64,000 nucleotides of DNA from Pelosinus fermentans JBW45 (lineage in GTDB: Bacteria > Bacillota > Negativicutes > DSM-13327): positions 4,447,001-4,511,000 of the forward strand of contig NZ_CP010978.1 of NCBI RefSeq assembly GCF_000271665.2, read 5' to 3'. The position numbers were made by a program, and so were the translations under genes. Below are positions 1 to 64,000 of the stretch, piece after piece; the stretch's first letter is position 1; each line of letters begins with the position of its first letter. The notes beneath the pieces are model-generated. The model was not told where the DNA came from, did no database searches, and saw nothing but the letters and a program-made list of their open reading frames with translations.

Positions 1-896
1 TGAAAACCTTGAATGTGCAAGACAATCAGTTGGTAAAGTCCGGCGATGTACTTTTGGAAATTGATCCTACTGATTATATTATCAAGCGGGACCGGGCTAA
101 GGCTGCATTGGCTGCCGCTCAAGCAGCGGCTAATGCTTCTCATAGCAACTTAGAGACGGCTGCTATTTCTGCTCCCTCTAGCATTGATGCGGCAATCGCT
201 CAGGTGTCGTCTGCACAAGCAACTTGGGAAAAAACACTAGCCGATAGACAACGCATGGAAAGCTTATTTAGCTCTGGTGCCTGCTCTTCGCAACAGTTGG
301 ATCAAGCGGTTGCAACAGAAAAGTCAGCTCGCTCCACTTTGGATCAAATGCGCGCTGGTCTTCATTCAGCCAATACAGCACCTAGCGTGATCGCAGCAGC
401 CAAAGGCACAAGTGAGCAATTAGAGGCCCAAGTAAAACAGGCCGAAGTGGATCTTGCACAAGCTGAAAATGATCTGGCAAATACCAAAATTATAGCTCCT
501 ATCGATGGGCGTATTACAAACCGCAGTGTAGAAATCGGCAATTATGTGCAGGCAGGAAGCCAATTAGCTTCTTTAGTCGGCACAGACTTATGGGTTGTTG
601 CCAATTTCAAAGAAACACAGTTAGAACATATGCAGCCTGGACAATCCGTTGATATCAAGATTGACGCCTTCCCTAATGTGAAGCTGCACGGTAAGGTAGA
701 CAGCATCCAAGCTGGTACAGGCTCCCATTTTTCTCTTTTCCCGGCTGAGAATGCTACCGGGAACTTTGTTAAAATCGTACAGCGCGTTCCCGTAAAAATC
801 GTGTTTGACAACTTGCCAGATACCATTCATCTAGGTCCTGGCATGTCGGTAATACCAACAGTTCACACAGCAAACGCAGGATATCGTCATGAGTGA
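1..896 (+). CDS. emrA: HlyD/EmrA-type membrane fusion protein (5' end outside window)
   Basis: Periplasmic adaptor of a tripartite drug efflux pump, linking an inner-membrane MFS pump to an outer-membrane channel. The reading frame is open to the window edge (it enters at base 3), so the N-terminal membrane anchor is missing. Visible parts are the end of the first lipoyl half (LLEIDPTDY), a long Ala/Gln-rich helical hairpin, the second lipoyl half (APIDGRITNRSVEIGNYV) and a beta-barrel (DLWVVANFKE). The stop codon overlaps the start of the downstream DHA2 transporter by 8 bases, so the two are translationally coupled. An adaptor of this kind implies an outer membrane, which in a Firmicute-like genome points to Negativicutes. 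Confidence 0.93.
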   Translation, partial: KTLNVQDNQLVKSGDVLLEIDPTDYIIKRDRAKAALAAAQAAANASHSNLETAAISAPSSIDAAIAQVSSAQATWEKTLADRQRMESLFSSGACSSQQLDQAVATEKSARSTLDQMRAGLHSANTAPSVIAAAKGTSEQLEAQVKQAEVDLAQAENDLANTKIIAPIDGRITNRSVEIGNYVQAGSQLASLVGTDLWVVANFKETQLEHMQPGQSVDIKIDAFPNVKLHGKVDSIQAGTGSHFSLFPAENATGNFVKIVQRVPVKIVFDNLPDTIHLGPGMSVIPTVHTANAGYRHE

Positions 897-2454
897 CGAT
901 ACACTAAGACCCGTAAACCCTCTTTTGATATCAACAGCCGTTAGTCTAGCCGCCTTCATGGAAGTGCTGGATACAACGATTGCCAATGTTGCACTTTCTC
1001 ACATTTCCGGCTCACTGGGCGCCAGTTCAGAGGAAAGTACCTGGGTGCTTACCTCCTACCTGGTAGCCAACGGCATTATTCTACCCCTGTCCGGCTGGTT
1101 ATCCGCCCTGATGGGACGCAAGAACTTTTTCATCTTCTGTATTTTAGGATTTACCCTTACCTCTTTTCTATGCGGTATTGCCACTTCGCTGCCTATGCTA
1201 ATTGTATTTCGATTATTGCAGGGTTTAACAGGTGGCGGCTTGCAGCCTAGCCAGCAGGCCATCATCAAAGACAGTTTTCCCGCGGAAAAGCTGGGAATGG
1301 CCTTTGCCATTACAGGAATAACAACAGTATTAGCTCCCATATTGGGACCAACGCTGGGCGGTCTCATCACGGATAACTTTAGCTGGCGCTGGATTTTTTT
1401 TATGAACGTGCCTGTCGGCCTGTTGGCGGCCTTTCTCGTCAATAGCTTGGTTGTAGACCCGCCCAGTGCACGAAAACAAAAAGTCGACTCTATCGACTAT
1501 ATTGGCCTCAGCTTAATTGCCCTTGGTCTCGGAGCCCTGCAAATCGTTCTAGATAAAGGACAGCAGGAAGATTGGTTTGACAGCTCCTTTATCATAATCT
1601 TTGCGAGCATTGCCGTTGTCGGTCTTATTCTAGCTGTTTTTTGGATATTACGGCAGAAAAACCCGGTAGTTGAGCTAAAGCTCTTTGCCATTCCCAGTTT
1701 TAGTTTACCTTGCATTATGATTTTCTTTGTTGGTTTTGCTCTTTACTCAAGCGCCATGTTATTACCTATGCTGGTGCAAACAAGCTTCGGTTATGACGCG
1801 ACACTGTCCGGATTGGTACTTTCACCAGGCGGGATCGCCACCTTGTTTATGATGCCCATTGTTGGTAAACTGGTAAATAAAATTCAGGCAAAGTATCTCA
1901 TTTCTTTTGGCATGCTGCTAAGCGCCGTTGGCATGTGGGCAACTGGGCTCGTAACACCGCAAACGGGTTACGGCACCTTTGTCCTGGTACGTGCCCTGCA
2001 AACAGTCGGTATTCCCTTTCTATTTATACCTGCCAGTACCCTCGCCTTCTCGAAAATTTCTCCAGAAAGCAGCAGTAATGCCTCAGCAATTGTTTCTTTA
2101 ATGCGTAATTTAGGAGGCAGCATTGGGATTGCGCTGGTAACGAACAAACTCATACACAGCCAGCAGATCGAACAAGCACATCTGGTACAGCATCTGACCA
2201 CCGCTGATCCTGGTTATCAAAGCGCAATTGCAAACTACACTCAATCGATTATGAACTTGGGTGTGCCAGCCGTTCAGGCGTCCACTATGGCAATAGCCAA
2301 AATCTATCAGGAGCTTATCCAGCAAGCCAATATTCTCGCTTACAGAGATGCTTATAACTTCGTTGCCATTATATTGGTGGTTCTTGCTGTTGTCGCTCTG
2401 TTCATGCCAAGCAACGCACTGCAGAAAAAGGGTGCTCCGATTGCAACACATTAG
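889..2454 (+). CDS. emrB: DHA2-family MFS multidrug efflux pump (EmrB-like)
   Basis: Inner-membrane proton antiporter with 14 predicted transmembrane segments and 521 residues, the usual EmrB length. The N-terminus carries the family pattern LDTTIANVALSHI in TM1 and the motif-C type stretch LAPILGPTLGG in TM5. The start overlaps the end of the adaptor gene, so both form one operon. The substrate is unknown; the family exports hydrophobic toxins, bile-like compounds and drugs. A strong hairpin follows the stop codon. Function as a DHA2 pump is secure, the substrate is not. Confidence 0.94.
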   Translation: MSDDTLRPVNPLLISTAVSLAAFMEVLDTTIANVALSHISGSLGASSEESTWVLTSYLVANGIILPLSGWLSALMGRKNFFIFCILGFTLTSFLCGIATSLPMLIVFRLLQGLTGGGLQPSQQAIIKDSFPAEKLGMAFAITGITTVLAPILGPTLGGLITDNFSWRWIFFMNVPVGLLAAFLVNSLVVDPPSARKQKVDSIDYIGLSLIALGLGALQIVLDKGQQEDWFDSSFIIIFASIAVVGLILAVFWILRQKNPVVELKLFAIPSFSLPCIMIFFVGFALYSSAMLLPMLVQTSFGYDATLSGLVLSPGGIATLFMMPIVGKLVNKIQAKYLISFGMLLSAVGMWATGLVTPQTGYGTFVLVRALQTVGIPFLFIPASTLAFSKISPESSSNASAIVSLMRNLGGSIGIALVTNKLIHSQQIEQAHLVQHLTTADPGYQSAIANYTQSIMNLGVPAVQASTMAIAKIYQELIQQANILAYRDAYNFVAIILVVLAVVALFMPSNALQKKGAPIATH

Positions 2455-2480
2455 AGCAATTCTAACTTACTGATTCTACA

Positions 2481-2528
2481 AAGAAAGAATGGGCATTACT
2501 CTTTTGCGAGTAATATCCATTCTTTCTT
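2481..2528. terminator. Bidirectional intrinsic terminator
   Basis: Near-perfect inverted repeat (arms AAGAAAGAATGG and CCATTCTTTCTT, with an inner ATTACTC/GAGTAAT pair) lying between the convergent emrB and acetyltransferase genes. Its distal arm overlaps the last codons of the minus-strand gene. Confidence 0.8.
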
Positions 2529-2979
2529 ATATTTCAATATTCAGAGCAATTTCATCACAGTTGGGAAACTTAGTACAGTTAATACATTCTTTCCAGACCT
2601 TATGAGGCAATTGATCTTTTGATAATTCGTTAAAACCCTGTTTTATAAAAAATCCAGGCTGATAGGTCAAGGTAAAGATCGTCTTTATTTCTAAGGTTTT
2701 TGCTTCTTCAATTAGTGCCTGTACAATGCTGCGACCAATGCCTGATTTCGTGACATGAGGTGCGATTGCCATTGCTCTAATTTCCGCAAGTGCATCCCAC
2801 ACTAAATGCAGCGCCCCCATGCCAACAACTTCTCCATTATCTTCTGCCAAAACAAAGTCCCGCAGGCATTCGTACAGCATATTCCGGGAACGCCCTAACA
2901 TTAATCCTTGTTCAGCATAAGCGTTAATTAATGTGTACATGGTTTCTACATCTTTGAATGTAGCTTTACGATAAAGCAC
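2527..2979 (-). CDS. GNAT acetyltransferase of the short N-acetylglutamate synthase type
   Basis: Single GNAT domain of 150 residues. The central block VVGMGALHLVWDALAEIRAM followed by GIGRSIVQALIEEA is the acetyl-CoA binding core. The order of these blocks and the C-terminal KVWKECINCTKFPNCDE segment resemble the stand-alone ArgA-like N-acetylglutamate synthases known from actinobacteria and clostridia, which start arginine synthesis. This is recognition by memory of the family, not an alignment. No other arginine gene lies nearby, so another small-molecule acetyltransferase role is possible. A four-cysteine C-terminal tail could bind metal. Confidence 0.7.
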   Translation of the reverse strand: MLYRKATFKDVETMYTLINAYAEQGLMLGRSRNMLYECLRDFVLAEDNGEVVGMGALHLVWDALAEIRAMAIAPHVTKSGIGRSIVQALIEEAKTLEIKTIFTLTYQPGFFIKQGFNELSKDQLPHKVWKECINCTKFPNCDEIALNIEI

Positions 2980-3156
2980 TTATACCACTCCCTTAACGTA
3001 TAATTATACATTATACATTAATAAAAATGCTTTCACAATCCATTTATCTGACTCTACTACCTTGGTTTGCTTCCTATTCTTCTCCAGGTGCTTTTTTTAT
3101 GCTAAAAAACATATAATTACTACCTTCAAAAATTTTATAGAAAAGGAGGGGTTTCT

Positions 3157-3582
3157 ATGGAGAAAAAAGATAAATGTCTAAGTTCCTTTCCTGAATGGGT
3201 AAAAGCCAGAGTGAATCTAGCCCTGAACCATAAACATAGTTGTATTTGCAATTGGTATCTTGAAGAATTCATCGATCATAACAACTATGACAACTGTTTG
3301 TTTAAAGCATGGTATTTGACAACCACCAGTCTGATTAGTCTTTGCTTAACCTTTGATCAAATCAATATGATTGAGTATTTCAAAAAGGATATTATAAAAA
3401 TCGAAACGGTATTGAATGTACTTGAAGATAAATGCACTCATAAAGAAATAGTGTGTACTTACAGCATTAAAATGCTGTGTATAAACGGAGATATCATCAA
3501 GCTAAATGAACCGGAGGTAAAAAGAGCGGATCATAAAAATATGTATATGGAATTTATTGAAGCTTTTAAGCAAAATTTTTGA
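3157..3582 (+). CDS. Hypothetical protein, 141 aa
   Basis: I do not recognise this protein. It has a strong ribosome site (AAAGGAGGGG) at good spacing before ATG, so it is probably real. It is soluble, helical, rich in Lys, Ile and Asn, and has scattered cysteines (seven), including a CIC near residue 27. No signal peptide or membrane segment is visible. It stands alone between two convergent or divergent acetyltransferase genes. Its base composition is more AT-rich than its neighbours, which would fit an accessory gene. Confidence 0.65.
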   Translation: MEKKDKCLSSFPEWVKARVNLALNHKHSCICNWYLEEFIDHNNYDNCLFKAWYLTTTSLISLCLTFDQINMIEYFKKDIIKIETVLNVLEDKCTHKEIVCTYSIKMLCINGDIIKLNEPEVKRADHKNMYMEFIEAFKQNF

Positions 3583-3618
3583 ATTTGCGACCTGTCCCCT
3601 CGTCCCTACTTAGATCTT

Positions 3619-4542
3619 TTAAACAACATCTAGCATAACATCCCAACGCTGCTCAATCAATTGGTTGTTCCAAGTGTTATTTTCTTTTTCTTCAGTAAGG
3701 GTAAATCCAAATCCCTCATATAAGTGCCGGGCTGTATCTAACCCCTTAAAGGTCCACAGAAAGACATGATTATAATGTTGCTGTTGACAGTATTCCATCA
3801 CAGTCGCCACCAGTTTACGTCCCAGACCAGCGCCTCGAAACTCTGGCTCGATCAAAAACCAGCGCAACTGTGCAGTCGTTTTGCTGGTTTCTACGATCCC
3901 AACAAAACCAACGATAGTACCGCAGCATTCGGCTACCCATATTTCTCCTCTAGACGGATCTTCTAAATAGGTAACCAAACTTTGCAAAACATACTTTTCG
4001 AATTGATGGTCCAGCCCATACTCTTTTTCATACAGCACACCATGACGATATGCAATATATCCTACATCACCAGGCTGATGCCTGCGAATGGTAATTGAGG
4101 TATCTGTTTTATCAGATAACATATTTTGTATGGCAGCCATATTATGAACCAACGTTTGTTGAGCCCCCTGAGGGAGCTGTTCTAAAAGTTGAACTAGTTG
4201 GCTCGATGAGGCATCTGACAGTTGGCGAAACGTTTCTCTACCTTTTTCTGTTATACTTAGAATTTGTGAACGACCATCAGTCATTGATCTGGTGGTTTCA
4301 ATAAGACCATCTTTCTTAAATCGCCTGAGAATACGACTAAGATAGCCAGGATCAATTTGAAGTATTTCCGCCAAGTTACTTGCAGTACATGTAGTAGCAG
4401 CATCAATTTCTAACAAAACCCTTGCTTCCGCTAAAGAGTAAGGACTTTCTAAAACGTTTTGGTTTACAAGGCCAATAATATTCGTATAGAAGCGGTTAAA
4501 CTTCCGAATCTCCGTCACTCGCTGTTGAATCGAACTCTCCAT
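3619..4542 (-). CDS. MarR-type regulator fused to GNAT acetyltransferase
   Basis: Two-domain protein of 307 residues. Residues 1-145 form a MarR winged helix (TASNLAEILQIDPGYLSRILRRF is cut here to its core, LQIDPGYLSRILRR), and residues 150-305 form a GNAT domain with the acetyl-CoA loop RGAGLGRKLV. This architecture is a known family of bifunctional HTH/GNAT proteins. The sensor may be the acetyltransferase itself. A 39-bp nested palindrome ends about 55 bp before the start codon and is the likely autoregulatory operator. The acetylation substrate is unknown. Confidence 0.9.
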   Translation of the reverse strand: MESSIQQRVTEIRKFNRFYTNIIGLVNQNVLESPYSLAEARVLLEIDAATTCTASNLAEILQIDPGYLSRILRRFKKDGLIETTRSMTDGRSQILSITEKGRETFRQLSDASSSQLVQLLEQLPQGAQQTLVHNMAAIQNMLSDKTDTSITIRRHQPGDVGYIAYRHGVLYEKEYGLDHQFEKYVLQSLVTYLEDPSRGEIWVAECCGTIVGFVGIVETSKTTAQLRWFLIEPEFRGAGLGRKLVATVMEYCQQQHYNHVFLWTFKGLDTARHLYEGFGFTLTEEKENNTWNNQLIEQRWDVMLDVV

Positions 4543-4597
4543 CTTTGCTCCTCCTAGAAACTGCTTTATGATTTTATACTACTACGTTATCACATAT

Positions 4598-4636
4598 AGT
4601 TGACTGAGTCAATTATATTATTTGACTCAGTCAACT
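4598..4636. promoter_or_regulatory. Nested palindromic operator of the MarR-GNAT gene
   Basis: Two 15-base arms, AGTTGACTGAGTCAA and TTGACTCAGTCAACT, are perfect reverse complements separated by 9 bases. Each arm also contains its own 13-base palindrome with the TTGACT/AGTCAA halves typical of MarR dimers. It therefore offers two dimer sites about two helical turns apart, upstream of the regulator gene. Confidence 0.8.
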
Positions 4637-4680
4637 ATTTTTTTAGAAAAAACATGCTGCTGCATCTATAAAAATAAAAC

Positions 4681-4699
4681 CTGCTGATATTTTCAGCAG
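4681..4699 (-). terminator. Terminator of the metallo-hydrolase gene
   Basis: A 7-bp stem CTGCTGA/TCAGCAG, followed on the minus strand by a T-rich run (GTTTTATTTTTAT), lies just past the stop codon of the minus-strand metallo-beta-lactamase-fold gene. Confidence 0.7.
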
Positions 4700-4754
4700 A
4701 TTACTATAAAAGCCTTTTATCCAGGCATGATTTTTCTATTCTGTATTTATGATT

Positions 4755-5591
4755 TCATTTATATTCTAGCACCAAGCCCACCCCAACCTCTTCAACAGTT
4801 GCGGCTTTTGCTAAACCTATTTTGGAACGCAGATCGGTACAATGGCATGTATGGATAGCATGAGGCTGGCACTTTTTAAAATATTCTACAGTATTGCCCA
4901 GCCTTCTTTGGGAGGGATTTAATAGATGGAACCCGCCAACTACATCATATATTCGTTCTTCATTACATACTTTTTTAGCATATTCGATAATATTGCAAAT
5001 CCCCGCATGGGAGCACCCCGTAATGATCACCAACCCATTATCGGATATATATGCTAACGCAGAATCATCAAGTACATAATCATCTTCCCAAGTACCGCCC
5101 CGCAACACTTTGCCAATTGGATCTCCTATCTCAAAAGAATGATTTCGTTCAATTTCTCCCAAAAATACAATTTTAGGAGTGAGCCATATAGGTTCTTTAC
5201 TAAGTTGTAATGAAAAAGTTCTCTTTAATTGATTGTTAGATAACATTGGTGCAATATCAAGCCCATCTACATTTCTCTCTAAGAACGCGTCAGGATGAGC
5301 GATTATTGTAGGTTTCTTGCCCCCATATCCTTCACTTGCAGCCTCAGAATAAAGCTTAACTAATTCGCCTAGACCCCCTGTATGGTCGTTATGACCATGT
5401 GAAATAACGATTCCATCTAATGCTAATAGATTAATACCCATTTTAGTGGCGTTTCGCAGGAATAGATCTGAATATCCAGTATCAAACAAGTATTTCTCAT
5501 CATCACACTCGATAAAATAGGATACTCCGGGTTCAGCATAAAAATATCTATCAATGATAGTATTATTATCAACTAAGACTGTTAGTTTCAC
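4755..5591 (-). CDS. Metallo-beta-lactamase-fold hydrolase
   Basis: 278-residue cytoplasmic protein with the metal-binding motif SHGHNDHTGG (HxHxDH type) near residue 70, a later GCSHAGI and a C-terminal GGFHL. This set fits the MBL subgroup often annotated as dihydropterin-aminobenzene-phosphate synthase-like or flavorubredoxin-like hydrolases, for which few reactions are known. It lies 67 bp downstream of the D-cysteine desulfhydrase gene on the same strand and is followed by a terminator, so it probably ends that operon. A role in handling a sulfur metabolite would be an inference only. Confidence 0.8.
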   Translation of the reverse strand: MKLTVLVDNNTIIDRYFYAEPGVSYFIECDDEKYLFDTGYSDLFLRNATKMGINLLALDGIVISHGHNDHTGGLGELVKLYSEAASEGYGGKKPTIIAHPDAFLERNVDGLDIAPMLSNNQLKRTFSLQLSKEPIWLTPKIVFLGEIERNHSFEIGDPIGKVLRGGTWEDDYVLDDSALAYISDNGLVIITGCSHAGICNIIEYAKKVCNEERIYDVVGGFHLLNPSQRRLGNTVEYFKKCQPHAIHTCHCTDLRSKIGLAKAATVEEVGVGLVLEYK

Positions 5592-5658
5592 ATTAGCCCT
5601 CCATATTTACTCACTCTTCTAAAGGTATTACCTTAAGTACAAAAAAATTAATACAATT

Positions 5659-6660
5659 CTACTCTTCTAGAAATAATGGCATATTGGCATATAATCCTGG
5701 TAAACCACCAGTATGCAAGAAAAGTACGTTATCACTCTTTTTGAAATAACCTTTTCTAGTCAGATCAATTAGCCCAGCCATTGCTTTCCCGGTATAGGTA
5801 GGATCAAGCAAAATCCCTTCGGTCCTAGCCGCTAGTTTGACAGCTTCAATCATTCCAGCAGTAGGCACTGTATATCCCTCTCCCAAATACTCATCAAACA
5901 AGCTAACTGCTTCCTGAGGTATCGGAACGTTAACTCCCAGATAATCTGCTATTTTTTCGATTATTTCTGTTATACGCTTTTGCAGAACTTCTTTCGAATT
6001 TAAAACACTGATTCCGGTTATCGGTATATGGCAGTTATTTCCGCGTAATCCAAACAAAAGACCGCTATATGTACCAGCACTGCCACAAGCGATAACAATG
6101 TGGTCAATGGGAACTCCAGAGAAAAATGCTTGCTGCATAATTTCTTCTGCGCAGGCGACATAACCTAGTGCTCCAAGGGCATTCGACCCACCCATTGGGA
6201 CAATGTATGGCTTGCGCCCTTCTGCTTTGGCTTTGTCAGCAGCCTGTTCCATTTCTGCCATTACATCAGAGCCCCAAGGAACGACTTTGATATTTTCCAC
6301 TCCAAGCATATGGTAGAGAAATACATTACCGCCTGCTCCTGTGTGATAGCTCCCTGGAGTGATTTCTGATAATATCAGCCGACATTTCAGTCCTTCTTTC
6401 ACGGCGGCAGCTAACGTTAAGCGACAATGGTTGGATTGTATACCACCGCATGTGATCAGTGTATCTGCTCCTTGTTTTAGAGCGTCGGCAACTAAGAATT
6501 CCAGCTTGCGCGTCTTATTTCCGCCACCGGTTAAACCAAGCAAGTCATCACGCTTTATATAAATATTCGCCCCTCCGACAGCAGCAGTCAGACGTTCCAA
6601 TTTTTCCAGCGGCGTGTGACCTTCTGTATACCGTCGCCGAGGATATTGTGCTAAATACAT
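5659..6660 (-). CDS. dcyD: D-cysteine desulfhydrase / ACC-deaminase family PLP enzyme
   Basis: Converts D-cysteine to pyruvate, ammonia and sulfide in the characterised family members. The start beginning MYLAQYPRRRYTEG matches the family N-terminus and has GGAGGT 8 bases upstream; a longer frame to 6705 is rejected for that reason. The PLP lysine lies in GGGNKTRKLEFL (about residue 50), and QSNHCR and GSAGTYSG are the usual substrate and phosphate loops. Length 333 is standard. D-serine dehydratase or ACC deaminase activity cannot be excluded from sequence. It is the first gene of an operon with the metallo-hydrolase. Confidence 0.88.
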   Translation of the reverse strand: MYLAQYPRRRYTEGHTPLEKLERLTAAVGGANIYIKRDDLLGLTGGGNKTRKLEFLVADALKQGADTLITCGGIQSNHCRLTLAAAVKEGLKCRLILSEITPGSYHTGAGGNVFLYHMLGVENIKVVPWGSDVMAEMEQAADKAKAEGRKPYIVPMGGSNALGALGYVACAEEIMQQAFFSGVPIDHIVIACGSAGTYSGLLFGLRGNNCHIPITGISVLNSKEVLQKRITEIIEKIADYLGVNVPIPQEAVSLFDEYLGEGYTVPTAGMIEAVKLAARTEGILLDPTYTGKAMAGLIDLTRKGYFKKSDNVLFLHTGGLPGLYANMPLFLEE

Positions 6661-6737
6661 CCCATTACCTCCATTTCTCTTAAAGGATATGGCCATTTGT
6701 CTCATTTAAAACACAGGTTTTAACTTCTTCCTAATCA

Positions 6738-6792
6738 AAAGAGAAGCTGTCCTTAGTCTACCAATACGATAGATTAGAGACAGCTTCTCTTT
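6738..6792 (-). terminator. Long hairpin terminator (AAAGAGAAGC family)
   Basis: 14-bp outer stem AAAGAGAAGCTGTC/GACAGCTTCTCTTT with an inner TAGTCTA/TAGATTA pair. It lies after the small minus-strand gene at 6834-6959 and before dcyD, with T residues on the minus strand. Related stems with the same AAAGAGAA...TTCTCTTT ends occur at 22877 and 63075, and a shorter relative at 13336. Confidence 0.75.
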
Positions 6793-6833
6793 ACTAAATG
6801 CTAAGTCCTGCTGAAAATTTTGCATGATCAACA

Positions 6834-6959
6834 TTATTTTGCTTTCGTAGTATTCTCTATTGTCATTTGCTCAAGATCTTTTAAAATTCTTGGGAGGTCC
6901 ATGATCAATTGTTCTAATTCGTCTTTGCTCATTTCTACTTCTAGAATCTCTTCTGACAT
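6834..6959 (-). CDS. Small acidic protein, 41 aa
   Basis: Begins MSEEILEVEMSKDELEQLIM and ends TTKAK. It has a ribosome site (GGAGGTAGAGGTG) directly upstream and its own hairpin terminator downstream, which supports a real gene. The sequence is a single charged amphipathic helix with many Glu and Leu. I do not recognise the family. It lies upstream of dcyD on the same strand but is separated from it by the terminator. No function is proposed. Confidence 0.55.
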   Translation of the reverse strand: MSEEILEVEMSKDELEQLIMDLPRILKDLEQMTIENTTKAK

Positions 6960-7200
6960 GTAACACCTCTACCTCCAAAAACATTCTGTCTTTGAATAAG
7001 AATATGCATCATACAGATTGTACATTGACAATCTTTGAATTATTTTTGAATATGGTAATTCTAACGAGTGTGATGATGTTCATACTTTTATTAAATCGAT
7101 GTATTGGGGGCAATTCTTATTCGCCAACTCTGGAAGGTGAAGTCGCGAAAAAATTTTCGTAGTTGTTAATACTGCACAAATTATATCGTTGTATTACAAG

Positions 7201-7238
7201 AAACTCCTGCCAATTCTCATAGAATCTGGCAGGAGTTT
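7201..7238 (-). terminator. Terminator after ridA
   Basis: Perfect 12-bp stem AAACTCCTGCCA/TGGCAGGAGTTT with an inner ATTCT/AGAAT pair, located just past the minus-strand RidA stop. The CTCCTGC/GCAGGAG core recurs in the dispersed repeats at 21435, 22570, 46000 and 47824. The stretch 6960-7200 shows no gene. Confidence 0.7.
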
Positions 7239-7253
7239 CGGCAGGTTTTGTCA

Positions 7254-7631
7254 TTAACAGGCGGCAATCGCATCAATTTCAATCAGTGCACCAAAATGAA
7301 GCGTATTAGTTGGTACGATAGTACGAGACGGCTTATGATCTCCAAAAAATTCCCTATATATCTCATTAACAGCCGACCAATACGTGATATCTGAAATATA
7401 TACCGTAGTCTTAAGCACCTGCTGTTTATAGCTTCCACACTGTTTTAGTATATCATCCAGGTTTTTTAACGCCACCCGCGTTTGTTCTTCTATGCCTCCC
7501 GCGGGTAACGTTTCACCTACAGCGTAGTTAATTGGTAATTGACCTGATACATACACTAGATCGCCATGGATTACCGCAGGAGAATAATGCCCCTTGGATT
7601 GAAGAGAATAGGGCGTACTAACCATTTTCAT
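7254..7631 (-). CDS. ridA: RidA family enamine/imine deaminase
   Basis: Hydrolyses reactive 2-aminoacrylate-type enamines released by PLP dehydratases. The start MKMVSTPYSLQ is chosen because GGAGGT lies 7 bases upstream; the frame extends 6 codons further without support. The conserved arginine is in KPSRTIV and the acidic residue in LIEIDAIAA, both as in active RidA proteins. Length 125 is normal. It lies 36 bp behind a threonine-synthase-like PLP enzyme on the same strand, a pairing that makes sense if that enzyme dehydrates serine, threonine or cysteine. Confidence 0.9.
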   Translation of the reverse strand: MKMVSTPYSLQSKGHYSPAVIHGDLVYVSGQLPINYAVGETLPAGGIEEQTRVALKNLDDILKQCGSYKQQVLKTTVYISDITYWSAVNEIYREFFGDHKPSRTIVPTNTLHFGALIEIDAIAAC

Positions 7632-7667
7632 GCAACATACCTCCAACATTTGTTTGGTGTTAAATCC

Positions 7668-8660
7668 TTATTTTTTGAGTCCCATACCAGTTAACGGTAC
7701 AACAATATTGAGTTTATTATCATATCCATCTTTAAAATATTGCAGCATTCCGGCGACTGCAGCTCCTGAAGTGACTTCTATATAAATTCCCATTTCACCA
7801 AGCATTTCCTGAGCCTTGATTACCTCTACATCATCCACTACAATAATATCACCTTTGCTGTCTGTTACAGCCTCTATCATTTCGTCGATTCTCTTTGGCT
7901 CTTGAATAGCAATGCCTTCCGCTGCAGTTGGTTTCATTTCACCAACTGACTGATTTTTAAATTTGCTGAATACTGGCGCACAATTCCTGCTTTGTACAAC
8001 AATAATGCGGGGAAGTCGTCCCATTTCTTTAAATCCTTTATAAATTCCCAATAACATCGTTCCGTTGCCAGCAGGAACTACTATATAATCCGGAATGCCT
8101 ATTTGCTCATAAATCTCAAACGCAAGAGATTTAGTACCTTCAAAAAACAAGGGATTATATACATGTGAAGCATAATACGTGGTTTTAGCAGCCTTCAATA
8201 TTGCTTTAGCTGTGTCATCACGTGTCCCTGGAACCTTCACTACGTTTGCCTTATAAGCATTAATTTGTTTAATTTTTCCTGGGGATGTACTCTCTGGCAA
8301 ATAAATATTGCACTTGATTCCTGCCGCAGCACAATATCCGGCAAAGGCAGCCCCTGCATTACCAGAGGAATCTTCAACAATTTCGTTAATGCCTAATTCC
8401 TTTAATTTATTAATCACGGCAAAGGCTCCACGATCTTTAAAAGAACCTGTAGGCTGCATATAATCCAGCTTTAAATAGATTTCCCTTCCCTGTAAAATCC
8501 TTTTTATGATCGGAGTCTTAACTTCTCCTAAGGATACGGTTGCCGTAATCTTTTCGTCCTCTTCTTTATACAATTGAAAAAGTCCGCCACACTCACACTG
8601 ATAGTCAAGCCCCTCAATTGGATAGTCCTTTTCACATCGAGAACAGTAAAAATGCATCAT
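7668..8660 (-). CDS. Threonine-synthase-like PLP enzyme
   Basis: 330-residue fold-type II PLP enzyme. The N-terminus holds a zinc ribbon (CSRCEKDYP and CECGG), as in threonine synthase-like proteins. The PLP lysine lies in PTGSFKDRGA, and SSGNAGAAF is the phosphate-binding Asn loop; VPAGNGTMLLG is the glycine loop. The substrate is uncertain: threonine synthase, threonine dehydratase and diaminopropionate-type lyases share these motifs. Coupling to RidA and a divergent DauR-like regulator argues for an amino-acid catabolic lyase rather than biosynthesis, with no thrB or hom nearby. Confidence 0.82.
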   Translation of the reverse strand: MMHFYCSRCEKDYPIEGLDYQCECGGLFQLYKEEDEKITATVSLGEVKTPIIKRILQGREIYLKLDYMQPTGSFKDRGAFAVINKLKELGINEIVEDSSGNAGAAFAGYCAAAGIKCNIYLPESTSPGKIKQINAYKANVVKVPGTRDDTAKAILKAAKTTYYASHVYNPLFFEGTKSLAFEIYEQIGIPDYIVVPAGNGTMLLGIYKGFKEMGRLPRIIVVQSRNCAPVFSKFKNQSVGEMKPTAAEGIAIQEPKRIDEMIEAVTDSKGDIIVVDDVEVIKAQEMLGEMGIYIEVTSGAAVAGMLQYFKDGYDNKLNIVVPLTGMGLKK

Positions 8661-8817
8661 AACAACCCCTTTATATATTTTTTTGATGAATAGTTGACTA
8701 ACATATAAAAAATTATATAATATACATATAAATCACCTTATATTTTATATTTTATATAATTTTTTATATAAAATCAAGATATTTGTATAAATTTTTATAT
8801 GCATGGAGAATGATTCA
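8661..8817. promoter_or_regulatory. AT-rich divergent promoter region
   Basis: Very AT-rich spacer between the PLP enzyme and its divergent regulator, with repeated TATAT and TTTATATAA-type inverted repeats around 8735-8775. It is likely to hold both promoters and the operator for the divergent regulator. No clear -35 element could be fixed. Confidence 0.45.
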
Positions 8818-9462
8818 ATGATGTACACAAATAAAAAATTAGAAACATATATACCTATAGCAAATTTAATCGCTAAAACCTTCGGTAAAAACTGCGAAGT
8901 GGTCATCCATGATTTATCAATTCCTCAAAATTCAGTAGTGTATACGATTAATAATCACGTAACGGGACGTGAAATTGGACAATCTTTTGATCACCTAGTG
9001 AAAGATGTTCTCCTATCTAAAAAATTCGATAATGATTATAATGCAAATTATATTACCATTACGGAAGATGGCAGAAAAATAAAATCTTCTACTGCACTCA
9101 TTAGAGATTCCGAAGATAAAGTAATCGGAGCATTGTGTATAAATTATGATTTAGAAAAACTAAATCATATTAAGAACTTTTTAGATGAATTTATGGCTGC
9201 TGAACAAGAACAAATAGAAACAGCGGTAGAACCCTTTGATAATGTAATGGAAATTGTGGATGATTTAATAGATAAAATCATCGGTAATACAAAAATCGAG
9301 CACTTAAAACGAAAAGATAAAATTGAGTTAATTTATTTTATGGATAAAAAAGGACTCTTTTTAATCAAAGGAGCCATTGAAAGAGTTGCTGAAAAATTAA
9401 ATATTTCTAAGGTAACTGTTTATAGTTATTTAGATGAAATAAAAAAACCTCAATATAAATAA
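8818..9462 (+). CDS. YheO/DauR-like transcriptional regulator
   Basis: 215-residue cytoplasmic regulator. Residues 10-120 match the YheO-like PAS domain (NCEVVIHDLS, then NHVTGREIGQ and GALCINYDL), and the last 60 residues form a DauR-type helix-turn-helix (RVAEKLNISKVTVYSYLDEI). DauR controls D-arginine use in Pseudomonas. The ATG at 8818 is preferred because GGAG sits 9 bases upstream; the earlier ATG overlaps that site. It is divergent from the PLP-enzyme/RidA operon and is its probable regulator, with an amino acid or derivative as the likely signal. Confidence 0.82.
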   Translation: MMYTNKKLETYIPIANLIAKTFGKNCEVVIHDLSIPQNSVVYTINNHVTGREIGQSFDHLVKDVLLSKKFDNDYNANYITITEDGRKIKSSTALIRDSEDKVIGALCINYDLEKLNHIKNFLDEFMAAEQEQIETAVEPFDNVMEIVDDLIDKIIGNTKIEHLKRKDKIELIYFMDKKGLFLIKGAIERVAEKLNISKVTVYSYLDEIKKPQYK

Positions 9463-9480
9463 TGGGGCCTGAACAATGAA

Positions 9481-9514
9481 TGCTACCCTGCCTAAGTTCG
9501 TAGGCAGGGTAGCA
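9481..9514. terminator. Bidirectional terminator
   Basis: Perfect 14-bp stem TGCTACCCTGCCTA/TAGGCAGGGTAGCA with a 6-base loop between the convergent regulator and catalase genes. Confidence 0.85.
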
Positions 9515-9521
9515 TCAAAAT

Positions 9522-10973
9522 TTATATGTTCAGATTTATCCCCTGTGCAATTCTGCTGCCAAGTTCATGATCTACCTGCATAAAATGTTCAATCATTCTC
9601 CTTTGAATAGGCTCGTAGGCTTGATTTAAATTTTCTACAATATTTGAAACCAAGTGTTTCTTTTCAATCACCGACATCATCCGATACCTGCAGCCGGCTT
9701 GATAATAATCATCACCTGTTATTTCTGATCGAGCCACATTGCCTGAAACAAACTCCTGAGGGCGTTTCCCGATCTCAGGTGCTGGCATGGGCATCCCACC
9801 GCCTAACGTACTGGGTAAATAGTTAGCAACACCTTCACTGTACATGGTTTGCATGGCTCCATCCTGCATCTTATTAGCAATTGGCCTTCTAGGCATATTA
9901 GTGGGAAGTGCTAAATAATTAACCCCCATACGGTATCGTTGCGTATCTCCATAGGAAAAAATACGACCTTGGAGTATTTTATCATTTGAGAAATCGATAC
10001 CCGGTACAATGGCCGCAGGAGAAAAGGCAGATTGTTCAACTTCAACAAAAAAATTATCAGGATTTTTATTTAGCACCATCCTGCCTACCGGCATTAATGG
10101 AAATAAGTCCTCTGGCCAAATATTAGTAGAATCCAATGGATCAAATGGTAGATTGCATTCATCTTCCACTTTCAGGATTTGTACACGCATCTCATATTCG
10201 ACAGCATGCCCTGCGGCAATGGTATCAAACAAATCCCTGCTCGCTACGTCAGGGTCACTACCGGCAAGTTGAACTGCCGTCTTACTGTCTATGTATTCAA
10301 CACCAGCGCAGGGTTCCCAATGATACTTAACATACACTTCCTCCCCCCGTATATTCACCCACTTATAGGTATTAACTCCATACCCTTGAATGGTTCTATA
10401 GCTTTTGACAGTCCCATTATCCGCAAACAAGTAGGTAAGAAAATTCATAGACTCCGGCCTTAGAGACATGAAATCCCAGAAACGGCTGGCAGCTATCGGT
10501 CCACCTCGGACATTCGCAACTGGATCTGGCTTTAAGACATGAACTAAGTCTGGAAATTGAATCGGGTCTCTGAGGGGAAACACCGGAATATGGTTGCCAA
10601 CAATATCATAATTTCCTTCATCTGTATAAAATTTTACGGAGAATCCTCTGATATCCCTCACGGTATCTGCCCCACCCAAAGAGCCGCCTGCTACTGAAAA
10701 CCTAACAAAAACAGGGGTTTTCTTCTCTGTGTCCTGTAAAAAATCTGCCTTAGTTAATGAAGCCATTGATTTATAGGGTATAAAAAAACCAAAAGCTCCA
10801 GCTCCTTTCGCATGTAGTACTCTTTCAGGAATCCTCTCCCTATCAAAATGAGAAATCTTTTCGAGGAAAACAATATCCTCAAGTAATATTGGACCCCATT
10901 CACCTACAGTTAATGATTGTTGATCATTAGTAACAGGTGTCCCCTGATTGCTGGTAAGATAGCGTTTCTCCAT
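9522..10973 (-). CDS. katA: Monofunctional heme catalase
   Basis: Small-subunit catalase that disproportionates hydrogen peroxide. The start MEKRYLTSNQGTPV has GGGGGAG 7 bases upstream; the frame runs 20 codons further without family support. The distal histidine is in RVLHAKGAGAFG, the distal Asn in DIVGNHIPVF, and the heme-ligand tyrosine in FSYGDTQRYR. Length 483 fits the clade 3 small catalases. It is transcribed alone. With the Mn catalase at 32585 it suggests real exposure to oxygen in an otherwise anaerobic metabolism. Confidence 0.96.
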   Translation of the reverse strand: MEKRYLTSNQGTPVTNDQQSLTVGEWGPILLEDIVFLEKISHFDRERIPERVLHAKGAGAFGFFIPYKSMASLTKADFLQDTEKKTPVFVRFSVAGGSLGGADTVRDIRGFSVKFYTDEGNYDIVGNHIPVFPLRDPIQFPDLVHVLKPDPVANVRGGPIAASRFWDFMSLRPESMNFLTYLFADNGTVKSYRTIQGYGVNTYKWVNIRGEEVYVKYHWEPCAGVEYIDSKTAVQLAGSDPDVASRDLFDTIAAGHAVEYEMRVQILKVEDECNLPFDPLDSTNIWPEDLFPLMPVGRMVLNKNPDNFFVEVEQSAFSPAAIVPGIDFSNDKILQGRIFSYGDTQRYRMGVNYLALPTNMPRRPIANKMQDGAMQTMYSEGVANYLPSTLGGGMPMPAPEIGKRPQEFVSGNVARSEITGDDYYQAGCRYRMMSVIEKKHLVSNIVENLNQAYEPIQRRMIEHFMQVDHELGSRIAQGINLNI

Positions 10974-11073
10974 TTTCTTTCTCCCCCACATTACAAATTC
11001 TTTTATAATATATTTGATTTGGGGACTACTCATGAATAAGATTTTTAAGCTACCTCCTACTTTGCAGTTTTAT

Positions 11074-11116
11074 AGAAAAAAGGTACTTTACCTCTAGTGT
11101 AAAGTACCTTTTTTCT
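11074..11116 (-). terminator. Terminator of the 39-aa gene
   Basis: Perfect 18-bp stem (arms AGAAAAAAGGTACTTTAC and its complement) with a 7-base loop; lies after the minus-strand small gene at 11153-11272 and upstream of katA. Confidence 0.85.
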
Positions 11117-11152
11117 ACCAATTTGAAGATGGCAATAGCCACTTCATTTATT

Positions 11153-11272
11153 TTAGCATTTTTCTTTATTCTGCTTGTCATTTTTCTTATTTTCATTATT
11201 AAAAATCTCTTTTGCAAATTCAACATTTTTGTTTTGCTTTTTTTGTTCTTGCTTACATTCTTGTTGTTTCAT
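11153..11272 (-). CDS. Small Lys/Asn/Gln-rich protein, 39 aa
   Basis: Begins MKQQECKQEQKKQNKN and ends DKQNKEKC. A strong ribosome site (TTGGAGGTG) precedes the ATG and a perfect terminator follows, so a translated gene is likely although very short. The protein is almost wholly polar and basic, with one cysteine near each end (residues 6 and 39), which might form a disulfide or join two chains. I do not know the family. Its plus-strand mirror is a hydrophobic open frame that I regard as a shadow. Confidence 0.6.
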   Translation of the reverse strand: MKQQECKQEQKKQNKNVEFAKEIFNNENKKNDKQNKEKC

Positions 11273-11355
11273 ATTTATCACCTCCAATATTATTATTGCC
11301 AGATCTTTAATTAAAATCAGATGAAATATAAACCTTAATTGTTATTTCTTGAAAT

Positions 11356-11386
11356 AAAAAAGCTCGCGAAATTTGCGAGCTTTTTT
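11356..11386 (-). terminator. Terminator after KDPG aldolase
   Basis: Perfect 12-bp stem AAAAAAGCTCGC/GCGAGCTTTTTT with loop GAAATTT, about 70 bp past the eda stop codon on the minus strand. It could act in both directions. Confidence 0.8.
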
Positions 11387-11458
11387 ACTTTGAATGTCAT
11401 TGGTAAAAAGCAATTCGTGCTGCAACTCTGCCAATTATTCAAGAGTCCTATTCGTTGT

Positions 11459-12106
11459 TTATTTGGAGGATCGGGCCTTAGCAATCTCTTCTAGGAATTT
11501 CTTGGCTGTTGCTGTAATTGCAGCATAATCCCCGGTCTTAGCACCAGCTGTTAAGCTGCTGCCAGCACCGACTGCCACGCAGCCAGCCTTAATCCATTCT
11601 TGAACATTGCTAACATTAACTCCACCAGTCGGCATAATCTGTGCCTGAGGCAAAGGACCTTTTATGGCTTTGACCATAGCCGGGCCAAAGAGTTCCCCTG
11701 GGAATAGCTTAACGATGTCACATCCAGCTTCCATACATTCAACAACTTCTTTTATCGTCATAGCTCCGGCCATCATCGGAATTTGATACCGATTGCACAA
11801 ACGCACAGTTTCTTTATTCAGGCATGGTGAAACTATATATTGTGCCCCGCTGAGAATAGAAATACGAGCTGTTTCAGGATCAAGGACTGTCCCTGCCCCA
11901 ATAATTAATTCCTCTGGGGAATAGGCTTTCGCCAATTCTTCCATAATATGATGAGCATTTGGTACCGTAAAAGTCATTTCGATAGCCTTCATGCCGCCAG
12001 CCAAGCAAGCCTCTGATATCCGCTTAGCCTGGTCCCCGTTTTCAGCTCTTACCACTGCAACTAAACCGGATTTACAAATTTGTTCAAGCACTTGTTGTTT
12101 ACTCAT
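11459..12106 (-). CDS. eda: KHG/KDPG aldolase
   Basis: Cleaves 2-keto-3-deoxy-6-phosphogluconate (and hydroxyoxoglutarate) to pyruvate plus an aldehyde. Motifs are AGGMKAIEMTFTVP with the catalytic Glu, IIGAGTVLDPE, and the Schiff-base lysine in CDIVKLFPGE, followed by MPTGGV. Length 215 is normal. The ATG at 12106 has AAGGGG upstream. No Entner-Doudoroff partner gene (edd, kdgK) is adjacent, so the pathway source of its substrate is unknown. A divergent RpiR regulator sits 324 bp away and is the likely controller. Confidence 0.93.
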   Translation of the reverse strand: MSKQQVLEQICKSGLVAVVRAENGDQAKRISEACLAGGMKAIEMTFTVPNAHHIMEELAKAYSPEELIIGAGTVLDPETARISILSGAQYIVSPCLNKETVRLCNRYQIPMMAGAMTIKEVVECMEAGCDIVKLFPGELFGPAMVKAIKGPLPQAQIMPTGGVNVSNVQEWIKAGCVAVGAGSSLTAGAKTGDYAAITATAKKFLEEIAKARSSK

Positions 12107-12375
12107 AATCAATTCCCCTTTTCATTTGCAGCTATCTGCCAAAGCAAGTAGCCTTTATGTTTTTCCAACGATACACATCACCCGTTTTTTACAAATCATT
12201 CTCAAAATTGATAATTCAATATCATTTCTTAAATACTTTTTGATAGATTCATGTAATTTATATTTTATTCGATTTATTCGTAAATCGCAACATTTTTATG
12301 ATATATTCCAATCATTTTAGTTTTAATTTTAGATAACACTCTATCATTTATATATACAACTTGCCTAGATTTTGC

Positions 12376-12392
12376 ATTATTGTTACAATAAT
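12376..12392. promoter_or_regulatory. Palindrome upstream of rpiR-type gene
   Basis: ATTATTGT-T-ACAATAAT, a perfect 17-base palindrome 38 bases before the regulator start. A candidate operator for autoregulation or for the divergent eda gene. The rest of 12107-12430 is AT-rich with no gene. Confidence 0.55.
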
Positions 12393-12430
12393 ACAATGAA
12401 ACAAATTAAATTGAATGATGAGGAAATGCT

Positions 12431-13291
12431 ATGCCTGGAACAAACCTACCAACACTATGTCTGCCTCTTTTGCGTAGCAGCTATCAGAGTTTTACTAAAT
12501 CTGAAAAGCGGGTTGCCAGTTTCATTATAGAACGACCCCATGATATTATTCATATGACTATTTCTGATTTGGCGGAAGCTACAAAGACTGCTGAAGCAAC
12601 AATTTCTCGTTTCTGCCGTAAATTGGGATTTCATGGTTTACAAAGCTTAAAAATTGCCTTAGCTAGCGAAATACTCAGTCCTCTGGAATCTACCTATCAG
12701 GAAATACAGCCTACTGATTCATTTGAAACGATGGGGACCAAAATATTTAACAGTATTTCCGAGGGTTTACAAGATACACTGAAATTACTTGATTTTGATG
12801 CATTGCAAAAGGCTGTTGCAATTCTTAACCATGCCCATAAGATTGATATTTATGGCTTTGGTATTTCAGCAGTAATTGCCTCTGATATCGAACATCGTTT
12901 CATACGTTTTGGCATACCAACAAAGGCCTATTCCGATTTGCATATGCAGCTTATTTCAGCATCCATTTTAGAACCGGAAGATGTAGTAATCGTCGTATCA
13001 CACACTGGGGCTAATACTGATTTGCTGAATTCCGTGGAAGTTGCAAAACAAAGCGGAGCCCAAGTCATTGCAATTACCAGCCACTTAAAATCGCCTCTTA
13101 CTAAAAAAGCTGATCTCGTTCTGCACGGCATGAGCCGGGAAGTAAATTATTCTTCAGAATCAATGACATCACGCCTGATTCATATGGCAATTGTAGATCT
13201 TTTATATATGGGTATGATATTTAAAGACCAGGATAAATTCACCAATAATCTTAATAAACTGCGGCTGGCAATTGCCAACCGTAAAGAATAG
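12431..13291 (+). CDS. RpiR/MurR-family transcriptional regulator
   Basis: 286 residues: an N-terminal RpiR helix-turn-helix (MTISDLAEATKTAEATISRF is the core, around residues 38-57) and a C-terminal SIS sugar-phosphate-binding domain (GFGISAVIASD, then VVIVVSHTGANTD). Members sense phosphorylated sugars and repress or activate sugar genes. GAGG lies 7 bases before the ATG. It faces eda, so a KDPG-related or other sugar phosphate is a likely ligand, but no other sugar gene is adjacent to confirm it. Confidence 0.9.
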   Translation: MPGTNLPTLCLPLLRSSYQSFTKSEKRVASFIIERPHDIIHMTISDLAEATKTAEATISRFCRKLGFHGLQSLKIALASEILSPLESTYQEIQPTDSFETMGTKIFNSISEGLQDTLKLLDFDALQKAVAILNHAHKIDIYGFGISAVIASDIEHRFIRFGIPTKAYSDLHMQLISASILEPEDVVIVVSHTGANTDLLNSVEVAKQSGAQVIAITSHLKSPLTKKADLVLHGMSREVNYSSESMTSRLIHMAIVDLLYMGMIFKDQDKFTNNLNKLRLAIANRKE

Positions 13292-13335
13292 TTCCCTGCT
13301 AGTTCACCATAAATAAAAATCTGGACACCATCAAA

Positions 13336-13373
13336 GAAGCTGCCTCTCATACTTTTGTATTGGAGACAGCTTC
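13336..13373. terminator. Bidirectional hairpin terminator
   Basis: Stem GAAGCTG-CTCTCATA / TATTGGAGA-CAGCTTC between the convergent RpiR and HAD genes; related in sequence to the AAAGAGAAGC terminator family seen at 6738. Confidence 0.65.
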
Positions 13374-13405
13374 TAGTTAATATAGGGAAGGAACGCATTG
13401 AGATT

Positions 13406-14071
13406 TCATTGTCCATACGAGTCATTGAGCTGTCCCTCGACTCGTTCTATTTCCGTTTTTACAATATCCAATAATTCTTTTGGATGGCTTAACTTTATCT
13501 TTGCATTTAGATTTGGATCTTTTGTCCCCCATAAGGCAAGCGCGAAATCAACACCTGCATGATGGGCACTTTGCATATCATAACTAGTATCACCGATATA
13601 AATCGTCTCAGCTGGAGATGCTTGGGCAAGTTCCAAACACTTTAATATAGGTTCTGGATCAGGTTTATGTTTAGTAGTGTCATCAGCACAAACGATATAA
13701 TCAAAATAATCATGTAATCCAAATGGATAAAAATCGTCAAGTAGTTCTTGTTTCGTTTTGGATGTAACAATACCTGTCTTGATTTTTAGGTCGTGCAGGT
13801 ATTTTATGATTTCCTCTAAATCAGGAAATACCCGTATAGAGTTATAAAATTCTTTTAAATATTCATTCCACTTTAGACATGCTTGGTCAGTATCTGCAAT
13901 GTTTAGCTGTCGTAAGGCGACAGATCCCGGAATTCCTAATACAAAAGATAATTCATCGGCTGGGTAATCCATACCTGTTTCTACTTTTAATAGTTTTTGT
14001 AACGAACCGATAACCGCTTTTTCCGTATCAATAATGGTTCCATCAATGTCAAAAATTAAATATTTGTACAT
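13406..14071 (-). CDS. HAD-superfamily phosphatase (phosphoglycolate-phosphatase type)
   Basis: 221-residue hydrolase with HAD motif I DIDGTIIDT at residue 8, motif II IVTSK, motif III lysine in TKHKPDPEP and motif IV YIGDTSYDM. The helical cap between motifs I and II places it in subfamily I with Gph, PgmB and PpaX. The substrate is not determined. It stands alone and converges on the RpiR gene. Confidence 0.88.
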   Translation of the reverse strand: MYKYLIFDIDGTIIDTEKAVIGSLQKLLKVETGMDYPADELSFVLGIPGSVALRQLNIADTDQACLKWNEYLKEFYNSIRVFPDLEEIIKYLHDLKIKTGIVTSKTKQELLDDFYPFGLHDYFDYIVCADDTTKHKPDPEPILKCLELAQASPAETIYIGDTSYDMQSAHHAGVDFALALWGTKDPNLNAKIKLSHPKELLDIVKTEIERVEGQLNDSYGQ

Positions 14072-14232
14072 GATTCATCCTCCATCCCATTCATAGGGGC
14101 TGCACATGTTGCAGACTAAATGTAATACTATGCCTACTACTCTATTTACCATTAAAATACAAAAACCCTGCAAGTTCTTTTTTAAAACGGCAAAAATGTC
14201 TTTGACATGGGAGTACGATTGGCAACAGAGAA

Positions 14233-14260
14233 GGCTAACTAAGATGTGTTTTAGTTAGCC
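14233..14260. terminator. Hairpin GGCTAACTAA/TTAGTTAGCC
   Basis: Perfect 10-bp stem just beyond the stop codon of the HAD remnant at 14267. It probably is the original terminator of that lost gene and may now serve the PTS operon. Confidence 0.6.
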
Positions 14261-14266
14261 ATTCCT

Positions 14267-14428
14267 CTACTTTTGCAAAATTTTCAAAATGAACTCATAC
14301 AGATTGCCATAGGAAAATAAATAGCCCGGTATCCCAGCAGCTCGGGCCGCATCAATATCCCGCTGCATATCACCGATGAGAAATATCCTTCCCCCTCCCT
14401 CTTTAACACATAGAGATAAAATGCGTAT
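14267..14428 (-). pseudogene. C-terminal remnant of a HAD-type phosphatase
   Basis: An open frame of about 53 codons encodes GRIFLIGDMQRDIDAARAAG, then IPGYLFSYGNLYEFI, ending LQK and a stop. The GDMQRDIDAA block is HAD motif IV. Nothing of motifs I-III remains: the frame meets a stop codon directly before the end of the upstream GatZ-like gene. It is therefore a truncated relic, perhaps of a sugar-phosphate phosphatase that once closed the PTS operon. Confidence 0.7.
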
Positions 14429-14435
14429 TCATTCC

Positions 14436-15698
14436 TTAATGCAGCAGCTTGCTAGTCAGTCCTTCCAGGTTAAAACATTGTACATATCGATCAATGGAAT
14501 TTTTGATCTTATCCAGCACATAACGGTTACTGTCAATCCCTAACGTCTTCATATTCTCATACAGCACTTTCATTTCACGCTTTACTTCTTCATGTTCATA
14601 GGTGTAGTGACCACAAATTTCACATATGGTTGCTGTCAATTCTGCCTCCCCTAGAATTGCTTCTACAGACAAATGTACATCATCACCAATCACCCATTTT
14701 TTCCATCGTCCACTATTCACAGCTTCTTCTGACATGACTCTTTTCAAATTTGACTTTACAGCTAATCTGCCATTTTCAAATTCCTTTTCTTCTAAGCGAA
14801 TGAGTTCTAAGTAGGCTTTCGTTTCAATATAGCCAAATTCAGGTGCCACATTCATGGCAGTAATATTAAGGGATGGATGGTCTAGAATGATATAGTCATC
14901 CAGATAGTCCCCATTATGCTCCTTTAAGCCAACTCCGTATTTTTTTGCAGTATCCGCCAGTAGTTTTGAGCTATGATAATTAAACTCTCCCACATTTTTC
15001 GTTAATCTAGTCAAGGTCCCCGTCTGTCCCACGATAAATACGGGGATAGGAAGTCCTCGCTTAGACAGTTCGGTAGTCAACTGCTGGATAAATATCTCAT
15101 AACTCTCCTGGCTAGTGAGGCCTCCATTGGTTTCCTCAGTGCCTACTTCATAGCCAATCTCCGGCAAGCTGCGATGCTTTCTTTCCATCTCCACATATTC
15201 AATGAGGTTGATCGTTCTTCGAAGGACGACCTCCATGTCAATGGATTTCCCAATCACATAGGGATCTTTGGTCGGATCAATATGCAGTAAATCAAAGCTA
15301 TTCACCAGATCTTCTACATACGACTTTTTCGCCAATTCCATGGCAAGGGCTTCCGGCAAATGATTATTGCGCTCATTATCCCGCTGCCAAGGTCCGCCAT
15401 GATCGCGGCACAAATAATATAGCCCTGTAAAATCGACCGCTTTTGCAATCTCTGCAATGGCCTCCTTAAAGCCTCGCTGATCCCAGTTGCATACATAACC
15501 GCCCCCCAGTTCCTTCGCATCTACTTGATTTCGGCTGGCGATAAACAGGATCGGGAAATCCTTTTCCTTCGCTAATTCTAAGGATGCGACAATCAGATTT
15601 TTGGACATGGGCCCAATTCCGAGCAAGGTCGTGCGAAAACCCGTTTCTTCCAAGGTAAATATCTTATCCATTACTTCACGTATATTCATTTTATTCAT
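14436..15698 (-). CDS. GatZ/KbaZ-family tagatose-bisphosphate aldolase non-catalytic subunit-like protein
   Basis: 420 residues, the standard length of GatZ/KbaZ. Recognisable blocks are FIASRNQVD, LCRDHGGPWQRD and EIGYEVGTEETNGG. In enterics this protein stabilises a class II aldolase (GatY/KbaY) that is absent from the window, so it may act alone as an aldolase or kinase-like enzyme on the sugar phosphate brought in by the adjacent PTS. It is the last intact gene of the IIA-IIB-IIC operon. Confidence 0.83.
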   Translation of the reverse strand: MNKMNIREVMDKIFTLEETGFRTTLLGIGPMSKNLIVASLELAKEKDFPILFIASRNQVDAKELGGGYVCNWDQRGFKEAIAEIAKAVDFTGLYYLCRDHGGPWQRDNERNNHLPEALAMELAKKSYVEDLVNSFDLLHIDPTKDPYVIGKSIDMEVVLRRTINLIEYVEMERKHRSLPEIGYEVGTEETNGGLTSQESYEIFIQQLTTELSKRGLPIPVFIVGQTGTLTRLTKNVGEFNYHSSKLLADTAKKYGVGLKEHNGDYLDDYIILDHPSLNITAMNVAPEFGYIETKAYLELIRLEEKEFENGRLAVKSNLKRVMSEEAVNSGRWKKWVIGDDVHLSVEAILGEAELTATICEICGHYTYEHEEVKREMKVLYENMKTLGIDSNRYVLDKIKNSIDRYVQCFNLEGLTSKLLH

Positions 15699-15786
15699 TG
15701 TAATAATCTCCTCTACAAAATACCATTATGGAATCATTTTATGTACCAATTGCCAAAGAGTTCCTTTTTTTCTTTATCCCGAATTG

Positions 15787-16884
15787 CTAACTGTCATTGC
15801 GAGTGCCAGCGAAGCAATCCCCACCTGCAAGCCTAGAAGTTTCCTTCCTTACATCCACCTTCAAGAAATTTACCATCACGGCTGTAACCACTGTGCCGCA
15901 AAAGATTCCTAAGATATAAAACATTGGATTATCAACCACTGGCAATACAATGGGACCCCCATGGGGCGCATGATCTGCCACTTTCCCTAAAGCTCCAATG
16001 ACGGCCCCCACTGCCGAACCTGTCATGATGGAGGGCAGTACTCGCAAGGGATCAGCGGCGGCAAAAGGAATGGCTCCTTCGGTAATACCAATCATCCCCA
16101 TTGCCAAGGCTGCTTTACCCGCTTCTAATTCTTCCCCGCTATATTTCTGCCTTGCCAGCAAAGTAGCCAGCCCCATTCCCAAGGGAGGCGTACAAATGGC
16201 GATACCGATGGGTCCCATGACCGTATAGACCCCTTCCGCCATCAGACCAAAAGCAAACATGCAGGCGGTTTTGTTCACAGGACCACCCATATCAAAGGCA
16301 ATCATCAGACCTGTAATAATGGCGATCACAACAGCCCCCTGCTGGCTGATACTTTTCAGGCCATCCGTAATCCCGCCCATCACCGAAGCAATAGGTTGTC
16401 CCAGTAAATAAATATAAGTAAGTCCAACAACTAAGGAACTCAAAATGGGAATGACAAAGATAGGCATTACAGGACGTAAGTAACTGGGAACCTTCCAGCC
16501 TTTGATCCATTTCACGATATACCCCGCAAACAGCCCCATGACCAGCGCACCGAGAAAACCAGCCTTATAGGGACTGTCAGCGATAGGCTGATTTGCCAGA
16601 TAACCGCCAATCATTCCAGGAACTACCCCTGGCTTGCCTGCAAGACTATAGGCAATATAACCAGCTAAAATGGGAATCATCAAGGTAAAACCTGCTACAC
16701 CGATATTCAAGATATGATTGGCTAAGGCACTGGTGACCTCCATCCCCTTAGCTCCCGGTGTCCCCGTTGCCAAAGCTCCAGCAATACAAATACCACCCAC
16801 CACTACGGATGGAATCATATAGGACACACCTGTCATCAGATGGTTCTTGACTTTTTTCAGTTCATCCACTACGAATTCACTCAT
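15787..16884 (-). CDS. PTS fructose-family IIC permease
   Basis: Membrane component with about 9-10 hydrophobic segments; recognisable blocks are VVGGICIAG, GFLGALVMGLFAGY, FDMGGPVNKTA and GITEGAIPFA, all typical of fructose/mannitol-type IIC. Length 365. It overlaps the IIB gene by 4 bases. The last 16 residues (SRLAGGDCFAGTRNDS) are encoded by a dispersed repeat that has invaded the 3' end, so the true tail has been replaced. Transport specificity is unknown; GatZ-like linkage hints at a hexose or hexitol. Confidence 0.9.
   Translation of the reverse strand: MSEFVVDELKKVKNHLMTGVSYMIPSVVVGGICIAGALATGTPGAKGMEVTSALANHILNIGVAGFTLMIPILAGYIAYSLAGKPGVVPGMIGGYLANQPIADSPYKAGFLGALVMGLFAGYIVKWIKGWKVPSYLRPVMPIFVIPILSSLVVGLTYIYLLGQPIASVMGGITDGLKSISQQGAVVIAIITGLMIAFDMGGPVNKTACMFAFGLMAEGVYTVMGPIGIAICTPPLGMGLATLLARQKYSGEELEAGKAALAMGMIGITEGAIPFAAADPLRVLPSIMTGSAVGAVIGALGKVADHAPHGGPIVLPVVDNPMFYILGIFCGTVVTAVMVNFLKVDVRKETSRLAGGDCFAGTRNDS
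15791..15820. repeat. GTCATTGCGAG...GAAGCAATCC palindromic repeat
   Basis: A REP-like unit (CATTGCGAGTGCCAGCGAAG core, flanked by ATTGC/GCAAT arms) of a type common in Firmicutes and other genomes. It supplies the final codons and nearly the stop of the IIC gene. Confidence 0.7.
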
Positions 16885-17195
16885 ACCTGTTCCCCCTTCT
16901 TCTCTGCCCTTTCGATCACGGCCATTGGATTTTCAATGGCTTTACCCACTTCCACCGTGATGCTTGGCTTACCGTTAAATCGTTCTTCCCCTTCCACATT
17001 AACACCCACGGCAAAGATAACAATATGGGCCTCCTCCACATCCCTTGGCGACAGCTCATTTTCTATTCCCATGGCTCCTTGAGTTTCAATCTTGATATCA
17101 TGCCCCCTAGCCATTGCCACTTTCTCCAATGCAGCCTGAGCCATATACGTATGAGCAATCCCCGTCGGACATGCACATACAGCAATCATTTTCAA
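16881..17195 (-). CDS. PTS fructose-family IIB
   Basis: Small phosphotransfer protein of about 105 residues. The phosphorylated cysteine is in ACPTGIAHTYMA near residue 10. I prefer the TTG start at 17195, which gives MKMIAVCACPTG as in the family and has GGAGGGG 6 bases upstream; an ATG two codons later is the alternative. The frame continues upstream into repeat DNA and is not coding there. It transfers phosphate from IIA to the incoming sugar with IIC. Confidence 0.88.
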   Translation of the reverse strand: MKMIAVCACPTGIAHTYMAQAALEKVAMARGHDIKIETQGAMGIENELSPRDVEEAHIVIFAVGVNVEGEERFNGKPSITVEVGKAIENPMAVIERAEKKGEQV

Positions 17196-17238
17196 AGTAC
17201 TCCCCTCCTTCTTATTGCAAAAAACATTACGATCTTTT

Positions 17239-17383
17239 GAACCACAAAGGTGCAATTGCGCTACCACGCAACACAAAGGAAACACGAGGAAGACATTAAT
17301 ATGAATTACTTTGTGTTCTTTGTGTCTGTGTGGTTTTTACTTAATTCCCCTCTAGAGAGGGGTGCCCGCAGGCGGGGTGTGTC
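17239..17383. repeat. Two adjacent REP-like elements between IIB and IIA
   Basis: 17239-17336 is an imperfect inverted repeat bounded by AACCACAAAG and CTTTGTGT...GTGGTT. 17346-17383 is a CCCCTCTAGAGAGGGG palindrome followed by GCCCGCAGGCGGGG. Both look like dispersed intergenic elements and separate IIA from IIB by about 200 bp. Confidence 0.6.
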
Positions 17384-17397
17384 GTTGTTCTCTCCTC

Positions 17398-17844
17398 CTA
17401 CAACCCCATTTCCTCAAATATTCTCATGACTTCGCATACATCCCCAGCCTGTTCCAGCCTTTCCCGATACGAGTCATTCATCAGACCTCTACTAATATTG
17501 GCTAAGATTTTCAAATGCAGATCACTGGCTTGCTCTTCTGGTACACCAATTAGAAAGATAAGTTTAACTCCATGTTCTGATCTACTGTCCCAAACGAATT
17601 CTTCCTGGCTTCTGGCAAAAGCGATAAAGGGAACCTCTACATCGCTGCATTTGCCATGAGGAATGGCAATACCATAACCGATAGCAGTAGGAAATAACAC
17701 TTCTCGGGCAAAAACCGCCTGTGTAAACCTTGCAACATCACAAATACGACCAAGCGACTTTGCTTTTTGGGCTAAGGTTTCGATGATTTCAGCTTTGTAT
17801 TTCGACTGCATGTTTAATTCGATCAGTGATTCATGGATGATCAT
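17398..17844 (-). CDS. PTS fructose-family IIA
   Basis: 148-residue phosphotransfer protein with the active histidine in AIPHGKCSDVE (about residue 65). It accepts phosphate from HPr and passes it to IIB. As first gene of the operon IIA-IIB-IIC-GatZ-like it lies behind the likely promoter region 17845-18060, where I see no regulator gene or obvious operator. A BglG/MtlR-type activator is not adjacent. Confidence 0.9.
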   Translation of the reverse strand: MIIHESLIELNMQSKYKAEIIETLAQKAKSLGRICDVARFTQAVFAREVLFPTAIGYGIAIPHGKCSDVEVPFIAFARSQEEFVWDSRSEHGVKLIFLIGVPEEQASDLHLKILANISRGLMNDSYRERLEQAGDVCEVMRIFEEMGL

Positions 17845-18064
17845 TTTTTGCCTCCCAGTCTTTTTTTTTGTAATACAAGGATGTAAGAAGATCTTTAAAG
17901 ATTGTCTACAAAAATGGATTTAGTATTTTCTTTTCGATATACTATAGGTACCAACCTAGGGCGTAAAATTTACTACACTCCCTTCATTTGCAATTACTCC
18001 TGCAAATAAAATTTATCTTTCTTTAGGTTCTTGTAGAATAATTTGGTTGAATTATAAGGATTGC

Positions 18065-18364
18065 CTATTGGAAATTCTTCATCACCTCTTTAAGTTGCTT
18101 TGGCTTTCCCTTTTCGTTACGCTCTCGTAAATCAGTAACTAAAAAAAATAGATCATTAAACTTTAAACCTGGAAAGGCTGTTAACGCACCTGCTATAAAT
18201 TCTCCACCTGGATCATTATGACGAGGATCATCATCCGGTAACCGCACTCGCCATATTTGGGTTGTTGACACACTCATTTTTATTGCTAACTCTCCATCAC
18301 TCCATTTTTCCTTTTTAACTACTTCATTAAATTCAGCAAGTTTCAATTTAATTTTGTTAGCCAT
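18065..18364 (-). CDS. Phage-type HTH protein, 99 aa
   Basis: Small DNA-binding protein: a helix-turn-helix can be read in SDGELAIKMSVSTTQIWRV (residues 22-40). The rest (PGLKFNDLFFLV) is short and helical. It is divergent from an XRE repressor, with repeated TTACG/CGTAA boxes between them, like a prophage cI/cro switch. No phage structural gene lies in the window. It marks the left side of the accessory island with the reverse transcriptase. Confidence 0.7.
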   Translation of the reverse strand: MANKIKLKLAEFNEVVKKEKWSDGELAIKMSVSTTQIWRVRLPDDDPRHNDPGGEFIAGALTAFPGLKFNDLFFLVTDLRERNEKGKPKQLKEVMKNFQ

Positions 18365-18379
18365 CCTATCATCCTTTTA

Positions 18380-18486
18380 TTACGCCCTCGTAAATATAAT
18401 AACACATTCATTACGAGACCGCAATAATTTTATAATAACATTTACATTCTCGTAACATTACGTAGACGCAATATTATTGTTATAAT
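18380..18486. promoter_or_regulatory. Operator/promoter region of the divergent HTH pair
   Basis: Contains the palindrome TTACGCCCTCGTAA (18380-18393), two near-identical 16-base direct repeats ATTACGAGACCGCAAT (18410) and ATTACGTAGACGCAAT (18457), a further CTCGTAA, and TATAAT at 18481. A multi-site phage-like control region is likely. Confidence 0.65.
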
Positions 18487-18503
18487 AAAAAGGGAGGTGT
18501 ATC

Positions 18504-18902
18504 ATGTCTGAAATAGGAAAAACAATTGATAAACTTCGCTTAGAAGCCGGATATGAAAGTTTAGGACAACTACACAAAGCCTCAGGCGTGACTATTGCCA
18601 CTCTATCTAGAATAATTAATAACATTCAAAAACCAGGACCAGCGACATTAAAGAAGCTTGCTCCCTGTCTTGGTGTCTCACATGAATTTCTCTTAAATAT
18701 AGCTGGACATATAGAATCAAATTCCCAATTCACTCAATCTACAAATGAAAAAACACCCAAGGATTTAATTAATTTCCTCGAGCAGTCAGAAGTCCTATTT
18801 GATGGCATACTACTAACTAAAGAAGATAAAGAAAAAATCAAAGCGGCACTTGAAATTATCTTTTGGGATGCGAAGCAACAAAAGAAGCGGAAAAAATCGT
18901 AA
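18504..18902 (+). CDS. XRE-family repressor
   Basis: 132 residues; N-terminal lambda-repressor-like HTH (LHKASGVTIATLSRIINNIQ, about residues 22-41) and a helical C-terminus. GGGAGGTG lies before the ATG. It probably binds the TTACG boxes shared with the divergent gene. The 3' end of the gene (KKRKKS) is itself the left arm of its terminator. A CI-like repressor controlling the local accessory genes is the simplest reading. Confidence 0.82.
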   Translation: MSEIGKTIDKLRLEAGYESLGQLHKASGVTIATLSRIINNIQKPGPATLKKLAPCLGVSHEFLLNIAGHIESNSQFTQSTNEKTPKDLINFLEQSEVLFDGILLTKEDKEKIKAALEIIFWDAKQQKKRKKS

Positions 18903-18924
18903 AACGATTTTTCCCGCTTCTTTT
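18881..18924 (+). terminator. Terminator overlapping the XRE gene end
   Basis: Long stem AAAGAAGCGG-AAAAATCGT / ACGATTTTT-CCGCTTCTTT with 3' T-run; the 5' arm lies inside the coding sequence. Confidence 0.8.
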
Positions 18925-18973
18925 TAGCCCTTACAATTGGCACTTAATTTAGTGGCATTAATATAAATCTATA

Positions 18974-19144
18974 ATGACTGACAACCTTTATGCAAGACGA
19001 CACTCAGAGATAAGCTTTTTTACATCTCCGAATAAACATAAGCTCCCTGTTCTACTAAGTGTACTATTTGCTATTGTTGATGATTTAGAGGTTGATATAA
19101 TCCAGTTTTCTATGCCAATTAAAGAAAAAAGTAATAGCATCTAA
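18974..19144 (+). CDS. Doubtful small ORF, 56 aa, convergent with the reverse transcriptase
   Basis: Open frame from ATG at 18974 to TAA at 19144, overlapping the end of the convergent RT gene by 4 bases. The middle, LPVLLSVLFAIVDDLEVD, is hydrophobic. There is no ribosome site. It may be chance, a gene remnant or a small component of the RT locus. I do not recognise it. Confidence 0.25.
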   Translation: MTDNLYARRHSEISFFTSPNKHKLPVLLSVLFAIVDDLEVDIIQFSMPIKEKSNSI

Positions 19145-20496
19145 TATCGGTCACGCAGATTTTGTATATCTCTTTCTAGTTCTCGTACCGAGCTAAAAAC
19201 AATGCATTTAAAAGCATGAGTAATATTAACTTCATTCCACTCCGGTAATTCTACTTCCATCTCTTTTAAAAATTTCTCTTTATCTACCAATAGGAAATTG
19301 TCGAAATTCGGAATATATCCTGTTTCATTCAAATTATTAATCATTTCATGATAAGTCCTTACAAACCTTTTTATTTTTTTTCCATCAAGTTTTGTCTCAA
19401 GTTCAAATCTCTTAATTAGTTTTTTTATAATCCAGTCGAAATGAAATAAAATCGAAAGTTGAGTTATTTGGGAGAAGAAGAAAACCCATCCATATTTCTT
19501 GTTATCACTTATACATCCCGTTATTCTGAGATTGAGTTTCCACAAGAAAAAAGACGTTCTCTTAAAACCTGAATTTTTATAATCTATAAATAAATTTTCA
19601 AGTGAGTTCTCTAACTTTCTTTTAGATTTTTCTCTCACTGAAACAATAGGTCCTTTAAATGAGTATCCCAGATAGGAGAATTCTTTAGTAATTTCATGTG
19701 CTTCAGTTTTTTTAGCATTTACCTTTAGTGAGTAGTTGCTTTTTATTTCATTAAGGATATCTTCTTTAATTTGTTGATAATTATCTGCTCTGCAAAGAAT
19801 AAGTATATCATCTACAAACCTAAAATATTTTAGATTGTTTAACTGTGAGAATTTCTTATCCATCTGAATTAAATAAATACTGGATAATATATTGGAAATA
19901 GGGAGCCCTTGTGGTATTCCACGCTTATTCTTTTTACACTCTTTAGACTTACACTTATCTAAAACAGTAGGTGTTGTTATAGCTCCTCTGATAAGTTTTA
20001 ACACCTTACGGCTTTTAATTTTTTTATTTATCTGAGCGAATAATATCTTATGATTAATAGATGGATAGTAATCTTTTATATCAAGTTTAATTACATAATT
20101 ATATTGAGAAATACACTGTTTTATTTCCTCAACAATAGGTTGAATCATTCTATGTTGTACTTCCGGCGAAAATACATCTTGAATAAGAGTTCTTAAAATC
20201 CTCAAAGTTAATTTATCTCTGATTGTCGGAATTGAAATCACTCTTGGTAACTGTTCACGATTCTTTAATATTAGAGATTCCTTATAAGGACTAAACTTAT
20301 AAGTTTCATTTAAAACTTTCTTGTGTATACTCTTTACATATTGAGTTAATTTTCTATCAAAAATTCTTTTATTGATTCTGTCAATTCCAGGGGCAGAGCT
20401 GAAATTATGTTCCAAATAGAATTGTTTTATATTATCTTCACTAAATTTTTGCTTCAAAATATCCAAAGTATTATCAGCATTAATTTTAATCACCAC
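19141..20496 (-). CDS. Defence-type reverse transcriptase (UG/Abi-like group)
   Basis: RNA-directed DNA polymerase of about 451 residues. In order: SSAPGID near the N-terminus (RT block 1), PRVISIPTIRDK (block 2), the catalytic Asp in VIKLDIKDYYPSI (about residue 139), RGIPQGLPISNILSS (block 4), FRFVDDILIL with the metal-binding FVDD (about 227-230), LKVNAKKTE and FSYLGYSF. A helical C-terminal region of about 180 residues follows. There is no maturase X domain, HNH or Cas1. The start is a GTG overlapping the SLATT stop (AAGTGGTGA), so translation is coupled; no ATG is available. This pairing and the folded RNA upstream place it with the unknown-group/DRT reverse transcriptases; I recall SLATT partners for the UG10 (DRT10) class. 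Confidence 0.85.
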   Translation of the reverse strand: MVIKINADNTLDILKQKFSEDNIKQFYLEHNFSSAPGIDRINKRIFDRKLTQYVKSIHKKVLNETYKFSPYKESLILKNREQLPRVISIPTIRDKLTLRILRTLIQDVFSPEVQHRMIQPIVEEIKQCISQYNYVIKLDIKDYYPSINHKILFAQINKKIKSRKVLKLIRGAITTPTVLDKCKSKECKKNKRGIPQGLPISNILSSIYLIQMDKKFSQLNNLKYFRFVDDILILCRADNYQQIKEDILNEIKSNYSLKVNAKKTEAHEITKEFSYLGYSFKGPIVSVREKSKRKLENSLENLFIDYKNSGFKRTSFFLWKLNLRITGCISDNKKYGWVFFFSQITQLSILFHFDWIIKKLIKRFELETKLDGKKIKRFVRTYHEMINNLNETGYIPNFDNFLLVDKEKFLKEMEVELPEWNEVNITHAFKCIVFSSVRELERDIQNLRDRY

Positions 20497-21089
20497 TTTA
20501 TATAAGTATAGATAACAAAAAGTGGACCAATGAAGCAAATTAGCATTGTTATAATTTCTTTCGCTTTAAAATAAGTATACTTTACTTTACAAAATTTTGT
20601 CATTGTTACATCCTTATCATCGCATATTGCTTTTAAATAATCATAACCAGTGTGATTTTCAGCTTCTTGTAAAAGTGATAAATATTTTTTATCTAATTCA
20701 GCCGCTTCATTTATTAATTTATCCTTTTCAATAAAATTTTCCTGAAAATCGGCTTTCAGTTTATTCATATCTTTTGACAGCGCATCTAAGGCTATGTAGT
20801 TATATTTCATTTTAATTGCTCTTTCTTTATAAGCTTTTGATACAATAAATGTTGAATACATAGTCAAAGCGATAGACGAAATTAAGAGAATTAACGACGC
20901 TTTCGATTCATTATTTTGACTTGTTTTCTCTATGAAAAAGACCCATATCGATAAAGCTGTAATTATTGCAGAATAATAGATGAGTAGAGCTTGAGTAAAT
21001 GAATCATTTGAATCAAGTCTTTTTGACGCCTCTATTCTACATAGCCTTGTAATCCATATTTTTTTTGAAATATTATCTATATACTCCAC
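20490..21089 (-). CDS. SLATT-type membrane effector protein partnered with the RT
   Basis: About 199 residues. Two adjacent transmembrane helices (ALLIYYSAIITALSIWVFF, then LILLISSIALTMYSTFIV) are followed by a long soluble helical region with a Lys/Glu-rich coiled-coil and a third hydrophobic segment at the C-terminus (ITMLICFIGPLFVIYTYI). This is the pattern of SLATT (SMODS/SLOG-associated 2TM) effectors, predicted to form pores that kill or arrest infected cells; one SLATT subfamily is reported beside reverse transcriptases. I choose GTG at 21089 because GGAGGG lies 7 bases upstream; the ATG at 21104 overlaps that site. The gene overlaps the RT gene and starts 27 bp after a strongly folded RNA. 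Confidence 0.8.
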   Translation of the reverse strand: MEYIDNISKKIWITRLCRIEASKRLDSNDSFTQALLIYYSAIITALSIWVFFIEKTSQNNESKASLILLISSIALTMYSTFIVSKAYKERAIKMKYNYIALDALSKDMNKLKADFQENFIEKDKLINEAAELDKKYLSLLQEAENHTGYDYLKAICDDKDVTMTKFCKVKYTYFKAKEIITMLICFIGPLFVIYTYIKW

Positions 21090-21115
21090 TATAAAACCCT
21101 CCATAAATAGTAAAC

Positions 21116-21272
21116 GGGGCTTTCTCTTAAGATGAACTTAACATCCGTACTTCTACGAATCAACAATATCAAATTTTGATATTGTTAAGAAAAAACTTAT
21201 TGTGTTACTATTGATTAATATTCTTTTAAAAAAGAATCATTTCTCCACTAGGGAGAAATAAGAGAAAACCCC
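21116..21272 (-). ncRNA. Putative structured RNA of the RT-SLATT system
   Basis: Read on the minus strand this 157-nt stretch closes with a 14-bp outer stem: GGGGTTTTCTCTTA (21272-21259) pairs with TAAGAGAAAGCCCC (21129-21116), with one G-U. Inside are at least three hairpins: TTTCTCC/GGAGAAA, ATTCTTTT/AAAAGAAT and AACAATATCAA/TTGATATTGTT, plus a weaker GATG/CATC. A -10-like TAAAAT lies 6 bases before GGGG. No open frame fits. Position directly upstream of SLATT-RT suggests the template or scaffold RNA of the system. Structure is seen; function is inferred. Confidence 0.65.
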
Positions 21273-21278
21273 ATAATT

Positions 21279-21329
21279 ATTTTACAATAAGTTCTAAAAT
21301 TTTAAAACATTTTTTAAAGAAAATGTTTT
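21279..21329 (-). promoter_or_regulatory. Promoter of the folded RNA and an upstream hairpin
   Basis: Minus-strand TAAAAT at 21284-21279 fits a -10 box placing the transcript start at GGGG (21272). The inverted repeat AAAACATTTT/AAAATGTTTT at 21304-21329 could terminate transcription coming from the upstream membrane-protein gene. Confidence 0.45.
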
Positions 21330-21343
21330 TCTAAGAAGCAAAG

Positions 21344-21401
21344 TCGAGTAGAGGCAGACCTCACGATCTAGCCCTCCGGGTAGAAGGGCTACGCAATTCG
21401 G
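21344..21401 (+). other. Structured motif copy A (CCGGGTAGAAGG)
   Basis: Shares CGAGTAG at the start and CCGGGTAGAAGG...CTACGCAA at the end with 53477-53527. Pairing: GTAG with CTAC, and TAGCCCT with AGGGCTA around the conserved loop. The second copy keeps the loop but changes the stem with compensation. Identity unknown. Confidence 0.5.
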
Positions 21402-21434
21402 AAAGAAGCAGAGGGACGGACGGTTCGTTTACAA

Positions 21435-21468
21435 AACTCCTGCAAGGCTAGGTTGCTTTGCAGGAGTT
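21435..21468 (-). terminator. Terminator of the 329-aa membrane protein gene
   Basis: Perfect 11-bp stem AACTCCTGCAA/TTGCAGGAGTT. It is the core of the dispersed CTCCTGCAAGGCTAGG repeat family. Confidence 0.65.
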
Positions 21469-21549
21469 GGTCGTATATCACTATTAACTCTAAAATATCA
21501 AGTATGATGTCAATTAAGATACTTCTTATTAATCTCAAATGTATATATT

Positions 21550-22539
21550 TTACTGAATAGTACTTCTCATTGTAAAAGGATTTGGTAGATATTCTTCATA
21601 AGCGATTAGAAGAGATTGAATTACACTCGCTTCTACCATCTTTATATCTAAACCCGAAAATGCCTCACTGACTAATTGTAGTTTAAACACATCGGTAGGC
21701 AACAACTCGTCGGGGGGCACTTCTTTTTCCCCAACGAATGTATAAGGATAACCATCGTCTTCTTCTGATTCCTTTTTTTCTGTCACTATCGAATAAATCT
21801 CGCGTTGGTACGATATCTCATACCACTGATTAGATATATTTCGATAGTAAATTTTGATGAGTAAGTCAGTTCCTGGATATGGGTGATCTGACGGTCTATT
21901 CTGGATTCGATCCATATTTAAATCATTAGAAATTCTTAAATCCTCCAACAGTGCCTCGATTTCCTTTGTCTCAAAGCGCATTCTGCATTCGCATTTTTTA
22001 CCAACCTCTAAGTGCGGTTTATAGCTGGGAACAAACTCCATAGGAACCAAAGATGACGCCCTTTGCTGTGTGTGCTTAAGTACAAACCAGGCAAACCCAT
22101 AGATTGATATTGCGGGGCCATTCCCTATATTCTTCACTTCAACTGTGATATAGAGTTGACGGCGGTTTTCATAGAAGCAATCAGTGCCTATAGTTCGTTT
22201 AATAGATGGACTAAGGCAGGGGTGATTTGCTTGCTTCAACTGCAATTTCATAGACGCAACCATGTCTTGGTTTGTTTCTAAAGCTATTTGTGAACATGTG
22301 GCAGACTGCTCAGCTAAAGCAGTCGCCCTCTCGGAAGCTCTCATTTGGCGGTAAGTAAAGATAACATAGACCGTTGTCACGATTGCAGCAATAGTGCTAA
22401 TGAGAAGACCGATTATATTGGCATAGTTATTATTAATGGACTTGAGTTGCTCCCAAGAAACTCCCTGAACAAAAAACTTTGCCCCCCAGCCCACCAATAT
22501 CCCTACAACTAAACTAAGAATGTATTTAATAACACTCAT
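21550..22539 (-). CDS. Hypothetical protein with two N-terminal membrane helices
   Basis: 329 residues. Two transmembrane segments (LSLVVGILVGWGAKFFV and ANIIGLLISTIAAIVTTVYVIF) are followed by a short coiled-coil-like stretch (RQMRASERATALAEQ) and a soluble domain with a beta-rich part (YITVEVKNIGNGPAIS), typical of uncharacterised single proteins in mobile or defence regions. I do not recognise a named family. It lies upstream of the RT-SLATT operon on the same strand but is separated by about 450 bp with a terminator, so it may be an independent accessory gene. Confidence 0.7.
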   Translation of the reverse strand: MSVIKYILSLVVGILVGWGAKFFVQGVSWEQLKSINNNYANIIGLLISTIAAIVTTVYVIFTYRQMRASERATALAEQSATCSQIALETNQDMVASMKLQLKQANHPCLSPSIKRTIGTDCFYENRRQLYITVEVKNIGNGPAISIYGFAWFVLKHTQQRASSLVPMEFVPSYKPHLEVGKKCECRMRFETKEIEALLEDLRISNDLNMDRIQNRPSDHPYPGTDLLIKIYYRNISNQWYEISYQREIYSIVTEKKESEEDDGYPYTFVGEKEVPPDELLPTDVFKLQLVSEAFSGLDIKMVEASVIQSLLIAYEEYLPNPFTMRSTIQ

Positions 22540-22569
22540 AACTTACCTCCGATTCTATATAGCGGTATA

Positions 22570-22697
22570 CCATATTTCTATCCTATTTACCATTAAAATA
22601 CAAAATTCCTGCAAGGCTAGGCTGCTTTTCAGGGTTTTGTCATTTATATTGTTTTTTGATCAGCTCTAACTATTGTCTATTCCTCTATCATTGCATG
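22570..22697. repeat. 130-bp dispersed repeat, copy 1
   Basis: Runs from CCATATTTCTATCC through the TCCTGCAAGGCTAGG hairpin to TTGATCAGCTCTAACTATTG and TTGCATG. A close second copy is at 46000-46132; partial copies are at 14144-14175, 21430-21483 and 47812-47870. Confidence 0.8.
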
Positions 22698-22876
22698 TCA
22701 AGGGGACATGTCAAGGGGACAGGCCCTTTGACACTTGCACCTTTCTTACCATTTCACGGTTTGAATGGGACAAGGGAGCAGGTTCTCTATCCCACTATAA
22801 GGGACACAGGGACAGGTTCCTTGTCCCATTCAAAATCGATAAGTTCCTAATTGTCTTTCTATTACTACGTCAACGA

Positions 22877-22932
22877 AAAGAGAAGCCACTATAATAAACT
22901 TACTAACTAATTTATTATAGTAGCTTCTCTTT
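22877..22932. repeat. AAAGAGAAGC hairpin
   Basis: Long stem AAAGAGAAGC-ACTATAATAAA / TTTATTATAGT-GCTTCTCTTT, same family as 6738 and 63075. It is not directly behind a gene here. Confidence 0.65.
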
Positions 22933-23127
22933 ATCAATGCTAAATCCTGCTAAAAGAGTCAGGGGACAGTTCTTCGACTCATTAAGACGATATCCCATAT
23001 TTCTTTCCTATTAATTAGTATTTGAAATTCCAGTTTTATTTCCCCATTATCTCTTTTCTTATTTCTTTCAGGTCTGAGGAAAGGACTGTCTCTCATTCAC
23101 TAACAATTGATTTTGGTATTTCAAGAG

Positions 23128-23195
23128 TGTCAAAGGGACGGGGTTGTCGACAGCCTCTCAATAATTCCAGTGTCGATAACCCCGTCCCCTTGACA
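23128..23195. repeat. GGGGACGGGG-type inverted repeat, copy 1
   Basis: TGTCAA-GGGACGGGGTT...TGTCGA/TCGACA...AACCCCGTCCCCTTGACA. Nearly identical copy at 27491-27556 and a half copy at 46862-46912. The whole stretch 22570-23389 is repeat-rich and holds no gene. Confidence 0.8.
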
Positions 23196-23296
23196 TCTTC
23201 TTAATTAGGTCAAAATATTTCGTTGCCCAAATTGGGCTGCTAAATCCCATTAGATTACAGGGATCTATGTAGAGCGAAGAATTCCGCTGAAATACG

Positions 23297-23330
23297 ATTG
23301 AAAACAACATCCCTGTCCCTGTGTTTCTGT
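23297..23330. repeat. Right half of the ACAGGGACAGGGA repeat
   Basis: ATTGAAAACAACATCCCTGT followed by CCCTGTGTTTCTG; full copies at 27155, 27581, 28857 and 39018. Confidence 0.7.
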
Positions 23331-23389
23331 AAATTTTAAATTGATATTTTTTTAAACTTATAGTAATATTTACTAAAATATATCAATTA

Positions 23390-23662
23390 AAAACTGTGAT
23401 AGAGAGAGTATCTATTTATAAACCTAGCAGAGATGGGACGTCATCGGCTGAAAGCGTCCTTTAGGAGTGAATAGAGAAGACCACTCTTGAGTTGCATGCT
23501 GAACAAAGTGTTTCAACTTTCAATAAGCATAGCCGTAAACCTAGCGTTACTTAGGTATTTAAGCGATGTTTAAAGTGACATTATTTCACTTGGCATAAGC
23601 AGGGTGGAACCATGCGAGCAAAAGCTCTCACCCCTGATTTCTTCAGGGCGAGAGCTTTTTAT
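23390..23662 (+). promoter_or_regulatory. T-box riboswitch, probable threonine specificity
   Basis: Leader upstream of an MFS gene. Conserved elements: AGTA at 23407, stem TCTATT/AATAGA, distal GGCTGAAAGCG, the specifier segment GAAGACCACTCTTGAG, the T-box AGGGTGGAACCATGCG (23601-23616) and an intrinsic terminator (23622-23660, AAGCTCTC...GAGAGCTTTTT). By comparison with the glyQS leader (codon, two bases, TCTTGAG) the specifier is ACC (Thr) at 23480-23482; GAC (Asp) is the alternative. Uncharged tRNA would stabilise the antiterminator and switch on the transporter. Confidence 0.9.
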
Positions 23663-23700
23663 ATTATATAAATAAAAATCATCGTACAAAGGAGCCGCTT

Positions 23701-24939
23701 ATGAGAATAAATCAGTACAAGTTTAACCAATTAGTCTGGATTATTATTATGGGGATTTTTTTATTGAGAATTGGTACATCTATGAGCATACCCTTCATGT
23801 CAATATATTTGCATTTTACATTAGGTATCAGTTTATCTGAAACAGGTCTGATCGTCGGTGCATCATATATTTCACATACATTCGGTGGCTTCTTTGGTGG
23901 CGTTTTATCTGATAAATATGGTAAACGTTATATGCTTGGACTTTCATTATTTTTATATGCTTTAACGTTTTGGGGCTTTGGCTTAAGTGGTACCATGCCA
24001 TTAGAACCAAGCATAATTAGTATTTTATTTTGCATTATAAATATTTTTGCCGGATTATTTCGTGTATGGTCTGAAACTATGGCACAAGCCATGCTATCTG
24101 ATATAGTGGAAGAATCGGAAAAGTTAGCAGTTTTCAACATCCGCTATACTGCTGTAAACGTGGGTGCTGCAATCGGCCCTATTATTGGTGCAATGATTGG
24201 TGTATCAGGAACCATGTTAGGCTTCTATATTGCTGGTGCCTTATGTATGTCCTATTTTATTTTGTTTATGATAAAATCAAAAACTATTAATTCAGTAAAA
24301 CCAAGCGGTATTAATATAAGATTTAGTACTACAGCTAAGACATTGGTCGATGATAAAGTTTTAAGATTTTATATTATTGGTGGAATATTTGCGTTTTTAT
24401 GTTATGTGCAGCTAGAATCAATATTAGGGCAAATTCTAATGCAAAGGTTTGGTCATGCTGATGTATTTACAATCATATTAGTTGTTAATGCAGTAACGGT
24501 GATTTTTTTACAAATCCCGCTTGTTAATTACTACTTGAAAAAATATTCCCCTGTATATCTGATGAAAGTTGGTTGCGTGTTTATAGCGGGAGGCCTTATG
24601 GGTACAGCATTTTCTGGAATGTATATACCTTTGTATATTATCAACCAAATTATATTTACCATAGGAGAAATCTTCTTGTTTTCAATCGGTGGTATCTTTA
24701 TGGATAGTATCGCACCAGAAGAATTAAGAGGCTCATATTTTGGCTGTATGGGATTTATGTATCTAGGTAAATCCATCGGTCCAATCATAGGAGGAGCTTT
24801 ACTTCAGTATTTAGGTTCAGAACAGGCACTCTGTATTTTTGCTCTCATTTCATTAGGTACAATATGCTTTTATACCCAAATCGAAAAGCATATTGTGGGA
24901 TCGAATAACAGCAATCTGATTTTAAATAAAAGTATATGA
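23701..24939 (+). CDS. MFS transporter under T-box control
   Basis: 412 residues, 12 predicted transmembrane segments. The MFS loop motif appears as GGVLSDKYGKRYMLG after TM2. A ribosome site (AAAGGAGCCGC) precedes the ATG. The substrate is not evident from sequence. Because transcription passes through a T-box leader, synthesis should rise when one charged tRNA is scarce, so the protein is probably an importer of the matching amino acid, a peptide or a precursor. MFS genes are not the usual T-box targets, which are mostly synthetases, biosynthetic operons and amino-acid permeases of other families. Confidence 0.88.
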   Translation: MRINQYKFNQLVWIIIMGIFLLRIGTSMSIPFMSIYLHFTLGISLSETGLIVGASYISHTFGGFFGGVLSDKYGKRYMLGLSLFLYALTFWGFGLSGTMPLEPSIISILFCIINIFAGLFRVWSETMAQAMLSDIVEESEKLAVFNIRYTAVNVGAAIGPIIGAMIGVSGTMLGFYIAGALCMSYFILFMIKSKTINSVKPSGINIRFSTTAKTLVDDKVLRFYIIGGIFAFLCYVQLESILGQILMQRFGHADVFTIILVVNAVTVIFLQIPLVNYYLKKYSPVYLMKVGCVFIAGGLMGTAFSGMYIPLYIINQIIFTIGEIFLFSIGGIFMDSIAPEELRGSYFGCMGFMYLGKSIGPIIGGALLQYLGSEQALCIFALISLGTICFYTQIEKHIVGSNNSNLILNKSI

Positions 24940-25017
24940 CGACACTTTGTAAAAAACTCTCCGAGGCTGTAAAAAAATTTTGTGTAAATAAGTATGAATA
25001 CTCTTCCTTTATGGCAA

Positions 25018-25065
25018 AACAAGACGCGGGGACGAAACAAGACGCGGGGACGGTGGTTCTGTCCT
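25018..25065. repeat. Tandem AACAAGACGCGGGGACG units
   Basis: A 15-18 base unit occurs twice in tandem and is followed by GGTGGTTCTGTC, resembling the GGGGACGG repeats. The rest of 24940-25175 holds no gene. Confidence 0.5.
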
Positions 25066-25175
25066 GCAATTTCTTTCAACAATTCCCTTATTAGCAGATA
25101 CTACCTCCATCCCCTTGTCCTTTTCTCTAATTCTATACCTTTTATTTTTCCACGATCTATTCCTACAAAAAAACA

Positions 25176-27046
25176 AAGGGGCTGTCGCGCTAAGACAACC
25201 CTAAAAAACAAAAGACGGCAACCAGCAGTAGCTGGAAGCCGTCTTTTGTTGTAAAATCAAGTTTGTGAAATCTAAGAAATTACAACTAGATTATACAGTA
25301 GACTCAAATGTATATCAACTAGTAATACCGATGGACATTGGCGAAATGATTCCGGCAGATGATTCGGTGCGGTTGCTCAACGCGGTGCTAGAAAGGATGA
25401 ATTACAGCAAATTGTACGCTGCGTACTCCCGAATGGGGAGAATCGAGATGTCACCGAAATGTCTGTTCAAGATACTTGTATATGGATACATGAACGGCAT
25501 CTATTCGAGCCGCAAGCTCGAGCAGGCATGCCGGCGGGACGTCAACTTCATGTATCTGCTAGGCCGGAGAAAAGCACCAGATCACGCGACGATCGCACGG
25601 TTTCGCAGCGAACGGCTGGCAGAGGTCGTGGACGATCTGTTTGCCCAGCTTGTGCAACTGTTGACCGATGCGGGAGAACTGTCGCTGTCAAGCGTTTTCA
25701 TAGACGGAACCAAATTGGAGGCCAATGCGAACCGATACAGCTTTGTCTGGAAGAAATCGACGCAAAAAAATGAAGAGAAGATGCAGAAGAAGATGAAAGA
25801 AGAGTTGCCGGCGCTAGCAGCGGAGTTTGGGATTCGCTTTTATGTCGGCCAGGTGATAAAGCCCAAAGACCTAAAAAAGCTGCGCAAACGGCTAAAAGCA
25901 CTGCAAGCTGAACGCCGTATTGTTTTTGTTCACGGCAAAGGACAGCGTAAGACTTCGCTGCAGCGGGCGCTTCAAACGGTAGACCAATACCTTGCTCGGC
26001 AGAAAAAGTATAATGACTATAATCATAGCTTTGGAGAACGCAACAGCTTTTCCAAGACGGACAGAGACGCCACCTTCATGCGGATGAAAGAAGATCATAT
26101 GAAAAATGGTCAGCTTAAACCGGGCTACAACGCGATACTGGCGGTGGACGCGGAATATATAGTATCCACAATGATCGGTCAGGACCGAAGCGACAGCCAA
26201 ATGTTGATCCCGATGTTGGAGACGCTCAAGGGACTGGGGTATACAAAACCCGTAGCGGATGCGGGCTTTGAGAGTGAGGAAAATTACACATGGTGCGAGC
26301 AAAACAACCAAATCGCATTTATAAAGCCCGCGAATTATGAGAAGGCCAAGACGAAGAAATATAGGGCAGACATCGGCAAGCGAGAGAACATGCACTACAA
26401 TGCAAAGACCGATAGCTACCTATGTCACATGGGGCGCCCGATCCAGGCAGCTTATGAAAAAAAGACCCGATCTAAGGCCGGATATCCCATCGTGACAACC
26501 GTATACACCTGTCCAGATTGTGCCGGCTGTCCGCATAAGGCCCAATGCATCAAGGGAGCGAGCAAGACTCCCCTCGAAGAACGAAGCAAGAACCTGTATG
26601 TATCCAAAACCTTTTTGCGTCAACGTGAAGAAATGCAGGCACGTATCAAGGGTGAGGAGGGTGTTATGCTTCGGATGAACCGCTCCATTCAGGTGGAGGG
26701 AGCTTTCGGGGTGCTCAAACAGGACATGGGATTTCGGCGATTTCTGATGAGGGGCCGCGTAAAGGTGCAAACCGAGTTTCTATTACTATGCATGGGGTAT
26801 AACGTAAACAAGCTCCATAACAAAATCCAAAGCGACCGGTGTGGGACCTACTTGCATATTCCAAAAGCATCCTGACCAATTCATATCGAGTTTTTCTTAG
26901 GGGAAGAGGCTTCCTCTATTTTGTTGTGTCCATAAACTGGCTCTTGTCTCCTTTTTTTCATTCTTCCTACTGTTTTTCCTTCCTTTTTGCTCAAAAAAGG
27001 CGTGTCGCATTGCGTTTTTTCAAAAAACGTTTTGCGACACGCCCTT
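25176..27046 (+). mobile_element. IS1182-family insertion sequence
   Basis: Left end AAGGGGCTGTCGCGCTAAG and right end (inverted) AAGGGCGTGTCGCAAAACG are imperfect terminal repeats around one transposase gene. Internal hairpins lie next to both ends (AAAAGACGGC...GCCGTCTTTT at 25212; GCGTGTCGCA...TGCGACACGC at the right). Target duplications could not be recognised, and the boundaries are accurate to a few bases only. The GC content is higher than that of the neighbours. Confidence 0.8.
25265..26875 (+). CDS. IS1182-family transposase
   Basis: 536-residue DDE transposase starting at GTG. Recognisable parts: the N-terminal domain (MSPKCLFKILVYGYMNGIYS), ending in DHATIARFRSER; the first Asp in FIDGTKLEANANRY; the second in VADAGFESEENY; a Cys cluster CPDCAGCPHKAQC; and the Glu in NRSIQVEGAFGVLKQDMGF. 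The gene is intact, so the element may still be active. It lies downstream of the MFS gene and upstream of the repeat-flanked tctC fragment. Confidence 0.93.
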   Translation: MKSKKLQLDYTVDSNVYQLVIPMDIGEMIPADDSVRLLNAVLERMNYSKLYAAYSRMGRIEMSPKCLFKILVYGYMNGIYSSRKLEQACRRDVNFMYLLGRRKAPDHATIARFRSERLAEVVDDLFAQLVQLLTDAGELSLSSVFIDGTKLEANANRYSFVWKKSTQKNEEKMQKKMKEELPALAAEFGIRFYVGQVIKPKDLKKLRKRLKALQAERRIVFVHGKGQRKTSLQRALQTVDQYLARQKKYNDYNHSFGERNSFSKTDRDATFMRMKEDHMKNGQLKPGYNAILAVDAEYIVSTMIGQDRSDSQMLIPMLETLKGLGYTKPVADAGFESEENYTWCEQNNQIAFIKPANYEKAKTKKYRADIGKRENMHYNAKTDSYLCHMGRPIQAAYEKKTRSKAGYPIVTTVYTCPDCAGCPHKAQCIKGASKTPLEERSKNLYVSKTFLRQREEMQARIKGEEGVMLRMNRSIQVEGAFGVLKQDMGFRRFLMRGRVKVQTEFLLLCMGYNVNKLHNKIQSDRCGTYLHIPKAS

Positions 27047-27154
27047 CAATTATCTCTTTACTTGAAAATTATGTTTTTATCAATAGGATGTATCCTACAA
27101 TACCCATAACCTAATTCCTCAATTGACCGATTATCCTTGATAAGGGAAAAACAC

Positions 27155-27264
27155 AGAAAAACACAGGGACAGGGACTATGTTTCATGATTGAAAACAACA
27201 TCCCTGTCCCTGTATTTCTGTTGAGTTTTGATGGGTGAAAATCAAATTGTAAATGCTGGTAAAT
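27155..27264. repeat. ACAGGGACAGGGA repeat unit, copy 1 (110 bp)
   Basis: Inverted arms AACACAGGGACAGGGA/TCCCTGTCCCTGTATT around ATTGAAAACAAC, followed by TTGAGTTTTGATGGGTG and AATTGTAAATGCTGGTA. The 3' flank is also shared with copy 28857-28976, so the mobile unit is about 110 bp. Confidence 0.8.
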
Positions 27265-27271
27265 AAAAATA

Positions 27272-27490
27272 ACCGCCTCGCTCGAAAGCAAGACGGTACC
27301 TTTTTCTAAGTTATTTTTTTTGCTCCTTAATTCGCTCTAAAATACCAGTTTCTCGTACTATTTTAGATAATGTTTGGTTATCGTACAGCCATTTTGCTTG
27401 GGATTCTTCGGGATTCAAATATTCAAATTGCAGTCCATTATTCTCTACATTTTTTTGGAATTCCGGCTCAGCAATGATAGCTTTTATCTT
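27272..27490 (-). pseudogene. Duplicated 3' fragment of tctC
   Basis: 219 bp nearly identical to 29682-29897, the last 59 codons and part of the terminator of the intact tctC gene. It encodes the C-terminal tail ending ILERIKEQKK. It is bounded on the left by a 110-bp repeat (ends 27264) and on the right by a GGGGACGGGG repeat (starts 27491), with no other DNA in between. An open frame into the right-hand repeat is not a real gene. Confidence 0.85.
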
Positions 27491-27556
27491 ACAAGGGGAC
27501 GGGGTTATCGACAGCCTCTCAATAATTCCAATGTCGATAACCCCGTCCCCTTGACA
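27491..27556. repeat. GGGGACGGGG-type inverted repeat, copy 2
   Basis: CAAGGGGACGGGGTTATCGACA...TGTCGATAACCCCGTCCCCTTG shown here only by its ends (CAAGGGGACGGGG and CCCCGTCCCCTTGACA). Same unit as 23128. Confidence 0.8.
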
Positions 27557-27580
27557 TCTCACTGTTGTCGATCACTCCAT

Positions 27581-27639
27581 AGAAAAAAACAGGGACAGGG
27601 ACTATGTTTCATGATTGAAAACAACATCCCTGTCCCTAG
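27581..27639. repeat. ACAGGGACAGGGA repeat, copy 2 (core)
   Basis: AACAGGGACAGGGACTATG...ACATCCCTGTCCCT core without the long 3' flank, followed by degenerate GCGACAG...CTGTCGCA repeats up to 27680. Confidence 0.75.
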
Positions 27640-27751
27640 AATAATGCGACAGAAACCAACCGTCCCCTGTCGCATTATTTTCTTCTGGTAGAAAGTTGCA
27701 AAAAAGGAACGTCCCCTCTGTCATTATTTCTTTACTTTCAACACCAATTTA

Positions 27752-28594
27752 CTACTCTTGATCTTTTTTGCCCATTAAACGTCCTTGCATTTTTATGAGT
27801 CTCTCAAGAACACCTTCTTCATCAATGGCCATGTCGTACATTTGGTGAGTAAGCTGGAACCCTTGATCACTGACCAGGGCTTTTTTCCAAGGACGGGATA
27901 TAATTGAATGTGAAAGATGTCTCGCTGAACGAGGTGCCTGCATTATCATCTCCGCAAGTTCCCATGCGCGAGGAAGAAGCTTTTCGCGGGGCAGCACTTC
28001 ACTAACTATGCCTAGGTCCAATGCTGTTTGACCATTGATATTCTTGCCAGTGTATGCGTAGTATGCTGCTTTCTTAAAACCTATCATGTTCTGCAGCGTA
28101 AGCAACATTCCATCACCAGGAGGTGTGCCTCCCAGAAAATGCGGATCAAAAAAATCTGCGTCTTCTGTACAAATCGTAATATCGCAGAGAGTTGCGATTT
28201 CACAGTGCGTTCCCGGGCCATTTATCGCCCCGATTGTGGGGATGTCAATGCAGAATATCATATTTTCAAGCAGTCTCATCGATTCATGATACTGTTCGAG
28301 TTTCTTTTGCTTAGGCCAATCCATAAATTTTGTTTTCCAGACATCGGGGTTTCCTACTACCCATTTATCCCCTGTTCCAGAAATAATCATTACCTCGTTT
28401 TCATGGTCGCGGCCAATATCTGACCATGCATGAGCCCATGCAGTATGGGCTTCCCAAGAATGTTGATACGGCCCTCCGTCGGTGTGCAATCGCACCTCGA
28501 TTATTCCGTCACGACGGCTCATTAATAAAAAGTCTTTGTACTTCTCCGAGTACTCTTCGAATTTTGTTGGTCCAATCATACAGCTCTCTGACAT
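27752..28594 (-). CDS. Crotonase-superfamily hydrolase resembling 6-oxocamphor hydrolase
   Basis: 280 residues. Overall it follows 6-oxocamphor hydrolase (a retro-Claisen C-C hydrolase of cyclic beta-diketones) rather than ordinary enoyl-CoA hydratases: FEEYSEKY at the N-terminus, INGPGTHCEI in the oxyanion region, and DPHFLGGTPPGDG, which keeps the His and Asp used by that enzyme (GPHF...PGDG). The usual enoyl-CoA hydratase catalytic Glu pair is not evident. It is followed downstream by repeats, and upstream by a truncated gene, so its operon is broken. The physiological substrate in an anaerobe is unknown; a ring-cleavage step is an inference. Confidence 0.78.
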   Translation of the reverse strand: MSESCMIGPTKFEEYSEKYKDFLLMSRRDGIIEVRLHTDGGPYQHSWEAHTAWAHAWSDIGRDHENEVMIISGTGDKWVVGNPDVWKTKFMDWPKQKKLEQYHESMRLLENMIFCIDIPTIGAINGPGTHCEIATLCDITICTEDADFFDPHFLGGTPPGDGMLLTLQNMIGFKKAAYYAYTGKNINGQTALDLGIVSEVLPREKLLPRAWELAEMIMQAPRSARHLSHSIISRPWKKALVSDQGFQLTHQMYDMAIDEEGVLERLIKMQGRLMGKKDQE

Positions 28595-28625
28595 TTCAAT
28601 TCCTCCTTGTTTTGTTTAAAATTTA

Positions 28626-28857
28626 TCAATTATTTTCAAGCCAATCTCTGGCGAAAGCAGCTCGTCTTGTTCTTTCCATGTTCTGCAATTCGGTAGGCAT
28701 CTTAATATTTGCATACTTTTGTATCATTTTCTTAGTATCTTCATCTGTTATGCTTTTTACTTCCTTAATTTCAATACAATTATCATCAGCTTGTTCATTC
28801 ATATATTTTTTAAAACCGGCAATAGATTTTTCGCGTTCTTCAGCAAAAATATCTAAG
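28626..28857 (-). pseudogene. C-terminal fragment of an unidentified protein
   Basis: About 76 codons are plausible protein (LDIFAEEREKSIAGFKKYM, later KYANIKMPTELQNMERTR, ending DWLENN). Upstream the frame passes straight into a 110-bp repeat, so the N-terminal part is gone. The fragment is helical and acidic. It ends 32 bp before the crotonase start on the same strand and was presumably its operon partner. I do not recognise the family. Confidence 0.65.
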
Positions 28858-28976
28858 AAGAAAACACAGGGACAGGGACTATATTTCATGATTGAAAACA
28901 ACATCCCTGTCCCTGTGTTTCTCCCTGTGTTTCTGTTGAGTTTTGATGGGTGTAAATCAAATTGTAAATGCTGGTA
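28857..28976. repeat. ACAGGGACAGGGA repeat unit, copy 3 (120 bp)
   Basis: Full unit with an extra CTCCCTGTGTTT duplication in the right arm and the same 3' flank as copy 1. It cuts off the gene fragment at 28626. Confidence 0.8.
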
Positions 28977-28979
28977 AGT

Positions 28980-29673
28980 CAAGACCGCCCGCTTAGCGGG
29001 CGGCTTGTTCCACCCCTATAAGGGGATATGACTAGCCGGTATCTTAAGATACACGACGGTTTCGCCAGTTGCAAAAGCTGTTACTCGTCACCCTTAAAAG
29101 GGTCCTTATACTCTTTTATACTAATTTGATCCGCTATCATATCTTCTTGAATCTGATTTTTGATATATTCTTGTATCACTTTTTTATTGCGTCCCACCGT
29201 ATCTACATAATATCCTCTACACCAAAAATGGCGATTGCCAAATTTATATTTTAAATTACTATGTCTCTCAAATAGCATTAGGCTACTCTTTCCTTTTAAA
29301 AATCCTATAAAACTTGATACACTTATCTTTGGCGGTATCGATAATAACATATGTATATGATCGATACACGCATTTGCTTCTATTATTTCTACTCCTTTCC
29401 ATTTACATAGTTCTCTTAAGATCTTTCCTATTTCTACTTTCAAATTTCCGTAAATTTCTCGTCTTCTATACTTTGGAGAAAATACTACATGATATTTACA
29501 ATTCCATTTTGTATGTGCTAAGCTATTATTGTCCATTGGACACGACCTCCCTTGGCTTTTTAGATTGGCTGACGAAACCACATCTATATTAGCACAATTA
29601 GGAGGTCTTTTTTTCACGTCTCACCGCTAAAGCTCTTCCCCTCTCACCAGCATAGCTGGTGGTTCTTTACAAT
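28980..29673 (-). mobile_element. IS200-type element (IS200/IS605 family, tnpA only)
   Basis: Single-gene element with a subterminal hairpin near each end: ACCAGCATAGCTGGT at 29647-29661 (left end in gene orientation) and CCGCCCGCTTAGCGGGCGG near 28986. No tnpB. Ends are approximate because these elements make no terminal inverted repeat or target duplication. It lies between a 110-bp repeat and the terminator of tctC. Confidence 0.75.
29081..29536 (-). CDS. tnpA: IS200-type TnpA transposase
   Basis: 151-residue HUH Y1 transposase that moves single-stranded DNA. The start MDNNSLAHTKWNCKYH has GGGAGG 9 bases upstream; the frame runs 27 codons further without support. The HUH motif is in ACIDHIHMLLSIPP and the catalytic tyrosine in IQEYIKNQ. 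It appears intact. TnpA relatives (RAYTs) are known to mobilise REP-like hairpins, so it is of interest near so many repeats, though this one looks like a standard IS200 enzyme. Confidence 0.92.
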   Translation of the reverse strand: MDNNSLAHTKWNCKYHVVFSPKYRRREIYGNLKVEIGKILRELCKWKGVEIIEANACIDHIHMLLSIPPKISVSSFIGFLKGKSSLMLFERHSNLKYKFGNRHFWCRGYYVDTVGRNKKVIQEYIKNQIQEDMIADQISIKEYKDPFKGDE

Positions 29674-29715
29674 AAAAAGGTACCGCCTCGCTCGAAAGCA
29701 AGACGGTACCTTTTT
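29674..29715 (-). terminator. tctC terminator
   Basis: Stem AAAAAGGTACCG/CGGTACCTTTTT with loop CTCGCTCGAAAGCAAGA. The duplicated tctC fragment at 27272 carries only the right arm and loop of this hairpin. Confidence 0.8.
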
Positions 29716-29720
29716 CTAAG

Positions 29721-30740
29721 TTATTTTTTTTGCTCCTTTATTCGCTCTAAAATACCAGTTTCTCGTACTGTTTTAGATAACGTTTGGTTATCGTACAGCC
29801 ATTTTGTTTGGGATTCTTCGGGATTCAAATATTCAAATTGCAGTCCATTATTCTCTACATTTTTTTGGAATTCCGGCTCAGCAATGATAGCTTTTAAACC
29901 ATTAGCTAGCTTATCTTTTACCTCAAGAGGCATTTCCTTAGGAGCTGCCACGCCTATCCAATAACTAAATACAATATCTTTCCCTAGCTCTTTAAATGTT
30001 GGCACATTCGCAAAAACAGGATCAGCTAACCGCTGTTCTCCAGTCACTGCCAACGCTCTTAGCGTGCCATTTTTCAGATGCTCTCTGACTATTGCCGTAC
30101 TCGTAAAAATAGCCTGAACATGCCCCCCCAGTAAAGATCTCAACGATTCTGATCCGCCTTGAAAAGGAACAGGCTGAAGAGTAATGCCAGTCGATTGTGC
30201 GAACATTTCGCTAAGCAAATGCGGCAACGAACCTACACCACTGTTACCAAATTTAAATTGGCCTGGATGCTGGCGAGCATCCTTTACTAAATCGTCAACA
30301 TTTTGCCAAGGCTGATTAGCTTGAACTACCATTATAAATGGTGACGACGAAACTTGTGCAAGCGGCTCTAATGCGGTGGGATAATTGTATTTAGTCAGGC
30401 TGTACATTGGATGTAATATGATTTCAACGCCGGTAATACCAATGGTATAGCCATCCGGTGTAGTCCCAGCCAGTTCATTCCAGGCTAAGGTTCCTGCTCC
30501 TCCAGGCTTGTTAACAACAATCAGTGGTTGGCCCAAATGCTGGATGGCTGTCTTTTCTAGTGCCCGAGCTATCAGATCCAGAGAACCCCCAGCGCTAAAA
30601 GGTACGATTATGGTAATGGGTTTCTCCGGATATTTGTTAGTTGTCGTTACCGCTTTAGGCTCCATAACGGTACAACCTCCTATTATTATTGAGATAAGTA
30701 ACAAACATACTACCACTAAAATAAATGCTTTTTTCTGCAA
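29721..30740 (-). CDS. TctC/Bug-family substrate-binding lipoprotein
   Basis: Periplasmic receptor of the tripartite tricarboxylate transporter type. Start: TTG at 30740 (GGAGG 9 bases upstream) gives a clean lipoprotein signal ending IIIGGC; an ATG at 30767 overlaps the ribosome site. Family blocks are KPITIIVPFSAGGSLD, NKPGGAGTLAWNEL and GVGSLPHLLSEMF. About 339 residues. No tctA or tctB follows, so this is an orphan receptor that could serve another transporter or sense a carboxylate. Its 3' end has been copied to 27272. Confidence 0.9.
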   Translation of the reverse strand: MQKKAFILVVVCLLLISIIIGGCTVMEPKAVTTTNKYPEKPITIIVPFSAGGSLDLIARALEKTAIQHLGQPLIVVNKPGGAGTLAWNELAGTTPDGYTIGITGVEIILHPMYSLTKYNYPTALEPLAQVSSSPFIMVVQANQPWQNVDDLVKDARQHPGQFKFGNSGVGSLPHLLSEMFAQSTGITLQPVPFQGGSESLRSLLGGHVQAIFTSTAIVREHLKNGTLRALAVTGEQRLADPVFANVPTFKELGKDIVFSYWIGVAAPKEMPLEVKDKLANGLKAIIAEPEFQKNVENNGLQFEYLNPEESQTKWLYDNQTLSKTVRETGILERIKEQKK

Positions 30741-30897
30741 TATCGTTTTCCTCCTTTTATCATTCATCTGTTATAATCTTACTTTAAATACAATATACTC
30801 CATTTAATTCATTGTTTCTCCAATAAATGGAATAACCCTTTTTATTTAGTCAAAATAAATCTAAATATAGCTGATATTATATACTAAAATGTTTACG

Positions 30898-30926
30898 AAA
30901 AAACACAGAGACAGGGACTATGTTTT
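30898..30926. repeat. Left half of the ACAGGGACAGGGA repeat
   Basis: AAAACACAGAGACAGGGACT followed by ATGTTT, without the right arm. The rest of 30768-31000 shows no gene. Confidence 0.6.
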
Positions 30927-31072
30927 ATTTAAACTATTTAGTATTCAGTTGGTAATAACATCATACGATACTCCTCACTATCAATATCCATTTCTAATAA
31001 GAACTATTGACATTAACGTACTATACTTATATTAAGCTAGCTAGTAATACTAAAATAATTGGAGGGTGCAAA

Positions 31073-31315
31073 GTGCTTTCTATAGGAGAATTCTCTAAGA
31101 TATGCAGTGTTACAACAAGAACATTGCTACATTATGACGACATTGACTTGATAAACCCAAGCCACATAAACCAAGATACTGGTTATAGATTTTATGACGT
31201 GTCACAGGTTCGTCAAATGCTGCTAATTAATCGCTTAAAGAGCTATCATTTTTCTCTTGAAGAAATAGCTGAAATTATTTCAATTCATGATAAAAACTAT
31301 ATCTTTTCGATATGA
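31073..31315 (+). pseudogene. Truncated MerR-family regulator (80 aa)
   Basis: Starts at GTG with GGAGGG 7 bases upstream. Residues 1-70 form an intact MerR winged helix (SIGEFSKICSVTTRTLLHYD; later GYRFYDVSQVRQML and SLEEIAEIISIHDK). The dimerisation helix and effector domain are missing: the frame ends NYIFSI at a junction with a second broken gene on the opposite strand. A TTGACA-N17-TATTAA promoter lies at 31012-31040. It may still make a small DNA-binding peptide, but it is most simply a deletion relic. Confidence 0.7.
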
Positions 31316-31392
31316 CCGCGCCAAGCCGCAGTATCATGCCTCTCAATGGGATTTGCTAGATTTTTTTCTTTTGAATGATTTTCAGCCATCAT
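31297..31392 (-). pseudogene. N-terminal remnant of a small spore-surface-like protein (DUF3787 type)
   Basis: Starts MMAENHSKEKNLANPIERHD, then TAAWRGHIEKI and stop. AAAAGGAGG precedes the ATG. The block PIERHDTAAW is the start of the small DUF3787-type family (a spore surface protein in Clostridioides, as I recall), in which about 25 further residues normally follow. The reading is cut where the convergent merR gene is cut, so both lost their 3' ends in one event. Confidence 0.55.
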
Positions 31393-31537
31393 AAAGACCT
31401 CCTTTTACTTCTTCTTAGTATTTCTAAGTTTTAAATTTTATTATCTATATTCCTTAGATTAGCTATTAGAACAAAGAGAATACATAATTCATATACTATA
31501 AGTAAAATAACGCTATGGAAAAGAAGGAGACAGCCAA

Positions 31538-32350
31538 ATGATGAATAACCCGAGCAGTCAAGCAATTTTGTTTGAGCATCTATTTTGGCTTCAAACTTTA
31601 GGAGATCACGGAAGATTTATTTTCAGCAACTTGTCCCCCAAGGAAAAAGACGAAATCAATAGAGCTTATAGTTTTATTACTATCTTTGATCAACTTCTGG
31701 ATCAATCACGAAAAATTAAAGAGCCACATCAAATCGTGGAAATAACAAGTACCGCATTTCAGTGTGCCAAAGAACTAAGAGAATTTAAACTACACTTACT
31801 TTCAAGGCATCTAATAGACAAAAACGATTTTCACTTCCCCCCCACTTTCCTTAACCACATGGTGAATGAATTGGAAGAATATTTAAGAATTCTAGAATTT
31901 TTTCATTGTGAAAATTCGCTACCTTTCATGCATCCCCTACACCATGAACTCTTATGGGTAAAAGATGCACAAGGACATGCAAACGCTCTCCTATCTGGAT
32001 TTGATGATACTGAAACGGAATTAAAGAAAAAAAGTAATGAATTTTTAAAACAATTTAGAGATTTGTATGATAAAGCCGTGGAACTTAATGGATATTTACG
32101 CACGGGACTAAAAGAATTCCCAGCTCTATGCCGATACAATTCTGAAGTAGAAATTAAGATTAATATGTTCCGAGAATTTTTATGTAAGTTACGACAATTA
32201 TATACGACAAAGGAAGGACTTGGTACCATAGTGCCTCTAATACCAGATCACATGTTACGAGAAGAGTGTTATTTTCTAATTAAACTCTCGGAAGTATCCA
32301 ATGTAAAAATGCCTGACTGTGATCCAACAAGACCAAGATTTGAAGGATAA
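31538..32350 (+). CDS. DUF2935 domain protein
   Basis: 270 residues, all helical, with two similar halves: EHLFWLQTLGDHGRFI near the N-terminus and HHELLWVKDAQGHANALL in the middle. Each half carries the Glu/His pattern of a four-helix metal-binding bundle, as in other DUF2935 proteins of spore formers. AAGGAG precedes the ATG. Function is unknown; a spore or stress role is guessed from its phylogenetic spread. A terminator follows. Confidence 0.85.
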   Translation: MMNNPSSQAILFEHLFWLQTLGDHGRFIFSNLSPKEKDEINRAYSFITIFDQLLDQSRKIKEPHQIVEITSTAFQCAKELREFKLHLLSRHLIDKNDFHFPPTFLNHMVNELEEYLRILEFFHCENSLPFMHPLHHELLWVKDAQGHANALLSGFDDTETELKKKSNEFLKQFRDLYDKAVELNGYLRTGLKEFPALCRYNSEVEIKINMFREFLCKLRQLYTTKEGLGTIVPLIPDHMLREECYFLIKLSEVSNVKMPDCDPTRPRFEG

Positions 32351-32353
32351 CTT

Positions 32354-32398
32354 AAAAATCTACTAGAGGGTTAAATACTTTCCTTTAGTAGATTTTTT
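32354..32398 (+). terminator. Terminator after DUF2935 gene
   Basis: AAAAATCTACTA ... TAGTAGATTTTTTT stem with T-run. Confidence 0.8.
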
Positions 32399-32584
32399 TA
32401 TTTCAGTATCTTTGCTTCCTAAGTATCCTGACAATATACCAATTTAATCATAAGCTTATACATAAAAAACTCTCTGTCTAGTAAGTTAGAAAAAAATCGT
32501 TTATTAATTAAGTGGAGTATATTAATACCATTAATACTGATACTAACATTGATAGATTATTGTAAATGACAGGAGATGGTATTA

Positions 32585-33295
32585 ATGTTTAAACATGACA
32601 AACAGCTTCTAAAAGATGTTCGAGTAGAAAAAGCAAATCCTACTTATGCAGCCATGCTAACTGAGCAATTGGGTGGACCTCAAGGAGAAATGAAAGCTGC
32701 CATGCAGTATATGGCACAAAGTTTCCGCATTAAAGACGTAGCAATAAAAGATTTATTCATGGATATCGCTTCTGAGGAACTAAGTCATATGGAAATGGTA
32801 GCAACAACTATAAATTTATTGAACGGTCATGATTTAGATGCAGAAGGCACACAAGCAGGTCACATTCAAAGTCATGTTCTAACTGGACTAAATCCGCTGA
32901 TGGCAAATGCCTCAGGCTACCTTTGGACGGCTGCCTATGTAAATGTCACAGGAGATTTGGCAGCAGATCTATTATCAAATATTGCAGCAGAGCAACGAGC
33001 CAAAGTTGTTTACGAATATCTTTATCGCCAAATTGAAGATCAACATGTCAGAAATACGATCGACTTTCTACTTAATCGTGAAGAAGCTCATAACACCTTA
33101 TTCCGACAAGCATTCAATCAAATACAGGGAACAGGTTCCACTAAAGATTGGGGTGTGGATGAAAATGCACGTCTCTATTTTGATCTGTCTACCCCTGGAA
33201 AATATTTTGATATTAAGAATCCTCAGCCACCAGCTTTTCAGAATCCAGATCCTAATGCCAATCCTCCCAAACCTCCTAATCCTCTTATTCAATAA
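32585..33295 (+). CDS. Manganese catalase (CotJC-like)
   Basis: 236-residue ferritin-like di-manganese catalase. Metal ligands sit in GPQGEMKAAMQYM, SEELSHMEM, AAEQRAKVVYEYL and NREEAHNTLF (Glu/His pattern). A proline-rich tail (NPQPPAFQNPDPNANPPKPP) is typical of the spore-coat CotJC and related Mn catalases. The start at 32585 has GGAG 9 bases upstream; an ATG three codons earlier overlaps that site. With katA it gives a second, heme-free defence against peroxide. Confidence 0.92.
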   Translation: MFKHDKQLLKDVRVEKANPTYAAMLTEQLGGPQGEMKAAMQYMAQSFRIKDVAIKDLFMDIASEELSHMEMVATTINLLNGHDLDAEGTQAGHIQSHVLTGLNPLMANASGYLWTAAYVNVTGDLAADLLSNIAAEQRAKVVYEYLYRQIEDQHVRNTIDFLLNREEAHNTLFRQAFNQIQGTGSTKDWGVDENARLYFDLSTPGKYFDIKNPQPPAFQNPDPNANPPKPPNPLIQ

Positions 33296-33298
33296 TAA

Positions 33299-33344
33299 TT
33301 TAAAAGTAACCAAGATGGCACTTGCCATCTTGGTTACTTTTAAA
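33299..33344. terminator. Terminator after Mn catalase
   Basis: Perfect 21-bp stem (TTTAAAAGTAACCAAGATGG plus C, and complement) with loop ACTT, between convergent genes. Confidence 0.9.
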
Positions 33345-33388
33345 TTATTTTCTTAATAAACTAACTTCAAACACTACCTGCCGTCCCC

Positions 33389-34273
33389 CTATCCCATCTG
33401 GGTAGAATCTTTTTCTTTAGATAATTCTCTATCCTTAAGCATTTCCCCAATATAGGTTGAACCCAATATCAAAATCCCGCCAATAATCTGCGGGAATTTT
33501 AATGTCTCTCCGACAAAAATCACACTGAATAGAATCCCAAATAAAGGCTCTAAATAACTGTAGGACACTATTTCAACAGATTTCATATGTGTATAGAGGG
33601 AAAAGAACATGCTATAGGCCACACCTGTATGTAATATACCCAATAGAATGGTATAAATAACTGCTATAGTATCCAAGTCTACAACCGTTAAAATATTTCC
33701 ATCAATCAATACAAATGGCAGTAAAACAATCATCGCTGTAAATATTTGCACTAATGTAGCAGTTTGATTATCCACCCTGACTTTAATGCTGCGGTTAATA
33801 AGAATAATGGTTGCATAAAGCATCCCTGAAATAGCACTGAGTGCCATTCCCATGTACCCGTAACCTTCAAGTAAGTTATGACCTACAATCAGAAAGAGAC
33901 CCAGAAACGAGACGAAAATCACTGCAATTTGAATCTTTGAGATAGTCTCTTTCAATACCAGTGGTGCAAATATCATTACATAAACCGGGCACATGTTGTA
34001 GATCATAACAGCAGATAAAATACTGGTATGCTTAAATCCATAGAACAAGGTTAACCAGCCAAAACCCAGTAGTACACCTGAAATAAGATAGGGTTTCAAA
34101 AGCGACAATTTCACCTTGTCTGCTTTTTTCATTTTCATTGCAACAAAAAGAACCGGCAATGCAATTAATGCCCTTAGAAAAGCTAAGCTTAAAGCGGACA
34201 ATGGAATAGATCTTGTAAATACCCCCAAACTCCCCCATATAATCATAACAAGTACTAATTTAATTCTATTCAT
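33389..34273 (-). CDS. EamA/DMT-family exporter
   Basis: About 294 residues, ten predicted transmembrane segments in two EamA repeats (IIWGSLGVFTRSIPL in the first; GMLYATIILINRSI in the second, then SYLEPLFGILFSVIFVGE). ATG at 34273 has AAGGAG 7 bases upstream. The family exports amino acids, purines or metabolites. It lies 71 bp downstream of an AraC-type regulator on the same strand, which probably controls it. Confidence 0.88.
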   Translation of the reverse strand: MNRIKLVLVMIIWGSLGVFTRSIPLSALSLAFLRALIALPVLFVAMKMKKADKVKLSLLKPYLISGVLLGFGWLTLFYGFKHTSILSAVMIYNMCPVYVMIFAPLVLKETISKIQIAVIFVSFLGLFLIVGHNLLEGYGYMGMALSAISGMLYATIILINRSIKVRVDNQTATLVQIFTAMIVLLPFVLIDGNILTVVDLDTIAVIYTILLGILHTGVAYSMFFSLYTHMKSVEIVSYSYLEPLFGILFSVIFVGETLKFPQIIGGILILGSTYIGEMLKDRELSKEKDSTQMG

Positions 34274-34344
34274 AGGCACACTCCTTATCTTTACTCAGCT
34301 TAGATTAGCTAAATAATAAGGAGCTGTATTGTATAAAATTGACA

Positions 34345-35130
34345 CTATCCTTTTAATTGCTCTAAATATGTTACTGGCGTAATACCATACATTTTTTTAA
34401 ATTCTCGAATTAAATGGGCTTGGTCATAAAAATTTAATCCCTCACAAATTTCAAACACGTCTACACCTTTACTTAATAACCTTTTTGCTTCAGCTACTCG
34501 ATATTGTAGATGGTATGCAGCAGGTGTAGTGACATATAATTTCTTATAATTCCTTATTATTGTAAACTTATTTAGCCCTGTTATTTGCTGAAGTTTATCC
34601 AATGTTATAACGTCATTCACGTGATTTAATATATATTCATGGATCGTTTTTACAATATCTATTGTATTTGTAGCAGTAGTTTCCGAAATATCCTTTTCTC
34701 CAAGCTCTATCAATAATTCTATAAGTATATTTTCCAATGTGTCTGGAACCTTTTCCGTTAGTAGTTGTTCAATAAAGCCTATTAATTTCTGAACCTGATT
34801 ACCTGTTAACTTTTTTGCTTGATTAAAACTTACTAAATCGCCATAGTAACTGGGATCAACAAATAACATAATGTATGCCCAGTGATTGATATCTTTCGGT
34901 GCACATCTGTGAGTCATCAATGGTGGAATAATGATACCATCACCTGTTCCATAAAGGATAGTCCTATCTTTCAATGTTAAATCAGTGGATCCTTCTATGA
35001 TATACCCTAATGAAAGTTCATTATGGACATGAGACTTATATGCATGGGGGTTGTTTCTACATCTCTTGATTTCCACGCCTTCAATAATGCTTCTGCGAAA
35101 TTCCATATGTCTGTCTTTCTCAATACTCAT
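34345..35130 (-). CDS. AraC-family regulator
   Basis: Cupin sensor domain at the N-terminus (HVHNELSLGYIIEG is the metal/ligand barrel start; later IIPPLMTHRC) and two C-terminal AraC helix-turn-helices (LQQITGLNKFTIIRNYKKLY and YDQAHLIREFKKMYGITP). About 261 residues. I take ATG at 35130, with AAGGA close upstream; a TTG at 35154 is the alternative. Regulators of this shape often sit beside amino-acid exporters, consistent with the EamA gene behind it. Confidence 0.88.
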   Translation of the reverse strand: MSIEKDRHMEFRRSIIEGVEIKRCRNNPHAYKSHVHNELSLGYIIEGSTDLTLKDRTILYGTGDGIIIPPLMTHRCAPKDINHWAYIMLFVDPSYYGDLVSFNQAKKLTGNQVQKLIGFIEQLLTEKVPDTLENILIELLIELGEKDISETTATNTIDIVKTIHEYILNHVNDVITLDKLQQITGLNKFTIIRNYKKLYVTTPAAYHLQYRVAEAKRLLSKGVDVFEICEGLNFYDQAHLIREFKKMYGITPVTYLEQLKG

Positions 35131-35296
35131 ATAATCCTTGTCTGATATATTCAAAATTCAAACACTTACCTTTCATGTTCCCACAAACATACTGCCATTT
35201 GATAGAGTCATGATACTGATACGCAAAATTAGAGATTCGCGTAAAGGCTCGCCCCCCAAAAAGCAAGGGGTCGTTTTGTGTGTGGCTTATACTCTC

Positions 35297-35478
35297 ACCT
35301 CTTAATATATAGAAAAAGTTAATATATATTACAAAATATTTAAACTTTACAGCATTATTCTATATATGTAAAATTATCATTAATAAAGCTAATCGTCAAA
35401 TGATTATTTTCATTGGGCGGATTATATGACAGGATCGGCTATTTCCCGTTAGCTTTATGGATAATCGTCGTACAAAAA
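35297..35478 (+). pseudogene. Decayed duplicate of the lysR-eamA promoter and eamA start
   Basis: 35297-35441 matches 37486-37630 (the divergent promoter and first codons of the second EamA gene); then the copy jumps to the sequence found at 37746-37776 (TTCCCGTTAGCTTTATGGAT...). About 115 bp of eamA is thus missing, and the ribosome site has changed from GGAGGG to GGGCGG. It cannot make protein. Confidence 0.8.
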
Positions 35479-35479
35479 A

Positions 35480-35578
35480 ATTCCTGCTATTTCTCTCGCA
35501 GTATATGACGGAGAAGATGCCGGGCTTGTAATTGCAAACATCAAACGGGTTTTCTTCGAAGCATGGTATAGAACATGA
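35480..35578 (+). pseudogene. Unidentified C-terminal gene fragment
   Basis: Open frame joined to the end of the eamA duplicate encodes IPAISLAVYDGEDAGLVIAN, then IKRVFFEAWYRT and stop. It looks like the end of a real protein but I cannot name it. The stop overlaps the upstream edge of the 2-hydroxyacid dehydrogenase gene, so the lost gene probably was its operon partner. Confidence 0.4.
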
Positions 35579-35592
35579 AAGGTGGTTTAGTA

Positions 35593-36540
35593 ATGAAGAT
35601 TCTCATAGTCGGCTATTTTACCGAGACCTCAAAATCAAATATTGCAAGACATTTTCCGGAAGACTGGGACATTGTAATTGTCCCGCCCGGAAAAGAAATG
35701 CTGCATCATATTGAAGATTGCCAGGTAATCATACCTGAACATATTAAAGTGGACCGCAGCCTGCTTTCTATAGCAAAAAAATTAAAATTGGTACAGACGG
35801 GTGCAGGATTTGATAATGTAGATATCGATGCCTGCACGCAGCACGGCATTTGGGTGGCCAATGCTGCAGGAGTGAATGCACAGGCAGTGGCCGAGCACGT
35901 AATGGCACTGATATTATCTTATTATAAAAACATACCGTTTCTTGATGCTTTCATGAAAAACAGGATGGATGTAAATCAATTGGACTATACAGGGAGTGAA
36001 TTAAAGGGCAAAACGATTGGGATTATTGGCTTGGGCGCCATCGGTAAAAAAGTAGCTGAGTTTTGCAGGGTTTTTGATATGAATGTGCTGGCTTATGCTA
36101 GAAATGCCGTTGTACAGTCTGACGGTTTTGTGAAAATGACGGATTTCGATAATCTTGTAAGCGCATCGGACATAGTAAGTGTACATATACCCCTGAATCA
36201 GCAAACCAAACAGCTGATCAACAAAGCGGTATTCAAGAAAATGAAAAATACCGCACTGTTTATCAATACAGCCCGCGGCGGGATTGTGAATGAAAGAGAC
36301 TTGATAGATGCATTAAAAAACAGGGACATTTCAGGCGCATGTCTGGATGTGTTTGAATCTGAACCGCTTCCAACTGACAGTGAACTACGGAATCTGGGTA
36401 ATGTGATACTTACTCCTCATACGGCAGGCATGCCTGACGGTTTCAAATTCCATAAAAAAAGATATGATTTCTTTGTGAATAATATAAAACGTATAGAGAA
36501 TGGTGAAGAGCCTGAAAGCAAGCTCAATCAGTTATTATAG
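35593..36540 (+). CDS. D-isomer-specific 2-hydroxyacid dehydrogenase
   Basis: 315-residue NAD(P)-dependent oxidoreductase. The Rossmann motif is IGIIGLGAIGKKVAEF (about residues 140-155); the catalytic Arg is in NTARGGIVNE, the Glu in FESEPLP and the His in TPHTAGMPDG. ATG at 35593 has AAGGTGG 7 bases upstream. The substrate (glycerate, lactate, phosphoglycerate or a larger 2-hydroxyacid) is not fixed by these motifs. It lies behind DNA duplicated from the lysR region and may have lost its own promoter. Confidence 0.9.
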   Translation: MKILIVGYFTETSKSNIARHFPEDWDIVIVPPGKEMLHHIEDCQVIIPEHIKVDRSLLSIAKKLKLVQTGAGFDNVDIDACTQHGIWVANAAGVNAQAVAEHVMALILSYYKNIPFLDAFMKNRMDVNQLDYTGSELKGKTIGIIGLGAIGKKVAEFCRVFDMNVLAYARNAVVQSDGFVKMTDFDNLVSASDIVSVHIPLNQQTKQLINKAVFKKMKNTALFINTARGGIVNERDLIDALKNRDISGACLDVFESEPLPTDSELRNLGNVILTPHTAGMPDGFKFHKKRYDFFVNNIKRIENGEEPESKLNQLL

Positions 36541-36596
36541 TTTTGGTACAATAAAAATAAGAGCCCTTTAGGCAGATAATTGGGGGGGTGACAACC

Positions 36597-37478
36597 CTAT
36601 ACTCCAAATAGAGTTTGCAGATAATGGTCAAGAATGCAGAGAGTCTTGCTTAAAGCCGGGTAAGGAAATTTATGGGTGGCCTTATAGCATATTCTTTGCG
36701 GAACTGGTTCTGATAACTTCTGAAGAACAAACTGTCCACCCTGTACCATGTGTGCGCCCACAGAAACCGGGACTATAGTCCATTGCCTGACGTCCTTCAT
36801 AAAAGTGGTGATAAGTCCTGCCGAATCTAGATGAATGCGGGAAGGGCAAAGCGGATCCCACCACTGATCATGCTTGAATTGAAATTCTTTATTCCAAATT
36901 ATGAAGACTTCGTGTTGCGGTGCCAATTCTTTTATTTCAACGGTATCCCCTTCCTGACGTCCCGGTGCAGCAGGACGCAACAGCATCATTTCTTCAGCAA
37001 AAAACGGTTTAACCGTGACACACGGCGATACTATTTCTCGTACCACAAACGCCACATCCATCTCGCGTCGCTCAATACTATCAAATGCTTCCTGCGTATG
37101 CTGAGTCCGAATTTGCAGTCGTATCGGTGGATTATGCTGATTTAACATGCGATATAAAGGCGGCAAAACAAAATGACTTATACTTTCAGCAACACTAATT
37201 GCTAGACTTAACTGTGAGTCACTGGCCTGTAAGATTTGAGTTTCCCGCCAGAGAGCATCCCATCTTTCCGCAATGTAAAAAAAATTTTCCCCTTTTGGAG
37301 TCAGGCTGATTTTTGATGCCCCCTTTCTTCTCTCCACCAAGAGGCCACCCATTTCCTGCTCCAGGGTCTTTAACCGATAGCTTACTGTTGCTTGCGATAA
37401 ATGCAAGAATTCCGCTGCCTTGCTTAAATTTTCGGTCTTTACGATAGCTAAAAATGCCTCAATCCCAGGAAAGTACAT
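36597..37478 (-). CDS. LysR-family regulator
   Basis: About 293 residues with the LysR HTH at the N-terminus (AFLAIVKTENLSKAAEFLHL, then SQATVSYRLKTLE) and a periplasmic-binding-protein-like sensor domain. ATG at 37478 follows AGGTG; the frame extends 15 codons upstream without support. It is divergent from an EamA exporter, with an inverted repeat between them, so it most likely activates that exporter in response to its substrate. Confidence 0.9.
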   Translation of the reverse strand: MYFPGIEAFLAIVKTENLSKAAEFLHLSQATVSYRLKTLEQEMGGLLVERRKGASKISLTPKGENFFYIAERWDALWRETQILQASDSQLSLAISVAESISHFVLPPLYRMLNQHNPPIRLQIRTQHTQEAFDSIERREMDVAFVVREIVSPCVTVKPFFAEEMMLLRPAAPGRQEGDTVEIKELAPQHEVFIIWNKEFQFKHDQWWDPLCPSRIHLDSAGLITTFMKDVRQWTIVPVSVGAHMVQGGQFVLQKLSEPVPQRICYKATHKFPYPALSKTLCILDHYLQTLFGV

Positions 37479-37493
37479 AAAAACACCTCTTAG

Positions 37494-37556
37494 ATATATA
37501 GAAAAAATTAATATATATTGCAAAATATTTGAACTTTACAGCATTATTCTATATAT
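37494..37556. promoter_or_regulatory. Divergent promoter with inverted repeat
   Basis: ATATATAGAA (37494) and TTCTATATAT (37547) face each other 43 bases apart in the lysR-eamA spacer; candidate LysR sites. A copy of this spacer lies at 35297-35441. Confidence 0.5.
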
Positions 37557-37614
37557 GTAAAACTATCATTAATAAAGCTAATCGTCAAATGAATATTTCC
37601 ATTGGAGGGATTAT

Positions 37615-38475
37615 ATGACAGGTTCAGCTATTGTTCTTATCCTGATTGCTGCCTTCGGTCATGCTACCTGGAATTATTTAGCCAAAAAAGCATGCGGTGG
37701 TACAGCCTTTATTTGGCTATTCGCCGCTCTTTCCACTGTACTTTATTTCCCGTTAGCTTTATGGATAATCGCCGTACAAAAGCCGATTATCGGATGGCAT
37801 CAATTAGGGTTTATGCTAGGCAGCGCTATACTGCACTCTTTATATTATATCTTGTTGGACAAAGGCTATCGGATTGGTGATCTTTCGCTCATCTATCCTC
37901 TCGCTCGCGGTACGGGCCCTATGCTTTCGACTATTGCAGCCATTGTAGTTTTAGGCGAACATCCATCCGCAGTAGCGCTTGTCGGAACGGTATTGATTGG
38001 ATTAGGGATTGTTGTAATCACGGGGAGTCCCTTTAAGTTGGCGGAACCTACCGCCCGCAAACCAATGATATTTGCTCTTCTCTGCGGCACTATGATTGCT
38101 GGATATACGCTCTCAGACAAATTGGCTGTCAGCACCTTCCTGATACCACCTTTACTTCTTGATTGGTCGGCAAACTTAGGACGAGTATTTCTCTTAACTC
38201 CATATGCGTTTAAAAATTGGGACAAAGTAAAAGACCAATGGGCCAGTCACAAAATCGAAGCTATTAGTGTAGCTATTTTATGCCCATTGGCGTATATTTT
38301 GGTTTTAACTGCTATGGTATTCAGTCCTGTAAGTTATATCGCACCAGCGAGAGAAATCAGCATTCTAATAGGCACTGCAATGGGGGCCAGACTGCTATCA
38401 GAAGGAAATATAAAGATTCGTGTCATCGGCGCAAGCGCGATGGTCATTGGGTTGGGAGCGTTGTCTATAGGATAG
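37615..38475 (+). CDS. EamA/DMT-family exporter
   Basis: 286 residues, ten predicted membrane helices (first: VLILIAAFGHATWNYLAKKA; mid: YPLARGTGPMLSTIAAIVVLGE). GGAGGG precedes the ATG. The HATWN motif near the N-terminus is seen in one DMT subgroup. Divergent from the LysR gene. Substrate unknown. Confidence 0.88.
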   Translation: MTGSAIVLILIAAFGHATWNYLAKKACGGTAFIWLFAALSTVLYFPLALWIIAVQKPIIGWHQLGFMLGSAILHSLYYILLDKGYRIGDLSLIYPLARGTGPMLSTIAAIVVLGEHPSAVALVGTVLIGLGIVVITGSPFKLAEPTARKPMIFALLCGTMIAGYTLSDKLAVSTFLIPPLLLDWSANLGRVFLLTPYAFKNWDKVKDQWASHKIEAISVAILCPLAYILVLTAMVFSPVSYIAPAREISILIGTAMGARLLSEGNIKIRVIGASAMVIGLGALSIG

Positions 38476-38610
38476 CTATGCAATGAATAATATTTTCTTA
38501 AAGGCGAACGAGGTTCTTACACTTGGCATGACGCACCATTAACAGAATGGATGAGGTGATACCGATCTTACAAAAGATGGTAAAACAACGAATTCATAGG
38601 AGGAGATAAT

Positions 38611-39015
38611 ATGATAGAAGGCATCAGTCACGTTACTTTTATTGTTAGAGACCTTGAGCTTGCGACTAAATTTTTCAAACAAATATTTGAAGCAGAAGAA
38701 GTTTACTCTAGCGGAGATACTACATTCTCGATATCGAGAGAGAAATTCTTCAAGATTGGCGAGCAATGGATCGCAATTATGGAAGGAGAGTCCCTTCCTA
38801 CTCGTACATACAACCACATCGCATTTAAAATATCAGAAGCAGATTTTGAAACCTATGAATCACGTATTCGACGAATGGGTGTAGATTTTAAACCACCCCG
38901 GCCACGCGTGGAAGGCGAAGGCAGATCATTGTATTTTTATGACTTCGACAATCATTTGTTTGAAATACATACCGGAACACTTTTTCAGCGGTTAGAAAGA
39001 TATAAAATGAAGTGA
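38611..39015 (+). CDS. fosX: FosX fosfomycin-resistance epoxide hydrolase
   Basis: 134-residue vicinal-oxygen-chelate enzyme that adds water to the fosfomycin epoxide. Metal ligands His7 (GISHVTF), His69 (RTYNHIAF) and Glu118 (NHLFEIHTG) and the catalytic Glu44 (FSISREKFF) fall at exactly the positions known for Listeria FosX, which separates it from FosA (glutathione) and FosB (bacillithiol). GGAGGAG precedes the ATG. It stands alone, followed by a dispersed repeat. Intrinsic, chromosomal fosfomycin tolerance is likely. Confidence 0.93.
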   Translation: MIEGISHVTFIVRDLELATKFFKQIFEAEEVYSSGDTTFSISREKFFKIGEQWIAIMEGESLPTRTYNHIAFKISEADFETYESRIRRMGVDFKPPRPRVEGEGRSLYFYDFDNHLFEIHTGTLFQRLERYKMK

Positions 39016-39017
39016 CT

Positions 39018-39080
39018 AAAAAACACAGGGACAGGGACTATGTTTCATGATTGAAAACAACATCCCTGTCCCTGTATTTC
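39018..39080. repeat. ACAGGGACAGGGA repeat, copy 4
   Basis: Core inverted repeat AACACAGGGACAGGGAC...CATCCCTGTCCCTGTATT directly after fosX; could also serve as its terminator. Confidence 0.75.
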
Positions 39081-39125
39081 CCCCCAGCACAAAATAAATT
39101 GTTGGGCTTTAATAATCTTCATATC

Positions 39126-39569
39126 TTATAATTCTTTCTTAAGATAAATCATATCCACAAGCTGCATACCGCATTCGAAAATAGGATGATCATAGTTGTC
39201 CGTAAAGAAATTCTTGACCCGGTGCGATTGTATAAACCCACAAGCCTTGTAAAATGAAATAGTGATAGGACTTTCACCAGTTCCAACAAACATAATTTGG
39301 TATTTTCCTTTATAATAGTCAGAAATATAGTTCAAAAGATGCTTACCGTAACCTTGCCCTTGATATTGGCTATAAGTGGCCATATTCTTTAATTCGCAAA
39401 TGCCATTGGGTTCACACGTTACCACACAGACACTCTTTAAGTCACCATCATATAAAGCAAACATATCCCCGTAGTCTAAGTACCTATCAATCATGTCTTC
39501 TTGTTCATCTGCCAATAATAGTAAATCAAGAAATTGCTTCTTATGAATTTCAATCTTTTTAATTTCCAT
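39126..39569 (-). CDS. GNAT acetyltransferase
   Basis: 147 residues. Acetyl-CoA loop in [15 protein letters not shown], preceded by [10 protein letters not shown] and followed by [13 protein letters not shown], the usual GNAT order. ATG at 39569 has GGTGAGGT close upstream; an earlier ATG at 39596 is less likely. Substrate unknown. Confidence 0.85.
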
Positions 39570-39719
39570 TTTAACCTCACCAGTAGTAATTTTCATGTTA
39601 AAAGGTCATCTCTGAGTATAACTATAAGCTTAGTATCAAATCCAGCCTCGCTCAAAATCATCTAATGTTTTTCCAGGCGCTACAATACGAGTCAGGTGGC
39701 GGATTGTAATGTTATTATT

Positions 39720-41444
39720 TTACACCCGTTTTTGCGGATGATAATGGGTATGCAACAGATGATGAGATTTTTCCCCTAGTGGTTCACCCAGCCAAGTATC
39801 ATACAATTCTGTTACTGCCGGATTCTGATGGGACTTGCGCATAGTATTAGCAGTATCACACTGATAAATGGCATCTATTCTCTTTTGACGTAATTCTGTC
39901 GCCATGACGATAGGTTGACCAGCGCCACCGATACAGCCACCTGGACAAGCCATAATCTCAATAAAGTGATAATCAGCCTCACCTTTACGGACTTTTTCCA
40001 TGAGGATTTTAGCATTACTTAAGGTATGGGCCACTGCCACTTTTATTGTTAAGTCACCAACTTGTACCTCAGCTTCTTTTATCCCTTCTAAACCACGCAC
40101 TGTTTTAAAGTCGATGCATTCTAACTCTTTACCTGTCACGACTTCATAAACTGTTCGCAGGGCAGCCTCCATAACTCCGCCTGTCGCCCCAAAGATAACC
40201 CCAGCACCTGTACTGATACCCATCGGTGCATCATACTCTTCACTTGGTAATGCGTTAAAATTAAGGCCTTGTTCACGAATCATCATGGCCAGTTCACTGG
40301 TAGTTAATACATAATCAACATCCTGATAACCGCTTGATCTAAATTCTTCCCGCCCAGCTTCAGCCTTCTTGGCTGTACACGGCATAACAGCCACCGAAAT
40401 AATATCCTTAGGATCAATCCCTGCTTTTTCTGCATAATAGGTTTTAACCAAGGCACCAAACATTTGCTGAGGTGATTTCGCAGTGGACAGATGTTCTAAT
40501 AAATCAGGATACTTAAGTTCGGCGAAATTAACCCACCCTGGGCTACATGAGGTGATCATCGGCAATTTGCCACCATTCTTCAGGCGATCTAACAGTTCAA
40601 AACCTTCTTCCATAATCGTTAAATCAGCACTAAAATTGGTATCAAATACGCGATCGAACCCAAGTCTCCTGAGAGCTGCGACCATTTTACCAGTTACGAT
40701 CGTACCTTGCGGTAAATCCAAGGCCTCACCAAGGGCTACCCGCACAGCTGGCGCGGTTTGGACAACCACATGTTTACTAGGATCACTTAGTTCACGCCAT
40801 ACAGCTTCGGTATCATCTTTGATTGTAATAGCACCTGTCGGGCATACAGCAGCGCACTGTCCACAGAAGGTACAAGCCACTTCATGCAATCCTTGATTGA
40901 AAGCAGGTACTACCGTAGTATTAAAACCACGATTCGCAAAGCTATATACATTCATACCCTGGCGATCACTGCAAACCCGCACACAACGACCACAGAGAAT
41001 ACATTTACTTTGATCACGTACCAGAGATGGATTTGATTCATCAAGGGGATAACTTTTTCGTTGACCCTCAAATCGCCCTTTACGAATCCCAAGATCGGCA
41101 GCTATCGTCTGTAGTTCACAATTTAAGTTACGCTGACAAGATAAGCAATCCTGGGGATGATTGGCAAGTAATAATTCTACAACTAATCTACGAGCCTCAC
41201 GCACCCCCGCAGTTGTCGTGCGCACCACCATGCCTTCGTTGACGGGATATACACATGATGCGACCAAACTTCGGGCGCCTTCTACTTCTACCATACATAC
41301 CCGGCATTTTCCTGCCGTCCTGAGTTCCGGATGATAACAGAGTGTGGGTATATTTATGCCTACAGTCTGCGCTGCTTCCAGCACAGTCGCGCTTTTAGCC
41401 ACTTGCACCGGTTGTCCATCAATTGTTATATTAACCATTTCCAT
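39720..41444 (-). CDS. hydA: [FeFe] hydrogenase catalytic subunit (HydA, electron-bifurcating type)
   Basis: 574 residues. N-terminal plant-type 2Fe-2S domain (TLCYHPELRTAGKCRVC), a His/Cys cluster (HPQDCLSCQRNLNC), two 4Fe-4S motifs (CILCGRCVRVC and CTFCGQCAAVCP) and the H-cluster domain with L1 TSCSPGW, L2 MPCTAKKAE and L3 ACPGGCIGG. ATG at 41444 has GGGAGG upstream. In the trimer HydABC it makes H2 from NADH plus reduced ferredoxin or the reverse. Last gene of the operon. Confidence 0.96.
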   Translation of the reverse strand: MEMVNITIDGQPVQVAKSATVLEAAQTVGINIPTLCYHPELRTAGKCRVCMVEVEGARSLVASCVYPVNEGMVVRTTTAGVREARRLVVELLLANHPQDCLSCQRNLNCELQTIAADLGIRKGRFEGQRKSYPLDESNPSLVRDQSKCILCGRCVRVCSDRQGMNVYSFANRGFNTTVVPAFNQGLHEVACTFCGQCAAVCPTGAITIKDDTEAVWRELSDPSKHVVVQTAPAVRVALGEALDLPQGTIVTGKMVAALRRLGFDRVFDTNFSADLTIMEEGFELLDRLKNGGKLPMITSCSPGWVNFAELKYPDLLEHLSTAKSPQQMFGALVKTYYAEKAGIDPKDIISVAVMPCTAKKAEAGREEFRSSGYQDVDYVLTTSELAMMIREQGLNFNALPSEEYDAPMGISTGAGVIFGATGGVMEAALRTVYEVVTGKELECIDFKTVRGLEGIKEAEVQVGDLTIKVAVAHTLSNAKILMEKVRKGEADYHFIEIMACPGGCIGGAGQPIVMATELRQKRIDAIYQCDTANTMRKSHQNPAVTELYDTWLGEPLGEKSHHLLHTHYHPQKRV

Positions 41445-41468
41445 CGCATTCCCTCCCATTTGTCAAAA

Positions 41469-43259
41469 TCATCCCTTAGTTATCGCTTTAAACGGACATT
41501 TAGCCATACAAGCGCCACATTTGATACATTTTTCTTGATCAATTATGTGCAACCCTTTCTTTTCACCACTTATGGCTACTACCGGACATTCTTTTGTGCA
41601 TAAGCCACAACCTTTACACACTTCACTAATATTATATTGGGTCAATCCGGTACAAGCCCCTGCTGGACAACATTTTTCTTTTATATGAGCTTCATATTCA
41701 TGACGGAAATATCGTAATGTGCTTAGCACTGGATTGGGTGCTGTTTGCCCGAGGCCGCAAAGTGCCGTAGTTTTAATATTTTTGGCCAGGACTTCTAACA
41801 GCTCAATATCCCCTTCTTTACCTTGGCCTTCCGTAATGCGAGTCAGAATTTCCAGCATACGTTTGGTACCTTCACGACAAGGCGTACATTTGCCACAAGA
41901 TTCTGCTTGTGTAAAGCTTAAGAAAAATTTAGAGATATCCACCATGCACGTTGTTTCATCCATAACAACTAGGCCCCCTGAGCCCATCATGGCACCGACT
42001 TTAATTAATGAATCATAATCAACAGACATATCTAGCAGTTCCTCTGGCAGACAACCGCCAGACGGACCACCAATTTGCACGGCTTTAAACTTCTTACCCG
42101 CTGGAATACCGCCACCAATATCATAAATAATCTGACGCATGGTAATACCCATTGGTACTTCAGCCAGACCGGTATGATTAATACGGCCTGTCAGCGCAAA
42201 TACCTTGGTGCCCTTACTATGCTCAGTACCAATTGACGCATACCAATCAGCACCCTTTGTAATAATTTGTGGCACATTGGCAAAGGTTTCTACATTATTA
42301 ATATTAGTTGGTTTACCCCACAAACCAGAAACTGCCGGGAATGGAGGACGTGACCGCGGCACACCACGTTGTCCTTCTATGGAAGCCATCAGGGCGGTTT
42401 CTTCGCCACATACGAAAGCTCCTGCACCTTCTTTAATTTTTAAGTGGAAATTAAAACCTGAGCCAAAGATATTATCACCAATAAGACCTAATTCTTCAGC
42501 CTGCTTAATGGCAATTCTTAAGCGTTTAATGGCCAAAGGATATTCAGCCCGCACATAAAGATAACCTTCATCTGCACCAATTGCATAACCGCAGATCGCC
42601 ATACCTTCCAGCACACGGTGAGGATCACCTTCTAGTAGGCTGCGATCCATAAATGCGCCTGGGTCTCCCTCGTCCGCATTACATATTACATATTTTTTCT
42701 CTCCAGGCGTTTTCCGAGCAAAGCCCCATTTTAGACCGCTAGGGAAACCGCCACCCCCACGGCCCCGGAGTCCAGATTTTTTAACTTCATCAATAACCTC
42801 ATCAGGGTTCATTGTTGTCAGTGCTGTACCTAAGGCTTCATAACCGCCTATAGCAATGTAGTCATTAATCTCCTCAGGATCAATATGACCGCAATTCGCC
42901 AAAATGATACGCATTTGCTTCTTATAGAAATCAATATCTTTGTAATTTGGAATTCCCTCGTGAGAACCAATTTCTTTATATAACAAACGTTCAACAATAC
43001 GACCTTTATACAAATGCTCTTCTACAATGTCAGCAACATCGGTCTCTTGCACATGAATGTAAAATACACCTTCAGGATAAACAATGACCAATGGTCCCAT
43101 TTCACAAAAACCATGGCAACCAGTTTCCACAATCTTTACTTCTTTATCAAGACCTTTTTGCGTTAATTGTTCCCGGAGTGCGGCCTCAACTTTTTTAGAG
43201 CCTGATGATATACAACCAGTACCAGCACAAATTAGCACATGTGATCTGTAGTGTTCCAT
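41469..43259 (-). CDS. hydB: Hydrogenase NADH/flavin subunit (HydB, NuoF-like)
   Basis: 596 residues. N-terminal thioredoxin-like 2Fe-2S domain (CAGTGCISSG and ETGCHGFCEMGP), then the FMN/NADH domain (GRGGGGFPSGLKWGFAR, NADEGDPGAFMDRS), the Cys cluster ESCGKCTPCREG and two C-terminal 4Fe-4S motifs (CKGCGLCTKECP, CIKCGACMAKCP). This is the NADH-handling and bifurcating-flavin subunit. GGAGG precedes the ATG. 9-25 bp from hydA. Confidence 0.96.
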   Translation of the reverse strand: MEHYRSHVLICAGTGCISSGSKKVEAALREQLTQKGLDKEVKIVETGCHGFCEMGPLVIVYPEGVFYIHVQETDVADIVEEHLYKGRIVERLLYKEIGSHEGIPNYKDIDFYKKQMRIILANCGHIDPEEINDYIAIGGYEALGTALTTMNPDEVIDEVKKSGLRGRGGGGFPSGLKWGFARKTPGEKKYVICNADEGDPGAFMDRSLLEGDPHRVLEGMAICGYAIGADEGYLYVRAEYPLAIKRLRIAIKQAEELGLIGDNIFGSGFNFHLKIKEGAGAFVCGEETALMASIEGQRGVPRSRPPFPAVSGLWGKPTNINNVETFANVPQIITKGADWYASIGTEHSKGTKVFALTGRINHTGLAEVPMGITMRQIIYDIGGGIPAGKKFKAVQIGGPSGGCLPEELLDMSVDYDSLIKVGAMMGSGGLVVMDETTCMVDISKFFLSFTQAESCGKCTPCREGTKRMLEILTRITEGQGKEGDIELLEVLAKNIKTTALCGLGQTAPNPVLSTLRYFRHEYEAHIKEKCCPAGACTGLTQYNISEVCKGCGLCTKECPVVAISGEKKGLHIIDQEKCIKCGACMAKCPFKAITKG

Positions 43260-43285
43260 TTTCTACCTCCTATTACTCCCAAGAG

Positions 43286-43651
43286 TTATTCTGTAATTTT
43301 CCCGACAACAAGTTCCTTGACAATATGGCCCTGAATCACATGTTCAACGATAATTTTAGGAATATCTGTTGCTGTAACTCGGCCATAAGTAATACGAGGC
43401 TGACCTGGAAGCACAACATCAATCAGTACCTCTTTTTCACACACACCAATACAGCCAATTTGCCGTACCATCACATCTTCTAATCTACGTTTAGCAATCT
43501 CATCTAAAATCGCTGACATCACTTCTCTAGCACCTGCTGCGATGCCGCAAGTCCCCATGCCAACGATAATTTGTTTGCTGCTTTCCTGACGCACCCTGGT
43601 CTGAGTCTGAACTTGTTCGCGTAAACGTTTTAAATCCTCAATTGTTTTCAT
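43286..43651 (-). CDS. Thioredoxin-like 2Fe-2S ferredoxin of the hydrogenase operon
   Basis: About 121 residues with cysteines in GMGTCGIAAGA and QIGCIGVCEKEV, the four-cysteine pattern of thioredoxin-fold 2Fe-2S proteins. It equals the N-terminal domain of HydB in type and is commonly found as a separate small gene in HydABC operons. ATG at 43651 has GGAGGTG 7 bases upstream and overlaps the end of the ATPase gene. A role as an extra electron carrier or assembly partner is inferred. Confidence 0.88.
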   Translation of the reverse strand: MKTIEDLKRLREQVQTQTRVRQESSKQIIVGMGTCGIAAGAREVMSAILDEIAKRRLEDVMVRQIGCIGVCEKEVLIDVVLPGQPRITYGRVTATDIPKIIVEHVIQGHIVKELVVGKITE

Positions 43652-44225
43652 CTTGTACACCTCCATACAAATTCCGTGAATTGTATAAATTCATTACATT
43701 TTGAGTTAGGTACTCATGCAACCAAATAAGCACGTCTGGCTGGGTGAGCGAAATATTTCCCAAAATTTCAGTAAGTTCCTGGGTTACCATCGAAAAAACA
43801 TTCTTTTCAACAGTATGGCTATAACTGAAATTAAGCTCTGGATGGGCAATTATAATTGACTTAACAGTTTCCACAATATTACCAAGTGGCGGGCGGTCCC
43901 AGTGACTATGCTTATATAAGGCTTCAACTACTGCACCAGAGCCTGGTGTCGAGACTATTGTCAAATACCCTGCGCAACGTTTGGTCGACATATCGATTAA
44001 TGGTAAACCGAGGCCTACACGACGCGTAGTTCTGCTAGTAACAAATGGATCAATAACCTTCTGACAAGTATCATCGTCCATACCCTGACCGTTATCAATC
44101 ACCCGAATCAGTAAAGTATCCATCTCCGACATATCTTCAACGATGTCTAACAGAACCTTATTCGCACCTGCCTCAATTGCATTTTGCACTAAATCAAGAA
44201 TATGTAGCGATAATTCGCGCATCAT
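43638..44225 (-). CDS. HATPase-domain protein of the hydrogenase operon
   Basis: 195 residues. GHKL ATPase motifs: N box LVQNAIEAGAN, G1 DNGQGMDD and GLGLPLID. There is no histidine-kinase dimerisation domain, so it resembles anti-sigma or stand-alone ATPase proteins found in many clostridial Hyd operons. A regulatory role for the hydrogenase is inferred from that conserved position only. It starts within 3 bp of the hydC stop. Confidence 0.85.
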   Translation of the reverse strand: MMRELSLHILDLVQNAIEAGANKVLLDIVEDMSEMDTLLIRVIDNGQGMDDDTCQKVIDPFVTSRTTRRVGLGLPLIDMSTKRCAGYLTIVSTPGSGAVVEALYKHSHWDRPPLGNIVETVKSIIIAHPELNFSYSHTVEKNVFSMVTQELTEILGNISLTQPDVLIWLHEYLTQNVMNLYNSRNLYGGVQDENN

Positions 44226-44227
44226 GC

Positions 44228-44722
44228 TTACCTATACTTAGCAAGAATTTCTGGTATACTCTCTGGTGTGAGACGACCATAGGTATTATCATTAATCATC
44301 AATACTGGTGCCAAGCCACATGCACCAATACACGCTACTGTTTCTAATGTAAACAGTAAATCAGTTGTAGTACCACCTGCTTGAATTTTTAACTTATCCT
44401 CAATTTCTTGTAAAATCGTCTTTGCACCACGCACATGACAAGCAGTTCCCTGGCAGACGCGAATAATGTTTTTACCCCGGGGTTTAAGATGAAACTGCGA
44501 ATAGAACGTAACAACACCATAAATTTCGCTTATGGGAATGTCCATTTTTTCTGCCATATTTTCAAGTACTTCTTTTGGCAAATAGCCATACGCTTTTTGC
44601 GCGTCTTGTAATACTGGAATCAATGACCCCTTTACTCCCTGATACTTCTTTAAAATTTCATCCAAATTGTTGAATTGGTTATTTTTGCCGCCACAGCAGC
44701 ATGTCGATTGGTTGCTGTTCAT
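44228..44722 (-). CDS. hydC: Hydrogenase small electron-transfer subunit (HydC, NuoE-like)
   Basis: 164 residues with the four 2Fe-2S cysteines in CQGTACHVRGA and CIGACGLAP. The N-terminus has an unusual CCCGGKNN stretch. AAGGAGG precedes the ATG. First intact gene of the operon hydC-ATPase-ferredoxin-hydB-hydA; together with HydA and HydB it forms the bifurcating hydrogenase trimer. Confidence 0.94.
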   Translation of the reverse strand: MNSNQSTCCCGGKNNQFNNLDEILKKYQGVKGSLIPVLQDAQKAYGYLPKEVLENMAEKMDIPISEIYGVVTFYSQFHLKPRGKNIIRVCQGTACHVRGAKTILQEIEDKLKIQAGGTTTDLLFTLETVACIGACGLAPVLMINDNTYGRLTPESIPEILAKYR

Positions 44723-44819
44723 TTTATTCCTCCTTATGAAAAGTTATCAATAATTGCTGACGACCAGGTTACTGTCTCACCACCTTTCGCAAATTTTTCC
44801 CCTTTAATGCCTGCTGTAT

Positions 44820-45487
44820 TTAAGACAATGTTGGTTCATTTATATAAAATACCGTTCTAGGACCACTCAGAAAGTCGTTTATAGTATGAGCGTCAGATGA
44901 TGTCACTATTGGCAAGTTACCAATTGCAGGAAAACGTTTTATGGCCTCACTAGGATTGGTCAGCCGCGAAACCGCTACTGCAGCAAGCCCCACATCAGGT
45001 GGAATAAAACTGAGCTGTGTTATTAAGCTGTTTGCAGGTCTACCACATGACTGGCAATACATATTCCGCCAATACAGTTAACTTTTTCACATACTTCTGC
45101 CAACATCTCAGGTTTTATTCCAAATTAACTCATCTTCCGCGTCCACGATCAACTGTGGGCCAAAACGTTTTTCGCATTTAATTGTCCAGACATATGCAAT
45201 TTGACAAATTATTCTCACACTTTAAATTGGCGCATTTTTTCAAATAATACAATCATATGGACTTCTTCTTCTGTCTCAACTTCCATGCCTGGCAAAATTA
45301 CAACATTTGTACCTTTTGCCGCCTCAAAGACTGCTACCACATTATCACAAGCATTATGATCAGTAATGGCCACAATATCAATACCATGCTTAGCCGCATG
45401 CCAAACAATACTCCTTGGCGTCATCTCTACCGCTGCGCACGGTGACAATACAGAATGCACATGGAGATCAGCCACAAACTGACGCAT
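44820..45487 (-). pseudogene. Broken PHP-domain phosphoesterase gene
   Basis: The N-terminal part (MRQFVADLHVHSVLSPCA, then HGIDIVAITDHNACDN) and C-terminal part (SCGRPANSLITQLSFIPPDV, then VTSSDAHTI) are clear pieces of one PHP phosphoesterase of the kind found in hydrogenase operons. The middle (45062-45215) keeps traces (FGPQLIVDAEDE) but has several stops and frame changes. The metal-binding DLHVHS motif is intact but the protein cannot be whole. Confidence 0.85.
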
Positions 45488-45827
45488 CTGCCCCACTAAC
45501 ACCCTTTCCGTACAATAAACCTGATACGGCAAAAACTGACAGGGTCGTAATGAGTAGCGGTATCCCTTCCGACTCAGCCTTACTAATCGTTTCCGTCTCA
45601 GGCTTCACATCACCAGCAACAACTATTGCAGACAAGCCCAGTAAGGATGCTATAGCCACAATATTTTGATGTCCCTGCATAGTAACCCAAACATTACCAT
45701 TTTTCCCTTGACCCATAACATAACTTAATAAGTCAGAGGCATAACCGCCGCTAATCTCATTATCACATTTCCCAATACCAGCCACAACCTCAGCTTGCAG
45801 AAGATCTACCACTTCCTGTACAATCAT
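45468..45827 (-). CDS. DRTGG-domain protein
   Basis: About 119 residues. Matches the small DRTGG proteins of hydrogenase operons: EISGGYASDLLSYVM, LSAIVVAGDVKP and AVSGLLYGKGVSG. The function is unknown; DRTGG domains in other proteins are linked to HPr-kinase-like or CBS regulators. ATG at 45827 follows GGGTGG. Its 3' end overlaps the start of the broken PHP gene by 20 bases. Confidence 0.8.
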   Translation of the reverse strand: MIVQEVVDLLQAEVVAGIGKCDNEISGGYASDLLSYVMGQGKNGNVWVTMQGHQNIVAIASLLGLSAIVVAGDVKPETETISKAESEGIPLLITTLSVFAVSGLLYGKGVSGADASVCG

Positions 45828-45854
45828 GGCACCCACCCCTTATGTATATAATTA

Positions 45855-46000
45855 TTATTTTACTAACTCTTCTAATTCTTTTTCTAATGTTGGCGGCATT
45901 TTTTTCGTCAAGTCAATCATCTCTTGGGCTAAATCCCGGACTCGCTCTCGGAGCTTAAACACACAATCAGTTTCTGAGGCTCCGTCCAAAATATTAGCCC
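45855..46000 (-). pseudogene. C-terminal fragment of a hydrogenase-cluster gene
   Basis: About 48 codons: ILDGASETDCVFKLRERVRD, then LAQEMIDLTKKMPPTLEKEL and stop. No start codon with a ribosome site; the frame runs into the 130-bp repeat at 46000. It probably is the end of an upstream gene of the hydrogenase operon whose body was lost at the repeat. Family not certain. Confidence 0.55.
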
Positions 46001-46132
46001 CATATTTCTATCCTATTTACCATTAAAATACAAAACTCCTGCAAGGCTAGGCCGCTTTGCAGGAGTTTGTCGTATATATTGCTTTTTTGATCAGCTCTAA
46101 CTATTGGTCTATTCTCTATGCTCATTGCATGG
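46000..46132. repeat. 130-bp dispersed repeat, copy 2
   Basis: Same unit as 22570-22697, here with an intact hairpin AAACTCCTGC...GCAGGAGTTT. Its first base meets the end of the gene fragment 45855-46000. Confidence 0.8.
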
Positions 46133-46235
46133 ACAGGGGTTCGACACGGCGATTTTCTACAACAATTTTTAATTGAATTTATTAAATTAATTTGATTAAA
46201 CTAATCATAATAATATGTAATATGGAGGTTAGGTC

Positions 46236-46859
46236 ATGGATGCAAACTACATGCTATACCAGCTAAGGGCCGATATGTGGAATATATTACTTGCCCAATG
46301 GAAAATTGCCATAACCACCCCGAAGTATTGGGGCCTTGTAGCAACCATCATAATAGCTTATATTGTTTGGTATCGGCTTACGGATAAAACGCGGCTGGCT
46401 TATCTATTATTTTATGGTTCTCTAGTCACTGTTATGACGAGTCTTACTGATCTTTACGGAACAACAGCAGGACTATGGTATTACAAGGTTCGACTAGCAC
46501 CATTCTTAACAAGTGTTTTCCTTCGAGACTGGACTTTAGTACCGCTCACCTACATGCTTGTACAACAATATAGTCCTAATTGGCGACAGTTCTTCATCTG
46601 GAATACTGTAGGAACATTCTTCCTCTCCGTGATCGTTGTACACATACTTTCTGTACTCGACATCATACAATTAATGAAATGGACCTACTTAATTGGTTTT
46701 ATCACTTCGTATCTTACGGCAGCCCTCTCTCGCGCAGCCTTTCATTTGGTCATACAGGTTCAAAATGCAGCTCGTGAAGAAAAGGCTAGTCCTTTAGGAA
46801 ATACCTTGATGCATCCGGCATTTAAGCCGTTAGACAAACAAGAAGACGATGATAAATAA
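46236..46859 (+). CDS. CBO0543-family membrane protein
   Basis: 207 residues with five predicted transmembrane helices (YWGLVATIIIAYIVWY; LAYLLFYGSLVTVMTSLTD; TLVPLTYMLVQQY; TFFLSVIVVHILSVL; YLIGFITSYLTAAL). The LxPLTYMLVQQYS block is the family signature, shared with the gene at 50257 (LPVTYMLIYQTY). Function unknown; the family is common in Bacillota spore formers. A ribosome site (ATGGAGG) precedes the ATG. Transcribed alone. Confidence 0.8.
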   Translation: MDANYMLYQLRADMWNILLAQWKIAITTPKYWGLVATIIIAYIVWYRLTDKTRLAYLLFYGSLVTVMTSLTDLYGTTAGLWYYKVRLAPFLTSVFLRDWTLVPLTYMLVQQYSPNWRQFFIWNTVGTFFLSVIVVHILSVLDIIQLMKWTYLIGFITSYLTAALSRAAFHLVIQVQNAAREEKASPLGNTLMHPAFKPLDKQEDDDK

Positions 46860-46861
46860 AA

Positions 46862-46912
46862 ACTCAAGGGGACGGGGTTATTGACACCAGCCTTGGTTGA
46901 ATTGTCGACACC
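46862..46912. repeat. GGGGACGGGG-type repeat, half copy
   Basis: CTCAAGGGGACGGGGTTATT followed by a degenerate GTCGACACC; left arm only of the 23128 unit. Confidence 0.6.
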
Positions 46913-46933
46913 GCCTTTTCAAAAAGAAGTTAA

Positions 46934-47626
46934 CTATCTCAATGAAAATTCAACTGCAGCTGTAGCATGTATTTGAGTCGTATCGAAAATTGGCACTATA
47001 CTATCTTTTTGGCTAATTAATAGAGGAATTTCTGTGCACCCCAATACAATACCTTCTGCTCCAATGTTATGCATGTGCTCCATGATTTTTACAAACGCTT
47101 CACGCGACGATTCCAATATTTTACCCAATACCAATTCATGGTAAATAATAGAGTGAATCACTTCACGCTCATCTTGATCTGGTATAACCACCTCAATACC
47201 GTGTTTTTGGGCTAAACGTCCTTTATAAAAGTCTTGTTCCATAGTAAATTTTGTTCCTAGTAGAGCGACTTTACGCAATCCCCTTCTCTTCACTTCATCC
47301 GCAGCGGTATCTGCAATGTGCAATAAAGGAATGCCTACTTGACTTTCAACCGCATCTGCCATTTTATGCATCGTATTCGTACATATGACCATAAAATCTG
47401 CACCACCTTTTTTCAAGCGCATCCCCGCGTCAATCATTAATTCAGTAAGCTTATCCCAATCTCCTTGATGCTGCAGCTTTTCAAATTCCGCGAAATCAAC
47501 GGAGTACATTATGCTTTTTGCTGAATGGGTACTCCCCACTTTATCTCTAACTAATTCGTTAATTATACGATAATATACAGCCGACGATTCCCAGCTTAAT
47601 CCACCAATCAAACCAATAGTTTTCAT
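46934..47626 (-). CDS. Aspartate/glutamate racemase family protein
   Basis: 230-residue cofactor-independent racemase. The two catalytic cysteines are in MVICTNTMHKM and VLGCTEIPLL; IGLIGGLSWESSAVYYR is the family N-terminus. ATG at 47626 has GAGGAG 8 bases upstream. Aspartate racemase is the commonest activity of this type but glutamate or other amino acids are possible. It could supply D-amino acids for the cell wall or spores. Confidence 0.88.
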   Translation of the reverse strand: MKTIGLIGGLSWESSAVYYRIINELVRDKVGSTHSAKSIMYSVDFAEFEKLQHQGDWDKLTELMIDAGMRLKKGGADFMVICTNTMHKMADAVESQVGIPLLHIADTAADEVKRRGLRKVALLGTKFTMEQDFYKGRLAQKHGIEVVIPDQDEREVIHSIIYHELVLGKILESSREAFVKIMEHMHNIGAEGIVLGCTEIPLLISQKDSIVPIFDTTQIHATAAVEFSLR

Positions 47627-47823
47627 ACTTATCACTCCTCTTTAAATAATCTTAAAAATACTTCTATTTTCTCTTGATTTCTTAGAATTTCATATCTTTC
47701 AAATGAGCATTTCTTTTTTTGTCAACATATTGACCAGACTAGATAATACGAGTCAGGTGACGGTTCTTCGTCTCACTTTAGCGATTTGAATATTTATCAT
47801 TATTTTATTTCCCATAAACATAC

Positions 47824-47861
47824 AAAACTCCTGCAAGGCTAGGCTGCTTTGCAGGAGTTTT
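47824..47861. repeat. CTCCTGCAAGGCTAGG hairpin copy
   Basis: AAAACTCCTGCAA/TTGCAGGAGTTTT stem with loop GGCTAGGCTGC; core of the 130-bp repeat. The remaining sequence of 47627-47998 holds no gene; 47748-47775 is a GAGTCAGGTGACGGTTC fragment also found near 48938. Confidence 0.65.
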
Positions 47862-47998
47862 GGCGATACGTTCGACCCCTTAAGGTAGGGAGTGCTAGAG
47901 TATCGGTACCAGTACCAATATGAGATTTAAATTTCTAGTATACCAAATACCCTGACTTCAAATAATAACTGTAATACATATAACTGGAGGGAAATTGC

Positions 47999-48159
47999 AT
48001 GACTGTACAACAAGATTTGCAAAAGGCGCTAGCTACGGCCAAATCCGCTCAAGGATCTTATGCTCAATTCGTCCGGTCAGACACATTGCTCAATTAAACA
48101 GTCGCCTTGGTACGGTTCAGGAAAACTATTCTAATCAAGATATACAACAGACTAGTTAA
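47999..48159 (+). pseudogene. Deleted DUF1657-type gene
   Basis: Starts MTVQQDLQKALATAKSAQGS after GGAGGG, then loses frame near 48080; a second frame continues HIAQLNSRLGTVQENYSNQD and stops at 48159. Both parts match the start and end of a DUF1657 protein (about 68 residues, found in spore-former operons with SpoVA and DUF421). An internal deletion that is not a multiple of three removed the middle. Confidence 0.75.
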
Positions 48160-48238
48160 ATAGCTACTATGTAAAGCCTTTACAACGAGTAAAGGCTCAT
48201 AACATATAGAAAATGTTTGTCTATCGGAGGGTGACTGA

Positions 48239-48924
48239 ATGGAATCAGTTATGGAAACGTCTTTACGAACCGTAATTGGCTTTGTCTTTTTATTGTCTCT
48301 TACTAGAATTTTAGGTAAGAAACAGCTCGGACAGCTGACCTACTTTACATATATAACTGGAATTGCAATGGGTAATATCGCCGGCGATATGGTCGTACAT
48401 AAAGATGTTGCAATCGCAGATGGACTTGCTGGCCTCACCATCTGGGCAATTATGACCTTTGCGGTCGAATATGCCAGCCTTAAATCCCCTACGATACGAG
48501 TTGCATTAGACGGTGAGCCGACAATCATCATAAATCGGGGACAAATAATGCAAAAGAACTAGCCAGCCATCGACTCAATATGGATGATCTTAGTATGATG
48601 CTAAGAACAAATAATGTCTTTTCCATAAAGGATGTAGACTATGCTATTCTTGAGCCCAATGGGGAACTCAGCATATTGAAAAAGTCACAACTTGAGGGAA
48701 TCACAAGAATGGATCTCAACATAACCCCATCTCCGCGGTTATATCTACCTACAGAACTCATTGTTGACGGCCAGTTGGTAACAAAAAATCTGAAAGAAAT
48801 TAACCTCACTAAAGAATGGGTTTTGGAGGAGATTAACAAGGCGGGCTACCATTCATTTGCTGATATCTTCTTTGCGGAGTTGCAGAGCGATGGTACCCTA
48901 TACCTTGAAGGAAAATCACAATAA
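48239..48924 (+). pseudogene. Frameshifted DUF421 (YetF-like) membrane protein gene
   Basis: Part 1 (48239-48562) has three membrane helices and the block TRILGKKQLGQLT, and ends GQIMQKN at TAG. In the next frame the protein continues ELASHRLNMDDLSMMLR and runs to 48924. One base lost or gained near 48550-48560 explains both. Two soluble-domain motifs (DYAILEPNGELSILKK) are intact. GGAGGG precedes the ATG. Real decay or a sequencing error at AAAAGAAC. Confidence 0.85.
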
Positions 48925-49080
48925 ATGCTAATTTTTATGAGTCAGGTGACGGTTTACGGTTCATGATTTGATAGCTATTTATTGATATTTTATATTTTTT
49001 AACAGATATCCGTTTATAACCACATTTATTGCCGAAAACAACGATTGACAAATAATATTTTATGTGATATAATGGAATAT

Positions 49081-49121
49081 TATCAACTTGACAAACATAT
49101 GTCAAGTTGATATGCTTTTTT
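49081..49121 (+). terminator. Hairpin with T-run before the methyltransferase gene
   Basis: Perfect 13-bp stem TATCAACTTGACA/TGTCAAGTTGATA, loop AACATA, then TGCTTTTTTT. It lies 60 bp before the methyltransferase start and could be a terminator for DUF421, an attenuator, or an operator (TTGACA halves). Confidence 0.65.
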
Positions 49122-49176
49122 TAGAACGATAATCCGTCAAAACTTTCAGGATATGGTTCTAAAGGAGGATATTCAA

Positions 49177-50072
49177 ATGCAAGAAAATCAATTCAGTCTT
49201 ACGGCAATAATGTGCGCCTATCTTCGTGCCTATCACGCCAAATATGATGAACCCAAAATTTTTGATGACTTTTTAGCCGATCAAATTATTCCCGACGAAA
49301 ATCGCTTACTTATAGAAGAAGGGCTAACCAAACACCTTCAGCTAAAAGCCCCCGAATCGCCGCATCACTTCCCGATCAAGCGACTGCATTAAAGTTAGTA
49401 GCACGAGCAATGAACAGTCGCTCTAACCTTCTAAGCCGTTCACGATATACCGAGGAAACTCTCGAAGCGGCTATCAAACAAGGTACACAACAGTATGTAA
49501 TACTCGGAGCAGGATTGGATACATTCGCATTTCGACGTTCGGATATATTAGTAAACCTTCAAGTCTTCGAGATCGACCATCCGAATACGCAAAACTTTAA
49601 AACACAACGTATTAAGGAATTAGGTTGGGCAGTTCCAACACAACTCAACTTTATTCCAATGGATTTTACGCAAGAGAGCTTGGCTGCAGCACTAAAAAAA
49701 TCATCCTATAACCCTCAGGTTAAAAGCTTCTTTAGTTGGCTTGGTGTCACTATGTACTTGACCCGTGAGGAAGTATTCGCAACTTTGCGCACTATTGCCA
49801 CTATCGCGCCTACTGGCAGTAGGATTGTTTTTGATTATTTTGATATCGATATATTCGACGCACAAAAAACCGATACACAAATACAAGAAGAGCTGGCGCA
49901 AGTGCAGGCGGCGGGTGAGCCAATGAAAACCGGCTTTGATCCATCAATGCTAGCCTCAGATCTCGCCAACTTGGGACTTCACCTTCATGAGAATTTGAAT
50001 CAAGCAGAGATCCAAAGACGTTACTTGCAAGGACGCAAATATGCCCATATTGCACAAGCAGTAGTCAAATAA
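49177..50072 (+). pseudogene. Frameshifted class I SAM-dependent methyltransferase gene
   Basis: Frame 1 (49177-49392) begins MQENQFSLTAIMCAYLRAYH after AAAGGAGG and ends in a stop. The adjacent frame carries ASLPDQATALKLVARAMNSR and continues to 50072. A single-base change near 49350 joins them. The SAM motif is VILGAGLDTFAFR and FEIDHP follows, as in the TIGR00027-type methyltransferases. The substrate is unknown. Confidence 0.82.
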
Positions 50073-50256
50073 CATTATAAGTAATCGCGGGGACGGCAGA
50101 CCAATGTCATAAAGCTATAGTGATCCCCCAGGTTCAACCGTACCTGGTAACACCACTAGCCGCTTATCACGATTTTGGAAAATATATATTGGGATTTGGG
50201 GAAAGATAAAAGAAACGAGGTTAAATAATTATTTATCCTAAGGAGTGGATCGTTGC

Positions 50257-50817
50257 TTGGATAATCGGGAAATCGCAAATCGAGTCCTTGAATTAACCCT
50301 AGAAATCACCCGTCTTGATATCTATGAATGGCGATACCTCGACCTGTTTACCTGGCAGTGGTGGCTGCTGCTAACAATACTAATCCTACCCTGGATTGTT
50401 TTTATAAAAATGGTTGATAAAAAGCATTTACCCGAAACGCTGCTATTTGGCTCATGGGTAATGATTATTTCTGAAACATTTGATCATATCGGATACGAAC
50501 TCGGCATGTGGACCTATCTAGTCGAGATTTTCCCACTCTTCCCGCGATTTGAAGAGGTGAATTTTTCAGTCCTACCAGTTACATACATGCTTATCTATCA
50601 AACTTATAAAGATTGGAAACAATATCTAATAGCAATAGCAATTGCTGCAGGTACATTCACCTGGATTGGTGAGCCCATACTTATATGGCTGGAACTCTAC
50701 GTCCCTTTAAAATGGGTTCCTGCTTACGGATTTCCAATCTACGTAGCCATCGGACTGATTACCAAATGGGGAACTCAAAAGATTTATAGCCTCGCTAAAA
50801 CTGAGGTTAAACAATAA
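50257..50817 (+). CDS. CBO0543-family membrane protein
   Basis: 186 residues, five predicted membrane helices (WWLLLTILILPWIVFI; LLFGSWVMIISETFDH; LPVTYMLIYQTY; LIAIAIAAGTFTWI; AYGFPIYVAIGLIT). Paralogue of the gene at 46236. The start is probably TTG at 50257, since AAGGAG lies 11 bases upstream and the GTG at 50245 overlaps it. Function unknown. Confidence 0.75.
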   Translation: MDNREIANRVLELTLEITRLDIYEWRYLDLFTWQWWLLLTILILPWIVFIKMVDKKHLPETLLFGSWVMIISETFDHIGYELGMWTYLVEIFPLFPRFEEVNFSVLPVTYMLIYQTYKDWKQYLIAIAIAAGTFTWIGEPILIWLELYVPLKWVPAYGFPIYVAIGLITKWGTQKIYSLAKTEVKQ

Positions 50818-50901
50818 CCAAGAATCCGCGAATTCACGGGTTTTTCATCTGCGACACCCCTATTTTTAAGAGTCAGCAAGAGCGGTATTAGAGGTTGTCA
50901 G

Positions 50902-51171
50902 TTAAATATCTGTTTTACTAGCTTCATCAAACACTTTACGTACAATGTCTTTAGTAGTGCCACCTTCAAAAGCTTTATGATTTCCTACATAGTAAGTTGG
51001 AACATAATAGTAATCGTATTGCTTTGCAATTGCAGGCGTCTTCTCTTCATCAATGATTTCTACATTAATGTCTTTATATTCCGGTTTCTCTCGCCTTACT
51101 TCATCAATCCAATTAATTGCTCTTTTACAATGAGGGCACCAATCCGTTACAAGTACAGTAATATCTTTCAT
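50902..51171 (-). CDS. Glutaredoxin/thioredoxin-like protein
   Basis: 89 residues, thioredoxin fold with redox motif DWCPHCKRA near residue 10 and the cis-proline in YYVPTYYVG. ATG at 51171 has AAGGTGG 7 bases upstream. Small cytoplasmic disulfide reductant. Its CPHC site differs from classic CPYC glutaredoxins. Downstream of a radical SAM gene on the same strand but probably a separate unit. Confidence 0.85.
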   Translation of the reverse strand: MKDITVLVTDWCPHCKRAINWIDEVRREKPEYKDINVEIIDEEKTPAIAKQYDYYYVPTYYVGNHKAFEGGTTKDIVRKVFDEASKTDI

Positions 51172-51273
51172 AAATCTACCACCTTTCTTATAAATTGCAT
51201 TCTGTAAGACTGTTGTCAATTATATTAGAGTGGTTAAAAGAAGCAATACAACACTCATAATTGACAAGACTCT

Positions 51274-52398
51274 CTACAAAATCATCTCTCCTGGTTTATA
51301 GCCGTCGGGCAATTCTTCTTCACTTAAAAATTTGAAATTGTCATCACGCAGTATTGGTAAAAATGCTTCGTATGGAATCCTGGAAAACTCACCGGCATAA
51401 TTACTGGCTCCGAACCACTTACCCTCTTTGCTGCTCAAATTTAAATCTCTAGCAAATTTTGTATAGTTTGAGCAATCATGTACTACTAAATTCCACTTAT
51501 CTTCATCGGCTATTTTCATGAATTTCATAGTTAATTCCCTACTCCAAATTGGAGATATATAGCCATGTCTGGAAATATACATATTTTCCCCATAATAATT
51601 GCCTATGTTATTCTCATTTAAATGTAATTCTGCACAATTGATAAAATCGAGTTTTGTCTCTAAGATTGCTTGCTTTTTCTTAAAAAAAGCTTCGAAAAAC
51701 TCAGGAGTCATTGGAGTTTCAATACCTACATTTTTAATATATTTTTTCGCTATTCCAATATTTTCAATAACTTTGTCTGAACATCTGGCAGCACCCAAGT
51801 TGAAACGTATCTCGTTAAGACCGGCTTCACCTAATGCTTTCAATGTCTCTTCCGTAGCTAAAGTACCATTTGTATATAGATGTTGATAAATTTGAGCATC
51901 ACTAAATTTCTTTATTACCGAATAGTATTTTTCAATTTCCATGAATGGCTCCAAATAAACGTAGGAAATGCCAGTGGGTTTCTGGTGGATGGAAAGAAGT
52001 AAATCAATATCCTTCTCATAAAATTTTGTTCCTCCAATTTCCCACATACCTTCGCCAACTGGAGGAATATCTTCTAGTTCTCCATAATTATAACAGAACT
52101 TACACTCTATGTTACATTTGTTCGTTTTCCTAATTGCACTGAGTCCAGTGCCTAACAAACAAGAACGACAGCCTTTTGAGAATTTACTTTCATTCCCCAC
52201 AAAAAAAGTTCTATTCTCCAAAGTTTTTAAACTTCTAATTTCAGACATTAACGTATCATTTCTATGATCGATCGCTGCCTCAAGTTGCGCAAAGGTAGCG
52301 TAAATGATTTCTTGTTGTTTTATCATAAGTTCCTCTTCCTCTGGCAATATTGAAAAAAATTCAAACCATATCAATGCATCTTTTTTTGAAATTTTCAT
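51274..52398 (-). CDS. Radical SAM protein
   Basis: 374 residues. The cluster motif is CNIECKFCYNYG (CxxxCxxC, about residue 95), preceded by a second pair in KGCRSCLLGTG. Later parts, ISYVYLEPFMEIE and YTNGTLATEETLKALGEAGL, fit the SAM barrel. It has no recognisable SPASM domain. GGAGG precedes the ATG. No precursor peptide or partner is seen within 500 bp, so the substrate is unknown. Confidence 0.85.
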   Translation of the reverse strand: MKISKKDALIWFEFFSILPEEEELMIKQQEIIYATFAQLEAAIDHRNDTLMSEIRSLKTLENRTFFVGNESKFSKGCRSCLLGTGLSAIRKTNKCNIECKFCYNYGELEDIPPVGEGMWEIGGTKFYEKDIDLLLSIHQKPTGISYVYLEPFMEIEKYYSVIKKFSDAQIYQHLYTNGTLATEETLKALGEAGLNEIRFNLGAARCSDKVIENIGIAKKYIKNVGIETPMTPEFFEAFFKKKQAILETKLDFINCAELHLNENNIGNYYGENMYISRHGYISPIWSRELTMKFMKIADEDKWNLVVHDCSNYTKFARDLNLSSKEGKWFGASNYAGEFSRIPYEAFLPILRDDNFKFLSEEELPDGYKPGEMIL

Positions 52399-52472
52399 AA
52401 TGTATCCTCCTCTAATTAATCCGTTAGTGTAAAATTTTTAACACTGTTTTTTAGATTTTCTCTTTATATATC

Positions 52473-52521
52473 AAGGGTTGCATTGTTTTTTATACAAAAA
52501 AAACCAATGCAACCCTTTTTT
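52473..52521. terminator. Hairpin AAGGGTTGCATTG/CAATGCAACCCTT
   Basis: Perfect 13-bp stem with a T-run on both strands, upstream of the radical SAM gene. A TATAAT and AAAGGAG follow it at 52525-52563 but lead only to an 11-codon frame, so a lost gene is likely. Confidence 0.6.
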
Positions 52522-52747
52522 GGTATAATTGAGTTCACTTATAACACAAAACTATCTAAAAGGAGAGTGTCATTGTTGAAACCCAATTATATCATTTTTA
52601 TTCTTATATAATCAATATTTATTAAAACAGATAGATCAGCTACTTTTAGAATTCTTCAATGAAACCAATATATATAATCGTCCACCTCCTTTGCGTTATT
52701 GTGGACATACTCTAGTCAGCATTTTGTCGATGTGACAACTGGGCCAG

Positions 52748-52860
52748 CTATTGATTTAGCATACCCACCAATTCTGTGGTGAAACGAGCGTGGTTCTTGG
52801 GATTTTTGTCCAGTATATCTACAAGAAGTTGAGTTGCTTCCTGAATCAATAGGGAAAATC
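52748..52860 (-). pseudogene. C-terminal fragment of an unidentified helical protein
   Basis: Encodes LLIQEATQLLVDILDKNPKN, then HARFTTELVGMLNQ and stop. It looks like a protein end, perhaps of a regulator. Its 5' side stops at the inverted repeat 52864-52946. The rest of 52399-53007 has no gene. Confidence 0.45.
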
Positions 52861-52863
52861 TCC

Positions 52864-52946
52864 GGGGTCAGGCTTGACTTGTTAAAATAATTGACTTATT
52901 ACTATTACAAAATTAAGTCAATTTCCAACAAGTCAAGTCTGACCCC
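52864..52946. repeat. GGGGTCAG...CTGACCCC inverted repeat
   Basis: Arms GGGGTCAG-CTTGACTTGTT / AACAAGTCAAG-CTGACCCC with an inner TTGACTT/AAGTCAA pair. A further REP-like family, seen once here. Confidence 0.75.
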
Positions 52947-53007
52947 AAAAATATCTGATGGTAGACCATATTCAACGCCAAATCACTTGTTCTACTATCG
53001 GGCAGGA

Positions 53008-53334
53008 TTACAGGGCTGATCGTCCGATACGTTTAAGGATGCTAGTCCTAGGCGCATCCCGCAACATTGCAGTAGCCTCTTTTAGCCCGGATTTTGCAGC
53101 ACTCATATGAGCATGAAAGGCTTCTACATTTTCCCACTCTTGGGTTGAGTAAAAAGTCCCGGGGTCATTGCTGTCTTCAAAGATTTCATAGCTCAAGAGC
53201 CCAGGCTTTTCCGTTGTCGCTATCGTTGTCGTAAAAACCTTTCGTGCAACCTCTTCTTCGCCATCTTTAGCATGAATTTCAATGAATACTGTTACACTGT
53301 TGGGGTATTTGTTACTGTCGTTTGTTGTATCCAT
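53008..53334 (-). CDS. ABM-domain (antibiotic biosynthesis monooxygenase-like) protein
   Basis: 108 residues with the ferredoxin-like ABM fold: VTVFIEIHAKDGEEE, the PGLLSYEIFEDSNDPGTF core and STQEWENVEAFHAHM. These small dimers include quinol monooxygenases and heme-degrading enzymes; the exact activity cannot be set. GAGGAGG precedes the ATG. Transcribed alone. Confidence 0.8.
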   Translation of the reverse strand: MDTTNDSNKYPNSVTVFIEIHAKDGEEEVARKVFTTTIATTEKPGLLSYEIFEDSNDPGTFYSTQEWENVEAFHAHMSAAKSGLKEATAMLRDAPRTSILKRIGRSAL

Positions 53335-53476
53335 ACAATCCTCCTCTTTTTCTGACTTGACTTACTTATATGAAATATTATCTCACTGGGAATACGTCAA
53401 AATTCAAAAACTGTCGACATACTACTTGTCGCTAGATAAATCTTCATAATTATTTGCAAATCTCATGAGACGCGGA

Positions 53477-53527
53477 TCGAGTAGCCGGGGCTTCACAGCC
53501 CCAAGTCCGGGTAGAAGGACTACGCAA
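53477..53527 (+). other. Structured motif copy B (CCGGGTAGAAGG)
   Basis: Three stems can be drawn: GTAG with CTAC, GGGGCT/AGCCCC, and AGTCC/GGACT around the loop GGGTAGAA. It matches 21344-21401 in loop and outer stem but not in the inner stems. Identity unknown. It lies just past the end of the sigma-54 activator gene. Confidence 0.5.
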
Positions 53528-53575
53528 ACCCTTAGGACTTGCGTTTTAAGCATGGTCACATCATAAGGACATTTT

Positions 53576-55567
53576 TCAGGATTGCATTTTACGGTACAGA
53601 GTTTTGCGGGCAATTTCTAGTTCCCGGGCTGCCGCACTGACATTACCACCGTGTTTTGACAACATGGCAAAAATATGCTGTTGTTCAGTTTCTTTCATTA
53701 GCTGTCGCTGCTGCTTGCGAATGGCAGTAACATCCAAAGTCTGAGAAGGCAAAGGTGCCGGATGATGAGCTGCTTTTGGGGACATATAGATCTCCGAGGG
53801 AAGATCAGACAAAGTAATTATTTCCGTCTCGGTCAAGCTTATAGCCCGTTCAACTATATTTTGCAATTCACGCACATTTCCTGGCCAATCATACTGCTGC
53901 AAGAACTGAATAAATTCAGGTCCAACAACGAAATTCCGTCCCCGGTCCCGGCCAAGTTTCTCTAAAAAATAGGTAAACAATAACAGGATGTCTTTAGACC
54001 GATTGCGCAGCGGTGGCAGAGTTATTGAAATAACATTCAGCCGATAATAAAGGTCCTGACGGAATGCTCCATTTTCCACCTGGTGTAATAAATTTTTGTT
54101 GGTTGCACAGATGAACCGCACATTTACAGGAATCACCTTGGTGCTGCCAATGCGCGTCAATTTCTTTTCCTCCAGTACTCTCAGTAACGCTACTTGTTGC
54201 TCGAACGGCATGTCACCAATCTCGTCGAGAAACAGGGTGCCGCCGGAGGCTAGTTCGAATTTTCCCGGTTTTCCTCCAGATTTGGCCCCAGTGAAGGCAC
54301 CATCGGCATAGCCAAAGAGTTCGCTGCCGATTAGTTCCCGCGGGATGACGCCACAATTTACCGCCACAAAGGGGCCATTTTGCTGTTCACTGCGATTATG
54401 GATGGCTTGAGCAAAAATCTCTTTGCCCGTGCCGCTTTCACCTTGCAGAAGAATATTGAACGAGGTGGTAGCTGCAAGAGAAGCCACACGTTTTGTTTCT
54501 AGTATTTCGGTACTTTCGCCGATAATATTGTCAAATTGCAAGGTTGCATTATAGCCGCTTAAGCGACTAATCAGATTTTGGATTTGCTTAATCGGGCGCA
54601 AAATGATTACCCCGCCGATAACCTTTCCCTGTTCATCAGTTAAGGGCTCGCCCGATGTAAAACAATGCAGCGTGCCTTTCTTGGTGTCTACTATTAGTTC
54701 GACATCTTCATAACGCTCCTTATGATACAGCATTCTTCGTGCCAATGCTGCTTTGCTGCCAAATAGCCGTTCAATGGGCATCCCTAATGCGTCTTGAGCT
54801 GCGCCACTCAGAATTTCTTTTGCAACTGGGTTTATCTGATTGATAATGCCTTGGTCATCAACCATTAGTACGCCGTCCGAGATGGTATTGAATATGTTGG
54901 TCAAACGGTTATTTGAAAAAGCCAGTTCCCTGTTTTTTAGTCGAACGTCAATCTGGGCCATAATCGCTTCGGCGGCCGAAACGGCCATTCCTAGGGTGTG
55001 TAAGTGGGTCATATGCGAAGCGCCGGAAATATCTAATATGCCAATTATCTGTCGGCGGTTATCGAAAATAGGAGCTGCCGAACACGTTAATCCGTGATGT
55101 TTCCGGCAGTAATGCTCGGCACCTGAAATCTGGATAGGTGACTGAATTGCAGCTACAGTTCCAATTGCATTAGTGCCAGCTTCAGCTTCCTGCCAGGATG
55201 CACCTCGGAAAAAATTATTGGTCAAAGGGTTATTCAAGGTATTGGCATCACCAAGCAGTTCCATAATACAGCCATGTTCATTGGCCAAAACAACAACAAA
55301 CCCTGAACCGCGGACAAATTCATATAGGTTGGCCATAAAAGGTTTGGCAATGATGATCAAGTCCTCTTTTTCGGCCAATAACTTATTCAGTACTGCGTCG
55401 TCCAACTGGTGATGGAGTGCATCATTATAAGGATTGACGTTGTTTTTTCGGCATCGAATCCAAGATTCGTTAACCTGTGGGCGTAGCTTAACACCACTGT
55501 TTTTCCCATCGATAAAATTCTTCCAGGCAGGAAGAACCGCGTCCTTGTAGTTGTTAGCTGGAGACAT
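53576..55567 (-). CDS. Sigma-54-dependent activator (AcoR/DhaR-like)
   Basis: 663 residues: N-terminal GAF-type sensor (about 60-200), PAS (about 220-330, DGVLMVDDQGIINQINPV), AAA+ domain with Walker A GESGTGKE, GAFTGA loop, Walker B GGTLFLDEIGDMP, and a C-terminal Fis-type helix-turn-helix (GNVSAAARELEIARKTLYRK). GGGGGTG precedes the ATG. It is divergent from a -24/-12 promoter with paired upstream boxes, so it almost certainly activates the alcohol dehydrogenase/Nfn-like operon in response to a small molecule such as an alcohol or aldehyde. Confidence 0.94.
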   Translation of the reverse strand: MSPANNYKDAVLPAWKNFIDGKNSGVKLRPQVNESWIRCRKNNVNPYNDALHHQLDDAVLNKLLAEKEDLIIIAKPFMANLYEFVRGSGFVVVLANEHGCIMELLGDANTLNNPLTNNFFRGASWQEAEAGTNAIGTVAAIQSPIQISGAEHYCRKHHGLTCSAAPIFDNRRQIIGILDISGASHMTHLHTLGMAVSAAEAIMAQIDVRLKNRELAFSNNRLTNIFNTISDGVLMVDDQGIINQINPVAKEILSGAAQDALGMPIERLFGSKAALARRMLYHKERYEDVELIVDTKKGTLHCFTSGEPLTDEQGKVIGGVIILRPIKQIQNLISRLSGYNATLQFDNIIGESTEILETKRVASLAATTSFNILLQGESGTGKEIFAQAIHNRSEQQNGPFVAVNCGVIPRELIGSELFGYADGAFTGAKSGGKPGKFELASGGTLFLDEIGDMPFEQQVALLRVLEEKKLTRIGSTKVIPVNVRFICATNKNLLHQVENGAFRQDLYYRLNVISITLPPLRNRSKDILLLFTYFLEKLGRDRGRNFVVGPEFIQFLQQYDWPGNVRELQNIVERAISLTETEIITLSDLPSEIYMSPKAAHHPAPLPSQTLDVTAIRKQQRQLMKETEQQHIFAMLSKHGGNVSAAARELEIARKTLYRKMQS

Positions 55568-55650
55568 AGCAGATTCACCCCCTGTGATATTTATAAGAAT
55601 ATGTTTCGCTGAATTTATATTTATACCTGCATGAATTTTCAGAAATCATA

Positions 55651-55710
55651 TGTAACAATAGTGTTTCTTTAATGTATACATGATGTAACCATGGCGACGA
55701 AAATGTTACA
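55651..55710. promoter_or_regulatory. Candidate upstream activator sites
   Basis: TGTAACAATAGTGTTTC at 55651 and TGTAAC (55684) facing TGTTACA (55704) are related half sites 100-160 bp upstream of the sigma-54 promoter, the right distance for enhancer binding. Confidence 0.6.
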
Positions 55711-55808
55711 TATTTCACATATAATCAAGACCGTAAAAGAGTGCCGCAGTGCGCAAAATCCCTGTAAATAGTTATATGTCCGAAAGTTGATGCAGTTCCG
55801 AGCTATAT

Positions 55809-55825
55809 TGGCATGATACTTGCTT
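55809..55825 (+). promoter_or_regulatory. Sigma-54 (-24/-12) promoter
   Basis: TGGCATGATACTTGCTT: GG at 55810-55811 and GC at 55822-55823 with exactly 10 bases between, matching the sigma-54 consensus. Transcription would start near 55835, 40 bp before the alcohol dehydrogenase gene. Confidence 0.88.
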
Positions 55826-55874
55826 ACTATAGTAAATGCATAGTGCAAAAAAAATATAAAGGCAGGGAATCAAT

Positions 55875-57074
55875 ATGTGGGATCAACAAATTGACATTAA
55901 TCAGGTAGTCGAGATCAGGACAAAAACAACGACGTATTTGGGTGTGGGCGCAATCAATAAAATGTTTGATATTGCCAATATCCTTGTTGAGCGGGGAATT
56001 AAGAAGACGGTTATTGTAACAGGAAAAGGTTCACATATTAAGTCAGGTGCTTGGGATGTTGTGAAAAAAGCCCTCGACGAAAAAGGGATCGAGTATATCC
56101 TGTATAGTAAAATCACTCCCAATCCTACAGCTGACCATGTCGATGAAGCGGTAGAAATCGCCCGTGATTTTGGGGCGTCAACTGTTATTGCCATTGGTGG
56201 AGGCAGTCCAATTGATGCTGGTAAATGTGTTGCCATTCTGCTAGCTTACCCGGATAAAACAGCGCGGGATCTGTGCGAATTTAAATTCGAAGTCGAACAA
56301 GCCGTTCCCATCATTGCCATCAATTTGACTCATGGTACGGGTACTGAAGTTGACAGGTTTGCGGTAGTTTCTATTCCTGAAAAAGATTTTAAACCGGCAC
56401 TGGCCTTCGATTGCATTTATCCGCTATATTCCATTGACGATCCGGCGCTCATGACAAAGCTACCAGCCGATCAAACGTCATATGTTTCAATAGACGCCAT
56501 TAATCACGTTATTGAAGCAGCAACTACTAAGCTGGGAAATCCTTTCGCCATCACGCTGGCCAAAGAAACAATAGCTATTATTGCCAAATATTTACCACTA
56601 GCAAGGAAAAATCCTACTGATCTTACTGCTCGTTACCATCTGCTCTACGCTTCGATGATTGCCGGTGTTTCTTTCGACAATGGTCTTCTTCATTTGACAC
56701 ATGCCCTTGAACATCCGCTCAGCGGTCTAAAACCAGAATTAGCGCATGGCCTTGGTTTAGGAATTATACTACCGGCAGTAGTAAAACAAATTTATCCGGC
56801 AAAAGCGAAAATACTTGCCGACATCCTGGCTCCCCTTCTACCCGGACTTAAAGGAACTCCAGACGAAGCCGATAAAGTTTATGAAGATCTTAAACAGTGG
56901 CTAACAGAAGCGGGCATCAAAGAGCACCTATCCGAAGAAGGATTCTCGGTACATGATGTTGACAACTTGATCAAACTAGCCTTCGAGACCCCCAGCCTTG
57001 GGGCGTTGCTAAGCATGGCACCCATCGAAGCCACTAAGGAAGTTGTCAAGAAAATATATATCGATTCGATGTAA
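55875..57074 (+). CDS. Iron-containing alcohol dehydrogenase
   Basis: 399 residues, group III NAD(P)-dependent dehydrogenase. Nucleotide-binding GGGSPIDAGK (about residue 105), a THGTGTEVDRFAV block and metal-binding histidines in DAINHVIEA, HLTHALEHPLSG and ELAHGLGLG. First gene behind the sigma-54 promoter. It would oxidise or form an alcohol; NfnAB-like genes follow at once, suggesting that its NADH or NADPH is coupled to ferredoxin. Confidence 0.92.
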   Translation: MWDQQIDINQVVEIRTKTTTYLGVGAINKMFDIANILVERGIKKTVIVTGKGSHIKSGAWDVVKKALDEKGIEYILYSKITPNPTADHVDEAVEIARDFGASTVIAIGGGSPIDAGKCVAILLAYPDKTARDLCEFKFEVEQAVPIIAINLTHGTGTEVDRFAVVSIPEKDFKPALAFDCIYPLYSIDDPALMTKLPADQTSYVSIDAINHVIEAATTKLGNPFAITLAKETIAIIAKYLPLARKNPTDLTARYHLLYASMIAGVSFDNGLLHLTHALEHPLSGLKPELAHGLGLGIILPAVVKQIYPAKAKILADILAPLLPGLKGTPDEADKVYEDLKQWLTEAGIKEHLSEEGFSVHDVDNLIKLAFETPSLGALLSMAPIEATKEVVKKIYIDSM

Positions 57075-57135
57075 TAGATATTTAAGTAGTTCAAGCAGTA
57101 AGTGTTTCTTAGGAATTTTCGAAAGGAGTTTGCAT

Positions 57136-57972
57136 ATGTACACTGTTACTAAAATAGAAGAATTGTCGCCAGGAGTAAAGGCCTTTGTCATTAAGGCTCC
57201 GCTTATTGCTCACAAGTGCCAGCCGGGACAGTTTGTTATTCTGCGCATTGACGAGGATGGGGAGCGTATTCCGTTGACTATTGCTGATTTTAACCGTGAG
57301 GCCGGAACCATCAGCCTGATTTTTCAGGAGGTAGGGCGTACCTCCCGACAGTTGGGAGCCCTGTGTACGGGAGAGACCATTCTTGATGTAGCTGGTCCTT
57401 TGGGACAAGCCACCCATATTAAACAATTTGGTACTGTTGTCTGCATCGGCGGCGGTATCGGCGTCGCCCCAGTGTATCCCATAGCTCGGGCTTACAAGGA
57501 GGCTGGCAACAAAGTGATATCGATTATTGGCGCTCGTAATGCTGATCTCCTGATTCTGGAAAAAGAAATGGCGGCTGTAAGCGATACGCTATATATTACC
57601 ACTGACGATGGCTCTAAAGGCTGCAAAGGATTGGTCATCAATCCCCTGCAAGAACTGATTGCTGACGGGGAAAAAATCGCCCTGGTAATGGCTATCGGTC
57701 CGGTTATTATGATGCGTGGCGTGGCTGATGTCACTCGGCCATATGGTATCCCCACCATTGTCAGCCTCAACCCTATCATGGTTGATGGGACGGGAATGTG
57801 TGGGGGCTGCCGGGTAAGTGTGGCTAATCAGAATAAATTTGCCTGTGTGGACGGACCGGAATTTAATGCTCACGAAGTAGACTTTGACGGACTGATGACC
57901 AGGCAGCGGATATATCGCGAGCACGAGAAAATGGAACACCGATTTGAGGGGGGATGCTCATGTCATCGTTAA
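57136..57972 (+). CDS. NfnA-like ferredoxin:NADP oxidoreductase FAD/2Fe-2S subunit
   Basis: 278 residues. FAD-binding region RIPLTIADFN, NAD-binding GGGIGVAPVYPIA and a C-terminal 2Fe-2S motif (GMCGGCRVS, then FACVDGPEF), as in NfnA and sulfide dehydrogenase SudB. AAGGAG 7 bases before ATG at 57136. Forms a heterodimer with the next protein in the known enzymes, which bifurcate electrons between NADH, NADPH and ferredoxin. Confidence 0.88.
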   Translation: MYTVTKIEELSPGVKAFVIKAPLIAHKCQPGQFVILRIDEDGERIPLTIADFNREAGTISLIFQEVGRTSRQLGALCTGETILDVAGPLGQATHIKQFGTVVCIGGGIGVAPVYPIARAYKEAGNKVISIIGARNADLLILEKEMAAVSDTLYITTDDGSKGCKGLVINPLQELIADGEKIALVMAIGPVIMMRGVADVTRPYGIPTIVSLNPIMVDGTGMCGGCRVSVANQNKFACVDGPEFNAHEVDFDGLMTRQRIYREHEKMEHRFEGGCSCHR

Positions 57973-58370
57973 AGAATAAAATGCCTGAACAGTCTCCCCA
58001 AGTTCGCCGCCACAATTTTGATGAAGTCGCCCTTGGATACGGAGCGGCTATAGCCAAACTTGAGGCAGCGCGCTGCCTACAATGCAAAACTGCGCCATGC
58101 CGCAAGGGATGCCCGGTAGAGGTTGATATTCCCGGGTTTATAAAAGAAATTAAAGGAGGCAACTTTGACACTGCCATCAAGACGATTAAAAAGAAAAATA
58201 ATCTTCCTGCAGTTTGCGGCCGCGTCTGTCCCCAGGAAGACCAGTGCGAGAAGTTCTGCGTTCTCGGCAAGAAGGGCGAACCAGTAGGGATTGGGCGTCT
58301 AGAACGATTCGCAGCTGATTATGCCCTGCAGCAAAACCATGAAGAACAGAACCTGAAGGCAACAGAATAA
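57960..58370 (+). CDS. NfnB/GltA-like subunit, N-terminal iron-sulfur part (ends at in-frame TAA)
   Basis: About 136 residues. Two 4Fe-4S-type Cys sets: CLQCKTAPCRKGCPV and CGRVCPQEDQCEKFC. It ends at TAA (58368-58370) in the linker before the FAD domain; the same frame continues as the downstream gene without shift. ATG at 57960 has GAGGGGGG 6 bases upstream and overlaps the nfnA-like gene. In relatives this is one chain of about 460 residues. Either a nonsense mutation, a true split gene, or a base error. Confidence 0.8.
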   Translation: MSSLKNKMPEQSPQVRRHNFDEVALGYGAAIAKLEAARCLQCKTAPCRKGCPVEVDIPGFIKEIKGGNFDTAIKTIKKKNNLPAVCGRVCPQEDQCEKFCVLGKKGEPVGIGRLERFAADYALQQNHEEQNLKATE

Positions 58371-59351
<981 letters not shown>

Positions 59352-59384
59352 AATTAGGAATTGAAATAATGCATATGATTAGAA

Positions 59385-59414
59385 AGGACACATTGAGGAA
59401 ATTCAATGTGTCCT
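59385..59414. terminator. Bidirectional terminator
   Basis: AGGACACATTGA/TCAATGTGTCCT stem between the convergent nfnB-like and adhE genes. Confidence 0.85.
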
Positions 59415-59435
59415 ATTTTCTGATTTTTATAGTGC

Positions 59436-62033
59436 TTAGACTTTAACGCTTGTTCCTTCAAAAGTATTTATATACATTTGCTTAATTTCACTAATTAACG
59501 GATAGCGGGGATTGGCTCCGGTGCACTGATCATCGTACGCTTTTTCGCAAAGTTCATCTAGATAGGCATAGAAGCTCTCTGATGAAACTTTCGCTTCTTT
59601 AATCGTCTTAGGTAAGTTTATTTTAGCTTTCAGCTCATCAATTGCCTTTATTAGGCGTTCGACTTTTTCATCGTCTGTTTTTCCGCCAAGTTTCAAAGCA
59701 TCGGCAACTTCTGCATAAGATGCCTTGGCATTTGGGTATTTATATTGCGAGAAGTAAATCTGTTTGGTTGGTGTATCAGTAGCATTAAAGCGGATTGTTT
59801 CATTAATCAGCAACGCATTGGCAACCCCATGCGGAATATGGTATTGTGCGCCCAATTTGTGCGCCATAGAATGACATATTCCTAGGAAGGCGTTGGCGAA
59901 AGCCATACCTGCCAAAGTAGAAGCGTGTGCCATTTTTTCTCTGGCTGCAACATTTGTTTGACCCTCAGTATAGCAGATTGGCAGATATTCAAAAATCAAT
60001 TTTATGGCTTCCAGACACAGCCCATTGGTATACTCAGTTGCCATTCCAGACACTTTGGCCTCTAATGCATGGGTTAACGCATCTATTCCAGATGCAGCCG
60101 TCAATCCCTTGGGCATTTTCATCATCATTTCCGCATCAATAATAGCTATATTGGGAGTTAGTTCATAATCAGCCAGCGGATACTTATTTCCTGTGGATTC
60201 ATCGGTTATAACCGCAAACGGAGTTACTTCCGAACCAGTCCCTGATGAAGTAGGTATTGCAATCATCATAGCTTTTTGTCCCATTACAGGGAAGGGATAT
60301 ACTCTCTTTCTGATATCCATAAAGCGCATAGCTAGATCTTCGAATTTCTGCTGAGGATGTTCGTACAATACCCACATGATTTTCGCTGCGTCCATTGCGG
60401 AACCACCGCCAACAGAAATAATAGTATCTGGTTGATACGCGGTCATTTCCGTCGCTCCTTTACGTGCAGTTTCTAGCGTAGGATCAGGCTGCACATCACT
60501 AAACACCTTGTAATCAATACCCATTTCCGCGAGAAGTTTTTCAATTCCGGCAATAAAACCAAGATCATAAAGTACCTGATCTGTTACAATGAATACTTTC
60601 TTTTTCTTCATATCAGCCAGTTCCTTTAGTGCAACCGGAATACAACCATATTTAAAGTAAATTTTATTAGGAACTCTAAACCAAAGCATATTCTCTCTCC
60701 TCTCAGCCACCCTCTTAATATTTATCAAGTGCTCAGGTCCTACATTTGCCGATACAGAGTTCCCGCCCCATGATCCACAGCCAAGGGTTAGGGATGGCTC
60801 CAGTTTAAAGTTATAAATATCTCCGATAGCCCCTTGAGAAGAAGGCATATTTATCAAAATACGGCAGGTTTTTAACATTTCCCCCATTTGAGTGATTCTG
60901 TCCTGCGAACGGTCCGGATTTGTATACAAAATGGAGGTATGACCATAGCCGCCCAATTCAACCAGCCTAGCAGCTTTTGTAAGCGCTTCCGTAAAATTGC
61001 TAGCCTTGTACATGCCAAGTACCGGTGACAGCTTTTCATGAGAAAAAGGTTCTTCCAATTCTACGGATTCAACCTCTCCCACCAGGATTTTGGCTTTTTG
61101 GGGAACGTTAATACCCGCCAGACCTGCAATGGTATATGCGCTCTGTCCCACAATGCCCGCATTTAAATTACCATTCTTAAGAATGATTGCTCCAACTTTA
61201 GCCACTTCATCTCCTTTAAGAATATACGCACCACGTTTTTCTAGCTCCTCTTTTACCTCATCATAAACCTGCTCCAAAACAACAATCGACTGTTCAGAAG
61301 CACAAATCATTCCATTATCAAATGTTTTTGACAAAAGAATAGAGCTTACCGCCATTTTTATATCCGCGGTTTCATCAATAATGGCTGGTGAATTTCCCGG
61401 ACCTACTCCGAGAGCCGGTTTGCCCGAAGAGTATGCGGACTTTACCATGCCAGGACCGCCAGTAGCCAAAATGACATCGGCTTCCTTCATCGCTATGTTC
61501 GTTAATTCAATTGAAGGCTCATCAATCCAACCAATGATTCCTTCTGGGGCACCTGCTTTTACTGCTGCCTCATATACAATTCGCGCAGCTGCTATAGTAC
61601 AATTCTTGGCTCTTGGATGTGGAGAAAAAAGAATAGCATTTCTTGTTTTAAGTGCAATTAGTGATTTAAATATTGCGGTAGACGTAGGATTGGTAGTGGG
61701 AATAACCGCAGCGACAACCCCTAACGGTTCTGCCACTTTAGTTAACCCAAAAGAACTATCTCTTTCAATGATACCGCAGGTTTTCATATCTTTGAATTTG
61801 TTGTAGATAAACTCTGATGCAAAGTGATTTTTGATAATCTTGTCTTCCACGATGCCCATTCCCGATTCTTCGACAGCAAGCTTGGCAAGTTCAATACGTG
61901 CATTGTTTGCGGCCATCGCCGCTTGTCTAAAGATTTCATCGACCTGCTCCTGTGTAAACGCAGCAAACTTTCTTTGTGCTTCTCTCAATTCCTGAAACTT
62001 TTCAAGTAGTTCTGCCTCAGTAATAATTTTCAC
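59436..62033 (-). CDS. adhE: Bifunctional aldehyde-alcohol dehydrogenase
   Basis: 865 residues. N-terminal acetylating aldehyde dehydrogenase (IPTTNPTSTAIFKS; catalytic Cys in DNGMICASEQ) and C-terminal iron alcohol dehydrogenase (GGGSAMDAAKIMW; metal His in CHSMAHKLGAQYHIPHG). It reduces acetyl-CoA to ethanol with two NADH, or the reverse. The start is GTG at 62033 with GAGGAG 8 bases upstream. An inverted repeat 30 bp upstream may bind a redox repressor. Confidence 0.96.
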   Translation of the reverse strand: MKIITEAELLEKFQELREAQRKFAAFTQEQVDEIFRQAAMAANNARIELAKLAVEESGMGIVEDKIIKNHFASEFIYNKFKDMKTCGIIERDSSFGLTKVAEPLGVVAAVIPTTNPTSTAIFKSLIALKTRNAILFSPHPRAKNCTIAAARIVYEAAVKAGAPEGIIGWIDEPSIELTNIAMKEADVILATGGPGMVKSAYSSGKPALGVGPGNSPAIIDETADIKMAVSSILLSKTFDNGMICASEQSIVVLEQVYDEVKEELEKRGAYILKGDEVAKVGAIILKNGNLNAGIVGQSAYTIAGLAGINVPQKAKILVGEVESVELEEPFSHEKLSPVLGMYKASNFTEALTKAARLVELGGYGHTSILYTNPDRSQDRITQMGEMLKTCRILINMPSSQGAIGDIYNFKLEPSLTLGCGSWGGNSVSANVGPEHLINIKRVAERRENMLWFRVPNKIYFKYGCIPVALKELADMKKKKVFIVTDQVLYDLGFIAGIEKLLAEMGIDYKVFSDVQPDPTLETARKGATEMTAYQPDTIISVGGGSAMDAAKIMWVLYEHPQQKFEDLAMRFMDIRKRVYPFPVMGQKAMMIAIPTSSGTGSEVTPFAVITDESTGNKYPLADYELTPNIAIIDAEMMMKMPKGLTAASGIDALTHALEAKVSGMATEYTNGLCLEAIKLIFEYLPICYTEGQTNVAAREKMAHASTLAGMAFANAFLGICHSMAHKLGAQYHIPHGVANALLINETIRFNATDTPTKQIYFSQYKYPNAKASYAEVADALKLGGKTDDEKVERLIKAIDELKAKINLPKTIKEAKVSSESFYAYLDELCEKAYDDQCTGANPRYPLISEIKQMYINTFEGTSVKV

Positions 62034-62063
62034 AAAATGCACTCCTCGCAAAATATTATAAGT

Positions 62064-62088
62064 TTCACAATAATAAATTTATTGTGAA
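62064..62088 (-). promoter_or_regulatory. Inverted repeat upstream of adhE (redox operator candidate)
   Basis: TTCACAATAA-TAAAT-TTATTGTGAA, perfect 10-bp arms. TTGTGAA halves are those bound by Rex-type NADH sensors, but here they are in the opposite relative order to the usual Rex site. The remainder of 62089-62460 holds a weak hairpin (62135-62174) and no gene. Confidence 0.5.
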
Positions 62089-62460
62089 TTATAAACTATA
62101 TATTGCAAGTAGCATGCCACAATGTTGATAAACTAAAAAACCTATCTCACCTTGCTGTATAAGATAGATTTTTCGCAACATTTATACTTTTCTAGTAGTA
62201 TCCATATGTAAAAAGACTGTGCAACTATGTAACAAATTTGCATCTTTTTTTATATAGTCTCGGTTACATATCTGACACATACAAGCTACATATGGAAAAT
62301 ATTATTGACTTGTAGGCATGTTGAAGTGGGAACAATCCCTTGGCGAATAACATTCTCTATCTGCTGCCAGCTTCTCGGTGAAGTTCATGAAGATACATGA
62401 GTGCTCAAAATCTGGCTATACTAGATGGTAGTTAATATTATGAGGAGGCAGTTGATTTTT

Positions 62461-62988
62461 ATGAATATCTATGAGGTTATTCATGATGTATTTGAACCAT
62501 TTTTAGATGGCGAAAAAAGACCCTTAAATATTATGGAGGCCACGAATTTATGGTTTTTTCTTGCTATAAGTGAGACAACGATGCGCAATGAAGAAATAGC
62601 CCATAATTTAGCTCAAAACCAGGAGCTTAAACAAAAGTTATGGGATGTAAAGGTAAGTGTTCATCAACCAATTGCAAAGGAAATACAAGATTTTCTGCTA
62701 GCAGAAAAGGTCCCCTTGCCCAAAGGGACTCCACCAAGACCATTTGGAGATTTTCCACTTATCCCTGATGGAGCAAAATTAAATGACGAAGAAATTGCCA
62801 ATCTAATGTCTTTTAACCTTCTTCTTGGAATTAATTATGCTACAAGAGGGCTTACAGAGTCCATTCGTGCTGATGTAGGATTAATTTTTTTCAAAATTAT
62901 TGTTAGAAAAACAATTTTTGGGGCAACAGTAAAAAAACTTATGGATGAACGAGGGTGGCTTCATGCTCCACCTATCTATAAATCGTAA
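62461..62988 (+). CDS. DUF3231-like helical protein
   Basis: 175 residues, helical, with repeated Glu/His-containing helices (WFFLAISETTMRNEEIAHN; VSVHQPIAKEIQDFLL) and a proline-rich middle (PLPKGTPPRPFGDFP). Resembles DUF3231 proteins of spore formers, some of which are spore-coat related. ATG at 62461 has GAGGAGG 12 bases upstream. Role unknown. Confidence 0.7.
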   Translation: MNIYEVIHDVFEPFLDGEKRPLNIMEATNLWFFLAISETTMRNEEIAHNLAQNQELKQKLWDVKVSVHQPIAKEIQDFLLAEKVPLPKGTPPRPFGDFPLIPDGAKLNDEEIANLMSFNLLLGINYATRGLTESIRADVGLIFFKIIVRKTIFGATVKKLMDERGWLHAPPIYKS

Positions 62989-63074
62989 GCTGACTTAATG
63001 GGACACGGAGGTACCTTGTTCCAAATAAAGAGGCAAGCTTTAATTTTTTCTTATTTTATCGCTATGTCAAAGTT

Positions 63075-63126
63075 AAGAGAAACTACTCAAATCTACTAAC
63101 TAGGTAGACTCTGAGTAGTTTCTCTT
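63075..63126. terminator. Bidirectional terminator (AAGAGAAAC family)
   Basis: 15-bp stem AAGAGAAACTACTCA/TGAGTAGTTTCTCTT with inner TCTAC/GTAGA, between convergent genes. Confidence 0.8.
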
Positions 63127-63220
63127 TTAGCTAACTCACTTCCCTAGGACATTATTTTCTGGTGCCCATTTTTTTTGCCATCTTTAAGAGGAGCTAGAAC
63201 CGCGTTATTTTTCCTATTTA

Positions 63221-63823
63221 TTAACTAAAAGTATTCTCCCTCACACCTGGCAGTAAATCATAAATAGACCTGCCAATCTTTTGTTCAAATTTAACCTTAT
63301 TTTCAAACAGTAGGTTCCATTTGACTGCAGTATGCTTAGTCGTACCATATCGAAGGGCAACATCCACTAATCTTTTTTCCAGTAAGCAAAATCCGGTAGG
63401 AAGCGCTAGGCAATCGCACAACTGAATAAGCCAATCATATTCATTATATTCAATGGATGCTATATAGGATTCTAAAAACTGTATTTCCTCTGCTGAACAA
63501 TCCCACTTACCAGGATATTCATCTAAGTGCTTGAGCCAAAATGAATGGGTAATACAAATCCTTGCAATATCATCGTATCCTTGTTGCTGTAAAAAATGAT
63601 ACCCATCAAGAGAATGACGCATATAAGTTATTCCAGCCCGTCTACCGATATCATGCAAGTATCCCATCACATAGGCGACTTCACTATCAAGCTCAGGATG
63701 TACTTTGGCAATCGCCTCAGCAGCTTGAGCAGTAAATAAAGAATGGGGTACCCAATTCCCTGGATTGAGTCTTTCCGCTTCCATTAAGAACTTTGTAGCT
63801 GTATCCCTATCGGGAATTCTCAT
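63221..63823 (-). CDS. HD-domain phosphohydrolase
   Basis: 200 residues. HD motifs: WVPHSLFTAQAAEAIA (first His), GYLHDIGRR (His-Asp) and MRHSLDGYHFL, CITHSFW. Similar to small predicted HD hydrolases that act on nucleotides or related phosphate esters; no regulatory domain is attached. Transcribed alone; 63824-64000 shows no further gene. Confidence 0.82.
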   Translation of the reverse strand: MRIPDRDTATKFLMEAERLNPGNWVPHSLFTAQAAEAIAKVHPELDSEVAYVMGYLHDIGRRAGITYMRHSLDGYHFLQQQGYDDIARICITHSFWLKHLDEYPGKWDCSAEEIQFLESYIASIEYNEYDWLIQLCDCLALPTGFCLLEKRLVDVALRYGTTKHTAVKWNLLFENKVKFEQKIGRSIYDLLPGVRENTFS

Positions 63824-64000
63824 AAATTTTCCACCTCAAATTCAATCTTTACGAAGACCAGATTCTGTTAACTTTTCCAAACTTGATTTATGATAGTCCA
63901 ATAATTTAAGAAATATCCCGCCACTTATCATATCGAATAAATCAGCTTAACGATTTACATTCGCTGTATCACAATAATCTCCTTGGAATGAAGCGACGGG

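Follow-up and report, generated by a model that had tools for sequence, protein, structure and literature searches.

Substrates are commonly assigned to transporters from the amino acid specificity of their T-box leaders, an approach which assumes that each transporter imports the amino acid sensed by its leader. In the B. cereus group, threonine T-boxes precede an APC transporter (a SteT orthologue) and a LIVCS transporter, and a lysine T-box is known in front of an MFS gene (Wels et al. 2008, PMC2494555). RNA switches have also been connected with drug efflux: in C. difficile, an FMN-variant (lumichrome) riboswitch is linked to the EmrB/QacA drug efflux gene CD3299 (PMC11477304). In the open-licence literature, we found no paper that describes a T-box before an efflux pump.

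In this paper we analyse a stretch of 64,000 nucleotides from the chromosome of Pelosinus fermentans JBW45 (NZ_CP010978.1, positions 4,447,001 to 4,511,000), hereafter the window, in which a T-box leader stands before a single transporter gene. At this locus the usual shortcut from leader to substrate may mislead, because its RNA says threonine and its protein looks like an exporter. We consider it probable, at roughly 0.6, that a threonine-specific T-box attenuator here controls one gene, which encodes an efflux-type, H+-coupled MFS pump resembling NorA and LmrP.

The T-box leader and its specifier

The leader lies at 23387-23638 on the forward strand, where it matches the T-box model RF00230 over model positions 1-219 of 219 (cmscan, 90.9 bits, E 1.5e-20). 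The default Rfam scan of the window was empty, because this score is 2.1 bits short of the 93-bit gathering threshold. A whole-genome search (5.38 Mb, one contig) returned 21 full-length T-boxes at E<1e-14, among which the leader ranks 17 and is within the score range of the others; five of the 21 score below 93 bits, the thrS leader among them. When the fold of the leader transcript was compared with those of shuffled sequences, z was -3.5.

All of the following elements are on the forward strand. In Stem I, the 5' half of the specifier-loop S-turn is read from the sequence as AGUA at 23407-23410, in alignment with the consensus AGUA, and the distal bulge motif CAGAGA at 23428-23433 is likewise aligned to its consensus. 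The 3' half of the S-turn, GAA, was placed at 23476-23478 by the covariance-model alignment, and the same motif occurs in most other T-boxes of the genome. The T-box sequence itself, AGGGUGGAACC, occupies 23601-23611, and its UGGA (23605-23608) pairs with the 3' UCCA (U73) of a tRNA. The antiterminator (23600-23636) is formed by CAGGG at 23600-23604 with CCCUG at 23632-23636, plus an inner helix, and is worth about -12.7 kcal/mol by RNAfold when the 3' half of the terminator is absent. An intrinsic terminator hairpin with its T run (23620-23660) overlaps the 3' strand of the antiterminator; by itself the hairpin reaches about -23.7 kcal/mol (RNAfold) and is the stronger of the two structures, which are mutually exclusive since they have bases in common. 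A ribosome-binding site, AAAGGAG, can be read at 23688-23694, ahead of the ATG at 23701. The leader is an ordinary T-box. The sequence-only reading had proposed a T-box with its main elements and a terminator at 23390-24939, transporter gene included, and both the coordinates and the proposal agree with the full-length RF00230 match and the two exclusive hairpins.

The register of the specifier was calibrated on the T-boxes of the same genome, with gene names taken from our reading of the translated ORFs. Seven of these T-boxes precede synthetase genes (valS, leuS, ileS, a second ileS, glyQ, pheS and thrS); in each, a codon for the cognate amino acid is separated by a single base from the 3' strand of Stem IA. 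The same register fits eight biosynthetic T-boxes (leuA, aroF, ilvB, ilvA, trpD, cysE, ilvD and serA), and so agrees in 15/15 of the T-boxes of this genome that precede genes of known amino acid. Under this register the specifier of the transporter leader is ACC (Thr) at 23480-23482, since its loop reads GAA-G-ACC-A-CUCU, with A23483 following the codon and the Stem IA strand CUCU at 23484-23487.

The discriminator base of the tRNA provides a second line of evidence. A UGGA bulge is present in this genome only in the Cys, Gly and Thr T-boxes and in the transporter leader; the base in cysE, which the search pattern missed, was read directly from the sequence. Among the tRNA genes examined, a set without tRNA-Ser, -His and -Gln, U73 is carried only by tRNA-Cys, -Gly and -Thr, and the UGGA of the transporter leader therefore matches U73 of tRNA-Thr. 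A GAC (Asp) specifier, read straight after GAA, would have a parallel in the leuA, leuS and trpD T-boxes of this genome, which have no spacer after GAA. Such a reading, however, puts a gap of two bases between codon and Stem IA strand, where the calibrated T-boxes have one base, and the discriminator of tRNA-Asp in this genome is G73, a mismatch to UGGA; on these two independent grounds we reject it as scarcely credible. Codon and discriminator base both fit threonine, as the sequence-only reading had suspected, and on this comparison of sequences the T-box can be firmly assigned to Thr.

The thrS T-box of the same genome (L020) is the closest counterpart. It belongs to the same leader class, likewise has ACC followed by A, and has the UGGA bulge; it differs in controlling threonyl-tRNA synthetase and in having no GAA before the codon, and the two leaders have only about 64% identity over aligned bases. 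By analogy with the T-box family, charged tRNA-Thr would allow the terminator to form, and uncharged tRNA-Thr(GGU) would pair with ACC and UGGA and stabilise the antiterminator, so that the transporter is made.

Other T-boxes of this genome precede a sodium-symporter-like gene (UUC, Phe; L002), a YkvI-like permease (CUC, Leu; L006) and an ABC ATPase operon (UGG, Trp; L012). A truncated T-box (L022:1501-1652, 32 bits) has a 3' part nearly identical to that of the ilvA T-box (L008) and no recognisable Stem I specifier, and is likely a duplication remnant. A second, resistant threonyl-tRNA synthetase was ruled out, as only one thrS was found in the genome.

The transporter protein

The ORF at 23701-24939 (+) encodes 412 amino acids and matches MFS_1 with 135.2 bits (cut-off 33.4, E 3.4e-39). 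A structure predicted from 18 homologues has the MFS fold with 12 helices (pLDDT 87.6) and finds MFS matches in the PDB; prediction from the single sequence reached a pLDDT of only 41. Profile and predicted fold bear out the expectation that an intact 12-helix MFS gene lies behind the T-box. The nearest NCBIfam model is that of the efflux MFS YdeE (NF007472 equivalog), at 124.8 bits against a curated cut-off of 582, and with a score so far under the cut-off the protein is a relative of YdeE, not a YdeE.

By sequence, the nearest PDB entry is NorA, by profile it is LmrP and NorA, and the nearest PDB folds to the predicted model are again LmrP and NorA. Importers of the MFS superfamily come after these two in the fold search with similar scores, which weakens the case for efflux. 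Two acidic residues align with the proton-coupling pair of NorA, E239 with E222 and E323 with D307; in NorA these residues bind the driving protons (PMC11130294). E323 is Glu in 94/94 homologues, which also share a nearly invariant motif C core, GxxxGP (G155/G159/P160, within G155-P160). The position of E239, however, is acidic in only 20 of the 94 and is not acidic in most of the distant ones, a second point against efflux.

Homologues, their neighbourhoods and the origin of the link

Nine other genomes of the family have no homologue of the transporter at E 1e-30, and 300 genomes of the class yielded three, L066 and L067 (56%) and L068 (42%). A first scan of genome contigs with the single window protein gave no match; the scan of GTDB genomes added a gammaproteobacterial MAG with two copies (L075, 57%; L076, 55%) and many homologues of 31-38% in Bacilli. 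In the tree, the window protein falls in a clade with L066, L067, L068, L075 and L076 (SH-aLRT 100). Nearest plasmid homologues reach about 29% and the leader has no DNA match, and a plasmid origin was set aside.

The closest homologues (55-57%) either end a six-gene cluster or stand alone. The cluster is common to a Negativicutes genome (L069:8189-13954, reverse strand, around L066) and the gammaproteobacterial MAG (L075:1-5203, forward strand, where the contig breaks off within the first gene). It consists of genes for a ThiF-rhodanese protein (E1), a JAB-like protein, a ThiS-like protein that ends in GG, a PLP aldolase of the GntG/threonine-aldolase type, an ATP-grasp ligase and, as the last gene, an MFS protein 56-57% identical to the window transporter. 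The JAB assignment in both loci is a JAMM-like motif read by eye, for which Pfam gave no significant match. We found no paper describing this cluster. In a third neighbourhood (L072), a 37% homologue is encoded by the last gene of a row that also specifies JAB-like, ThiS-like, carrier (ACP), ThiF and A-domain proteins. Like the window gene, the transporter genes of L067/L070 and L076 are isolated. Rows of the ThiF/ThiS/JAB type are characteristic of pathways that make small molecules, and the MFS gene at the end of one would be expected to encode an exporter.

We infer from its sequence, its predicted fold, the proton-coupling residues and the genes around its closest homologues that the window protein is a proton-coupled exporter. 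From the fold, the conserved residues and the homologues' neighbours, it may expel a small molecule derived from an amino acid by proton antiport. The genome of P. fermentans JBW45 has no homologue of the cluster's ATP-grasp ligase at E 1e-40, which counts against efflux and rules out a biosynthetic cluster of this type in the genome itself; any substrate would therefore be of external origin or the product of a different pathway.

The main rival is an importer of threonine, of a threonine-containing peptide or conjugate, or of a precursor, with the T-box raising uptake when threonine is short. The sequence-only reading had favoured a threonine, dipeptide or precursor importer, and here the four lines of evidence just given point the other way. 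Import would follow the usual logic of T-box transporters, and the known ones, which include the threonine T-boxes on APC and LIVCS transporters and the lysine T-box on an MFS gene, are treated as amino acid importers (PMC2494555), an argument against efflux as well. From the proteins, the sole evidence in favour of import is found in L071, where an M20 amidohydrolase gene overlaps the gene of the 42% homologue, an arrangement that could fit import of an amino-acid conjugate. With drug/H+ antiporters as the nearest relatives in sequence and fold, proton residues at matching places, and the closest homologues closing biosynthetic clusters, where export is expected, we consider an importer unlikely.

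The wiring of T-box to transporter is known from one genome only. Among about 90 homologous loci, no T-box was found directly before the transporter by Rfam in L025-L035, L066-L068 and L069-L072, or by motif search in L075-L154; comparative support for the wiring is therefore absent, and this too counts against the efflux reading. Alternatively, the link may be an accident: recombination among the many mobile elements of the region would have brought a threonine T-box in front of an orphan pump to which it had no relation, with no selection for the pairing. This would agree with a transporter that the nine relatives of the family lack, with homologues that carry no T-box, and with a transposase gene directly downstream. 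All T-box elements, the terminator and the ORF are nevertheless intact, which suggests upkeep, and we regard accidental capture as quite improbable.

One locus among the homologues has a T-box nearby. In Paenibacillus antarcticus (L151:1258-5146), a T-box and thrS are followed by a 34% transporter homologue. The motif match belongs to the leader of thrS upstream, and the sequence that separates thrS from the transporter gene could form a terminator-like hairpin; the two are probably separate transcription units. With this hairpin, and as one case in about 90 loci, the locus was dropped as a link between thrS and the transporter.

Several further features surround the gene in the window. The downstream transposase (25265-26875, +) is of the DDE type (DUF772 + DDE_Tnp_1_6), with inverted repeats of the GGGACAGG type in its surroundings, and a perfect 18-base tandem duplication, AAACAAGACGCGGGGACG, lies at 25017-25052. 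At 27311-27562 and 29721-30767 (-), a short ORF is an almost exact copy of the C-terminal part of a TctC-like ORF, a partial duplication. Upstream, a reverse transcriptase at 19141-21104 (-) matches PADLOC RT_UG17 (E 8e-148) and adjoins an RT-associated SLATT protein (SLATT_5); the pair is a candidate DRT anti-phage defence.

Comparison with known RNA switches and transporters

How could a threonine signal serve an exporter? One hypothesis is that the exported compound itself lowers the charging of tRNA-Thr, so that damage to the target is sensed and the pump is switched on. Such a compound could be a threonine analogue that is toxic, or it could inhibit either threonine synthesis or threonyl-tRNA synthetase. 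The T-box would then act as an antibiotic alarm, inducing a pump related to the exporter of the undescribed cluster with its threonine-aldolase-like PLP enzyme and ATP-grasp ligase. We put this forward tentatively, as an attractive but rather doubtful extension of the efflux reading. Should the pump respond to loss of tRNA-Thr charging and remove the agent responsible, T-boxes would have to be counted among the RNA switches that control drug efflux, and the six-gene cluster of the relatives would point to a compound that acts on threonine metabolism.

NorA and LmrP, both MFS drug/H+ antiporters, are the nearest solved sequences and folds to the window protein, with proton-coupling acids in TM7 and TM10 that correspond in position. 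They differ from it in having only about 20% identity to it, and T-box control is not known for either. The T-box transporters of Wels et al. 2008 (PMC2494555) are alike in having a T-box before a secondary transporter, and they include both Thr T-boxes and, separately, an MFS target; they differ in being read as importers, and their MFS target is tabled under Lys, not Thr. The unusual point of the present locus is the target, an efflux-type MFS. A precedent for an RNA switch on a drug efflux gene is the lumichrome riboswitch of CD3299 (PMC11477304). That system resembles the one proposed here in that an RNA switch turns on an efflux-type gene upon exposure to toxic compounds, but it senses the compound itself rather than the charging of a tRNA, and both the RNA and the transporter subfamily are different.
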